DNA of 64,000 nucleotides. It comes from Flectonema sp. DT1601 (taxonomy: Eukaryota; Euglenozoa; Diplonemea; Diplonemida; Diplonemidae). The stretch's first letter is position 1. Every line of letters begins with the position of its first letter. Below are positions 1 through 64,000 of the stretch, in pieces. The translations under genes and the position numbers were made by a program. Location: positions 620,001-684,000 of the forward strand of contig OZ025797.1 of the NCBI GenBank assembly GCA_964019425.1, read 5' to 3'. The notes under the pieces are model-generated. The model was not told the DNA's origin, did not search any database, and was given only the letters and a program-made list of their open reading frames with translations.

Positions 1-1102
1 AACCAGAGGGTAGTAACTTCTTATACTTTTCTTTTATGAATACTGCATTAAAGTCCATTTTCTTCACACAAGGGTGCAGCATCTTCAGACAAAACCAGTG
101 GCAATCAACCACACGATTCTTTTTTCTTTCTCTTTTAATTTTAAGAGCCTCGTTGAGTGCTACAATGATTGCTTGCATTTTATTATTTTCTTTCACTTCG
201 TGACTTGCAAATCTTCGGATCCAGTGAAACATTCGTGAAATTCTTGTGAAAGACCAGTCTTTAATAACTTCAACATTAAGTGCTTCAAGATTGCATAAAT
301 GCTGTAGTTGTTTCCTTAAGCCATAGAATAGGCGAAACTTTGGGTTCGGTCCGACATCAGTGATGATCACTCGACCATTATTTATTTTCGTCCAATTTGA
401 AGGGGGTTCGTTAGTATTCTTTTTCCGTCTTCTTCTTTTTATCTTTTCCGTCGGGACTTTCGTTCGTGTGGATGCTTTTTTGTTATTTTGTACTTTCTTC
501 TTTCCCAGTATATTATAATGCGGTTTGAAATGACTGATCCAAAACCTCTCGGCTGGGTCAGCCATATTACGGAATAGGAAACTGTTGTTTTTCAGGAAGT
601 CGGGTTCATTAATTACTTCCAGTGTCACTGGGAATAATGGATATTTTCTCTTACGTATGAATTTGTATAATGGTTGAGTACATTTCCCCTGTACTGAGCG
701 ATTGCTCCAGTGTTGTTTTTCTCGATCTCTCGCAGTTTTATAAGTTTGACCAACATAACGGATATGTCCTCTCTCACACAATAAACCATAAATTACACCT
801 TTACAATCTTGAGGCTGTGCTTCAAAAGAGAGTCCACGTTGTTGGCGTGCTGTCCTTAACTTCTTTGAATAGTTCTGTTCAAACTTTCGTCTTGCTTCTT
901 TTAATGAAACTTCGTACTGATCATCTCTACGTTGGTTCTTTTCTAAGATCTTCCGGTCTTTAAATGCAACAGTGTGAACAGAACTTTCATCTTTGGCTCT
1001 GCGAACTACTGATTTGGCAATTCCAAACGGTATATGGTCAAGAGCTAAAGATAATTGGGATTTGGGAGGTGAAGTATTTTGGGATAAATTATAATTTTGC
1101 AT
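1..1102 (-). CDS. GIY-YIG nuclease domain protein, 3' end outside window
   Basis: One frame stays open from an ATG at 1102-1100 to the left edge (367 codons, no stop), with an in-frame TAA shortly upstream of the ATG. Residues 102-106 read GVIYG and 116-118 read YVG, the two halves of the GIY-YIG signature. They are followed by R125/R127 and H131, then E185 in ERFWI (the usual metal-binding glutamate) and N197 in PHYN, so the nuclease core looks complete. An approximately 100-residue charged N-terminal region precedes it. After it come a Lys/Arg-rich linker (about 201-232) and a basic C-terminal part with Cys/His pairs that I do not recognise. GIY-YIG domains in eukaryotes occur in Penelope-like retroelements, homing-type nucleases and repair proteins. 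No reverse transcriptase precedes this one, so a simple Penelope assignment does not fit. Family confidence is high; role unknown. Confidence 0.8.
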   Translation of the reverse strand, partial: MQNYNLSQNTSPPKSQLSLALDHIPFGIAKSVVRRAKDESSVHTVAFKDRKILEKNQRRDDQYEVSLKEARRKFEQNYSKKLRTARQQRGLSFEAQPQDCKGVIYGLLCERGHIRYVGQTYKTARDREKQHWSNRSVQGKCTQPLYKFIRKRKYPLFPVTLEVINEPDFLKNNSFLFRNMADPAERFWISHFKPHYNILGKKKVQNNKKASTRTKVPTEKIKRRRRKKNTNEPPSNWTKINNGRVIITDVGPNPKFRLFYGLRKQLQHLCNLEALNVEVIKDWSFTRISRMFHWIRRFASHEVKENNKMQAIIVALNEALKIKRERKKNRVVDCHWFCLKMLHPCVKKMDFNAVFIKEKYKKLLPSG

Positions 1103-2441
1103 GAGTGTTATTAATAAAGGTAACTGTTAACTCTAAAATAGTTAACTATTTTTTTGGGAAGCTTGACCCTAAAACTGCTTTTTTAAGAAAATAAAAATAG
1201 TAAAAATTAAATAAAAATAATGAAAAGAGATTAAAGCTTTCTCAAGAAGGCTAAGGAAATGAAAGGGAAAAAGGTTGTCAGGGGATTATTGAAAGCAGGG
1301 GATGAAGGTCGGGTCAGGGCTACTTCCCAGCCACAAAACCTTCATCCTAAAACCCCTGCAGCACTTGATGACTGCTCCTCATCTAATATGGGATCTAACC
1401 TACTAGTCCGCAGACGACTACCCTACTGACGGTGTTCCTATTAGTCAGTCAATAGTGTCCATCTACGACAGCGGGTCATCAAATACACAAGATAATAGAA
1501 AGAGAAAGAAAAGAGAGAATTGACTAACCCTGTACTGAACAACCATCTCAGAACGGAAGACGGTTGTTGACAATAAATATTTATTGAACATTTTAAAAAA
1601 ATAAAAAAATAAAGAAGTAAACTTAAACTTAATCTTCGTTGAAGATCTCGAAATTAATTCGTACTCATATCTCTGAATAAGGTACATAATATTATGTGTC
1701 CCAAATTCCAATTAAAATTCATAGTAATTCATCATGGCGGTACATTTGTACTCCGAATCAGCCAAATTATTCAGTACCAATTGGTACTTAGGACTAAGTA
1801 TACAGCTTTGAATTGTATATACTCTTCTTAGCTGCAACTGCCTCTAAATAAACATTTAAAATCAACCAAATTATTATTGAAAAACACAGTAGAAACGATT
1901 ATAACTTTAAAACAAATTTCTTCCAAACAAACGAACGATAACCAACCGAAGATACGCCCTTAAAGAAACAGGTAACAAAAGCTACCGTTTAGTTCAAATC
2001 CTCACACTTTATGGAGGGATGAGGCGTATAATAAAATATGAAATACAAATCCATGCAATTCATTTATTTTGATTTGCGGGGGGTGAAACTTTGACAATGT
2101 AAAAACAGTAACAACTTTAGGTATTAAAGAAAACAAAATTAATATCAAGTACTTGACTGAAAAATATTTGTAGTTGTTAATCAAAGAAAATTACCTTTAG
2201 AAAAAAGAGAAAATAAAAAGAAAAAATATAAAGAGATAAGTATATTTTTTGTTGTCGAATCTGGTAATTCGGGGACCACGTACTAACAGGTTGAGCGTCC
2301 CATGCCCTGTAGTCCGTTACAACTTACACTTAACCGAAGTTAAAAGAAAAAAACAGTTCTTATTCTAACTAGTTCGTAGCACACTACTAGCGGCGCACTC
2401 TTTTGTTATAAAAACAAAAAGTATAACGTTTTGAGGATAAT
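1103..2441. other. AT-rich intergenic stretch
   Basis: Short open frames here begin with non-ATG codons or have low-complexity composition, and none resembles a protein I know. A/T homopolymer runs are common (for example 1190-1240, 1590-1620 and 2195-2235). I see no RNA gene and no repeat shared with the rest of the window. Confidence 0.5.
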
Positions 2442-2897
2442 CTAAAGTTCACTTACGAGAGCGAGGTACATTGAGCACTTCTTTTGATGTGAAGTTAGAT
2501 CTAATCTTGTCATGCCGCAACCATTGCAGCGTTGTCTTTTCTTCACATATTTATCTTTAGCAAGATTGTTTGTCGAGTTTAGACAAGGTTCATTATCTGT
2601 ACTGATTGATCTTAACCTTTTCTCTGAAATTGCTCTTTTACCTTGCTGTGAATTTTTAGTTATCTTATCCTGCTGTTGTTCATCAATCGATGATGTTAAT
2701 GTTTGAGTAGGAAGTATCGAAGTACCAGAGTCATCTGTATCTTCAGTATCATCATCGTAGTCATTTTCCTCAGACACATGGCTTTTACCTCTCCTAGTAA
2801 CTCTACCAGTTGGTTTAGATCTTAGATTAGGTATTTCGCTTGGGGGCCCGGGGGGTTGTATGTTCGATTTTGTAAAAATTACAACTGTGTTGTTTCA
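2442..2897 (-). CDS. Hypothetical protein exon, acidic with C-terminal C2HC-like zinc finger
   Basis: A frame is open on the minus strand from just after a TGA near 2898 to a stop at 2442. It has no good ATG, but a possible splice acceptor (AACACAG) lies at its upstream end, so it is probably a terminal exon. The translated part has a Pro-rich start (QPPGPPSEIP), a basic patch (TGRVTRRGKSH), an acidic Asp/Glu stretch, a Gln/Ser/Lys linker, and a cysteine motif CNGCGMTRLDLTSHQKKC spaced C-x2-C-x11-H-x4-C near the C-terminus. That spacing suggests a small zinc-binding knuckle. I do not recognise the family. It could also be the tail of a mobile-element protein. Confidence 0.4.
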
Positions 2898-3474
2898 AAA
2901 AACATAAAGATAATTTAACATTAATTTTAATGTTAAATGGTAATTTGATACTGCATTTTAAAGCTCAAAGGAACAACAATTTCTCCGACTTGACTGTCAG
3001 CGGCAGCGTAGTAAATGACTGCAAAGAAATAAATAATACCGCTGGAGGCCACGTGAACATAGTTGAGCGCCACTTGCCTAGTTACCGTGAGTACTTAATT
3101 AATACATTATATTGTCATTATATTGTCTTGAAAATTAACCATAGAAAAAGACGAACACCAGGAAGGGGGGCGGCTCTCTGTTAATAGCCGTATATACTGG
3201 TATTTGATGATACGAAAACTGTATTAAAAGTAGTTCAAGATGGCGAAACACGTTGTGGGTTAACTGTTCGAGTTTGTACGTAAAATACAAATGTATTGCA
3301 TCATAAACAACATAACGATAATTTAACATTAGTTCTGAGATACAGTGACTAAAGCTAATGTTAGTGCCCCCCAGGGGGGTAATTTGATACTGTATTTTCA
3401 AGCCCCCCACAGTGACTAAGGGTGATGCGCAACTTAGCATACTACAGTATCTATAGGTTTCGAGAGTATTTTCC
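2898..3474. other. Non-coding stretch with a short diverged direct repeat
   Basis: No convincing gene. A segment at about 2909-2960 (GATAATTTAACATTA, then GGTAATTTGATACTG) recurs in altered form at about 3319-3400, so about 60-80 bp has been duplicated and partly rearranged. G and C runs (CCCCCCAGGGGGG near 3367) form a short palindrome. Confidence 0.4.
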
Positions 3475-4042
3475 TTTATAAATAATGTATCTGCTGGTGG
3501 CTGCTGCTGTGTGATTAATGAAAGACCGACAGTAGACGATTTGGTTTCCTTCTTTTTTTATTTGTCTGTAAATTGACTCACTCGAAAAATACTTAGGGAA
3601 GTGATCTTTCTATTTAAATCAAATAAGGAAAGAGAACAGGAAGAACTTTTAATTCGTAACATCCGGTGAGTCGATCAAATCAATGCTCCAAATCCTTAAA
3701 CCATAAGGGGAACGCTATGATTATATTAAGAAAAAATAAAATCAAAAAAGAGAACCAAAGGACGGGGGGAAGAACTGATTTTTCATATGAAAAAGACGTT
3801 TCGTTCCCTCATCTCCAGTTGGATGTAAATCGTTTCGCAAACAAATTTCCGCCTTCAAAAAAACAGAAGTAAAAAAAAAAAAGAAAGGCCGTTAATTAAA
3901 CTGGCCCTCAGATTGTTGAGGAGGAGGAAACGAGAAACTGTTGATGATTCCCAAGAGGATACTCTTTATGAGAGTTTGGTACCAGTTGAGGGAAGTTGAG
4001 GGAAGTAATATTTTATTTCATTATGTTTTAAGTTCTTCTTAC
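3475..4042. other. 3' flank of channel gene A, shared with copy B (9775-10325)
   Basis: About 550 bp downstream of the channel stop codon is conserved between the two duplicated segments. It is AT-rich with A-runs and contains no convincing open frame. A minus-strand AATAAA-type polyadenylation signal (TATTTTATTT on the plus strand, about 4008-4017) lies about 25 nt beyond the stop codon. The equivalent signal in copy B sits only a few bases beyond its stop. Confidence 0.5.
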
Positions 4043-7000
4043 TTATGAGAACTTTGCCCATTTGCTGGTTTTTCTCCGCCACTCTTTGTGATGAGAGAGG
4101 ATTTCCTTCCACTGCAAAACAATCGAAGTGCGCGTAACGTTCGTTGGAACTAACACCAGAAAGTGTTCTATAAAATGAAATCGATTTGTCTCAACTTCTT
4201 CAGCTATGAAATCATGAACCGATTTCGGCTCTAAAAGTACTTCATCATTCTCATCAGGAACTAGTTCATCATTCTCATCAGGAACTGGTTCATCATTCTC
4301 ATCAGGAACTAGTCGATCACATAAATTATGAGAGAGCCGGTAAATGGCGAGGGCGGCTTCGAATATCTGCTGCATGTCCATACCGTCAAGCATCTGAAGT
4401 AGAACTCTGTACTTCTTCCAAAAGATCCTCGGATTTCTATTAGCTATTTTTCTTTGTTGTGAAGATCCCCCGAATGTTAACATATACATAACTCTCTGAC
4501 ACCAGAATTTAATATCTGTCCACCACGACTGGTTCTGAAGTCCACTAAAGAATCCAATCTTTGGCCAGGCAGCAGTGGTAGGGTCGTGTGCTATTCTTCT
4601 TAAGAATGTGACTTCATCAAACTGTTCCATACTAACCTCATCAAAAGTAGTACTCATGACACCAATGAGAAGATTAAATAACACGGCAATCAATACGACG
4701 TAGAACAACAAGAAGAAAAGAGTAGCGAACACTGGTCTTGCGGCGTACAGTCGCTGAAAGTCAAACTCACCCATTATCATAAAGAATAATCCTTGAAATG
4801 AGTGTTCGATGTCCTGTATTGTTGTTTGTTGTTGTTGTTGTTGTTTGTATCACTCCTAACAGTATAAAAGAAGACACACAAAAGATAATGATTAACATAC
4901 CCTGTAGGAGTTTACCAGACTTCCGAATACCACCCAGGCAGAGAAAATAAAACCAAACAACACAATAAGACAAATTATTAATAAGTTGAAGATAAGAGAT
5001 CCGGCACGACGAAGGGTTCTGATAATTAAATTCATATCTTTATCAGTTTGAAGAAAATAAAATGTTTTTAAAGACAAGAAGACCACAGTAATACCGTCAG
5101 TGCTTGCGGCTATCCAGGTGAGGTCAGAAATGGTTTCATACTCCTTCGGATAGACATCTGAGCAGAGGATGTGAGATGCTGAAATACCATAACTCAGATA
5201 CCAACCTTTAAACCCCCAAGTGATAACAATTAATACATTTATTATCAATTCTAAAACCAGCCAAATATCTGAAAACAGAGTTCTAATCACAGCTGCAATC
5301 AAACGAATACCTTTCGCCCTCGGAGGACATCCCCAATGAAATAGAGGAAATAACTTTCCGTGATTGTAGGCTGCTTCGTATTTCAGCAACTGATGTTGAG
5401 TCAGCCACTTTCCAACAATTCTCTTTATTGCTGCCCGGAGGAAGAAAACAAACAAAAGGATAAAGGCCATTAAACCGGGTGCCCCAATTGCGAAAGTTTC
5501 AGGGCTCATTTGAAAAAAAGAGAAAGTGTGAATACGTTTACTTGGAAGGAATGCTCCAGAACTAGAAACCTCAACCATGTATTGCATTCTTGTAATCTGT
5601 CTGGTGTTTTGATTATGAACAAAGAACTCAACCATCAGACCTCTAGTGGCAACGTCTACCCAATTCTGCTCTTTTAGAAATTCAAGTTCACTTAAAGCAT
5701 TACTCTGAGTCATACTAATAGGGAATAGCATTGAATATCCACCACATGAATATTGCATTCTATTCATCACACTGGATACGATTCCAATGTATGGAGCGAG
5801 ACCTTTACCCCCTGTCTCATCACAAGACTGGAAGACCCAAGGTCGAAGTTTTTTATAAAGCTTTTCAGCATCAACATTCCCAGCCTCTGCACTGATTCTC
5901 AAGTTCTCTAATTCTATTGTGAATGGAGCGCTAGAATGACTGAAATTGGCACCGTCGAATCCGCCACCAAACTTCTTGGGACCAAATAGGTCGATCAACT
6001 CTTCGGCAGATCTCTCGGCTTTTGATTTGAGGAAAGCCGCATCTTTTTCATAGGAATACTTATCATTCGAACTCCAAGATCCGTAACACTTTTCTAAATA
6101 ATAATTAGAACGATCAGTTGTGTCTTTTGACACTCCTTGAGAGATCCAACGACTCCAAGTATTGGTATTTGAAGTTAACCATCCGCAAGTATCTTCAATA
6201 ATTGAGGAGGCATCACTTTGAGTGAACTTCATATTTTTAATTAAATTATAAACATCAGGAAACCTTGTGTTGAAATCTGACTTGTACAAACTGTGGACCT
6301 CAACTGTCGAATACGCCGACGAGTCAGGCAAAGAAAGACGTGAAGCAGCGACACTTGACAACAGAACGTCCGTATCAAATGACCAAAATAAAAATGACTC
6401 ACCAGCTCTACTCCTCTTCAGCAACTGTTCAGAATACGTGACATGGGAAACTGCAGGTAAAACATCTTCAGGTACCCTTCCTTCATACATAGTACTGAGA
6501 CCGTTGTCACTTATAACTTTTTGAATATCATCCCACCCTCCGAAATCCAGGGAGTTATCTGGCGCATAGATTGCCACTTTTGGCGGTGTCGCACCGTCAT
6601 TTGAGAAATATTGATGAAGCTCGATACTTTCATTTAAACCAACAATCCCATCAACTACACAACGAGGACAAAGAGAAGCTCCACTCGCTGATATGTAGAT
6701 ACCCGGAGTAGGACTACCAACCTGACTGCTGTCAGCAGATATCTCAGAATTTAAAACACCTGAGGTGGTAGAGTTCCACAAAGAGAACACAACATCGAGA
6801 TTCCCAGAAAGTAATTCAGCTTCCGCAACACTACTGGTGATGGGGATGATGGTAGCGGAGACCGACATCTTTTCCTCCAAAAGATATTTAAAAACAGAAG
6901 ACGTCACACGAGAACCCGGAGTCACAGTGACCCCAACCTTCAAACTCCTCGGGAAGGTATCAGGTGACTTCTCTATGCATGTGTCTAATTCCCTGCTGTT

Positions 7001-8929
7001 GTCAACTGAACCACCAGAAAATACGTCCCACGTCTCCCAACTGGTGCTCTGTCTTACGTCACCAGTCGCGTAGCAAGCCTGAGGCAAATTATTCTCAAGC
7101 ATTTCCTTGTGTCCTTCACAATCCACATCAGGAGCACGATACTGTGTTAGCTTAACAGCTCCAATTACCTTATTAGCGTAGTGATGAGTTGTATAGACTC
7201 CGGGTTTGTGATCGTCATCAAATGCGAAGGGAAGCATTGTTTGACCAAACCAATCCCAATATTCATCGAGGTTTCGAATATCACTGAATGTCCACGCGAA
7301 GAATTGATCTGCTGCATCACCAACTTCCTCCAAACCAACAGCTTCATCAATACTAAGACCTAAGTAGAAAGCACCGCTAATGTTTGTACCAAGTTGCGTA
7401 GACATTGCGTACATAAGAAGAAAGATAATATAAAGGATAAAGTGACGCTGAAGTTTCATCTGTATCATTTTATTCTCCGTGTATTCGAGTAAGTATGATA
7501 ATCCATCAGTTTGAACAGATTGTCCTTTAATGCAATGAATAAAGAATCTCCTCTTAGGTATTAAACCTCTGAAGAAGTGGTTCATATTTCCCCAAATCGG
7601 GCAATCAATTTCAGCGACACCAGAAGCTTCAGCGTAGGCGACTTGAAATTCTTTCTCTGTGACACGTCTTCCAGCTAAACTTATAATATCATCATACAAG
7701 TCTTTAACAGTGTGTTGTACGTTAGCTTTGCTACGACGACCATACTTACCTCTCGCAGTGTATTGTTTAGAACCAACTTCTTCATAACTAGCGTCATCAG
7801 GTCGATATCCATCTAAGAAATATTGAAGTCTGTCAACGAACTCATCGTACACTTCTTCACTTACAATTGATTCACAGATCTCCTTTACGTCAGTTGCCAT
7901 TTCCAAGGCTTCATATTTTATTTCATCGTTAGTGTAGTTATTACCAAGTAGTAGCTTACCACACTCAAAGAGATGATCTTTTAGGATTGCGAAGGTTGTC
8001 TTATCACATCCGTAGTTGATGTGTTCGTTATTAGCGGCACCAGTTGATATAAAAAACACGAGTTTGCTCGCTTCAGATTTTGCAGCATTCTCATCGTCCT
8101 TGTTAGTGACGTCACTGATAGCAACTTTTTGATTTAGTCGCCAGACCTTCCCACCGATTTGTTGTTTTGCAAGTATTTGGGTATCGCTGGATGCGAGAAT
8201 GTGGATGAGACTTGAGAGTTGTTCATCAGAAATACGACAATTTAAAGTTCTGTCTTGACGGGTTGTTAGTTCTTTTTCCATCGTAACTTTTAAAAGTTTT
8301 AAAAGTTTCTTACGTTCTACTAACTGCCAAGGGTCTTCTTTCAAAGGTGTGAAGATCTCCACAATCTTCCCCTCCACTAACGGCAGTAGAAAGTCTTTCA
8401 ACTCTTCGGGTTCTAAAGTTTCACTGCCGTCAATGTTTAAAAGGTGGAAGATGTCGTCTCTGTACTCGCTGGTGATTTCTTTATAAAACTTTTTAAATTT
8501 TTGACCGTTAGTTGTCTGAAAATGATCTACTGGCTCGTTGTCCATCCACGGAGCTACAATAGACCAAAGTTTTCGCCAGTCGCAAAGGTTCAGACCGAAG
8601 GCACCAGCCCCATTAATTCGACTCTCGCGGTCAAGAGTCCTCAGTTTTGTTACAAAAACTGATTGATTGATTTTAATGAATGTCAACGCTTTTCGTAATG
8701 TGTGATGTTCGAGAGGATTTTTTATTGAATACTCTAGTGTTAGCTTGTGTAGCTTTCGAAGTCTTTTTTTTTCATCAATTGGTTCAAGAATCACAGGGTC
8801 CAAAGTTTTTTTTTCATAAATCCGACCCTCGTCATCAGGGTAGTTTGTTTCTTCAACATCACCTGTGAAGGACTCCTCCCCCTCTCTCGGTTCAGATGTG
8901 TAGCTCGAGTCTGAGTCACTGTCTGACAT
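4043..8929 (-). CDS. Polycystin (TRPP/PKD2-like) cation channel with EF-hand and solute-binding-protein-like insertion, copy A
   Basis: Two exons (8929-4901 and 4813-4043) join in phase 0 to give 1,599 aa. Visible parts: Ser/Asp-rich N-terminus; EF-hand loop at 165-176 (NIDGSETLEPEE); S1 at about 494-513; first half of the polycystin/TOP domain (515-640); an inserted block at 655-935; second half of TOP (about 1030-1140, with FLKEQNWVDVATRG strongly PKD2-like); S2 about 1147-1166; S3-S5 about 1220-1335; pore and filter MIMGEFDF (1355-1362), where PKD2 channels have LGD; S6 about 1371-1398. The pore is complete only after splicing. The inserted block reads like an OpuAC/ProX-type type 2 periplasmic-binding fold (LKVGVTVTPG start, GNLDVVFSLWNSTTSG). 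The expected role is a Ca2+-sensitive cation channel in the plasma or ciliary membrane. Compared with copy B the C-terminal tail of about 180 aa is lost, and a PDENDE motif is expanded to three copies. The ATG at 8929 is shared with copy B. Confidence 0.9.
4814..4900 (-). other. Intron in channel copy A
   Basis: An 87-bp GT-AG intron with donor AGG|GTATGT and acceptor AATACAG|GAC. Reading through the donor meets a stop after two codons (V-C-stop). Splicing restores the pore-helix sequence NSYR|DIEHSFQGLFF. The intron contains a GTT/AAC triplet run that makes it 12 bp longer than its counterpart in copy B. Confidence 0.88.
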
Positions 8930-9121
8930 TTTATTTTCCTTTTTCTGTTTTATAATTTAAGAAAACATTAATTCATAAAACTAATATAACCAAATGCAAG
9001 CAGCCAACCCGCCGTACAATTCGTCCAATAGAAACAAATAATTTTATTCACAAGAGGAATGGATGGGAAAGTGATGGTTGAGGAGGAACTCCACGAGAGA
9101 AGTATTCTATCCTCGGCATCA
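8930..9121 (-). promoter_or_regulatory. Conserved upstream region of channel copy A, probable promoter/5' UTR
   Basis: The approximately 190 bp before the ATG is almost identical to the region before copy B (15872-16066). The match ends abruptly beyond 9121, so the duplication carried the proximal upstream region but not what lies further out. I see no clear TATA box or known operator. The promoter call rests on position and on the shared block. Confidence 0.4.
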
Positions 9122-9774
9122 AGTCCGACACATTGCATACTGAGCAAACTAAAGAACATCGGGTTAACCCCGTAGAGCTACGAGACAACAGCAACGTAAG
9201 TAGACTCATCTTGTTAAAATATACGGCAAGAGTACTTTTGACTACAGGAAAACACCGAAGGGTTGAAAGTACTGTTTACTCCTATTTATTTTATATAATT
9301 CTGTTCTTGAGAATGTTATCATAATAACACTCAACTGATGGCACTCTTGAATAAGACAAAGAACTCTCATAACTACTAACTGTAAAGTAAACCACATTCT
9401 ATTTAGATGTGGTGACTAACCAGTTTTAAGAAGAGAACTTCAACATGGAAGGTACTCTCTGATATGAATCACGTGTTAAATCAGAAAGTAATGATGTCAG
9501 CTAAGGACGCAGTAGACTAAATGTTAAAGGACAGGAATAACGTAGAAAAGCTAAATAAGGAACGTGAAAACTCTATGTCGAAAAATTCGTAGAGGATTAT
9601 CCCAAAAAAAGAACTAACAAAAGAAAAATAAACGAACCAAAATAAAACACAAAAATAAAAACGAAAACTATCATCAGCTCAACCACCAGCGTCTTGATAT
9701 CCACCAATGAGGGGGAGAGTACGATGGGGGGCAGATATCGAAAAGGGGAGGGGGGATTGACAAAAAAATTTTGT
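9122..9774. other. Spacer between the two duplicated channel segments
   Basis: Unique, AT-rich sequence separating segment A from segment B. No gene, RNA or repeat is recognised. It includes a purine-rich stretch at about 9708-9770. Confidence 0.45.
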
Positions 9775-10325
9775 TTTATAAATAATGTATCTGCTGGTGG
9801 CTGCTGCTGTGTGATTAATGAAAGACCGACAGTAGACGATTTGGTTTCCTTCTTTTTTTATTTGTCTGTAAATTGACTCACTCGAAAAATACTTAGGGAA
9901 GTGATCTTTCTATTTAAATCAAATAAGGAAAGAGAACAGAAAGAACTTTTAATTCGTAACATCCGGTGAGTCGATCAAATCAATGCTCCAAATCCTTAAA
10001 CCATAAAGGGGAACGCTATGATTATATTAAGAAAAAATAAAATCAAAAAAAAAGAGAACCAAAGGACGGGGGGAAGAACTGATTTTTCAAAATGAAAAAG
10101 ACGTTTCGTTCCCTCATCTCCAGTTGGATGTAAATCGTTTCGCAAACAAATTTCCGCCGTTAAAAAAAGAGAAGTAAAAAAAAAAATGAAAGGCCGTTAA
10201 TTAAACTGGCCCTCAGATTGTTGAGGAGGAGGAAACGAGAAACTGTTGATGATTCCCAAGAGGATACTCTTTATGAGAGTTTGGTACGAGTTGAGGGAAG
10301 TTGAGGGAAGTTATATTTTATTTCA

Positions 10326-13300
10326 TTACAACTCAGGACTTTGATCAACTGGAATGAGCGGCATGTCGTCAGCTCCCTGCTGGTCTACAGAATCAACGGG
10401 GTAGGGTATATCTTGTTGTGCAGCACCTTCGATGGGGAAGATCAGAGGAATACCAGGTGGTGACATCATGAATGGTGACCCTTGATGTGACTCACCGTTA
10501 ATAGCAAGTGGTGGTACCATGAGTGGTGTGTCTCCCGCTTCTTGTTGTCCTACACTTTCAATTGGGAAGATTAGAGGACCAGGCGATGGCACCTGTGAAA
10601 GTGGAGAATTTCCTGAAGGAACGCCAAGTGGCAATTGTGAAAGTGGTGTTTCATCCAGGATCATGTCTCCGTTATCGTCGGGTGGCGGAGCTCCACCAAC
10701 CTCATCATCGAAATCCATATCTAGTGGAGCGGGGTACGCAGTGATATCAGCTTCGATAATATCCAACACTTCATCAGATGGATTGATGAGTTGTCTGGCA
10801 CTCTTAATACAAGAATCAATATGTTCTCTCATTTCAAATAAAGATGATTCAAATTCTTCTTCAAGTGAACGTGAGAACTTTGCCCATTTGCTGGTTTCTG
10901 TCCGCCACTCTTTGTGATGAGAGAGGATTTCCTTCCACTGCCAACTAACTGAAGTGTGCATAAAGTTTGTTGGAACTAACACCAGAAAGTGTTCTATAAA
11001 ATGAAATCGATTTGGCTCAACTTCTTCAGCTATGAAATCGTGAACTGATTTCGGCTCTAAAAGTTCTTCAGCATTCTCATCAGGAACTAGTCGATCACAT
11101 AAATTACGAGAGAGCTGATGCATGACGAGGACGGCTTCGAATATCTGCTGCATGTCCATACCGTCAAGCATCTGAAGTAGAACTCTGTACTTCCTCCAAA
11201 AGATCCTCGGATTCCTATTAGCTGCGAGGACCATTCTTCCTTGCTGTGCAGATCTCCAGAATGTTAACATATACATAACTCTCTGACACCAGAATTTAAT
11301 ATCTGTCCACCACGACTGGTTCTGAAGTCCACTAAAGAATCCAATCTTTGGCCAGGCAGCAGTGGTAGGGTCGTGTGCTATTCTTCTTAAGAATGTGACT
11401 TCATCAAACTGTTCCATACTAACCTCATCAAAAGTAGTACTCATGACACCAATGAGAAGATTAAATAACACGGCAATCAATACGACGTAGAACAACAAGA
11501 AGAACAGAGTAGCGAACACTGGTCTTGCGGCGTACAGTCGCTGAAAGTCAAACTCACCCATTATCATAAAGAATAATCCTTGAAATGAGTGTTCGATGTC
11601 CTGTATTGTTGTTTGTTGTTTGTATCACTCCTAACAGTATAAAAGAAGACACACAAAAGATAACGATTAACATACCCTGTAGGAGTTTACCAGACTTCCG
11701 AATACCACCCAGGCAGAGAAAATAAAACCAAACAACACAATAAGACAAATTATTAATAAGTTGAAGATAAGAGATCCGGCACGACGAAGGGTTCTGATAA
11801 TTAAATTCATATCTTTATCAGTTTGAAGAAAATAAAATGTTTTTAAAGACAAGAAGACCACAGTAATACCGTCAGTGCTTGCGGCTATCCAGGTGAGGTC
11901 AGAAATGGTTTCATACTCCTTCGGATAGACATCTGAGCAGAGGATGTGAGATGCTGAAATACCATAACTCAGATACGAGCCTTTAAACCCCCAAGTGATA
12001 ACAACTAATAAATTTATTATCAATTCTAAAACCAGCCAAATATCTGAAAACAGAGTTCTAATCACAGCTGCAATTAAACTAATACCTTTCGCCCTCGGAG
12101 GACATCCCCAATGAAATAGAGGAAATAACTTTCCGTGATTGTAGGCTGCTTCGTATTTCAGCAACTGATGTTGAGTCAGCCACATTCTAATAAATCTCTT
12201 TATTGTAGCCCAGAGAAAGAAAATAAACAAAAGGGTCAAGATCATTAAACCGATTACCCAAAATGTATATTTTTCAGGGTTCTTTTGATATAAAGAGAAA
12301 GTGTGAATACGTTTACTTGGAAGGAATGCTCCAGAACTAGAAACCTCAACCATGTATTGCATTCTTGTAATCTGTCTGGTGTTTTGATTATGAACAAAGA
12401 ACTCAACCATCAGACCTCTAGTGGCAACGTCTACCCAATTCTGCTCTTTTAGAAATTCAAGTTCACTTAAAGCATTACTCTGAGTCATACTAATAGGGAA
12501 TAGCATTGAGTATCCACTACATGAATATTGCATTCTATTCATCATACTGGATACGATTCCAATGTATGGAGCGAGACCTTTACCCCCTGTCTCATCACAA
12601 GACTGGAAGACCCAAGGTCGAAGTTTTTTATAAAGCTTTTCAGCATCAACATTCCCAGCCTCTGCGCTGATTCTCAAGTTCTCTAATTCCGTTGTGAATG
12701 GAGCGCTAGAATGACTGAAATTGGCGCCGTCGAATCCGCCACCAAACTTCTTGGGACCAAATAGGTCGATCAACTCTTCGGCGGATCTTTCGGCTTTTGA
12801 TTTGAGGAAAGCCGCATCTTTTTCATAGGAATACTTATCATTCGAACTCCAAGATCCGTAACACTTTTCTAAATAATAATTAGAACGATCAGTTGTGTCT
12901 TTTGACACTCCTTGAGAGATCCAACGACTCCAAGTATTGGTATTTGAAGTTAACCATCCGCAAGTATCTTCAATAATTGAGGAGGCATCACTTTGAGTGA
13001 ACTTCATATTTTTAATTAAATTATAAACATCAGGAAACCTTGTGTTGAAATCTGACTTATACAAACTGTGGACCTCAACTTTCGAATACGCCGACGAGTC
13101 AGGCAAAGAAAGACGTGAAGCAGCGACACTTGACAACAGAACGTCCGTATCAAACGACCAAAATAAAAATGACTCACCAGCTCTACTCCTCTTCAGCAAC
13201 TGTTCAGAATACGTGACATGGGAAACTGCAGGTAAAACATCTTCAGGTACCCTTCCTTCATACATAGTACTGAGACCGTTGTCACTTATAACTTTTTGAA

Positions 13301-15871
13301 TATCATCCCACCCTCCGAAATCCAGGGAGTTATCTGGCGCATAGATTGCCACTTTTGGCGGTGTCGCACCGTCATTTGAGAAATATTGATGAAGCTCGAT
13401 ACTTTCATTTAAACCAGCAATCCCATCAACTACACAACGAGGACAAAGAGAAGCTCCACTCGCTGATATGTAGATACCCGGAGTAGGACTACCAACCTGA
13501 CTGCTGTCAGCAGATATCTCAGAATTTAAAACACCTGAGGTGGTAGAATTCCACAGAGAGAACACAACATCGAGATTCCCAGAAAGTAATTCAGCTTCCG
13601 CAACACTACTGGTGATGGGGATGATGGTAGCGGAGACCGACATCTTTTCCTCCAAAAGATATTTAAAAACAGAAGACGTCACACGAGAACCCGGAGTCAC
13701 AGTGACCCCAACCTTCAAACTCCTCGGGAAGGTATCAGGTGACTTCTCTATGCATGTGTCTAATTCCCTGCTGTTGTCAACTGAACCACCAGAAAATACG
13801 TCCCACGTCTCCCAACTGGTGCTCTGTCTTACGTCACCAGTCGCGTAGCAAGCCTGAGGCAAATTATTCTCAAGCATTTCCTTGTGTCCTTCACAATCCA
13901 CATCAGGAGCACGATACTGTGTTAGCTTAACAGCTCCAATTACCTTATTAGCGTAGTGATGAGTTGTATAGACTCCGGGTTTGTGATCGTCATCAAATGC
14001 GAAGGGAAGCATTGTTTGACCAAACCAATCCCAATATTCATCGAGGTTTCGAATATCACTGAATGTCCACGCGAAGAATTGATCTGCTGCATCACCAACT
14101 TCCTCCAAACCAACAGCTTCATCAATACTAAGACCTAAGTAGAAAGCACCGTTAATGTTTGTACCAACTTGCATAGATACTGCGTACATAAGAAGAAAGA
14201 TAATATAAAGGATAAAGTGACGCTGAAGTTTCATCTGTATCATTTTATTCTCCGTGTATTCGAGTAAGTATGATAATCCATCAGTTTGAACAGATTGTCC
14301 TTTAATGCAATGAATAAAGAATCTCCTCTTAGGTATTAAACCTCTGAAGAAGTGGTTCATATTTCCCCAAATCGGGCAATCATTTTCAGCGACACCAGAA
14401 GCTTCAGCGTAGGCGACTTGAAACTCTTTCTCTGTGACACGTCTTTCAGCTAAACTTATAATATCATCATACAAGTCTTTAACAGTGTGTTGTACGTTAG
14501 CTTTGCTACGACGACCATACTTACCTCTCGCAGTGTATTGTTTAGAACCAACTTCTTCATAACTAGCGTCATCAGGTTGATATCCATCTAAGAAATATTG
14601 AAGTCTGTCAACGAACTCATCGTACACTTCTTCACTTACAATTGATTCACAGATCTCCTTTACGTCAGTTGCCATTTCCAAGGCTTCATATTTTATTTCA
14701 TCGTTAGTGTAGTTATTACTACGCAGTAGCTTACCACACTCAAAGAGATGATCTTTTAGGATTGCGAAGGTTGTCTTATCACATCCGTAGTTGATGTGTT
14801 CGTTATTAGCGGCACCAGTTGATGTAAAAAACACGAGTCTGCTCGCTTCAGATTTTGCAGCATTCTCATCGTCCTTGTTAGTGACGTCACTGATAGCAAC
14901 TTTTTGATTTAGTCGCCAGACCTTCCCACCGATTTGTTGTTTTGCAAGTATTTGGGTATCGCTGGATGCGAGAATGTGGATGAGACTTGAGAGTTGTTCA
15001 TCAGAAATACGACAATTCAAAGTTCTGTCTTGACGGGTTGTTAGTTCTTCTTCCATCGTAACTTTTAAAAGTTTTAAAAGTTTCTTACGTTCTACTAACT
15101 GCCAAGGGTCTTCTTTCAAAGGTGTGAAGATCTCCACAATCTTCCCCTCCACTAACGGTAGTAGAAAGTCTTTCAACTCTTCGGGTTCTAAAGTTTCACT
15201 GCCGTCAATGTTTAAAAGGTGGAAGATGTCGTCTCTGTACTCGCTGGTGATTTCTTTATAAATCTTTTTAATTTTTGGATGGTAAGTTGTCTGACAAGGA
15301 TCTAATGGCTCGTTGTCCATCCACGGAGCGCAGAACGTTGGCATGGATTCACCACCGCTGGCTGCGTCACATCTGTTTGGTTGTTTAGTTTTAGAGATGA
15401 ATAACTTTGAGATAATTATTTTCAAACAACAGATTACAAAACACACCTCGATTGGAACTCAGCTCCCACAATAGACCAAAGTTTTCGCCAGTCGTAAAGG
15501 TTCAGACCGAAGGCACCAGCCCCAACAATTCGACTCTCGCGGTCAAGAGTCCTCAGTTTTGTTACAAAAACCGATTGATTGATTTTAATGAATGCCAACG
15601 CTTTTCGTAATGTGTGATGTCTGAGAGGATTTTCTATTGTGTATCTTAGTGTTAGCTTGTGTAGCTTTCGAAGTCTTTTTTTTTCATCAATTGGTTCAAG
15701 AATCACAGAGTCTAAAGGTATTTCACGAGTCTGATCCTCGTGATCATCAGGGAGGGTTGTTTCCTCAACATCTGCGAACCATTTAAAAGCACCGCAGGCA
15801 TCCCTCTCATCCTTTTCGATGATCGTTTCCGAATCAGATGTGTAGCTCGAGTCTGAGTCACTGTCTGACAT
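10326..15871 (-). CDS. Polycystin (TRPP/PKD2-like) cation channel with EF-hand and solute-binding-protein-like insertion, copy B
   Basis: Three exons (15871-15447, 15372-11676, 11600-10326) join in frame to 1,798 aa. The domain order matches copy A: acidic Ser/Asp N-terminus, EF-hand loop NIDGSETLEPEE, S1, TOP domain split by the solute-binding-like block (DNA about 12900-13742), S2-S6, and filter MIMGEFDF. Differences from A: a different N-terminal stretch after residue 12; 21 extra residues with an added intron before APWMDNEP; a different S2 helix; a single PDENAE instead of three PDENDE-type repeats; and a Pro/Asp-rich tail of about 180 aa containing repeated PLIFPIE segments. This long tail is probably the ancestral state, because A shows a deletion at this point. 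Polyadenylation signal AATAAA lies a few bases after the stop. The expected role is that of copy A, possibly with different tail partners or regulation. Confidence 0.9.
11601..11675 (-). other. Intron before the pore exon, channel copy B
   Basis: A 75-bp GT-AG intron at the same place and phase as in copy A (donor AGG|GTATGT, acceptor AATACAG|GAC). It has fewer AAC triplets than copy A. Confidence 0.88.
15373..15446 (-). other. Extra intron in channel copy B, absent from copy A
   Basis: A 74-bp GT-AG intron with donor CGAG|GTGTGT and acceptor CCAAACAG|ATG, phase 2. Reading through it gives a stop; splicing keeps the frame (EFQSR|CDAASGG). Copy A has neither the intron nor the 21 flanking codons. 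Confidence 0.75.
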
Positions 15872-16066
15872 TTTATTTTCCCCCTTTTTCTGTTTTATAA
15901 TTTAAGAAAACATTAATTCATAAAACTAATATAACCAAATGCAAGCAGCCAACCCGCCGTACAATTCGTCCAATAGAAACAAATAATTTTATTCACAAGA
16001 GGAATGGATGGGAAAGTGATGGTTGAGGAGGAACTCCACGAGAGAAGTATTCTATCCTCGGCATCA
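15872..16066 (-). promoter_or_regulatory. Conserved upstream region of channel copy B, probable promoter/5' UTR
   Basis: Nearly identical to 8930-9121 upstream of copy A apart from a few inserted C bases next to the ATG. The similarity stops at about 16066, which marks the edge of the duplicated segment. Confidence 0.4.
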
Positions 16067-16256
16067 TTCTAATATTAAATAAGCGGTATACGAACAAAAC
16101 AAAAGTAACAACTGGTTTCCAACTTCGTAAAAGGAAATAGCCCGCAAGAGAACCAACGAGATGAATTTCCAAACTAAAGAACCACAACTACACAAAAAGA
16201 AAAGTTGATCAACAACTAATAAGGTAATCCTTAGCTACGATCAGGTAGGATAAATA

Positions 16257-18216
16257 TTAAGCAGAGTGAGGCTTTACAATATCTCCAAATATCAAAGACG
16301 GAGGCGGGCGGGTGAGTCGCGACGATGAGCCAGCAGTTTGTTGTGCAACCGCAGCAGCTCTCGGCGTCGATTTCGGAGTCGCAGCTGATGAAAAGACATT
16401 CGGCAGTGAGTTGGCCTTAACAGAACAAACACAGAGACTGTACATCTCATGTAACCACACACAGAGTGAATGTGAGCAACCTGAAGCTTTCATAACGTTA
16501 TCGGGAGAACACTTTTGATCGGAAGAATACTTTTTTAATATTCCAATAAAGTCTTCTGGATGATCAGACACATCATCAGGTGCTTCTTTTAATCTAATTA
16601 ACATCTCAGATGTTCCTAAGTGATGTGTTGCCATTCCCCAATTCACGTTTGGGTAACGAAGGACTCGAAGTACCGTAAGAACAGTCTGTTTGGTTGTGTT
16701 ATTACATGTTACAGATGTTTATTACAACAGAAATCAACATCTAAACAAAAGAATCCTAACATACTTTTCTAACAGCAGACGGTGGATAGATTAATGATTT
16801 AATCTGACGAAGGGTTTTCATTTTTATTGGAACCGAGAGAGTGACGTTGTCGTTGATTTGATTATCTCCTCTCTGTGGTGTTGTAAATGAGGACATCGAA
16901 GTAATTAAGGAACTACTCGATATTGGTAGTGACTTCCGAAGTATTTCTGAAATCTCAGTCTGCATTTGCCGACTTTTTTGAAATAACGCTGCCGTCTGAT
17001 ATGCAGGTCTGTCACCAACTGTATCAGCATCACCATCACTTCCCTTTCGCATAGCTTTAACAGGAGATTTTTGTGATCCAGATCCATTCTCGGGTTCGGC
17101 ATTTTTTCCAGCGGGTATCAGTAGTGGCCGCAGCTTCTTAATTTGACAAGCACTTTTTTTTAACCGAGACTGAACCTGTAATAAATACTGTTGTTGCGGA
17201 CCGATGACACATCCTGGGCGCATAAGTCGCATCCACGTTATGGCAGACTCTGCAGTAAAATGATGATATTTAATAAGATAACATCCTATCAATGTTCCAG
17301 TCCTACCAAGACCAGCTTTACAATGTATTGCTATCCCACCAGGTGTTGACTCAATGAATTCAAAGAATCTCATTATAATATTGTCACTCGGGTTACTGCC
17401 GTCGGTGTATATCAAATCGATGTGTCTGAAACCAGCCTCCGTAAAAACTTGACGAGAGTACGTCTTCCTACAGAGTCGTATTATTCCAGTTATGCCGCGG
17501 TCTCGAAATACTTTGCAATACTCTTCAGGGCCCCAACTCTTGAAGCCATAAGCTGCTTCATTAGAAATAGCATTTGGTGTACACAACGCAATAAATCTTT
17601 TATGAGGTTCCTCTCCCTTCGCTGATGAGTTGCTAGTCGGAGGGACAATCCAATTCCAATCTCCGTTTTGAGGCTGTTCGTAGAAATCATATTCTGAGCA
17701 ATCAAACTTCCTCCAATTAATCCATCCGAGGTCTCTACCACGTGATAATCCTTGAAGACAATTTAATATGGTACAGTTAAATGTTGAAATCCCAACACTA
17801 ACATCACGAAATGGAAGGAATGGAGGGTAACTTGAACAGATTAAATTCCACGCGCGTTCCGGAGAGTATCCCAAAGATAGTACACAAAATGCTGTTATGA
17901 GAAATCCTGCATTGGCGCGTTTATGTCCATCGTGCGATGAGTAAAAATAAAGTTTTTTATTCTCTAATTCTGGTGCGTTTAGATTTCTGTGACACGATCG
18001 ACAAAACTTAACCAACGCGGACATGTTGAGAGGTCCAAAGTCTGCTTCAAAAGGTTCGTAGACCAGATCAATGTCGGCAGTCCAAAAATAATAATTCTGA
18101 TCACTCTCCGGGTGTCCTCTCAAACTAATGAAATACAACTTGTCCGTTAGAATGGTACTTGCCCGTCCTAAGACGGATGCACCCAAAGGCCCTTCACCCT
18201 GTTGCTCTAATTCCAT
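16257..18216 (-). CDS. cdc14: CDC14-type dual-specificity phosphatase fused to a dynein-like microtubule-binding domain
   Basis: Exon 1 (18216-16765) and exon 2 (16685-16257) join in phase 0 to 626 aa. Residues about 20-350 are a full CDC14: N-terminal domain (FEADFGPLN, LPFRD), then the catalytic domain with HCKAGLGRTG (nucleophile C299, R305), general acid D272 in YTDGSNPSD, and IGPQQQYL. The catalytic residues are intact. CDC14 removes phosphate from CDK-type Ser-Pro sites and acts in mitotic exit and at cilia. After a Ser-rich linker, residues about 472-560 align with the dynein heavy-chain stalk tip: IKSLIYPPSAV, a helix crossing the intron, NWGMATHHLG, then CSPDNVMKASGCSHSLCVW, like the dynein helix that re-enters the stalk. 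Two proline landmarks bracket it as in dynein. A basic Ser/Pro/Ala tail follows. Fusion confidence is good, because the homology spans both exons in frame. Confidence 0.85.
16686..16764 (-). other. Intron joining the CDC14 and dynein-like parts
   Basis: A 79-bp GT-AG intron, donor AAAA|GTATGT, acceptor ACCAAACAG|ACTG. Unspliced, the first exon would end two codons later in V-C-stop, exactly as at the channel introns. Splicing yields PPSAVRK|TVLTVLRVLR, which continues one dynein-like helix. Confidence 0.82.
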
Positions 18217-18908
18217 GGTGAAGACGCCTACCTAACTGAATAAATAAAAACATTACAAAACTTAGAATAAAGCAAAAAACTATCTCGACAAGTTAATCAG
18301 ACAGTAGTCCACTGTGGCTGAGTAACCTCGTTGTTGGGATTTAATAAATTAGAGTAACGTAACTATAAAATGATCAAACATAAGTGTAAATGAGGAAAAG
18401 GGACAGTTTTTTTTTTTGTTTTTTTTTTTCCCTTCTGACCAGTGTATTTTGGGGTCCCCATACATCGCCCAAGGTCATGGGGATTTATAAGGCAAGGCCA
18501 TGCAGAGCTCCTGAGCCCTGAGCCCTACATCACTAATCTTAAACTTGCTAGCTCAAGTTGGGGGATATGATGTGCTCTGAAGAGCTTAACACGATTTGCA
18601 GGCTACAAGTTGGCTTTTTCTGACAGAGGCAAATCAAAGGATCAGCCAGAATGCTGATAAGAAATCCACACACCTGACTGACACAACCGAGAGAGTGCTG
18701 AACTCCCACATTACGCAGCCCATTGTACCACTCCTCACCCATCGTAACTCGAGCAGTACTAGATTTTCTTTTTTTGAAAATCTTAGGCCGAAATCCCAGA
18801 AATACACTGCGACTAATATTTACACATACACAGTCTCAGAACTTGAAGTACTTTTGATGAAGACGTTTATTAATATAACACATGTCCTAATCTTGTATTC
18901 AAACGTGA
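18217..18908. other. Intergenic region with a SINE-like retroposon candidate
   Basis: No gene. From about 18775 down to 18406 the minus strand is a GC-richer block of roughly 350 bp that ends in an A-rich tail (T-run on the plus strand at 18408-18430). This is the layout of an inserted non-autonomous retroposon. I could not identify a clean internal promoter or target-site duplication, so the SINE call is tentative. The remaining sequence is AT-rich. Confidence 0.3.
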
Positions 18909-20915
18909 CTATGTCATAGAAGATTTACTTCCGCGTGAAGGTAAGGGTTGCAATGATGATCTTGGTCTGGAACTTACTGATGTTAGTGACGGACGCCTAC
19001 TCACAGATCCAATAGTAGAGCGAGGTCGTGAAATAGGTGTAAGTCGACGTTGCGGAGATGCAGACTTTTCTACGGTTTCTGTGTTTTCCGTTAATTCCGG
19101 CTCTTCATCTACCTCGTGTTCATCTTTTTGTTCATCTTTTGAATCAGAATTCCTGCGCTGCTGCCATTTTTGCTTCAGAACCCGTTGTCTGTTTTCTATT
19201 CCTGATACGTTTGAAATTGATATAGATTTCTTCTTTCGCACAATCGGGAGAGTTTTCTTTCTCGGAGGAGGAGCACTTCCCTTAACAGAATCTCTCACGG
19301 TTGAAAACAATTGAATTAAGTATCCAGATATACTATCACTCAAGGCTGAACTATTCATCGGAAGTTTTTCCTCATCTGTAAGAATAGCTTTTGTGTATGA
19401 CTGAACATTAGACTGCACGCTGCCTCTGATTGTGTTGGTGTCAGAGGCTTTCTTTATGATATTTGTAAGAGCCTGATCGGCTGTCTCTTCTGCATTACCA
19501 AGCTGGCCCGAAATTGACGCACAAAAACACTTTACCAAAGTATGAATCTTATGCAAAGGTGCAACTCTGTAATTGTTTGTTGACTCTTGCGTCCCGTGGA
19601 TTTGACTTTTTAGATTTTTCACGTAGGCTCTGAATTGCGATAGCTTTGGTACTCCTGGTACGTCAGCGAGGGATAGTAAACTCTCATCTGGGCAATCCGT
19701 ATTCGGATGACGCGACGACTTTGTGGCTGTATTGCGAAATGAGCTGTACACGGCAGATCTTACTTTCTTTGTTAGTCCGAGATTAGGTAGCTGATCTACA
19801 GGTTCAGCTTTAAAGGTGTCGTGGTAAAACATATTCTGACGTTCAGATGATTCGATATAAGACCTTAACCTGTACTGTGATGAGTACATCTTTGAAACTT
19901 GAGCAATTAGTCTTCCCTGCAAAGCCTCGTACATTCCTCGCTCTTCATCTGTTAGTGTATTGTGACGAATTCCTCGAGTAAGAGCTGCTGTTGCAGCCTT
20001 CCAATTATCAGCATTGGTGGTTGATGAAGATGTGTCCGAGACAGACTGTGCTGGGGATGCGTCTCCGATTTTCTGATTTTGTCTTATTATCTTTCGCACG
20101 TTTTCGAACCTCCCCTCCGGATTAAGCATCATTCCCTGTCTCCCCTTTAATAACCGATGGGTTATTCTCCAGACGTCTCCCTGTTTCATGGGTTTCAATG
20201 GTTGCATCACAACTTCTAACTCTAACTCGCTGTCATAGCGGAGATCGATGTCCGCCCATCCCTCTGGTGTTTGGCGTTTCTCGCGATACACCTGTGTGGC
20301 TCTCGTTGATAAATATATATCCCCCCCCGAAGTTGCTGACAGAATCCTAATACAACGTTGCAGCACAGTCCCGCTACACAAGTCTGCTGTGAGGGTACCC
20401 TTGTGAATTGCACAGCGAGCACGTAGTCCATTCCAGATTAGCTGTTGGTGGTACTCCTCATCTTCTATTTCCCCGTCATGTAGTTCCACAGCAATGTCTG
20501 AGGTTGGTTTACAAGCAGCATACAACAATATCTGCTGAGGCCATGCTATTTTTAACATTGATGTTTGCAGTCTGGTACAAAACCAAACAGCTTGCTCTAT
20601 TTCCGAAAACGCCAAAACATAAGATTCTCCAGCGCACTCAGTGTCAACATCACGATGCAGCATTTCTCCTTCCAGACCTTTGCTCAGTTCGACTGTTAAT
20701 GTTTCGGCTGCCAGCAAAGCTTCTCCATAGTGTTCTGGGCAAACTCGTCTCAAGAAGTTTCCATCCTGAATCTGTTTGTGGTAATATTGCCTCAAATCAT
20801 GTTGAAAATAAGAATCCCCGTTCAATACTATTGGAGTTTCAAATATAACTCGTTCTAGAACGCAGAGAAGATATTTTTCTGAAGTATCACTTACGGTACA
20901 AAGGTGATGTTTCAT
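18909..20915 (-). CDS. Degenerate class III nucleotide-cyclase-like protein with basic Ser/Arg-rich tail
   Basis: An open frame of 668 aa with an ATG at 20915 and an in-frame TAA immediately before it. Residues about 65-255 resemble a class III adenylyl/guanylyl cyclase homology domain of the protist type: AGESYVLAFSE where active enzymes have a GDSF/GDGF-like motif; WNGLRARCAIHKG in the place of the usual W-x-GLRVRMGIHxG; then SATSGGDIYLSTRA. The first metal-binding aspartate motif (F-x-D-I) is not visible, the second is changed to Glu-Ser, and the V-N-x-x-x-R motif is altered, so I infer a catalytically dead, possibly regulatory domain. The middle is Ser/Thr-rich and predicted disordered. 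The last about 130 residues are very basic (KKKSISI, RPRSTIGSVSRRPS), which could bind microtubules or nucleic acid. It could be the 3' part of one gene with the next frame upstream. Confidence 0.7.
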   Translation of the reverse strand: MKHHLCTVSDTSEKYLLCVLERVIFETPIVLNGDSYFQHDLRQYYHKQIQDGNFLRRVCPEHYGEALLAAETLTVELSKGLEGEMLHRDVDTECAGESYVLAFSEIEQAVWFCTRLQTSMLKIAWPQQILLYAACKPTSDIAVELHDGEIEDEEYHQQLIWNGLRARCAIHKGTLTADLCSGTVLQRCIRILSATSGGDIYLSTRATQVYREKRQTPEGWADIDLRYDSELELEVVMQPLKPMKQGDVWRITHRLLKGRQGMMLNPEGRFENVRKIIRQNQKIGDASPAQSVSDTSSSTTNADNWKAATAALTRGIRHNTLTDEERGMYEALQGRLIAQVSKMYSSQYRLRSYIESSERQNMFYHDTFKAEPVDQLPNLGLTKKVRSAVYSSFRNTATKSSRHPNTDCPDESLLSLADVPGVPKLSQFRAYVKNLKSQIHGTQESTNNYRVAPLHKIHTLVKCFCASISGQLGNAEETADQALTNIIKKASDTNTIRGSVQSNVQSYTKAILTDEEKLPMNSSALSDSISGYLIQLFSTVRDSVKGSAPPPRKKTLPIVRKKKSISISNVSGIENRQRVLKQKWQQRRNSDSKDEQKDEHEVDEEPELTENTETVEKSASPQRRLTPISRPRSTIGSVSRRPSLTSVSSRPRSSLQPLPSRGSKSSMT

Positions 20916-20930
20916 TTATGAAACAACTCT

Positions 20931-21719
20931 TCAATGAAACTCTACATGATATTTACAAGTTAAGAAACAACACACCTGCATCATTACTATGAATTTAGTT
21001 TTCGCATTCGGGGAGTTGTGAAAGCTGACATTGTTTGAATGAACGACCTCATCATTATCGAAAGCATTACCAACATGTGATTGCCAGTTATTAATATTAC
21101 TGTTTAACCGTTGTTCAAGGACTGCTATCCTTCCACGAAGTTTAGTCATTTCAGCATCCTGATCTTCAATTTTCCATCTAATTGTATCTATGCGTTCATT
21201 GCAAGTACTGGTCACCGATAAGCAGCTCTTCAAACCTCTCAATATGCTACGGAACGAAGAATGGAGAGCCATTGCTCGGATATCTACAGGCATGGAAGTA
21301 ATCATCGAATGGACGTCATTGTAGAAGTCGGTAAATAATATTTTCAGAATATCAATCGCCTTTTCCAATACTTCCGAACTATTGTCCGAGAAGGCGATTG
21401 CATCCAAGTCCTCGAGACACTCAGACAAGACAGGAACTGCTGATATTACTTTTCCCAGAGTTCCAACCCTCTCAGAGGTGGTACCTTTCAGGTATGGACC
21501 TAACCTTCCCAGCTCCGCTATCGGACCACCTGCACTAGTAGTCAGTAAGACTTCTTCTGCTTTAGCTCTAGCATAATCCAATTCATCATTTTCTAGTGCC
21601 TCGTCATAATAATTGAGCGTGTGATTTACTCGTTCTAGTCCTCTTTTTACTTGATCCTGGTGATCCAATGCGTCAGGCGTGACACTTCCCTGTCGGTTCA
21701 CTCCCTGCGGCGTTTCCAT
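20931..21719 (-). CDS. Hypothetical helical coiled-coil protein, possibly first exon of the cyclase-like gene
   Basis: 262 codons from an ATG at 21719. It is mostly helical and charged, with a coiled-coil near 185-215 (KIEDQDAEMTKLRGRIAVLE). No family is recognised. The stop lies 15 nt before the ATG of the cyclase-like frame, and both are in the same reading frame. A donor CAG|GTGTGT sits at 20975. A CACAAACAG acceptor at 20774-20772, of the type used elsewhere in this window, would join them in phase 0 and remove 204 bp (68 codons including the stop and the first 48 residues of the downstream frame). One gene of about 870 aa is therefore possible; so are two adjacent genes. Confidence 0.6.
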   Translation of the reverse strand: METPQGVNRQGSVTPDALDHQDQVKRGLERVNHTLNYYDEALENDELDYARAKAEEVLLTTSAGGPIAELGRLGPYLKGTTSERVGTLGKVISAVPVLSECLEDLDAIAFSDNSSEVLEKAIDILKILFTDFYNDVHSMITSMPVDIRAMALHSSFRSILRGLKSCLSVTSTCNERIDTIRWKIEDQDAEMTKLRGRIAVLEQRLNSNINNWQSHVGNAFDNDEVVHSNNVSFHNSPNAKTKFIVMMQVCCFLTCKYHVEFH

Positions 21720-22508
21720 CCTGCAAATACCTCAACAGATTATTGTAAACTTTGAATAAATTGAATAACCCAAATGGTACAACAAGAATAACTAACGAGG
21801 TATCATTTTGAGACCGTAAATGAGGAAATCAAACCTCATGTTGAAAACCAACTTTGGGACTTCATTATTTACGCTGTTCCTGTGAAACAAAATGAATCGA
21901 AGAGGAACAACAAATTATCTAAAGCACCACTTTCAAACATTACATGAGAGGTAACCCAAACCATGCCATGACCTTAAGTTTCCACATTCTTATGCAACCC
22001 TGAAGATATACCAATGGGGACTGAGACCACACAAATCTCACCTGGAACTTAATTCTTTAAACATGTGCTAACACACACTCTTCCTTAAATTCACAATTAA
22101 CAACGCGTCGACCGTCATGGTCATTTGGGATGAGGCGATCGGCAGGGTGGAGGTGTTCACGATTTTTCACTTTGCTACACGAAAATTCACGATTTTTCAC
22201 GATTTTTCACTTAATTTTTTGCTGCTTTCTGGTAGTGAAATCCCGTGAAAATGTGTGAAAATGTGTGAATTCTAATGAAAAAAGTGAGTGATATCCAGAT
22301 GGTACCGTTGGTGCTGGTGTGCTGTGTGATGTCAAACCTGTTCAGTTTGCCATACATGTCACTTTGACACTAAATGGGCATCGCTTGTGCCCAGTGACCC
22401 ATCACCCTTCCTGACCATCGCTTGTGGAGGTTCCGGACTTTGGACCAGCACATCGCGTGTGGTGGGTTTAATCACTGAGGGGCTCATTCTCGTTCAGACT
22501 GTTCTGTT
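21720..22508. other. Intergenic region with short simple repeats
   Basis: No gene is seen. At about 22155-22275 short motifs repeat: CACGATTTTTCA three times, then GTGAAAATGTGTGAAAATGTGTGAA on the other side. The two halves are roughly complementary (TTTTTCAC and GTGAAAA), so the block could fold into a hairpin. Confidence 0.45.
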
Positions 22509-23045
22509 CTATGATGTCTTTCCATTTTGGACAATTCTATATTGTGCACACATGAACTCCATGATGTTGCCCATTTCCTCGTTACTGAGAGACATCAGGT
22601 AAGCGTATGCCCGCCTGCGACGATGAGAGTACTTGATGAGGCGCTTGTTGCGCTGCAAGAATGTGAGAACCCACCTGAGGAATGGAATACCTCGAAGCGG
22701 GCATGATAACACATAGCATGCAAATGCTAAGGTTCCGAAGCGCCCATTCGTAACCTTCTCTTTAAATGGGCACGCCCTAAAAGAGATGCGGTGCTTCTTG
22801 CGAAGCCAGTAAGCAAACGACCGATTCCCACGTATGAAGAAGCACAGCGTTACTATTGAACGGAGGAAGTCACTGAGGCCAAAGTACTTCGCAATCCAGG
22901 AGGCAATGCAATGAACTCGGTGTGTAGGCTCCGGGATGAGGCAGATATTGCCATCTTGGTCAAATAATTTAAACCCCCTGTATTCTGATCCACCCCGATC
23001 ACTGAGCGCAGAGGTAATCGAGAATGTGATTGAGCTACTCAACAA
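22509..23045 (-). CDS. Hypothetical protein fragment, probable 3' exon of the 24704 gene
   Basis: A 178-codon frame without an ATG start, rich in Arg, Phe and Cys (IRGNRSFAYWLRKKHR, SHRRRRAYAYLMS). Its upstream end is closed by a TGA, but possible acceptors (TTGAG|T or GTAG|C) would join it in frame to a strong donor CCTAG|GTAAGT at the end of the RG-rich frame upstream. I do not recognise the family. It may be a terminal exon of a gene starting at 24704, or mobile-element debris. Confidence 0.35.
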   Translation of the reverse strand: MLSSSITFSITSALSDRGGSEYRGFKLFDQDGNICLIPEPTHRVHCIASWIAKYFGLSDFLRSIVTLCFFIRGNRSFAYWLRKKHRISFRACPFKEKVTNGRFGTLAFACYVLSCPLRGIPFLRWVLTFLQRNKRLIKYSHRRRRAYAYLMSLSNEEMGNIMEFMCAQYRIVQNGKTS

Positions 23046-23593
23046 TCAGAAGCAATCGCGATGTTTTCGCAACATCGACATCGTCTCTCAGACTCGAGTC
23101 ATATATTTGGACCTGTACTTTGCTAAGTGTATTAGTGAGCTTTAGAACAGTGAACGATACATGACATGAAGACTGGCAATGATACTTACCTAGGCACTGG
23201 CGGTTTCGCATCGTACTTTGGGCCCACATCTTTCCTGCGATCTCCTCCATAACTAGCAGCGACTCGTTCAGGTCCATTGAAAACTCTTTGTTCCGACCTC
23301 TTTGGACCCTCCTCACCTGATCCTCGATTCGGTTCTTCATTAGACTGCCGATCAACGTCGACACCTCGGCCCCTTCTGATCGCAGAATCTTCTCCCTTAT
23401 TTCCAAGATACGATCTGGAACTTGAGCTAACTCTTCTGACACTGACCTTCTTTGGCATGTGTCTCCCTGATCGCGGCTTAAACACCGCTTTACTAACTCG
23501 GGGCTGACCTCTGTTCATTTGTGACCTTTGCCAGCCCCCCCAACGTTTCCCGAGAACCCTTTTCCCTTGTTCTCGAAATTCCGTGGGTTCCAA
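23035..23593 (-). CDS. Arg/Gly/Ser-rich coding stretch with two overlapping open frames
   Basis: Two minus-strand frames are open here. One (23593-23186) encodes an RG-rich basic segment (SVRRVSSSSRSYLG, RRGRGVDVDRQ, ending in KPPVPR) of the sort found at nucleic-acid-binding C-termini, for example gag proteins. The other (23442-23035) encodes a more ordinary charged sequence (MEEIAGKMWAQSTMRN). Neither starts with ATG. The first ends at a near-consensus splice donor (CCTAG|GTAAGT). This region probably holds internal exon(s) or a second frame of the gene that starts at 24704. Which frame is used cannot be decided by eye. Confidence 0.35.
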
Positions 23594-23681
23594 CTCCCCA
23601 TTACTCTCCCCTTATACCCTTTCCCGCTCATTTCTATCTTGTGCTTTTTCTCTGCATCAACCTGCCATCCTCACTGCCTTC

Positions 23682-24704
23682 TCAAACAACATCCCTGACT
23701 TGACCCTTAATCCTTTTCGTCGTGTATTCCCATTTCATAATCAACGACTCCAATGATTTATTCATACTCCGAACCAACGGTTTGGAGGTAATCCAGTCTG
23801 CTGATCTTGTACTTGCCGCCTTCACATTATCTCTTACAATTTCAAAGGCTGCCTTCAACTCCCTTAACTCCCTCGTGGCTAATTTACCCTTGTGCACTGA
23901 CCAGTATTTGTTCTCTAATTTATCCAGCAACCTTTCTGATCCACCTTGCGCCAAAATATCGCGCCATTGTAGCACGTTGGTCGCATCCGACGCTAGATCG
24001 AAATCTAGACATTCGACGTTCTCTGGAGACAATTGACACACATCTGCTGACTTCTTTTTTAATAATTCTGATGAATGCTGCAACTGCATCTGACATAATT
24101 GTTGATTTTGCGATAATAGTGCCATCATTTGTTGCACCATACTACTCTCTTGTTGTATTTGTGGCTGGGGTTGCGCACCATGCATCTGTGGCGATAACAA
24201 TGACGCCACCTGCGATTCCAAATTAGTTACCTTTTGGCACATGCCTAACATCTTTTGTTCATTTTCTAGTACTAACCTTTTTGACCACTCGTCCCAATAC
24301 ACATCCTTGCTTATTACATGGGCATATTCAAACCCCGCATGTGGAAAATCGAACGTTTCGTCCGGACCCGTGTGTCGATACACATCCCTTAATAGACTTG
24401 TTGAATTTGACAAGGTTACCCTCCCCATATTACCCACCATTGACAATAAGCCACAATACCACTTCCAACTTGATTCACCTTCCTTCCTCATACAATAAAC
24501 CGCTTCTCTACCAATAAGGGCCAACGAGTTGTTCTTCATCATCTCTTCGGACATTTTGGATTGGGGATCCCAAAACGTCCCTGCTTCCCCGATGGTGGCA
24601 CGTGGTGATTGTTCTCTCACCGTCCTCAAATCCTCAAACAGAATTGAATCCAAATCCATCTCAGCTCCTACATGCGGAATTTCCACAATTGGTGGTGTAG
24701 ACAT
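23682..24704 (-). CDS. Hypothetical gag-like or coiled-coil protein
   Basis: 340 codons from an ATG at 24704. It has an acidic N-terminus (EMDLDSILFEDLRTV) and a Trp-rich middle (SSWKWYCGLL, DVYWDEWSKRL). A coiled coil follows with Gln/Met-rich runs (about 155-225, QQESSMVQQMMALLSQNQQ), then a helical C-terminus. No known enzyme motif is seen. The order of a coiled-coil protein followed by an RG-rich basic segment in another frame recalls retrotransposon gag regions, but no reverse transcriptase, protease or integrase lies downstream. A host gene with introns is equally possible. Confidence 0.5.
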   Translation of the reverse strand: MSTPPIVEIPHVGAEMDLDSILFEDLRTVREQSPRATIGEAGTFWDPQSKMSEEMMKNNSLALIGREAVYCMRKEGESSWKWYCGLLSMVGNMGRVTLSNSTSLLRDVYRHTGPDETFDFPHAGFEYAHVISKDVYWDEWSKRLVLENEQKMLGMCQKVTNLESQVASLLSPQMHGAQPQPQIQQESSMVQQMMALLSQNQQLCQMQLQHSSELLKKKSADVCQLSPENVECLDFDLASDATNVLQWRDILAQGGSERLLDKLENKYWSVHKGKLATRELRELKAAFEIVRDNVKAASTRSADWITSKPLVRSMNKSLESLIMKWEYTTKRIKGQVRDVV

Positions 24705-24962
24705 TCTTTTGTTTTAGAGAAATAAACAAAAAGAGCAAAATTTGCTAAGGAAAGGAAGTAACATATTAGTTAAATTGTACCGATATACTATAACGTCTCA
24801 AACACAGCGCTAACCAGTGCAACGAGAGCTAAAAAAATTCGATAAACCACTTCTGATCCAACATTTTAGGTGCAGAGTGCATTTTAGATAAGGAAGGACA
24901 TTTTTCATTTTCCGTTCCGTTAGGACGGAAAAGTAATAAGTATAATAAGATTTTCGACGTAC
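24705..24962. other. Non-coding AT-rich stretch
   Basis: No gene. A small inverted repeat is present near 24908-24930 (TTTTCCGT and ACGGAAAA). Confidence 0.4.
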
Positions 24963-25012
24963 CAGAGCCTGCATAGCCTAGTGGTTATGGTCGTCGACCT
25001 TAAATCGCCGGA
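24963..25012 (+). repeat. tRNA-like 5' half, probable tRNA-derived SINE remnant
   Basis: GCATAGCCTAGTGGTTATGG resembles a tRNA D-arm with an A-box (TAGCCTAGTGG). A CGACCTTAAATCG segment that could be part of an anticodon arm follows. The T-arm/B-box half is missing, because MITE-like sequence begins at about 25010. A functional tRNA is therefore not supported. Confidence 0.35.
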
Positions 25013-25217
25013 AAAATTAGTGCGGTTTGGTTGCTTTTTTGCTGTGTAAGGCACCAGCAGAAAAATGCAGCTGGAGAAAAAATCACTTCTGAGCAGAAAT
25101 ATTAGTGCGGTGGAAATATTAGTGCGGTGGAAATATTACTGCGTGGAAAAATTAGTGCGGTTTTTTGCAGATTTGGAAATTAGTGCGGTTTTTTCCGCGC
25201 AGTAATATTTCCAGTTA
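25010..25217. mobile_element. Truncated copy of the TTAGTGCGG MITE family
   Basis: Shares with the complete element at 54032-54333 the block TTTGGTTGCTTTTTTGCTGT, the repeated TTAGTGCGG/TTACTGCG motifs and the right end CGCAGTAATATTTCCAGTT. The left terminal repeat is missing, and the sequence differs by several substitutions (ends CCAGTTACAG rather than CCAGTTGCAG). Confidence 0.75.
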
Positions 25218-25244
25218 CAGCATTCTTTTATTATTTATTTTTTT

Positions 25245-25347
25245 AAAAAAAAAACAATCAGTTAAGCGTCTTGACCAGGACGGAAAATAGAAATTAATCG
25301 ACATAGTCGATCGATAAAAAAACAATGATAACATTGTTTATTCTTTT
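25245..25347. repeat. Single copy of the palindrome-rich repeat tandemly arrayed at 32350-32743
   Basis: Contains AACAATCAGTTAAGCGTC, GACCAGGACGGAAAATAGAA, the near-palindrome ATCGACATAGTCGAT and the palindrome ACAATGATAACATTGT. All recur three times at 32362-32743. Confidence 0.75.
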
Positions 25348-25353
25348 TTTTTT

Positions 25354-25780
25354 ATATATAATATGAGAACGTGCCAAAAGTAGGGTACAATTTTGGGCCA
25401 CGGGTATCTGACGGTCCCTAAGTGTGAATCCGACCACTTTTCACAAGATATTTTATACTCAAAAAATGCAATTCCGTGTCTGGGAAGTGATTTTACTCGT
25501 AGCTAGTTTCAAAATTCCATATTTTCCCTAAGAGCTTACCTGTAGTATAAGGAGAATGGTAGTGATACTAGGTTCGACCAGGTGCTTAATAGGCAGTACT
25601 GATAATACAATGATGTGCTTTCTTTTTATAAAAATCATTGATTTTGCTGAAGTTCTTAATTGCTACACGTCACTGGGAGTGCTGGAAGTACTGCTACCAG
25701 CACAGGTACTACTGATACTGGTACACATACTGTCACTACTGGTAATGATGCTACTGGTGCTGCTTTCAAATTCTGATTGG
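25354..25780. mobile_element. Left-end fragment of the TIR element found at 28465-30262
   Basis: Nearly identical to 28470-28886 (GAGAACGTGCCAAAAGTAGG through GCTTTCAAATTCTGAT). Beyond 25780 the two sequences diverge abruptly. It carries the terminal repeat and the Ser/Thr-rich end of a broken minus-strand frame. Confidence 0.75.
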
Positions 25781-26088
25781 AAGAGCAACGTCGATACTCC
25801 GAGTTGAGCTATCAACAGAAGACTGTTCATAAAGAACAGCTGGATCAATCCATGTTGTTGATGGAGATGGCCAGTGAGCTCTCTGAGCAACTCTATTTGG
25901 CAAAAGACCAAAACAGAACTCTCAAGTTTCAGTTACAAACTTGGGCAAATGGTTTTAACCCGCCTGAAAAGGAAGCGCAAGAAGAGAATGAGACCCCAAC
26001 GCGTCCGAGGGAGCGCTTATCACAAAAAAAGCGAACTCCACCGTCAACGAACTCAACGAACTTTCATGATCGCAGAAGAATCTTTTAA
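25781..26088 (+). CDS. Coiled-coil ORF fragment without a start codon
   Basis: An open frame directly after the element fragment. It reads as a charged helix (EEQRRYSELSYQQKTVHKEQ, SELSEQLYLAKDQNRTL), then a basic Pro/Thr-rich tail. It has no ATG at a sensible place and is followed by non-coding sequence. Probably a broken exon of a host or mobile gene; family not recognised. Confidence 0.3.
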
Positions 26089-26538
26089 GATGACGATTGC
26101 TATTAGTATATCAGTCAAAATTTTATTTCCTTATCAAAAATAGGCAAAAACGGAAAAGTGGACCACAAAATTGCTGTGAGGAGTAAATGTGCCGACCAAA
26201 GCTGCATTTAAATGCGCGGAAACATGTGATCCTGCCCGACTAATAATCGGAATTCCTAAATCTGAAGAGCATCCTTCAAACTCACAACCGAGATTTCGCA
26301 GTTTCCTCTTTTCGGTCAACCATGGATGAGTCTCTCACCTGAAAATAAATCGAAGTGCTTATTCGCGTAGATGGGGGTCAGCCCGATTAAATAAAAAAAA
26401 AATCGAGCAAAAATATCATAAAACTGATTCTTGTACAGTGGGGTAGCCGTCAGCTTACTACAGTATTTTTTAACCACTTTTCCACACTCATTTTTGGACA
26501 CTTTTGACACACTACTTTTCTGACCTTATTCTTTGGAA
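26089..26538. other. Non-coding or decayed element sequence
   Basis: A short minus-strand frame (about 26319-26134) has a C-x4-C...H-x3-H pattern (CEFEGC, HVSAH) that may be a decayed zinc finger, but it is too short to support as a gene. No other structure was recognised. Confidence 0.3.
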
Positions 26539-27088
26539 TTATGATGAGCTATCGGAGGTTTCATCAGAACTGTCGTCGTCATCGTCGTCATCAAAGCTGG
26601 TGCCTGAACTACCGCTACAACTGCTACTATCCAAGTCTGGCTCCCTGTAACTCGCACAGCTCGTGGTCTGCTCTGATGCAGTGCGCACAGAAACACGATA
26701 GAGCACGATATCCCATTGTGTATTGCTGAATCTCATTCTGATAGCCGTTCACGAGAGAGCGGAAGGAGAAGAAGTTGCTCTGGATGCCGGGTAGGGTCAT
26801 GCTGCCGTAGCGGGGGGAGATATCAACTAAGTCAGGTAAGAAGTTAAACACTCGTGAGCAAACAACATGCGTCGAAGCAGCGAGTTTCATTCTCTTGCTC
26901 GCAACTTCATACAGTGATCTTGCGTCAACTATTTCTCCTTGCATCTCGTATTGTTTGGCGGAGCGCGCGATGTCAAGAGCAAACTTCTTCAGTTGATAAC
27001 CCTCGGAATCCCATGGGCCTTTGCCATGCCCAGTTGGAAAACGATCCCAGGTAATATCCCTGTTAGCTGCTGCCATCCACCCCAGCAT
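26539..27088 (-). pseudogene. C-terminal fragment of a transposase-like protein, frameshifted
   Basis: The frame 27088-26627 contains FPTGHGKGPWDSEGYQLKKF and later GYRALSCFCAHC. I associate an HGKGP-x-D-x-x-G segment followed by a Cys-rich SCFC motif with the C-terminal half of DDE-type transposase-like proteins in invertebrate and protist genomes (family name uncertain). The sensible reading then shifts into another frame (26736-26539) that ends in an Asp/Ser-rich acidic tail. Together with the TIR fragment at 25354 this looks like the decayed remains of an element related to the one at 28465-30262. Confidence 0.5.
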
Positions 27089-27156
27089 AAATTTCGCCTT
27101 GAAGTGATACGCCCGAATTTTAGTACCCGGTATCCCCAGTCAAAAGCTGGCGACAA

Positions 27157-28458
27157 ACAAGACAAATGAAGTAACAGACCAGAACAGATAGAGAATAAAA
27201 AGAAAAGATATAGGCAAGAGTTATTGTAGTAAAAGATAACAAATAAATAAATGCAAGTATCAACACATGACTAAATTACACCAGCAGCTAACAAACAACA
27301 TAAAATTGAAGATCAGTTGCCAGAGTATTTCAACCATGGTAGAATACTCGCCCCTCTGGCAGGGATTATCCCAGACTTGTCCTTTAATTTAGTTGGACAC
27401 CATGGCTTACAACCCTTCCAGAGGGAAGCACCATTATGACTTCTATTTTTTTTCTTCAAGAATATCATAAGGTGGGAACAAAGAAAAATGTTATGCCCAA
27501 TGCACTAACAGGTCATTCCCTCGCACTCAGATCTATATAAAAAATTTCTAAGTGAGAAATACTTAGCAACTTTTAGAACAAATATTTCAGTAAATAACCT
27601 GTAATGATTAAACCATTACAGGTTTGATGCCAAAACTGACAAGGACTGAGTTGAATTTACCAGGTGAGATTTGGATTGGCTAAGGCCCTCCCTGAAGAGC
27701 AAGAACAAAAAAACTACTCACACCTGAAGAAAACATACACAAAGAACACACTGTAAGCTGTGTGTGTATTTTGTGTTTGTCACAACAGGAGAGAAAAGAA
27801 AGAATGTCAAGGTTGGTCACCTTGCCTATCAACGCACAACATTGGTGGTCTCTACTAGACCCTGAGTGATCCCACTGGATCTCTCATCGTTCATAGTACC
27901 TATGTGAAGTTATAAAATCAAAGGTAAACTATGAACTACAAATGACTTAGCCTGTTATTATAATGCCACAGGCAGGCCCTGCATTCAGCAACTATCCAGC
28001 AGTGCTTGGATGTCCTGATCTTCTTCTAAAAAAAAGAAAGAAAAACAAAACTGTAGCTGGGATCACTCAGGATCAACAGACTACCAATGCTACCTGTTGT
28101 ACTTGCTCACTATGGGGGGTGATGCCAAACACCCAGAAGTACTAAACTGCTTTCCTTCTTGCTGCCCAGGAGTTTCTGACCAGAACTAATAGAAAATAAA
28201 AAGTAGATGGGAAACAATAAAAAGTAAAATGGATATAACTGAAGTTAAACAAGACAAATGAAGTAACAGACCAGAACAGAAAGAGGATTGTAATAGAAGA
28301 TTACAAATAAAAAAAATGCAAGTATCAACACATAATCAAGATACACCAGCAGCTAACAAACAACATAAAATTGAAGATCAGTTGCCAGAGTATTTCAACC
28401 ATGGTAGAATACTCGCCCCTCTGGCAGGGATTATCCCAGACTTGTCCTTTAATTTAGT
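27157..28458 (+). repeat. Diverged copy of the 1,356-bp satellite with deletions
   Basis: Starts at AACAAGACAAATGAAG, passes through one whole unit and returns to the same sequence at 28248, so the local period is 1,091 bp rather than 1,356. Blocks present in the main array are missing (after 27480 and after 27534), and single-base variants mark it (GAATTTACCAGG, TAGTACCTATGTG). It ends where the TIR element begins. Confidence 0.88.
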
Positions 28459-28464
28459 TTTTTA

Positions 28465-30262
28465 TTTATATATGAGAACGTGCCAAAAGTAGGGTACAAT
28501 TTTGGGCCACGGGTATCTGACAGTCCCTAAGTGTGAATCCGACCACTTTTCACAAGATATTTTATACTCAAAAAATGCAATTCCGTGTCTGGGAAGTGAT
28601 TTTACTCACCGCTAGTTTCAAAATTCCATATTTTCCCTAAGAGCTTACCTGTAGTATAAGGAGAATGGTAGTGATACTAAGTTCGACCAGGTGCTTAATA
28701 GGCAGTACTGATAATGCAATGATGTGCTTTCTTTTTTATAAAAATCATTGATTTTGCTGAAGTTCTTAATTGCTACACGTCACTGGGAGTACTGGAAGTA
28801 CTGCTACTAGCACAGGTACTACTGATACTGGTACACATATTGTCACTACTGGTAATGATGCTACTGGTGCTGCTTTCAAATTCTGATCTAGGGCAGTTGC
28901 GAAAGTCGTGGTCAACCTCACTGCACCCCTTACACTGACGCTGCTTTCTTTTCCTTTTGGGTATCTGTGTCCCTTTTCCCCCAAGCAACTGTATTTCCCC
29001 TGCTCGTAGAATGGCTGTTGCCTTCCTGCGGAACCTGTGGCAATGTACCCTTTTCTTTGTAGTCTAGGGTGATCACCAGACTGTCACCTGGGTCTTGTGT
29101 TTTTTCAGCGTAAATCGCGTTCTGGCGTCGGAATTCCTCAGTGTGAAGATCAATCTCTACGAGTTGCTGAATGTATTCTGCAGCCTGAAGTTTAATATTT
29201 TGGGGTACACTTCCAGAAGAATTGAGCATGCACTGGAGAATAAGACCACTTGAGCGAGAGACATTCTAGACACTCATCGAGTAACCGGACTTCCCTTTAG
29301 CACTTTTAAGGAGCTTCCCCAGTTTCTTCCTGATTGACTGGCCTGCCAGGCAGTAGTTACAAACATCAGTTCGGCGGGCCAGTTTGCGGAATTCTTCTTT
29401 TCTCATCCTACGAAAAGTTGTCATTGAAATCTTATCTCTGAGAGAGCTGCTCTCATAGATGCTCCGGAAAGTTGGCAAGACATTCTGGATGGTGACGGTT
29501 GAGTCTCGCACCTTCGACAGCCTCTTCAGTGTGATAGAGGTTTCCGCCGATGCTCGCTGTCGACAACTTCTGCCATCTCCTCATTGGTTTTTCTTGGCCG
29601 TCCTAGCATCTGAGCCTCACTGTTTCTCTCATCCCATGCCTTCCTTCCGATCTTAATACCGGCTTCTGCAAAGTGTTAAAACTTCCACCCGTTGCTGTCA
29701 AGTGTTTTAAAAACTCTCCTCCTCTTTCCAACTTCTAAACTACTTATCATCTCACCTACACAAGGGGGAGCAACACATTTCCACAGACTTGATATGCCAA
29801 TAACATCCCTGAGCATGCTGTCAACATCGCCTCCTGAAAGGCACTCAAGCAGCTGTTTCGCTAATGTCACCCGTCTCTTTGTCGACCCACTAGCACTGTT
29901 TCCCCCTATCGGAGCTGCTCACCCATTTCTGTCATTAGCTCTTTGAACCGCGAGATAACAACTTTTTCTTGCATGTTTCTGGATGTTGCAGGGATTTAAC
30001 TGGTTTCAGATAAATAAACGACATGATTTAAAAAGGCAGCAAAAATGGTTCATACAGGACAAAGGCCTGTTAGCCTACAAAGAGGGGTCTTTAGTGAAGG
30101 AAATATGGAATTTTGAAACTAGCGGCGAGTAAAATCACTTCCCAGACACGGAATTGCATTTTTTGAGTATAAAATATCTTGTGAAAAGTGGTCGGATTCA
30201 CACTTAGGGACCGTCAGATACCCGTGGCCCAAAATTGTACCCTACTTTTGGCATCCTCTCAT
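28465..30262. mobile_element. DNA transposon with ~180-bp terminal inverted repeats and a decayed transposase
   Basis: The left end (ATATATGAGAACGTGCC, AAAAGTAGGGTACAATTTTG) recurs inverted at 30085-30262. About 180 bp match, including the GGAATTTTGAAACTAGCGG block at the inner border. Between the ends lies a minus-strand coding remnant. The insertion is inside satellite-like sequence on the left and abuts AT-rich arms on the right. No clean target-site duplication is visible because both flanks are A/T runs. Confidence 0.78.
28773..29890 (-). pseudogene. Decayed transposase-like gene of the TIR element, with CCHC zinc knuckle
   Basis: In minus-strand order: AKQLLECLSGGDVDSMLRDV ... SNGWKF, an in-frame TAA, then AGIKIGRKAWDERN and LGRPRKTNEE. 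Next come TFRRMRKEEFRKLARRTDVC with NYC (29511-29266), LVITLDYKEKGTLP (29229-28930, an aspartate placed as in a DDE domain), and finally a zinc knuckle CKGCSEVDHDFRNC (C-x2-C-x4-H-x4-C). Frames change and stops intervene, so the gene is broken or its introns are unrecognised. The order of parts suggests a cut-and-paste transposase; I cannot name the superfamily with confidence. Confidence 0.55.
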
Positions 30263-30569
30263 ATATATATATTTTTTTTTTTTTTTTTCATGTTTGATTA
30301 TTTCCTCTTCATTTTTTTTTTTTCTTTTCTTTTCTTTCTTTTTTTTTTTTCTCTCTGCCTCTCTCTTAATTCTGTTCGTTTCTTTGAAACGAAAATTCAT
30401 TTGAATATTATTCCTTGGTCAGCAACCATCATTGTCGCCCTTTGGGCCTGTTAAAAAAAATAAAAAATAAAAAGAAAGTTTACATCGGGAATAGGGCAGG
30501 AGCCAAAAGCTCCCAGTCCGTTACTTCCCACTTTATCGAAATTCAGCTTTTTTTTTTTTTTTTTTTTTG

Positions 30570-31019
30570 GACACCATGGATCTTTGTGATTGCTACCTCT
30601 GGCTTCATGGAACCCAGCAGGTGGTTCAAAGTATTTCGTGCCACCTTTCTTCCTACCCTTACGCCACACACCTTTTTTGCCAGCTTTGTCACCGACTTCA
30701 CAGTGAAGCTTACGGCTACTGACCGCAGGATTTCTGCCAAGCACTTCGAGGAAATGCTGGCCTGGCTTTTTCCGCAATTATGATGCGGGTTGGACGAGGT
30801 AGTTGTCCACCCGTCCCTCCCCGCCCGTGCATGTGCAGAAAACTTGCACTTCTTGTCAGCGCATATCAGCTGCGCGCGGGTTCTGTCGCTCTGCTTTGCT
30901 CTTAACCCCTTACCCCGCTGGGTTTCACAATGGCGCACTGCCGTTTCCCACCCTCGCTTGCTGCTGAAAACCTCATAAATCCGAATAAATTGAACCTGTG
31001 GGAGCCTTCCTGTACACAA
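30570..31019 (-). pseudogene. Mutator-like (MULE) transposase N-terminal fragment
   Basis: The minus-strand frame includes SDRTRAQLICADKKCKFSAH and TSSNPHHNCGKS. This C-x4-C ... H-x-C arrangement is that of the WRKY/FLYWCH-like zinc finger at the N-terminus of MuDR-type transposases. It is preceded by an F-x-S-K-x-x-W-E-T-A-V segment and followed by an SS-x-x-L-A-E-I-L-R helix. The catalytic DDE part is absent and the frame runs into a poly-Lys artefact from a T-run. A remnant only. Confidence 0.6.
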
Positions 31020-31047
31020 ATTGACTTACAAGTTCAAAGCCCGCGGT

Positions 31048-31232
31048 TCGGTGTATTTTGGGGTATTTTGGGCCATTTTGGGGTATTTTGGGCCATTTTG
31101 GGGTATTTTGGGCCATTTTGGGGTATTTTGGGCCATTTTGGGGTATTTTGGGCCACTTTGGGGTATTTTGGGCCATTTTGGGGTATTTTGGGCCACTTTG
31201 GGGTATTTTAGGCAAAAAAAGTGGGGTATTTT
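31048..31232 (+). repeat. 20-bp minisatellite (GGGGTATTTTGGGCCATTTT)
   Basis: About eight to nine head-to-tail copies with few variants (CACTTT for CATTTT in some copies). All three plus-strand frames are open through it and read Gly/Phe/Trp-rich repeats. This is a consequence of the period and not evidence of coding. Confidence 0.92.
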
Positions 31233-31262
31233 GGGCCATTGCCCTTCTTTTTTTATTAATTT

Positions 31263-31926
31263 CCATGGTGTCCAACTAAATTAAAGGACAAGTCTGGGAT
31301 AATCCCTGCCAGAGGGGCGAGTATTCTACCATGGTTGAAATACTCTGGCAACTGATCTTCAATTTTATGTTGTTTGTTAGCTGCTGGTGTATCTTGATTA
31401 TGTGTTGATACTTGCATTTTTTAATTTGTAATCTTCTATTACAATCCTCTTTCTGTTCTGGTCTGTTACTTCATTTGTCTTGTTTAACTTCAGTTATATG
31501 CATTTTACTTTTTATTGTTTCCCATCTACTTTTTATTTTCTATTAGTTCTGGTCAGAAACTCCTGGGCAGCAAGAAGGAAAGTAGTTAAGTACTTCTGGG
31601 TGTTTGGCATCACCCCCCATAGTGAGCAAGTACAACAGGTAGCATTGGTAGTCTGTTGATCCTGAGTGATCCCAGCTACAGTTTTGTTTTTCTTTCTTTT
31701 TTTTAGAAGAAGATCAGGACATCCAAGCACTGCTGGATAGTTGCTGAATGCAGGGCCTGCCTGTGGCATTATAATAACAGGCTAAGTCATTTGTAGTTCA
31801 TAGTTTACCTTTGATTTTATAACTTCACACAGGGTACTATGAACGATGAGAGATCCAGTGGGATCACTCAGGGTCTAGTAGAGACCACCAATGTTGTGCG
31901 TTGATAGGCAAGGTGACCAACCTTGA
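31263..31926 (-). repeat. Inverted partial copy of the 1,356-bp satellite
   Basis: The reverse complement of roughly half a unit, running from the CCATGGTGTCCAACTAA border to GGTGACCAACCTTGA. It carries the array-type variants in part (CACACAGGGTACTATG) and ends exactly at the right inverted arm of the surrounding structure. Confidence 0.9.
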
Positions 31927-32213
31927 GGAATTTCGATAAAGTGGGAAGTAACGGACTGGGAGCTTTTGGCTCCTGCCCTATTCCCGATGTAAACTTTCTT
32001 TTTATTTTTTATTTTTTTTAACAGGCCCAAAGGGCGACAATGATGGTTGCTGACCAAGGAATAATATTCAAATGAATTTTCGTTTCAAAGAAACGAACAG
32101 AATTGAGAGAGAGGCAGAGAAAAAAAAAAAAAAAAAAGAAAGAAAGAATAGAAAAAGAAAAATATGAAGAGGAAATAATCAAACATGAAAAAAAAAAAAA
32201 AAAAAATATATAA

Positions 32214-32455
32214 ATAAAAAACGTTGTATGAAAAAGGAAAAAAAGAAAAAAAAAAGACCAGAAAAGGAAAGAGAAAATGAAAAGGTATAATATTATTGTG
32301 GGGATATGAGGATAGCAGGGAGATGCTCTTTTTTTTTTTTTTTTTTATTATTTAAAAAAAGGAAACAATCAGTTTAGCGTCTCGATCAGGACGGAAAATA
32401 GAAATTAATCGACATAGTCGATCGATAGAAAAAAAAAAAATGATAACATTGTTTA

Positions 32456-32490
<35 letters not shown>

Positions 32491-32743
32491 CTTTTAATTA
32501 TTTTAAAGAAAAAACAATCAGTTTAGCGTCTTGACCAGGACGGAAAATAGAAAGTAATCGACATAGTCGATCGATAAAAAAAAAACAATGATAACATTGT
32601 TTATTCCTTTTTTTTTTTTTTTTTTTTTTAACCTTTTAATTATTTTTTAAAGAAAAAACAATCAGTTTAGCGTCTTGACCAGGACGGAAAATAGAAAGTG
32701 ATCGACATAGTCGATCGATAAAAAAACAATGATAACATTGTTT
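32214..32743 (+). repeat. Three tandem copies (~147 bp) of a palindrome-rich repeat with long A/T runs
   Basis: Copies begin with AAACAATCAGTTTAGCGTC at about 32363, 32511 and 32657. Each continues with AGGACGGAAAATAGAAA, the near-palindrome TCGACATAGTCGATCGAT and ACAATGATAACATTGTTT. Copies are separated by poly-T runs of variable length. The last copy runs directly into the first satellite unit at about 32744. Confidence 0.85.
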
Positions 32744-33864
32744 GAGTTGAATTTCCAGGTGAGATTTGGACTGTTAGCTTTTGGCTAAGGCCCTCCCTGA
32801 AGAGCAAGAACAAAAAAACTACTCACACCTGAAGAAAACATACACAAAGAACACACTGTAAGCTGTGTGTGTATTTTGTGTTTGTCACAACAGGAGAGAA
32901 AAGAAAGAATGTCAAGGTTGGTCACCTTGCCTATCAACGCACAACATTGGTGGTCTCTACTAGACCCTGAGTGATCCCACTGGATCTCTCATCGTTCATA
33001 GTACCCTGTGTGAAGTTATAAAATCAAAGGTAAACTATGAACTACAAATGACTTAGCCTGTTATTATAATGCCACAGGCAGGCCCTGCATTCAGCAACTA
33101 TCCAGCAGTGCTTGGATGTCCTGATCTTCTTCTAAAAAAAAGAAAGAAAAACAAAACTGTAGCTGGGATCACTCAGGATCAACAGACTACCAATGCTACC
33201 TGTTGTACTTGCTCACTATGGGGGGTGATGCCAAACACCCAGAAGTACTTAACTGCTTTCCTTCTTGCTGCCCAGGAGTTTCTGACCAGAACTAATAGAA
33301 AATAAAAAGTAGATGGGAAACAATAAAAAGTAAAATGGATATAACTGAAGTTAAACAAGACAAATGAAGTAACAGACCAGAACAGAAAGAGAATTGTAAT
33401 AGAAGATTACAAATAAAAAAATGCAAGTATCAACACATGATCAGGATACACCAGCAGCTAACAAACAACATAAAATTGAAGATCAGTTGCCAGAGTATTT
33501 CAACCATGGTAGAATACTCGCCCCTCTGGCAGGGATTATCCCAGACTTGTCCTTTAATTTAGTTGGACACCATGGCTTACAACCCTTCCAGAGGGAAGCA
33601 CCATTATGACTTCTATTTTTTTTCTTCAAGAAAATCATAAGGTGGGAACAAAGAAAAATGCTAAGAGGAACCCCCTATTAACACCTAAGACATCTAAACT
33701 GCAGCCCAGCCTATGCCCAATGCACTAACAGGTCATTCCCTCACACTCAGATCAAAAAATCAAAGTTCAGAGTGCATCTTAGCGTGAATGAGAGAATTTC
33801 CTCCCGCTCATTTTGAACAAAAGGGATAGGAGAAGGGATAGAAAACGAACATAAAAATAAAATT

Positions 33865-34074
33865 CTAAGTGAGAAACACTTAGCAGAAACACTTAGCAGC
33901 TTTTAAGGAGCTGAAAAGCAAAAAAAAAATCTAAGTGAGAAACACTTAGTAGAAACAATTTGTAGCTAATTAAGCTGAAAATAAAAAAATAAAAAATTTC
34001 TAAGTGAGAAATACTTAGCAACTTTTAGAACAAATATTTCAGTAAATAACCTGTAATGATTAAACCATTACAAG
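33865..34074 (+). repeat. Hairpin cluster inside each satellite unit (first unit shown)
   Basis: CTAAGTG-AGAAA-CACTTAG is a perfect 7-bp stem at 33865-33883, repeated at 33931-33949 and, with one mismatch, at 34000-34018. CTGTAATG...CATTACA follows at 34051-34072. In the diverged copy near 27600 the last hairpin is extended to a perfect 10-bp stem. The cluster recurs in every unit of the array. Confidence 0.7.
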
Positions 34075-37000
34075 TTTGATGCCAAAACTGACAAGGACTG
34101 AGTTGAATTTCCAGGTGAGATTTGGACTGTTAGCTTTTGGCTAAGGCCCTCCCTGAAGAGCAAGAACAAAAAAACTACTCACACCTGAAGAAAACATACA
34201 CAAAGAACACACTGTAAGCTGTGTGTGTATTTTGTGTTTGTCACAACAGGAGAGAAAAGAAAGAATGTCAAGGTTGGTCACCTTGCCTATCAACGCACAA
34301 CATTGGTGGTCTCTACTAGACCCTGAGTGATCCCACTGGATCTCTCATCGTTCATAGTACCCTGTGTGAAGTTATAAAATCAAAGGTAAACTATGAACTA
34401 CAAATGACTTAGCCTGTTATTATAATGCCACAGGCAGGCCCTGCATTCAGCAACTATCCAGCAGTGCTTGGATGTCCTGATCTTCTTCTAAAAAAAAGAA
34501 AGAAAAACAAAACTGTAGCTGGGATCACTCAGGATCAACAGACTACCAATGCTACCTGTTGTACTTGCTCACTATGGGGGGTGATGCCAAACACCCAGAA
34601 GTACTTAACTGCTTTCCTTCTTGCTGCCCAGGAGTTTCTGACCAGAACTAATAGAAAATAAAAAGTAGATGGGAAACAATAAAAAGTAAAATGGATATAA
34701 CTGAAGTTAAACAAGACAAATGAAGTAACAGACCAGAACAGAAAGAGAATTGTAATAGAAGATTACAAATAAAAAAATGCAAGTATCAACACATGATCAG
34801 GATACACCAGCAGCTAACAAACAACATAAAATTGAAGATCAGTTGCCAGAGTATTTCAACCATGGTAGAATACTCGCCCCTCTGGCAGGGATTATCCCAG
34901 ACTTGTCCTTTAATTTAGTTGGACACCATGGCTTACAACCCTTCCAGAGGGAAGCACCATTATGACTTCTATTTTTTTTCTTCAAGAAAATCATAAGGTG
35001 GGAACAAAGAAAAATGCTAAGAGGAACCCCCTATTAACACCTAAGACATCTAAACTGCAGCCCAGCCTATGCCCAATGCACTAACAGGTCATTCCCTCAC
35101 ACTCAGATCAAAAAATCAAAGTTCAGAGTGCATCTTAGCGTGAATGAGAGAATTTCCTCCCGCTCATTTTGAACAAAAGGGATAGGAGAAGGGATAGAAA
35201 ACGAACATAAAAATAAAATTCTAAGTGAGAAACACTTAGCAGAAACACTTAGCAGCTTTTAAGGAGCTGAAAAGCAAAAAAAAAATCTAAGTGAGAAACA
35301 CTTAGTAGAAACAATTTGTAGCTAATTAAGCTGAAAATAAAAAAATAAAAAATTTCTAAGTGAGAAATACTTAGCAACTTTTAGAACAAATATTTCAGTA
35401 AATAACCTGTAATGATTAAACCATTACAAGTTTGATGCCAAAACTGACAAGGACTGAGTTGAATTTCCAGGTGAGATTTGGACTGTTAGCTTTTGGCTAA
35501 GGCCCTCCCTGAAGAGCAAGAACAAAAAAACTACTCACACCTGAAGAAAACATACACAAAGAACACACTGTAAGCTGTGTGTGTATTTTGTGTTTGTCAC
35601 AACAGGAGAGAAAAGAAAGAATGTCAAGGTTGGTCACCTTGCCTATCAACGCACAACATTGGTGGTCTCTACTAGACCCTGAGTGATCCCACTGGATCTC
35701 TCATCGTTCATAGTACCCTGTGTGAAGTTATAAAATCAAAGGTAAACTATGAACTACAAATGACTTAGCCTGTTATTATAATGCCACAGGCAGGCCCTGC
35801 ATTCAGCAACTATCCAGCAGTGCTTGGATGTCCTGATCTTCTTCTAAAAAAAAGAAAGAAAAACAAAACTGTAGCTGGGATCACTCAGGATCAACAGACT
35901 ACCAATGCTACCTGTTGTACTTGCTCACTATGGGGGGTGATGCCAAACACCCAGAAGTACTTAACTGCTTTCCTTCTTGCTGCCCAGGAGTTTCTGACCA
36001 GAACTAATAGAAAATAAAAAGTAGATGGGAAACAATAAAAAGTAAAATGGATATAACTGAAGTTAAACAAGACAAATGAAGTAACAGACCAGAACAGAAA
36101 GAGAATTGTAATAGAAGATTACAAATAAAAAAATGCAAGTATCAACACATGATCAGGATACACCAGCAGCTAACAAACAACATAAAATTGAAGATCAGTT
36201 GCCAGAGTATTTCAACCATGGTAGAATACTCGCCCCTCTGGCAGGGATTATCCCAGACTTGTCCTTTAATTTAGTTGGACACCATGGCTTACAACCCTTC
36301 CAGAGGGAAGCACCATTATGACTTCTATTTTTTTTCTTCAAGAAAATCATAAGGTGGGAACAAAGAAAAATGCTAAGAGGAACCCCCTATTAACACCTAA
36401 GACATCTAAACTGCAGCCCAGCCTATGCCCAATGCACTAACAGGTCATTCCCTCACACTCAGATCAAAAAATCAAAGTTCAGAGTGCATCTTAGCGTGAA
36501 TGAGAGAATTTCCTCCCGCTCATTTTGAACAAAAGGGATAGGAGAAGGGATAGAAAACGAACATAAAAATAAAATTCTAAGTGAGAAACACTTAGCAGAA
36601 ACACTTAGCAGCTTTTAAGGAGCTGAAAAGCAAAAAAAAAATCTAAGTGAGAAACACTTAGTAGAAACAATTTGTAGCTAATTAAGCTGAAAATAAAAAA
36701 ATAAAAAATTTCTAAGTGAGAAATACTTAGCAACTTTTAGAACAAATATTTCAGTAAATAACCTGTAATGATTAAACCATTACAAGTTTGATGCCAAAAC
36801 TGACAAGGACTGAGTTGAATTTCCAGGTGAGATTTGGACTGTTAGCTTTTGGCTAAGGCCCTCCCTGAAGAGCAAGAACAAAAAAACTACTCACACCTGA
36901 AGAAAACATACACAAAGAACACACTGTAAGCTGTGTGTGTATTTTGTGTTTGTCACAACAGGAGAGAAAAGAAAGAATGTCAAGGTTGGTCACCTTGCCT

Positions 37001-40000
37001 ATCAACGCACAACATTGGTGGTCTCTACTAGACCCTGAGTGATCCCACTGGATCTCTCATCGTTCATAGTACCCTGTGTGAAGTTATAAAATCAAAGGTA
37101 AACTATGAACTACAAATGACTTAGCCTGTTATTATAATGCCACAGGCAGGCCCTGCATTCAGCAACTATCCAGCAGTGCTTGGATGTCCTGATCTTCTTC
37201 TAAAAAAAAGAAAGAAAAACAAAACTGTAGCTGGGATCACTCAGGATCAACAGACTACCAATGCTACCTGTTGTACTTGCTCACTATGGGGGGTGATGCC
37301 AAACACCCAGAAGTACTTAACTGCTTTCCTTCTTGCTGCCCAGGAGTTTCTGACCAGAACTAATAGAAAATAAAAAGTAGATGGGAAACAATAAAAAGTA
37401 AAATGGATATAACTGAAGTTAAACAAGACAAATGAAGTAACAGACCAGAACAGAAAGAGAATTGTAATAGAAGATTACAAATAAAAAAATGCAAGTATCA
37501 ACACATGATCAGGATACACCAGCAGCTAACAAACAACATAAAATTGAAGATCAGTTGCCAGAGTATTTCAACCATGGTAGAATACTCGCCCCTCTGGCAG
37601 GGATTATCCCAGACTTGTCCTTTAATTTAGTTGGACACCATGGCTTACAACCCTTCCAGAGGGAAGCACCATTATGACTTCTATTTTTTTTCTTCAAGAA
37701 AATCATAAGGTGGGAACAAAGAAAAATGCTAAGAGGAACCCCCTATTAACACCTAAGACATCTAAACTGCAGCCCAGCCTATGCCCAATGCACTAACAGG
37801 TCATTCCCTCACACTCAGATCAAAAAATCAAAGTTCAGAGTGCATCTTAGCGTGAATGAGAGAATTTCCTCCCGCTCATTTTGAACAAAAGGGATAGGAG
37901 AAGGGATAGAAAACGAACATAAAAATAAAATTCTAAGTGAGAAACACTTAGCAGAAACACTTAGCAGCTTTTAAGGAGCTGAAAAGCAAAAAAAAAATCT
38001 AAGTGAGAAACACTTAGTAGAAACAATTTGTAGCTAATTAAGCTGAAAATAAAAAAATAAAAAATTTCTAAGTGAGAAATACTTAGCAACTTTTAGAACA
38101 AATATTTCAGTAAATAACCTGTAATGATTAAACCATTACAAGTTTGATGCCAAAACTGACAAGGACTGAGTTGAATTTCCAGGTGAGATTTGGACTGTTA
38201 GCTTTTGGCTAAGGCCCTCCCTGAAGAGCAAGAACAAAAAAACTACTCACACCTGAAGAAAACATACACAAAGAACACACTGTAAGCTGTGTGTGTATTT
38301 TGTGTTTGTCACAACAGGAGAGAAAAGAAAGAATGTCAAGGTTGGTCACCTTGCCTATCAACGCACAACATTGGTGGTCTCTACTAGACCCTGAGTGATC
38401 CCACTGGATCTCTCATCGTTCATAGTACCCTGTGTGAAGTTATAAAATCAAAGGTAAACTATGAACTACAAATGACTTAGCCTGTTATTATAATGCCACA
38501 GGCAGGCCCTGCATTCAGCAACTATCCAGCAGTGCTTGGATGTCCTGATCTTCTTCTAAAAAAAAGAAAGAAAAACAAAACTGTAGCTGGGATCACTCAG
38601 GATCAACAGACTACCAATGCTACCTGTTGTACTTGCTCACTATGGGGGGTGATGCCAAACACCCAGAAGTACTTAACTGCTTTCCTTCTTGCTGCCCAGG
38701 AGTTTCTGACCAGAACTAATAGAAAATAAAAAGTAGATGGGAAACAATAAAAAGTAAAATGGATATAACTGAAGTTAAACAAGACAAATGAAGTAACAGA
38801 CCAGAACAGAAAGAGAATTGTAATAGAAGATTACAAATAAAAAAATGCAAGTATCAACACATGATCAGGATACACCAGCAGCTAACAAACAACATAAAAT
38901 TGAAGATCAGTTGCCAGAGTATTTCAACCATGGTAGAATACTCGCCCCTCTGGCAGGGATTATCCCAGACTTGTCCTTTAATTTAGTTGGACACCATGGC
39001 TTACAACCCTTCCAGAGGGAAGCACCATTATGACTTCTATTTTTTTTCTTCAAGAAAATCATAAGGTGGGAACAAAGAAAAATGCTAAGAGGAACCCCCT
39101 ATTAACACCTAAGACATCTAAACTGCAGCCCAGCCTATGCCCAATGCACTAACAGGTCATTCCCTCACACTCAGATCAAAAAATCAAAGTTCAGAGTGCA
39201 TCTTAGCGTGAATGAGAGAATTTCCTCCCGCTCATTTTGAACAAAAGGGATAGGAGAAGGGATAGAAAACGAACATAAAAATAAAATTCTAAGTGAGAAA
39301 CACTTAGCAGAAACACTTAGCAGCTTTTAAGGAGCTGAAAAGCAAAAAAAAAATCTAAGTGAGAAACACTTAGTAGAAACAATTTGTAGCTAATTAAGCT
39401 GAAAATAAAAAAATAAAAAATTTCTAAGTGAGAAATACTTAGCAACTTTTAGAACAAATATTTCAGTAAATAACCTGTAATGATTAAACCATTACAAGTT
39501 TGATGCCAAAACTGACAAGGACTGAGTTGAATTTCCAGGTGAGATTTGGACTGTTAGCTTTTGGCTAAGGCCCTCCCTGAAGAGCAAGAACAAAAAAACT
39601 ACTCACACCTGAAGAAAACATACACAAAGAACACACTGTAAGCTGTGTGTGTATTTTGTGTTTGTCACAACAGGAGAGAAAAGAAAGAATGTCAAGGTTG
39701 GTCACCTTGCCTATCAACGCACAACATTGGTGGTCTCTACTAGACCCTGAGTGATCCCACTGGATCTCTCATCGTTCATAGTACCCTGTGTGAAGTTATA
39801 AAATCAAAGGTAAACTATGAACTACAAATGACTTAGCCTGTTATTATAATGCCACAGGCAGGCCCTGCATTCAGCAACTATCCAGCAGTGCTTGGATGTC
39901 CTGATCTTCTTCTAAAAAAAAGAAAGAAAAACAAAACTGTAGCTGGGATCACTCAGGATCAACAGACTACCAATGCTACCTGTTGTACTTGCTCACTATG

Positions 40001-42371
40001 GGGGGTGATGCCAAACACCCAGAAGTACTTAACTGCTTTCCTTCTTGCTGCCCAGGAGTTTCTGACCAGAACTAATAGAAAATAAAAAGTAGATGGGAAA
40101 CAATAAAAAGTAAAATGGATATAACTGAAGTTAAACAAGACAAATGAAGTAACAGACCAGAACAGAAAGAGAATTGTAATAGAAGATTACAAATAAAAAA
40201 ATGCAAGTATCAACACATGATCAGGATACACCAGCAGCTAACAAACAACATAAAATTGAAGATCAGTTGCCAGAGTATTTCAACCATGGTAGAATACTCG
40301 CCCCTCTGGCAGGGATTATCCCAGACTTGTCCTTTAATTTAGTTGGACACCATGGCTTACAACCCTTCCAGAGGGAAGCACCATTATGACTTCTATTTTT
40401 TTTCTTCAAGAAAATCATAAGGTGGGAACAAAGAAAAATGCTAAGAGGAACCCCCTATTAACACCTAAGACATCTAAACTGCAGCCCAGCCTATGCCCAA
40501 TGCACTAACAGGTCATTCCCTCACACTCAGATCAAAAAATCAAAGTTCAGAGTGCATCTTAGCGTGAATGAGAGAATTTCCTCCCGCTCATTTTGAACAA
40601 AAGGGATAGGAGAAGGGATAGAAAACGAACATAAAAATAAAATTCTAAGTGAGAAACACTTAGCAGAAACACTTAGCAGCTTTTAAGGAGCTGAAAAGCA
40701 AAAAAAAAATCTAAGTGAGAAACACTTAGTAGAAACAATTTGTAGCTAATTAAGCTGAAAATAAAAAAATAAAAAATTTCTAAGTGAGAAATACTTAGCA
40801 ACTTTTAGAACAAATATTTCAGTAAATAACCTGTAATGATTAAACCATTACAAGTTTGATGCCAAAACTGACAAGGACTGAGTTGAATTTCCAGGTGAGA
40901 TTTGGACTGTTAGCTTTTGGCTAAGGCCCTCCCTGAAGAGCAAGAACAAAAAAACTACTCACACCTGAAGAAAACATACACAAAGAACACACTGTAAGCT
41001 GTGTGTGTATTTTGTGTTTGTCACAACAGGAGAGAAAAGAAAGAATGTCAAGGTTGGTCACCTTGCCTATCAACGCACAACATTGGTGGTCTCTACTAGA
41101 CCCTGAGTGATCCCACTGGATCTCTCATCGTTCATAGTACCCTGTGTGAAGTTATAAAATCAAAGGTAAACTATGAACTACAAATGACTTAGCCTGTTAT
41201 TATAATGCCACAGGCAGGCCCTGCATTCAGCAACTATCCAGCAGTGCTTGGATGTCCTGATCTTCTTCTAAAAAAAAGAAAGAAAAACAAAACTGTAGCT
41301 GGGATCACTCAGGATCAACAGACTACCAATGCTACCTGTTGTACTTGCTCACTATGGGGGGTGATGCCAAACACCCAGAAGTACTTAACTGCTTTCCTTC
41401 TTGCTGCCCAGGAGTTTCTGACCAGAACTAATAGAAAATAAAAAGTAGATGGGAAACAATAAAAAGTAAAATGGATATAACTGAAGTTAAACAAGACAAA
41501 TGAAGTAACAGACCAGAACAGAAAGAGAATTGTAATAGAAGATTACAAATAAAAAAATGCAAGTATCAACACATGATCAGGATACACCAGCAGCTAACAA
41601 ACAACATAAAATTGAAGATCAGTTGCCAGAGTATTTCAACCATGGTAGAATACTCGCCCCTCTGGCAGGGATTATCCCAGACTTGTCCTTTAATTTAGTT
41701 GGACACCATGGCTTACAACCCTTCCAGAGGGAAGCACCATTATGACTTCTATTTTTTTTCTTCAAGAAAATCATAAGGTGGGAACAAAGAAAAATGCTAA
41801 GAGGAACCCCCTATTAACACCTAAGACATCTAAACTGCAGCCCAGCCTATGCCCAATGCACTAACAGGTCATTCCCTCACACTCAGATCAAAAAATCAAA
41901 GTTCAGAGTGCATCTTAGCGTGAATGAGAGAATTTCCTCCCGCTCATTTTGAACAAAAGGGATAGGAGAAGGGATAGAAAACGAACATAAAAATAAAATT
42001 CTAAGTGAGAAACACTTAGCAGAATCACTTAGCAGCTTTTAAGGAGCTGAAAAGCAAAAAAAAAATCTAAGTGAGAAACACTTAGTAGAAACAATTTGTA
42101 GCTAATTAAGCTGAAAATAAAAAAATAAAAAATTTCTAAGTGAGAAATACTTAGCAACTTTTAGAACAAATATTTCAGTAAATAACCTGTAATGATTAAA
42201 CCATTACAAGTTTGATGCCAAAACTGACAAGGACTGAGTTGAATTTCCAGGTGAGATTTGGACTGTTAGCTTTTGGCTAAGGCCCTCCCTGAAGAGCAAG
42301 AACAAAAAAACTACTCACACCTGAAGAAAACATACACAAAGAACACACTGTAAGCTGTGTGTGTATTTTGT

Positions 42372-42751
42372 CATCAGGACATCCAAGCACTGCTGGATAG
42401 TTGCTGAATGCAGGGCCTGCCTGTGGCATTATAATAACAGGCTAAGTCATTTGTAGTTCATAGTTTACCTTTGATTTTATAACTTCACATAGGTACTATG
42501 AACGATGAGAGATCCAGTGGGATCACTCAGGGTCTAGTAGAGACCACCAATGTTGTGCGTTGATAGGCAAGGTGACCAACCTTGACATTCTTTCTTTTCT
42601 CTCCTGTTGTGACAAACACAAAATACACACACAGCTTACAGTGTGTTCTTTGTGTATGTTTTCTTCAGGTGTGAGTAGTTTTTTTGTTCTTGCTCTTCAG
42701 GGAGGGCCTTAGCCAAAAGCTAACAGTCCAAATCTCACCTGGTAAATTCAA
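42372..42751 (-). repeat. Inverted satellite segment inserted into one unit (net gain 380 bp)
   Basis: Between GTGTATTTTGT and TTTGTCACAACAGG this unit holds the reverse complement of about 380 bp of satellite. It runs from CATCAGGACATCCAAG to CTGGTAAATTCAAC. No target-site duplication or element ends are visible. Variants inside it (ACATAGGTACTATG, GGTAAATTC) match the diverged copy at 27157-28458 and not the surrounding array. Confidence 0.93.
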
Positions 42752-45700
42752 CTTTGTCACAACAGGAGAGAAAAGAAAGAATGTCAAGGTTGGTCACCTT
42801 GCCTATCAACGCACAACATTGGTGGTCTCTACTAGACCCTGAGTGATCCCACTGGATCTCTCATCGTTCATAGTACCCTGTGTGAAGTTATAAAATCAAA
42901 GGTAAACTATGAACTACAAATGACTTAGCCTGTTATTATAATGCCACAGGCAGGCCCTGCATTCAGCAACTATCCAGCAGTGCTTGGATGTCCTGATCTT
43001 CTTCTAAAAAAAAGAAAGAAAAACAAAACTGTAGCTGGGATCACTCAGGATCAACAGACTACCAATGCTACCTGTTGTACTTGCTCACTATGGGGGGTGA
43101 TGCCAAACACCCAGAAGTACTTAACTGCTTTCCTTCTTGCTGCCCAGGAGTTTCTGACCAGAACTAATAGAAAATAAAAAGTAGATGGGAAACAATAAAA
43201 AGCAAAATGGATATAACTGAAGTTAAACAAGACAAATGAAGTAACAGACCAGAACAGAAAGAGAATTGTAATAGAAGATTACAAATAAAAAAATGCAAGT
43301 ATCAACACATGATCAGGATACACCAGCAGCTAACAAACAACATAAAATTGAAGATCAGTTGCCAGAGTATTTCAACCATGGTAGAATACTCGCCCCTCTG
43401 GCAGGGATTATCCCAGACTTGTCCTTTAATTTAGTTGGACACCATGGCTTACAACCCTTCCAGAGGGAAGCACCATTATGACTTCTATTTTTTTTCTTCA
43501 AGAAAATCATAAGGTGGGAACAAAGAAAAATGCTAAGAGGAACCCCCTATTAACACCTAAGACATCTAAACTGCAGCCCAGCCTATGCCCAATGCACTAA
43601 CAGGTCATTCCCTCACACTCAGATCAAAAAATCAAAGTTCAGAGTGCATCTTAGCGTGAATGAGAGAATTTCCTCCCGCTCATTTTGAACAAAAGGGATA
43701 GGAGAAGGGATAGAAAACGAACATAAAAATAAAATTCTAAGTGAGAAACACTTAGCAGAAACACTTAGCAGCTTTTAAGGAGCTGAAAAGCAAAAAAAAA
43801 ATCTAAGTGAGAAACACTTAGTAGAAACAATTTGTAGCTAATTAAGCTGAAAATAAAAAAATAAAAAATTTCTAAGTGAGAAATACTTAGCAACTTTTAG
43901 AACAAATATTTCAGTAAATAACCTGTAATGATTAAACCATTACAAGTTTGATGCCAAAACTGACAAGGACTGAGTTGAATTTCCAGGTGAGATTTGGACT
44001 GTTAGCTTTTGGCTAAGGCCCTCCCTGAAGAGCAAGAACAAAAAAACTACTCACACCTGAAGAAAACATACACAAAGAACACACTGTAAGCTGTGTGTGT
44101 ATTTTGTGTTTGTCACAACAGGAGAGAAAAGAAAGAATGTCAAGGTTGGTCACCTTGCCTATCAACGCACAACATTGGTGGTCTCTACTAGACCCTGAGT
44201 GATCCCACTGGATCTCTCATCGTTCATAGTACCCTGTGTGAAGTTATAAAATCAAAGGTAAACTATGAACTACAAATGACTTAGCCTGTTATTATAATGC
44301 CACAGGCAGGCCCTGCATTCAGCAACTATCCAGCAGTGCTTGGATGTCCTGATCTTCTTCTAAAAAAAAGAAAGAAAAACAAAACTGTAGCTGGGATCAC
44401 TCAGGATCAACAGACTACCAATGCTACCTGTTGTACTTGCTCACTATGGGGGGTGATGCCAAACACCCAGAAGTACTTAACTGCTTTCCTTCTTGCTGCC
44501 CAGGAGTTTCTGACCAGAACTAATAGAAAATAAAAAGTAGATGGGAAACAATAAAAAGTAAAATGGATATAACTGAAGTTAAACAAGACAAATGAAGTAA
44601 CAGACCAGAACAGAAAGAGAATTGTAATAGAAGATTACAAATAAAAAAATGCAAGTATCAACACATGATCAGGATACACCAGCAGCTAACAAACAACATA
44701 AAATTGAAGATCAGTTGCCAGAGTATTTCAACCATGGTAGAATACTCGCCCCTCTGGCAGGGATTATCCCAGACTTGTCCTTTAATTTAGTTGGACACCA
44801 TGGCTTACAACCCTTCCAGAGGGAAGCACCATTATGACTTCTATTTTTTTTCTTCAAGAAAATCATAAGGTGGGAACAAAGAAAAATGCTAAGAGGAACC
44901 CCCTATTAACACCTAAGACATCTAAACTGCAGCCCAGCCTATGCCCAATGCACTAACAGGTCATTCCCTCACACTCAGATCAAAAAATCAAAGTTCAGAG
45001 TGCATCTTAGCGTGAATGAGAGAATTTCCTCCCGCTCATTTTGAACAAAAGGGATAGGAGAAGGGATAGAAAACGAACATAAAAATAAAATTCTAAGTGA
45101 GAAACACTTAGCAGAAACACTTAGCAGCTTTTAAGGAGCTGAAAAGCAAAAAAAAAATCTAAGTGAGAAACACTTAGTAGAAACAATTTGTAGCTAATTA
45201 AGCTGAAAATAAAAAAATAAAAAATTTCTAAGTGAGAAATACTTAGCAACTTTTAGAACAAATATTTCAGTAAATAACCTGTAATGATTAAACCATTACA
45301 AGTTTGATGCCAAAACTGACAAGGACTGAGTTGAATTTCCAGGTGAGATTTGGACTGTTAGCTTTTGGCTAAGGCCCTCCCTGAAGAGCAAGAACAAAAA
45401 AACTACTCACACCTGAAGAAAACATACACAAAGAACACACTGTAAGCTGTGTGTGTATTTTGTGTTTGTCACAACAGGAGAGAAAAGAAAGAATGTCAAG
45501 GTTGGTCACCTTGCCTATCAACGCACAACATTGGTGGTCTCTACTAGACCCTGAGTGATCCCACTGGATCTCTCATCGTTCATAGTACCCTGTGTGAAGT
45601 TATAAAATCAAAGGTAAACTATGAACTACAAATGACTTAGCCTGTTATTATAATGCCACAGGCAGGCCCTGCATTCAGCAACTATCCAGCAGTGCTTGGA

Positions 45701-48700
45701 TGTCCTGATCTTCTTCTAAAAAAAAGAAAGAAAAACAAAACTGTAGCTGGGATCACTCAGGATCAACAGACTACCAATGCTACCTGTTGTACTTGCTCAC
45801 TATGGGGGGTGATGCCAAACACCCAGAAGTACTTAACTGCTTTCCTTCTTGCTGCCCAGGAGTTTCTGACCAGAACTAATAGAAAATAAAAAGTAGATGG
45901 GAAACAATAAAAAGTAAAATGGATATAACTGAAGTTAAACAAGACAAATGAAGTAACAGACCAGAACAGAAAGAGAATTGTAATAGAAGATTACAAATAA
46001 AAAAATGCAAGTATCAACACATGATCAGGATACACCAGCAGCTAACAAACAACATAAAATTGAAGATCAGTTGCCAGAGTATTTCAACCATGGTAGAATA
46101 CTCGCCCCTCTGGCAGGGATTATCCCAGACTTGTCCTTTAATTTAGTTGGACACCATGGCTTACAACCCTTCCAGAGGGAAGCACCATTATGACTTCTAT
46201 TTTTTTTCTTCAAGAAAATCATAAGGTGGGAACAAAGAAAAATGCTAAGAGGAACCCCCTATTAACACCTAAGACATCTAAACTGCAGCCCAGCCTATGC
46301 CCAATGCACTAACAGGTCATTCCCTCACACTCAGATCAAAAAATCAAAGTTCAGAGTGCATCTTAGCGTGAATGAGAGAATTTCCTCCCGCTCATTTTGA
46401 ACAAAAGGGATAGGAGAAGGGATAGAAAACGAACATAAAAATAAAATTCTAAGTGAGAAACACTTAGCAGAAACACTTAGCAGCTTTTAAGGAGCTGAAA
46501 AGCAAAAAAAAAATCTAAGTGAGAAACACTTAGTAGAAACAATTTGTAGCTAATTAAGCTGAAAATAAAAAAATAAAAAATTTCTAAGTGAGAAATACTT
46601 AGCAACTTTTAGAACAAATATTTCAGTAAATAACCTGTAATGATTAAACCATTACAAGTTTGATGCCAAAACTGACAAGGACTGAGTTGAATTTCCAGGT
46701 GAGATTTGGACTGTTAGCTTTTGGCTAAGGCCCTCCCTGAAGAGCAAGAACAAAAAAACTACTCACACCTGAAGAAAACATACACAAAGAACACACTGTA
46801 AGCTGTGTGTGTATTTTGTGTTTGTCACAACAGGAGAGAAAAGAAAGAATGTCAAGGTTGGTCACCTTGCCTATCAACGCACAACATTGGTGGTCTCTAC
46901 TAGACCCTGAGTGATCCCACTGGATCTCTCATCGTTCATAGTACCCTGTGTGAAGTTATAAAATCAAAGGTAAACTATGAACTACAAATGACTTAGCCTG
47001 TTATTATAATGCCACAGGCAGGCCCTGCATTCAGCAACTATCCAGCAGTGCTTGGATGTCCTGATCTTCTTCTAAAAAAAAGAAAGAAAAACAAAACTGT
47101 AGCTGGGATCACTCAGGATCAACAGACTACCAATGCTACCTGTTGTACTTGCTCACTATGGGGGGTGATGCCAAACACCCAGAAGTACTTAACTGCTTTC
47201 CTTCTTGCTGCCCAGGAGTTTCTGACCAGAACTAATAGAAAATAAAAAGTAGATGGGAAACAATAAAAAGTAAAATGGATATAACTGAAGTTAAACAAGA
47301 CAAATGAAGTAACAGACCAGAACAGAAAGAGAATTGTAATAGAAGATTACAAATAAAAAAATGCAAGTATCAACACATGATCAGGATACACCAGCAGCTA
47401 ACAAACAACATAAAATTGAAGATCAGTTGCCAGAGTATTTCAACCATGGTAGAATACTCGCCCCTCTGGCAGGGATTATCCCAGACTTGTCCTTTAATTT
47501 AGTTGGACACCATGGCTTACAACCCTTCCAGAGGGAAGCACCATTATGACTTCTATTTTTTTTCTTCAAGAAAATCATAAGGTGGGAACAAAGAAAAATG
47601 CTAAGAGGAACCCCCTATTAACACCTAAGACATCTAAACTGCAGCCCAGCCTATGCCCAATGCACTAACAGGTCATTCCCTCACACTCAGATCAAAAAAT
47701 CAAAGTTCAGAGTGCATCTTAGCGTGAATGAGAGAATTTCCTCCCGCTCATTTTGAACAAAAGGGATAGGAGAAGGGATAGAAAACGAACATAAAAATAA
47801 AATTCTAAGTGAGAAACACTTAGCAGAAACACTTAGCAGCTTTTAAGGAGCTGAAAAGCAAAAAAAAAATCTAAGTGAGAAACACTTAGTAGAAACAATT
47901 TGTAGCTAATTAAGCTGAAAATAAAAAAATAAAAAATTTCTAAGTGAGAAATACTTAGCAACTTTTAGAACAAATATTTCAGTAAATAACCTGTAATGAT
48001 TAAACCATTACAAGTTTGATGCCAAAACTGACAAGGACTGAGTTGAATTTCCAGGTGAGATTTGGACTGTTAGCTTTTGGCTAAGGCCCTCCCTGAAGAG
48101 CAAGAACAAAAAAACTACTCACACCTGAAGAAAACATACACAAAGAACACACTGTAAGCTGTGTGTGTATTTTGTGTTTGTCACAACAGGAGAGAAAAGA
48201 AAGAATGTCAAGGTTGGTCACCTTGCCTATCAACGCACAACATTGGTGGTCTCTACTAGACCCTGAGTGATCCCACTGGATCTCTCATCGTTCATAGTAC
48301 CCTGTGTGAAGTTATAAAATCAAAGGTAAACTATGAACTACAAATGACTTAGCCTGTTATTATAATGCCACAGGCAGGCCCTGCATTCAGCAACTATCCA
48401 GCAGTGCTTGGATGTCCTGATCTTCTTCTAAAAAAAAGAAAGAAAAACAAAACTGTAGCTGGGATCACTCAGGATCAACAGACTACCAATGCTACCTGTT
48501 GTACTTGCTCACTATGGGGGGTGATGCCAAACACCCAGAAGTACTTAACTGCTTTCCTTCTTGCTGCCCAGGAGTTTCTGACCAGAACTAATAGAAAATA
48601 AAAAGTAGATGGGAAACAATAAAAAGTAAAATGGATATAACTGAAGTTAAACAAGACAAATGAAGTAACAGACCAGAACAGAAAGAGAATTGTAATAGAA

Positions 48701-51700
48701 GATTACAAATAAAAAAATGCAAGTATCAACACATGATCAGGATACACCAGCAGCTAACAAACAACATAAAATTGAAGATCAGTTGCCAGAGTATTTCAAC
48801 CATGGTAGAATACTCGCCCCTCTGGCAGGGATTATCCCAGACTTGTCCTTTAATTTAGTTGGACACCATGGCTTACAACCCTTCCAGAGGGAAGCACCAT
48901 TATGACTTCTATTTTTTTTCTTCAAGAAAATCATAAGGTGGGAACAAAGAAAAATGCTAAGAGGAACCCCCTATTAACACCTAAGACATCTAAACTGCAG
49001 CCCAGCCTATGCCCAATGCACTAACAGGTCATTCCCTCACACTCAGATCAAAAAATCAAAGTTCAGAGTGCATCTTAGCGTGAATGAGAGAATTTCCTCC
49101 CGCTCATTTTGAACAAAAGGGATAGGAGAAGGGATAGAAAACGAACATAAAAATAAAATTCTAAGTGAGAAACACTTAGCAGAAACACTTAGCAGCTTTT
49201 AAGGAGCTGAAAAGCAAAAAAAAAATCTAAGTGAGAAACACTTAGTAGAAACAATTTGTAGCTAATTAAGCTGAAAATAAAAAAATAAAAAATTTCTAAG
49301 TGAGAAATACTTAGCAACTTTTAGAACAAATATTTCAGTAAATAACCTGTAATGATTAAACCATTACAAGTTTGATGCCAAAACTGACAAGGACTGAGTT
49401 GAATTTCCAGGTGAGATTTGGACTGTTAGCTTTTGGCTAAGGCCCTCCCTGAAGAGCAAGAACAAAAAAACTACTCACACCTGAAGAAAACATACACAAA
49501 GAACACACTGTAAGCTGTGTGTGTATTTTGTGTTTGTCACAACAGGAGAGAAAAGAAAGAATGTCAAGGTTGGTCACCTTGCCTATCAACGCACAACATT
49601 GGTGGTCTCTACTAGACCCTGAGTGATCCCACTGGATCTCTCATCGTTCATAGTACCCTGTGTGAAGTTATAAAATCAAAGGTAAACTATGAACTACAAA
49701 TGACTTAGCCTGTTATTATAATGCCACAGGCAGGCCCTGCATTCAGCAACTATCCAGCAGTGCTTGGATGTCCTGATCTTCTTCTAAAAAAAAGAAAGAA
49801 AAACAAAACTGTAGCTGGGATCACTCAGGATCAACAGACTACCAATGCTACCTGTTGTACTTGCTCACTATGGGGGGTGATGCCAAACACCCAGAAGTAC
49901 TTAACTGCTTTCCTTCTTGCTGCCCAGGAGTTTCTGACCAGAACTAATAGAAAATAAAAAGTAGATGGGAAACAATAAAAAGTAAAATGGATATAACTGA
50001 AGTTAAACAAGACAAATGAAGTAACAGACCAGAACAGAAAGAGAATTGTAATAGAAGATTACAAATAAAAAAATGCAAGTATCAACACATGATCAGGATA
50101 CACCAGCAGCTAACAAACAACATAAAATTGAAGATCAGTTGCCAGAGTATTTCAACCATGGTAGAATACTCGCCCCTCTGGCAGGGATTATCCCAGACTT
50201 GTCCTTTAATTTAGTTGGACACCATGGCTTACAACCCTTCCAGAGGGAAGCACCATTATGACTTCTATTTTTTTTCTTCAAGAAAATCATAAGGTGGGAA
50301 CAAAGAAAAATGCTAAGAGGAACCCCCTATTAACACCTAAGACATCTAAACTGCAGCCCAGCCTATGCCCAATGCACTAACAGGTCATTCCCTCACACTC
50401 AGATCAAAAAATCAAAGTTCAGAGTGCATCTTAGCGTGAATGAGAGAATTTCCTCCCGCTCATTTTGAACAAAAGGGATAGGAGAAGGGATAGAAAACGA
50501 ACATAAAAATAAAATTCTAAGTGAGAAACACTTAGCAGAAACACTTAGCAGCTTTTAAGGAGCTGAAAAGCAAAAAAAAAATCTAAGTGAGAAACACTTA
50601 GTAGAAACAATTTGTAGCTAATTAAGCTGAAAATAAAAAAATAAAAAATTTCTAAGTGAGAAATACTTAGCAACTTTTAGAACAAATATTTCAGTAAATA
50701 ACCTGTAATGATTAAACCATTACAAGTTTGATGCCAAAACTGACAAGGACTGAGTTGAATTTCCAGGTGAGATTTGGACTGTTAGCTTTTGGCTAAGGCC
50801 CTCCCTGAAGAGCAAGAACAAAAAAACTACTCACACCTGAAGAAAACATACACAAAGAACACACTGTAAGCTGTGTGTGTATTTTGTGTTTGTCACAACA
50901 GGAGAGAAAAGAAAGAATGTCAAGGTTGGTCACCTTGCCTATCAACGCACAACATTGGTGGTCTCTACTAGACCCTGAGTGATCCCACTGGATCTCTCAT
51001 CGTTCATAGTACCCTGTGTGAAGTTATAAAATCAAAGGTAAACTATGAACTACAAATGACTTAGCCTGTTATTATAATGCCACAGGCAGGCCCTGCATTC
51101 AGCAACTATCCAGCAGTGCTTGGATGTCCTGATCTTCTTCTAAAAAAAAGAAAGAAAAACAAAACTGTAGCTGGGATCACTCAGGATCAACAGACTACCA
51201 ATGCTACCTGTTGTACTTGCTCACTATGGGGGGTGATGCCAAACACCCAGAAGTACTTAACTGCTTTCCTTCTTGCTGCCCAGGAGTTTCTGACCAGAAC
51301 TAATAGAAAATAAAAAGTAGATGGGAAACAATAAAAAGTAAAATGGATATAACTGAAGTTAAACAAGACAAATGAAGTAACAGACCAGAACAGAAAGAGA
51401 ATTGTAATAGAAGATTACAAATAAAAAAATGCAAGTATCAACACATGATCAGGATACACCAGCAGCTAACAAACAACATAAAATTGAAGATCAGTTGCCA
51501 GAGTATTTCAACCATGGTAGAATACTCGCCCCTCTGGCAGGGATTATCCCAGACTTGTCCTTTAATTTAGTTGGACACCATGGCTTACAACCCTTCCAGA
51601 GGGAAGCACCATTATGACTTCTATTTTTTTTCTTCAAGAAAATCATAAGGTGGGAACAAAGAAAAATGCTAAGAGGAACCCCCTATTAACACCTAAGACA

Positions 51701-54031
51701 TCTAAACTGCAGCCCAGCCTATGCCCAATGCACTAACAGGTCATTCCCTCACACTCAGATCAAAAAATCAAAGTTCAGAGTGCATCTTAGCGTGAATGAG
51801 AGAATTTCCTCCCGCTCATTTTGAACAAAAGGGATAGGAGAAGGGATAGAAAACGAACATAAAAATAAAATTCTAAGTGAGAAACACTTAGCAGAAACAC
51901 TTAGCAGCTTTTAAGGAGCTGAAAAGCAAAAAAAAAATCTAAGTGAGAAACACTTAGTAGAAACAATTTGTAGCTAATTAAGCTGAAAATAAAAAAATAA
52001 AAAATTTCTAAGTGAGAAATACTTAGCAACTTTTAGAACAAATATTTCAGTAAATAACCTGTAATGATTAAACCATTACAAGTTTGATGCCAAAACTGAC
52101 AAGGACTGAGTTGAATTTCCAGGTGAGATTTGGACTGTTAGCTTTTGGCTAAGGCCCTCCCTGAAGAGCAAGAACAAAAAAACTACTCACACCTGAAGAA
52201 AACATACACAAAGAACACACTGTAAGCTGTGTGTGTATTTTGTGTTTGTCACAACAGGAGAGAAAAGAAAGAATGTCAAGGTTGGTCACCTTGCCTATCA
52301 ACGCACAACATTGGTGGTCTCTACTAGACCCTGAGTGATCCCACTGGATCTCTCATCGTTCATAGTACCCTGTGTGAAGTTATAAAATCAAAGGTAAACT
52401 ATGAACTACAAATGACTTAGCCTGTTATTATAATGCCACAGGCAGGCCCTGCATTCAGCAACTATCCAGCAGTGCTTGGATGTCCTGATCTTCTTCTAAA
52501 AAAAAGAAAGAAAAACAAAACTGTAGCTGGGATCACTCAGGATCAACAGACTACCAATGCTACCTGTTGTACTTGCTCACTATGGGGGGTGATGCCAAAC
52601 ACCCAGAAGTACTTAACTGCTTTCCTTCTTGCTGCCCAGGAGTTTCTGACCAGAACTAATAGAAAATAAAAAGTAGATGGGAAACAATAAAAAGTAAAAT
52701 GGATATAACTGAAGTTAAACAAGACAAATGAAGTAACAGACCAGAACAGAAAGAGAATTGTAATAGAAGATTACAAATAAAAAAATGCAAGTATCAACAC
52801 ATGATCAGGATACACCAGCAGCTAACAAACAACATAAAATTGAAGATCAGTTGCCAGAGTATTTCAACCATGGTAGAATACTCGCCCCTCTGGCAGGGAT
52901 TATCCCAGACTTGTCCTTTAATTTAGTTGGACACCATGGCTTACAACCCTTCCAGAGGGAAGCACCATTATGACTTCTATTTTTTTTCTTCAAGAAAATC
53001 ATAAGGTGGGAACAAAGAAAAATGCTAAGAGGAACCCCCTATTAACACCTAAGACATCTAAACTGCAGCCCAGCCTATGCCCAATGCACTAACAGGTCAT
53101 TCCCTCACACTCAGATCAAAAAATCAAAGTTCAGAGTGCATCTTAGCGTGAATGAGAGAATTTCCTCCCGCTCATTTTGAACAAAAGGGATAGGAGAAGG
53201 GATAGAAAACGAACATAAAAATAAAATTCTAAGTGAGAAACACTTAGCAGAAACACTTAGCAGCTTTTAAGGAGCTGAAAAGCAAAAAAAAAATCTAAGT
53301 GAGAAACACTTAGTAGAAACAATTTGTAGCTAATTAAGCTGAAAATAAAAAAATAAAAAATTTCTAAGTGAGAAATACTTAGCAACTTTTAGAACAAATA
53401 TTTCAGTAAATAACCTGTAATGATTAAACCATTACAAGTTTGATGCCAAAACTGACAAGGACTGAGTTGAATTTCCAGGTGAGATTTGGACTGTTAGCTT
53501 TTGGCTAAGGCCCTCCCTGAAGAGCAAGAACAAAAAAACTACTCACACCTGAAGAAAACATACACAAAGAACACACTGTAAGCTGTGTGTGTATTTTGTG
53601 TTTGTCACAACAGGAGAGAAAAGAAAGAATGTCAAGGTTGGTCACCTTGCCTATCAACGCACAACATTGGTGGTCTCTACTAGACCCTGAGTGATCCCAC
53701 TGGATCTCTCATCGTTCATAGTACCCTGTGTGAAGTTATAAAATCAAAGGTAAACTATGAACTACAAATGACTTAGCCTGTTATTATAATGCCACAGGCA
53801 GGCCCTGCATTCAGCAACTATCCAGCAGTGCTTGGATGTCCTGATCTTCTTCTAAAAAAAAGAAAGAAAAACAAAACTGTAGCTGGGATCACTCAGGATC
53901 AACAGACTACCAATGCTACCTGTTGTACTTGCTCACTATGGGGGGTGATGCCAAACACCCAGAAGTACTTAACTGCTTTCCTTCTTGCTGCCCAGGAGTT
54001 TCTGACCAGAACTAATAGAAAATAAAAAGTA

Positions 54032-54333
54032 CTGCAACTGGAAATATTACTGCGCTGAATAATTACTGCGGGGAAATATTACTGCGCGGAAAAATTAGTG
54101 CGGTTTTTTTGAGAAAAGATTAGTGCGGTTTTTTCCACTTGGTGGTAGAAAAAAATTTGGTTGCTTTTTTGCTGTGTAAGGCACCAGCAGAAAAATGCAT
54201 CTGGAGAAAAAATCACTTCTGAGCAGAAATATTAGTGCGGTGGAAATATTACTGCGTGGAAAAATTAGTGCGGTTTTTTGCAGATTTGGAAATTAGTGCG
54301 GTTTTTTCCGCGCAGTAATATTTCCAGTTGCAG
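54032..54333. mobile_element. Complete 302-bp MITE with 24-bp perfect TIRs and TA target-site duplication
   Basis: The ends CTGCAACTGGAAATATTACT (continuing GCGC) are exact reverse complements. The insertion splits AAAAAGTAGATGGG of the satellite, with TA on both sides (54030-54031 and 54334-54335), which is the target preference of Tc1/mariner-type transposases. There is no coding capacity. The interior repeats TTAGTGCGG and TTACTGCG motifs. It is present in only one of the units in this window. Confidence 0.93.
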
Positions 54334-57300
54334 TAGATGGGAAACAATAAAAAGTAAAATGGATATAACTGAAGTTAAACAAGACAAATGAAGTAACAGA
54401 CCAGAACAGAAAGAGAATTGTAATAGAAGATTACAAATAAAAAAATGCAAGTATCAACACATGATCAGGATACACCAGCAGCTAACAAACAACATAAAAT
54501 TGAAGATCAGTTGCCAGAGTATTTCAACCATGGTAGAATACTCGCCCCTCTGGCAGGGATTATCCCAGACTTGTCCTTTAATTTAGTTGGACACCATGGC
54601 TTACAACCCTTCCAGAGGGAAGCACCATTATGACTTCTATTTTTTTTCTTCAAGAAAATCATAAGGTGGGAACAAAGAAAAATGCTAAGAGGAACCCCCT
54701 ATTAACACCTAAGACATCTAAACTGCAGCCCAGCCTATGCCCAATGCACTAACAGGTCATTCCCTCACACTCAGATCAAAAAATCAAAGTTCAGAGTGCA
54801 TCTTAGCGTGAATGAGAGAATTTCCTCCCGCTCATTTTGAACAAAAGGGATAGGAGAAGGGATAGAAAACGAACATAAAAATAAAATTCTAAGTGAGAAA
54901 CACTTAGCAGAAACACTTAGCAGCTTTTAAGGAGCTGAAAAGCAAAAAAAAAATCTAAGTGAGAAACACTTAGTAGAAACAATTTGTAGCTAATTAAGCT
55001 GAAAATAAAAAAATAAAAAATTTCTAAGTGAGAAATACTTAGCAACTTTTAGAACAAATATTTCAGTAAATAACCTGTAATGATTAAACCATTACAAGTT
55101 TGATGCCAAAACTGACAAGGACTGAGTTGAATTTCCAGGTGAGATTTGGACTGTTAGCTTTTGGCTAAGGCCCTCCCTGAAGAGCAAGAACAAAAAAACT
55201 ACTCACACCTGAAGAAAACATACACAAAGAACACACTGTAAGCTGTGTGTGTATTTTGTGTTTGTCACAACAGGAGAGAAAAGAAAGAATGTCAAGGTTG
55301 GTCACCTTGCCTATCAACGCACAACATTGGTGGTCTCTACTAGACCCTGAGTGATCCCACTGGATCTCTCATCGTTCATAGTACCCTGTGTGAAGTTATA
55401 AAATCAAAGGTAAACTATGAACTACAAATGACTTAGCCTGTTATTATAATGCCACAGGCAGGCCCTGCATTCAGCAACTATCCAGCAGTGCTTGGATGTC
55501 CTGATCTTCTTCTAAAAAAAAGAAAGAAAAACAAAACTGTAGCTGGGATCACTCAGGATCAACAGACTACCAATGCTACCTGTTGTACTTGCTCACTATG
55601 GGGGGTGATGCCAAACACCCAGAAGTACTTAACTGCTTTCCTTCTTGCTGCCCAGGAGTTTCTGACCAGAACTAATAGAAAATAAAAAGTAGATGGGAAA
55701 CAATAAAAAGTAAAATGGATATAACTGAAGTTAAACAAGACAAATGAAGTAACAGACCAGAACAGAAAGAGAATTGTAATAGAAGATTACAAATAAAAAA
55801 ATGCAAGTATCAACACATGATCAGGATACACCAGCAGCTAACAAACAACATAAAATTGAAGATCAGTTGCCAGAGTATTTCAACCATGGTAGAATACTCG
55901 CCCCTCTGGCAGGGATTATCCCAGACTTGTCCTTTAATTTAGTTGGACACCATGGCTTACAACCCTTCCAGAGGGAAGCACCATTATGACTTCTATTTTT
56001 TTTCTTCAAGAAAATCATAAGGTGGGAACAAAGAAAAATGCTAAGAGGAACCCCCTATTAACACCTAAGACATCTAAACTGCAGCCCAGCCTATGCCCAA
56101 TGCACTAACAGGTCATTCCCTCACACTCAGATCAAAAAATCAAAGTTCAGAGTGCATCTTAGCGTGAATGAGAGAATTTCCTCCCGCTCATTTTGAACAA
56201 AAGGGATAGGAGAAGGGATAGAAAACGAACATAAAAATAAAATTCTAAGTGAGAAACACTTAGCAGAAACACTTAGCAGCTTTTAAGGAGCTGAAAAGCA
56301 AAAAAAAAATCTAAGTGAGAAACACTTAGTAGAAACAATTTGTAGCTAATTAAGCTGAAAATAAAAAAATAAAAAATTTCTAAGTGAGAAATACTTAGCA
56401 ACTTTTAGAACAAATATTTCAGTAAATAACCTGTAATGATTAAACCATTACAAGTTTGATGCCAAAACTGACAAGGACTGAGTTGAATTTCCAGGTGAGA
56501 TTTGGACTGTTAGCTTTTGGCTAAGGCCCTCCCTGAAGAGCAAGAACAAAAAAACTACTCACACCTGAAGAAAACATACACAAAGAACACACTGTAAGCT
56601 GTGTGTGTATTTTGTGTTTGTCACAACAGGAGAGAAAAGAAAGAATGTCAAGGTTGGTCACCTTGCCTATCAACGCACAACATTGGTGGTCTCTACTAGA
56701 CCCTGAGTGATCCCACTGGATCTCTCATCGTTCATAGTACCCTGTGTGAAGTTATAAAATCAAAGGTAAACTATGAACTACAAATGACTTAGCCTGTTAT
56801 TATAATGCCACAGGCAGGCCCTGCATTCAGCAACTATCCAGCAGTGCTTGGATGTCCTGATCTTCTTCTAAAAAAAAGAAAGAAAAACAAAACTGTAGCT
56901 GGGATCACTCAGGATCAACAGACTACCAATGCTACCTGTTGTACTTGCTCACTATGGGGGGTGATGCCAAACACCCAGAAGTACTTAACTGCTTTCCTTC
57001 TTGCTGCCCAGGAGTTTCTGACCAGAACTAATAGAAAATAAAAAGTAGATGGGAAACAATAAAAAGTAAAATGGATATAACTGAAGTTAAACAAGACAAA
57101 TGAAGTAACAGACCAGAACAGAAAGAGAATTGTAATAGAAGATTACAAATAAAAAAATGCAAGTATCAACACATGATCAGGATACACCAGCAGCTAACAA
57201 ACAACATAAAATTGAAGATCAGTTGCCAGAGTATTTCAACCATGGTAGAATACTCGCCCCTCTGGCAGGGATTATCCCAGACTTGTCCTTTAATTTAGTT

Positions 57301-60300
57301 GGACACCATGGCTTACAACCCTTCCAGAGGGAAGCACCATTATGACTTCTATTTTTTTTCTTCAAGAAAATCATAAGGTGGGAACAAAGAAAAATGCTAA
57401 GAGGAACCCCCTATTAACACCTAAGACATCTAAACTGCAGCCCAGCCTATGCCCAATGCACTAACAGGTCATTCCCTCACACTCAGATCAAAAAATCAAA
57501 GTTCAGAGTGCATCTTAGCGTGAATGAGAGAATTTCCTCCCGCTCATTTTGAACAAAAGGGATAGGAGAAGGGATAGAAAACGAACATAAAAATAAAATT
57601 CTAAGTGAGAAACACTTAGCAGAAACACTTAGCAGCTTTTAAGGAGCTGAAAAGCAAAAAAAAAATCTAAGTGAGAAACACTTAGTAGAAACAATTTGTA
57701 GCTAATTAAGCTGAAAATAAAAAAATAAAAAATTTCTAAGTGAGAAATACTTAGCAACTTTTAGAACAAATATTTCAGTAAATAACCTGTAATGATTAAA
57801 CCATTACAAGTTTGATGCCAAAACTGACAAGGACTGAGTTGAATTTCCAGGTGAGATTTGGACTGTTAGCTTTTGGCTAAGGCCCTCCCTGAAGAGCAAG
57901 AACAAAAAAACTACTCACACCTGAAGAAAACATACACAAAGAACACACTGTAAGCTGTGTGTGTATTTTGTGTTTGTCACAACAGGAGAGAAAAGAAAGA
58001 ATGTCAAGGTTGGTCACCTTGCCTATCAACGCACAACATTGGTGGTCTCTACTAGACCCTGAGTGATCCCACTGGATCTCTCATCGTTCATAGTACCCTG
58101 TGTGAAGTTATAAAATCAAAGGTAAACTATGAACTACAAATGACTTAGCCTGTTATTATAATGCCACAGGCAGGCCCTGCATTCAGCAACTATCCAGCAG
58201 TGCTTGGATGTCCTGATCTTCTTCTAAAAAAAAGAAAGAAAAACAAAACTGTAGCTGGGATCACTCAGGATCAACAGACTACCAATGCTACCTGTTGTAC
58301 TTGCTCACTATGGGGGGTGATGCCAAACACCCAGAAGTACTTAACTGCTTTCCTTCTTGCTGCCCAGGAGTTTCTGACCAGAACTAATAGAAAATAAAAA
58401 GTAGATGGGAAACAATAAAAAGTAAAATGGATATAACTGAAGTTAAACAAGACAAATGAAGTAACAGACCAGAACAGAAAGAGAATTGTAATAGAAGATT
58501 ACAAATAAAAAAATGCAAGTATCAACACATGATCAGGATACACCAGCAGCTAACAAACAACATAAAATTGAAGATCAGTTGCCAGAGTATTTCAACCATG
58601 GTAGAATACTCGCCCCTCTGGCAGGGATTATCCCAGACTTGTCCTTTAATTTAGTTGGACACCATGGCTTACAACCCTTCCAGAGGGAAGCACCATTATG
58701 ACTTCTATTTTTTTTCTTCAAGAAAATCATAAGGTGGGAACAAAGAAAAATGCTAAGAGGAACCCCCTATTAACACCTAAGACATCTAAACTGCAGCCCA
58801 GCCTATGCCCAATGCACTAACAGGTCATTCCCTCACACTCAGATCAAAAAATCAAAGTTCAGAGTGCATCTTAGCGTGAATGAGAGAATTTCCTCCCGCT
58901 CATTTTGAACAAAAGGGATAGGAGAAGGGATAGAAAACGAACATAAAAATAAAATTCTAAGTGAGAAACACTTAGCAGAAACACTTAGCAGCTTTTAAGG
59001 AGCTGAAAAGCAAAAAAAAAATCTAAGTGAGAAACACTTAGTAGAAACAATTTGTAGCTAATTAAGCTGAAAATAAAAAAATAAAAAATTTCTAAGTGAG
59101 AAATACTTAGCAACTTTTAGAACAAATATTTCAGTAAATAACCTGTAATGATTAAACCATTACAAGTTTGATGCCAAAACTGACAAGGACTGAGTTGAAT
59201 TTCCAGGTGAGATTTGGACTGTTAGCTTTTGGCTAAGGCCCTCCCTGAAGAGCAAGAACAAAAAAACTACTCACACCTGAAGAAAACATACACAAAGAAC
59301 ACACTGTAAGCTGTGTGTGTATTTTGTGTTTGTCACAACAGGAGAGAAAAGAAAGAATGTCAAGGTTGGTCACCTTGCCTATCAACGCACAACATTGGTG
59401 GTCTCTACTAGACCCTGAGTGATCCCACTGGATCTCTCATCGTTCATAGTACCCTGTGTGAAGTTATAAAATCAAAGGTAAACTATGAACTACAAATGAC
59501 TTAGCCTGTTATTATAATGCCACAGGCAGGCCCTGCATTCAGCAACTATCCAGCAGTGCTTGGATGTCCTGATCTTCTTCTAAAAAAAAGAAAGAAAAAC
59601 AAAACTGTAGCTGGGATCACTCAGGATCAACAGACTACCAATGCTACCTGTTGTACTTGCTCACTATGGGGGGTGATGCCAAACACCCAGAAGTACTTAA
59701 CTGCTTTCCTTCTTGCTGCCCAGGAGTTTCTGACCAGAACTAATAGAAAATAAAAAGTAGATGGGAAACAATAAAAAGTAAAATGGATATAACTGAAGTT
59801 AAACAAGACAAATGAAGTAACAGACCAGAACAGAAAGAGAATTGTAATAGAAGATTACAAATAAAAAAATGCAAGTATCAACACATGATCAGGATACACC
59901 AGCAGCTAACAAACAACATAAAATTGAAGATCAGTTGCCAGAGTATTTCAACCATGGTAGAATACTCGCCCCTCTGGCAGGGATTATCCCAGACTTGTCC
60001 TTTAATTTAGTTGGACACCATGGCTTACAACCCTTCCAGAGGGAAGCACCATTATGACTTCTATTTTTTTTCTTCAAGAAAATCATAAGGTGGGAACAAA
60101 GAAAAATGCTAAGAGGAACCCCCTATTAACACCTAAGACATCTAAACTGCAGCCCAGCCTATGCCCAATGCACTAACAGGTCATTCCCTCACACTCAGAT
60201 CAAAAAATCAAAGTTCAGAGTGCATCTTAGCGTGAATGAGAGAATTTCCTCCCGCTCATTTTGAACAAAAGGGATAGGAGAAGGGATAGAAAACGAACAT

Positions 60301-63300
60301 AAAAATAAAATTCTAAGTGAGAAACACTTAGCAGAAACACTTAGCAGCTTTTAAGGAGCTGAAAAGCAAAAAAAAAATCTAAGTGAGAAACACTTAGTAG
60401 AAACAATTTGTAGCTAATTAAGCTGAAAATAAAAAAATAAAAAATTTCTAAGTGAGAAATACTTAGCAACTTTTAGAACAAATATTTCAGTAAATAACCT
60501 GTAATGATTAAACCATTACAAGTTTGATGCCAAAACTGACAAGGACTGAGTTGAATTTCCAGGTGAGATTTGGACTGTTAGCTTTTGGCTAAGGCCCTCC
60601 CTGAAGAGCAAGAACAAAAAAACTACTCACACCTGAAGAAAACATACACAAAGAACACACTGTAAGCTGTGTGTGTATTTTGTGTTTGTCACAACAGGAG
60701 AGAAAAGAAAGAATGTCAAGGTTGGTCACCTTGCCTATCAACGCACAACATTGGTGGTCTCTACTAGACCCTGAGTGATCCCACTGGATCTCTCATCGTT
60801 CATAGTACCCTGTGTGAAGTTATAAAATCAAAGGTAAACTATGAACTACAAATGACTTAGCCTGTTATTATAATGCCACAGGCAGGCCCTGCATTCAGCA
60901 ACTATCCAGCAGTGCTTGGATGTCCTGATCTTCTTCTAAAAAAAAGAAAGAAAAACAAAACTGTAGCTGGGATCACTCAGGATCAACAGACTACCAATGC
61001 TACCTGTTGTACTTGCTCACTATGGGGGGTGATGCCAAACACCCAGAAGTACTTAACTGCTTTCCTTCTTGCTGCCCAGGAGTTTCTGACCAGAACTAAT
61101 AGAAAATAAAAAGTAGATGGGAAACAATAAAAAGTAAAATGGATATAACTGAAGTTAAACAAGACAAATGAAGTAACAGACCAGAACAGAAAGAGAATTG
61201 TAATAGAAGATTACAAATAAAAAAATGCAAGTATCAACACATGATCAGGATACACCAGCAGCTAACAAACAACATAAAATTGAAGATCAGTTGCCAGAGT
61301 ATTTCAACCATGGTAGAATACTCGCCCCTCTGGCAGGGATTATCCCAGACTTGTCCTTTAATTTAGTTGGACACCATGGCTTACAACCCTTCCAGAGGGA
61401 AGCACCATTATGACTTCTATTTTTTTTCTTCAAGAAAATCATAAGGTGGGAACAAAGAAAAATGCTAAGAGGAACCCCCTATTAACACCTAAGACATCTA
61501 AACTGCAGCCCAGCCTATGCCCAATGCACTAACAGGTCATTCCCTCACACTCAGATCAAAAAATCAAAGTTCAGAGTGCATCTTAGCGTGAATGAGAGAA
61601 TTTCCTCCCGCTCATTTTGAACAAAAGGGATAGGAGAAGGGATAGAAAACGAACATAAAAATAAAATTCTAAGTGAGAAACACTTAGCAGAAACACTTAG
61701 CAGCTTTTAAGGAGCTGAAAAGCAAAAAAAAAATCTAAGTGAGAAACACTTAGTAGAAACAATTTGTAGCTAATTAAGCTGAAAATAAAAAAATAAAAAA
61801 TTTCTAAGTGAGAAATACTTAGCAACTTTTAGAACAAATATTTCAGTAAATAACCTGTAATGATTAAACCATTACAAGTTTGATGCCAAAACTGACAAGG
61901 ACTGAGTTGAATTTCCAGGTGAGATTTGGACTGTTAGCTTTTGGCTAAGGCCCTCCCTGAAGAGCAAGAACAAAAAAACTACTCACACCTGAAGAAAACA
62001 TACACAAAGAACACACTGTAAGCTGTGTGTGTATTTTGTGTTTGTCACAACAGGAGAGAAAAGAAAGAATGTCAAGGTTGGTCACCTTGCCTATCAACGC
62101 ACAACATTGGTGGTCTCTACTAGACCCTGAGTGATCCCACTGGATCTCTCATCGTTCATAGTACCCTGTGTGAAGTTATAAAATCAAAGGTAAACTATGA
62201 ACTACAAATGACTTAGCCTGTTATTATAATGCCACAGGCAGGCCCTGCATTCAGCAACTATCCAGCAGTGCTTGGATGTCCTGATCTTCTTCTAAAAAAA
62301 AGAAAGAAAAACAAAACTGTAGCTGGGATCACTCAGGATCAACAGACTACCAATGCTACCTGTTGTACTTGCTCACTATGGGGGGTGATGCCAAACACCC
62401 AGAAGTACTTAACTGCTTTCCTTCTTGCTGCCCAGGAGTTTCTGACCAGAACTAATAGAAAATAAAAAGTAGATGGGAAACAATAAAAAGTAAAATGGAT
62501 ATAACTGAAGTTAAACAAGACAAATGAAGTAACAGACCAGAACAGAAAGAGAATTGTAATAGAAGATTACAAATAAAAAAATGCAAGTATCAACACATGA
62601 TCAGGATACACCAGCAGCTAACAAACAACATAAAATTGAAGATCAGTTGCCAGAGTATTTCAACCATGGTAGAATACTCGCCCCTCTGGCAGGGATTATC
62701 CCAGACTTGTCCTTTAATTTAGTTGGACACCATGGCTTACAACCCTTCCAGAGGGAAGCACCATTATGACTTCTATTTTTTTTCTTCAAGAAAATCATAA
62801 GGTGGGAACAAAGAAAAATGCTAAGAGGAACCCCCTATTAACACCTAAGACATCTAAACTGCAGCCCAGCCTATGCCCAATGCACTAACAGGTCATTCCC
62901 TCACACTCAGATCAAAAAATCAAAGTTCAGAGTGCATCTTAGCGTGAATGAGAGAATTTCCTCCCGCTCATTTTGAACAAAAGGGATAGGAGAAGGGATA
63001 GAAAACGAACATAAAAATAAAATTCTAAGTGAGAAACACTTAGCAGAAACACTTAGCAGCTTTTAAGGAGCTGAAAAGCAAAAAAAAAATCTAAGTGAGA
63101 AACACTTAGTAGAAACAATTTGTAGCTAATTAAGCTGAAAATAAAAAAATAAAAAATTTCTAAGTGAGAAATACTTAGCAACTTTTAGAACAAATATTTC
63201 AGTAAATAACCTGTAATGATTAAACCATTACAAGTTTGATGCCAAAACTGACAAGGACTGAGTTGAATTTCCAGGTGAGATTTGGACTGTTAGCTTTTGG

Positions 63301-64000
63301 CTAAGGCCCTCCCTGAAGAGCAAGAACAAAAAAACTACTCACACCTGAAGAAAACATACACAAAGAACACACTGTAAGCTGTGTGTGTATTTTGTGTTTG
63401 TCACAACAGGAGAGAAAAGAAAGAATGTCAAGGTTGGTCACCTTGCCTATCAACGCACAACATTGGTGGTCTCTACTAGACCCTGAGTGATCCCACTGGA
63501 TCTCTCATCGTTCATAGTACCCTGTGTGAAGTTATAAAATCAAAGGTAAACTATGAACTACAAATGACTTAGCCTGTTATTATAATGCCACAGGCAGGCC
63601 CTGCATTCAGCAACTATCCAGCAGTGCTTGGATGTCCTGATCTTCTTCTAAAAAAAAGAAAGAAAAACAAAACTGTAGCTGGGATCACTCAGGATCAACA
63701 GACTACCAATGCTACCTGTTGTACTTGCTCACTATGGGGGGTGATGCCAAACACCCAGAAGTACTTAACTGCTTTCCTTCTTGCTGCCCAGGAGTTTCTG
63801 ACCAGAACTAATAGAAAATAAAAAGTAGATGGGAAACAATAAAAAGTAAAATGGATATAACTGAAGTTAAACAAGACAAATGAAGTAACAGACCAGAACA
63901 GAAAGAGAATTGTAATAGAAGATTACAAATAAAAAAATGCAAGTATCAACACATGATCAGGATACACCAGCAGCTAACAAACAACATAAAATTGAAGATC

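Follow-up and report, generated by a model that had tools for sequence, protein, structure and literature searches.

A CDC14 phosphatase with a dynein-type microtubule-binding domain in its tail

The 64 kb stretch of DNA analysed here (the window) contains, on its (-) strand at 18216-16257, a gene whose 626-aa product joins a CDC14 phosphatase to a dynein-type microtubule-binding domain (MTBD). An identical architecture was found in P0002, a protein of Diplonema papillatum annotated as 'putative tyrosine-protein phosphatase cdc-14'. Sequence comparisons indicate that the fusion is almost certainly real and conserved. The interpretation as a single gene, into whose tail an MTBD seems to have been inserted, is backed by one reading frame that continues over a seemingly shared intron, the homology to dynein, the conservation of the arrangement and the predicted helix order. 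The MTBD probably acts as a built-in microtubule tether, this being its likeliest function.

Gene structure and domains of the product

The features of the gene and its product are as follows:

16765..18216, (-): exon 1, residues 1-484, comprising the whole CDC14, the linker and the initial 21 MTBD residues; ATG at 18216
17740..18153, (-): DSPn domain, residues 22-159 (Pfam PF14671, E 5.7e-45)
17401-17403, (-): D272, just ahead of the Pfam DSPc match
17191..17376, (-): DSPc domain, part of the catalytic domain, residues 281-342 (Pfam PF00782, E 5.7e-12)
residues 298-307, (-): HCKAGLGRTG, within DSPc, containing C299 and R305
16933..16995, (-): linker helix TAALFQKSRQMQTEISEILRK, residues 408-428; a similar stretch is present in P0002-P0006
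16765..16827, (-): first part of the MTBD, residues 464-484, IKMKTLRQIKSLIYPPSAVRK
16686..16764, (-): intron of 79 nt, GT-AG, phase 0 after codon 484, inside the MTBD
16685-16260, (-): exon 2, the rest of the MTBD and the tail
16428..16685, (-): second part of the MTBD, residues 485-570
16287..16319, (-): C-terminal motif RLTRPPPSLIF, residues 607-617
16257..16259, (-): stop codon TAA

A preliminary description of this DNA had proposed an in-frame intron of 79 bp, and its boundaries (16764-16686) and phase 0 were reproduced here. The intron sequence is GTATGT...AACCAAACAG. Eight acceptors were tried, two of which (giving introns of 79 and 160 nt) preserved the long frame of exon 2; the 79-nt acceptor yields the 626-aa protein and an alignment with P0002 that is gapless at the junction. 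The introns of L024, a dynein gene in this genome, likewise have GTATGT donors and ACAG ends.

The phosphatase part had been described as a complete CDC14. This was borne out: Pfam recognised both DSPn and DSPc, and D272, C299 and R305 were all in place. The tandem DSPn/DSPc arrangement, the catalytic Asp, Cys and Arg, the CDC14 fold and the phylogenetic position all assign the protein to the CDC14 family. The predicted P0002 model shares 44% identity with mouse CDC14A over the aligned fold, and a fold search with the whole model returned solely phosphatase-type structures among the 50 matches listed, one domain filling the list. A second CDC14 paralogue (L021, 601-2157, (-), contig C15), long-branched and with a glutamine-rich N-terminus, showed no dynein match. 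In addition, the precomputed Pfam list of P0008, a CDC14 of 809 aa, also contains the clathrin-adaptor domains PF01217 and PF00928; either two gene models were merged in this entry or it represents a further fusion involving CDC14.

The MTBD spans about residues 464-570. When the C-terminal 190 aa were compared with the PDB by phmmer, 17 rows were obtained at E ≤ 10 (best 8glv_Fm, E 2.8e-8), and all 17 were dynein heavy chains, dynein constructs or dynein-length AAA+ chains, with inner-arm dyneins among the top matches. With a profile made from 22 stalk tips of this genome, the 626-aa protein scored 38.9 bits (E 4.9e-12; the database size was set to 120, and the 124 sequences scored were the 120 best of 1220 CDC14s, three motorless stalk proteins and the protein as spliced). 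The 22 stalks were those of the 28 PF12777 matches in the genome that had >200 aligned residues and were not thought to be motorless, and were taken without individual check for an AAA ring. These searches uphold the earlier claim of a match to the dynein stalk tip, the profile similarity covering residues 464-567. Conversely, a profile of the C-termini of four fusions found dynein at E 7e-14; the 57 rows at E ≤ 1 included three aminopeptidases (E 0.72-0.75) and one 4583-residue chain named for the radial spoke, the rest being of dynein type. The P0002 MTBD matched dynein in a sequence search at E 4.6e-9, and the alignment of the window and Diplonema MTBDs scored 213, against a mean of 25.5 (sd 4.1) for shuffled sequences, none of 1000 shuffles reaching 213.

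In the predicted P0002 model the MTBD helices lie at 501-597 in the H1-H6 order, and the predicted model of the window's exon 2 has six helices between positions 2 and 93. Foldseek E-values against solved MTBDs did not reach significance, as might be expected if a helical bundle resembled dynein by chance; the four sequence-search E-values (2.8e-8, 4.9e-12, 7e-14 and, for P0002, 4.6e-9) make this barely credible, and it was rejected on that basis. Of the two proline landmarks reported earlier at the ends of the domain, the PP is solid and the second, in SLPN, is less so.

The dynein stalk family PF12777 was not reported for the 626-aa protein at E ≤ 1, nor for P0002, P0005 and P0006 at E ≤ 0.1, perhaps because the Pfam model has 344 positions covering stalk and tip, coiled coils included. 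At the same threshold of E ≤ 1, Pfam detected neither an AAA domain nor a stalk in the 626-aa protein, in agreement with the preliminary description, which had noted the absence of coiled coils and AAA ring. Lacking a coiled-coil stalk and an AAA+ ring by Pfam, the protein is not a dynein motor.

Several other features of the window were observed. Two very similar adjoining genes at 4043-8956 and 10326-15901 (-) appear by eye to encode polycystin-type channels. In the part of the second gene at 11667-15365, the polycystin domain is preceded by an OpuAC substrate-binding-protein domain (residues 549-798 of the frame that was scanned; E 4.2e-10), and the product may be a channel that contains a ligand-binding module of its own. 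About 140 nt at about 15327-15466 (-) in the second copy are missing from the first, and are probably an intron plus some extra codons. Near-identical units, for the most part spaced at 1356 bp and A-rich on the + strand, form a long array at about 33853-63180, and a minisatellite, ATTTTGGGGTATTTTGGGCC, lies at 31055-31213. Rfam gave no match within the window at gathering thresholds.

Conservation and layout of the fusion

A search of relatives for the same fusion found it in P0002 as one protein of 657 aa (97% query cover, 45% identity). Identity was 58% in the catalytic part, 35% over residues 356-430, 22% over 437-463 and 36% in the MTBD, and 11 of the 16 aligned tail residues were identical. 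At the exon junction the two align without gaps (window AVRK/TVLTVLRVL, P0002 VVKR/TIFTMMRVL; the slash marks the junction). The ENA-derived P0003, which contains just the first 20 or so MTBD residues, reads LTSPPAAVVK and then continues with unrelated sequence from exactly the junction codon; it breaks off like an unspliced gene call, so the intron seems to lie at the same codon in P0003. P0005 and P0006, which bear Trinity transcript names in EukProt, each have a single frame that encodes CDC14, a strongly diverged MTBD and the tail motif. The P0004 gene model (482 aa) stops ahead of any MTBD and therefore neither supports nor contradicts the fusion.

With the stalk profile, P0002 scored 38.8 bits, P0005 13.8, P0003 8.2 and P0006 6.1. 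The floor of this test was set by P0001, the window's own exon 1 product (5.8 bits), and by the next best CDC14, P0033 (4.5 bits); the scores of P0006 and P0003 are near it and thus not telling alone, these two being carried by tree place and alignment. No MTBD was found by this profile in the remaining CDC14s among the 120 best of 1220. In a CDC14 tree of 61 rows (SH-aLRT; rows including P0002-P0060 of the 120 listed), the window protein, P0002, P0003 and P0004 formed a clade (98), joined further out by P0005/P0006 (99) and then by P0009/P0013 (91), the last pair having no MTBD by the stalk profile. From this tree, the gain of the MTBD is assigned to the stem of the diplonemid clade. The CDC14 tree and P0002 are also the basis for calling the source of the window diplonemid-like.

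No sequence related to exon 2 was found on viral contigs. Searching proteins with just the C-terminal 197 aa recovered nothing but the exon 1 product of the window itself, and a profile of the C-termini of the four fusions recovered nothing but the window's exon 2; both searches need exact 5-residue words and missed P0002, and hence say nothing on absence. A full-text search of the open-licence literature for the fusion, or for MTBDs outside dyneins, returned no description of the fusion, in keeping with the earlier remark that none was known.

When the window protein and P0002-P0120, 120 CDC14s in all, were scanned for the strict form of the tail motif, R[LP]xRPx(2-3)[ST][LVI][LIV][FS], six sequences had it: four fusions (the window protein, P0002, P0005 and P0006) and two unfused proteins (P0010 and P0013). 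None of 200 shuffled sets contained it. In all six it ends 5 to 36 residues from the C-terminus. Since the MTBD lies between the conserved linker helix and an RLxRPxxSLIF motif common to unfused relatives, it seems to have been inserted rather than appended; on the simplest reading, it went in behind the catalytic part and ahead of a C-terminal motif that was already there. The linker helix corresponds to a helix at 415-440 in the P0002 model (pLDDT block means of 50, 70 and 78 over 411-440, with flanks <50) and has an invariant Gln (MQ in the window protein and P0002-P0006). Two reports describe a tail element of fungal and vertebrate CDC14, helical in vertebrates, that puts an invariant Gln into the active site (PMC11407943, PMC9977832). 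By analogy, the linker helix may be a candidate equivalent of such a SLiCE-like catalytic enhancer or pseudosubstrate.

The single-gene interpretation can be set against one in which two neighbouring genes, or a wrong intron, were joined, the CDC14 reading to its own stop in a 491-codon frame and exon 2 being separate. The database gene call P0001 does stop at 486 aa, and part of exon 2 is catalogued as a 125-aa protein (P0121). However, the MTBD homology begins in exon 1 and runs on in exon 2, P0002 has both halves in one protein, and P0005/P0006 carry the CDC14, diverged MTBD and tail motif together. Two genes, or a CDC14 that ends at its own stop, are thus very improbable, and this reading was rejected because the homology spans the intron and P0002 is an intact fusion.

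Motorless MTBDs and microtubule binding

The whole assembly (89.5 Mb, 92 contigs) was searched for further MTBDs. On contig C19, a 1193-codon frame (L022, 2041-5622, (-)) carries an MTBD over residues 243-342 (PF12777 E 0.0014, below the family cut-off) and 11 RGR[IFL][GD][VI] repeats, with no AAA+ match. Its N-terminus looks SAM-like by eye; Pfam reports no SAM. Two stand-alone stalks were also found, on C9 (L023, 4522-5169, (-); 177 residues from the first Met) and C37 (L026, 4141-5043, (+); a 300-codon frame); both have some coiled coil, score above the PF12777 cut-off and lack a motor. No Walker-A-like GxxxxGK[ST] was found in six frames over 9.9 kb around C9, C37 and C19. A weak MTBD-like stretch in a poorly defined gene was noted on contig C20 (L047, 4548-5603, (-); E 0.0013 with the repeat-protein MTBD).

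In a tree of 29 rows, the C19 MTBD grouped with those of the CDC14s as against the 22 stalks and the two stand-alone stalks (100/98). The grouping held (99/98) in a 25-row tree from which the long or odd rows P0005, P0006, C16 and C13 had been dropped; the two stand-alone stalks took no firm position. The balance tips slightly towards the view that, in diplonemid-like flagellates, the MTBD is a portable, motor-free domain, present in CDC14 and in a large repeat protein as one freed lineage and kept as stand-alone stalks, which would give a phosphatase and a scaffold their own grip on dynein's tubulin site.

In yeast, the MTBD contacts tubulin through H1, H3 and H6, mostly by basic residues, with one glutamate on H1 (PMC7042235). 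Over 14 residues, H1 has a net charge of +3 in the window protein and P0002 and of +1 in P0005 and P0006; in the 22 stalks of the same genome the mean was 0.09 and the maximum +2. The H6 position is Lys in the window protein and P0002, Arg in C39 (cytoplasmic-like, going by PDB matches) and C35, neither Lys nor Arg in P0005 and P0006, and Lys or Arg in 9 of the 22 stalks. The H1 glutamate appears to be replaced in the CDC14 MTBD. These H1 and H6 features fit a basic tubulin-facing surface that was kept or altered.

A mechanism can be proposed in which a dynein MTBD was inserted into the CDC14 tail in an ancestor common to Diplonema. Some 100 residues, mostly disordered in the Diplonema model, would connect the phosphatase to the MTBD, which would hold it on microtubules of the axoneme, basal body or spindle, allowing local dephosphorylation of Ser-Pro-x-Lys/Arg sites on microtubule-bound proteins. 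Since there is neither AAA ring nor stalk, no ATP switching and hence a passive tether is expected.

The main alternative accepts the fusion as real, with the former MTBD now a helical protein-protein module that no longer grips microtubules and, for example, docks to an axonemal or basal-body partner or folds back on the phosphatase. The lack of a coiled-coil stalk, the apparent loss of the H1 glutamate and the strong divergence of the domain in P0005/P0006 all agree with this, and the clade of CDC14 and repeat-protein MTBDs apart from the 22 stalks would fit a changed job. The core (PP, W and LC.W in the window protein) and 36% identity to Diplonema were kept, however, the H6 lysine is retained in both proteins, and H1 has become more, not less, basic in them; we consider a repurposed module possible, though doubtful. 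It is also conceivable that the domain competes with dynein, CDC14 occupying its tubulin site, blocking or licensing stepping, and dephosphorylating axonemal dyneins. If binding was retained, the common origin of the domains implies that they use one and the same site on tubulin, and the top matches include inner-arm dyneins, but one phosphatase would hardly be enough for axonemal sites, and such competition is improbable. A built-in tether stands as the likeliest function.

Comparison with known systems

The dynein MTBD has been studied as a part working at the end of a stalk, and CDC14 is usually considered to depend on partner proteins for reaching spindles, centrosomes and basal bodies. 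A natural, conserved MTBD on an enzyme would show that the domain is detachable and reusable, and would provide a ready test of how far its affinity survives without the stalk; if true, this would be a CDC14 version with its address built in.

A Cdc14 that attaches to microtubules in vitro is known from Phytophthora infestans, where two experiments pelleted 65% and 76%; it is located at basal bodies, and the word 'dynein' has no occurrences in the main text of that report (PMC3038932). A microtubule-bound CDC14 is therefore not new in itself; the means would be. Human CDC14A/B and yeast Cdc14 resemble the present protein in having DSPn and DSPc, the catalytic D, C and R, and a tail with short motifs, and differ in that the tail here contains a dynein MTBD. 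With the stalk tip of dynein heavy chains, the CDC14 MTBD shares the core (PP, W and LC.W in the window protein) and the helix order, but it has no stalk coiled coil, AAA+ ring or ATP-driven switch, its H1 is more basic, and it belongs to a clade of its own apart from the sampled stalks. A further parallel is PDB 3err, an engineered fusion of seryl-tRNA synthetase to an MTBD on a coiled-coil base: both place a dynein MTBD on a foreign protein, but that construct is man-made, whereas the CDC14 fusion is natural and does without the coiled-coil base.
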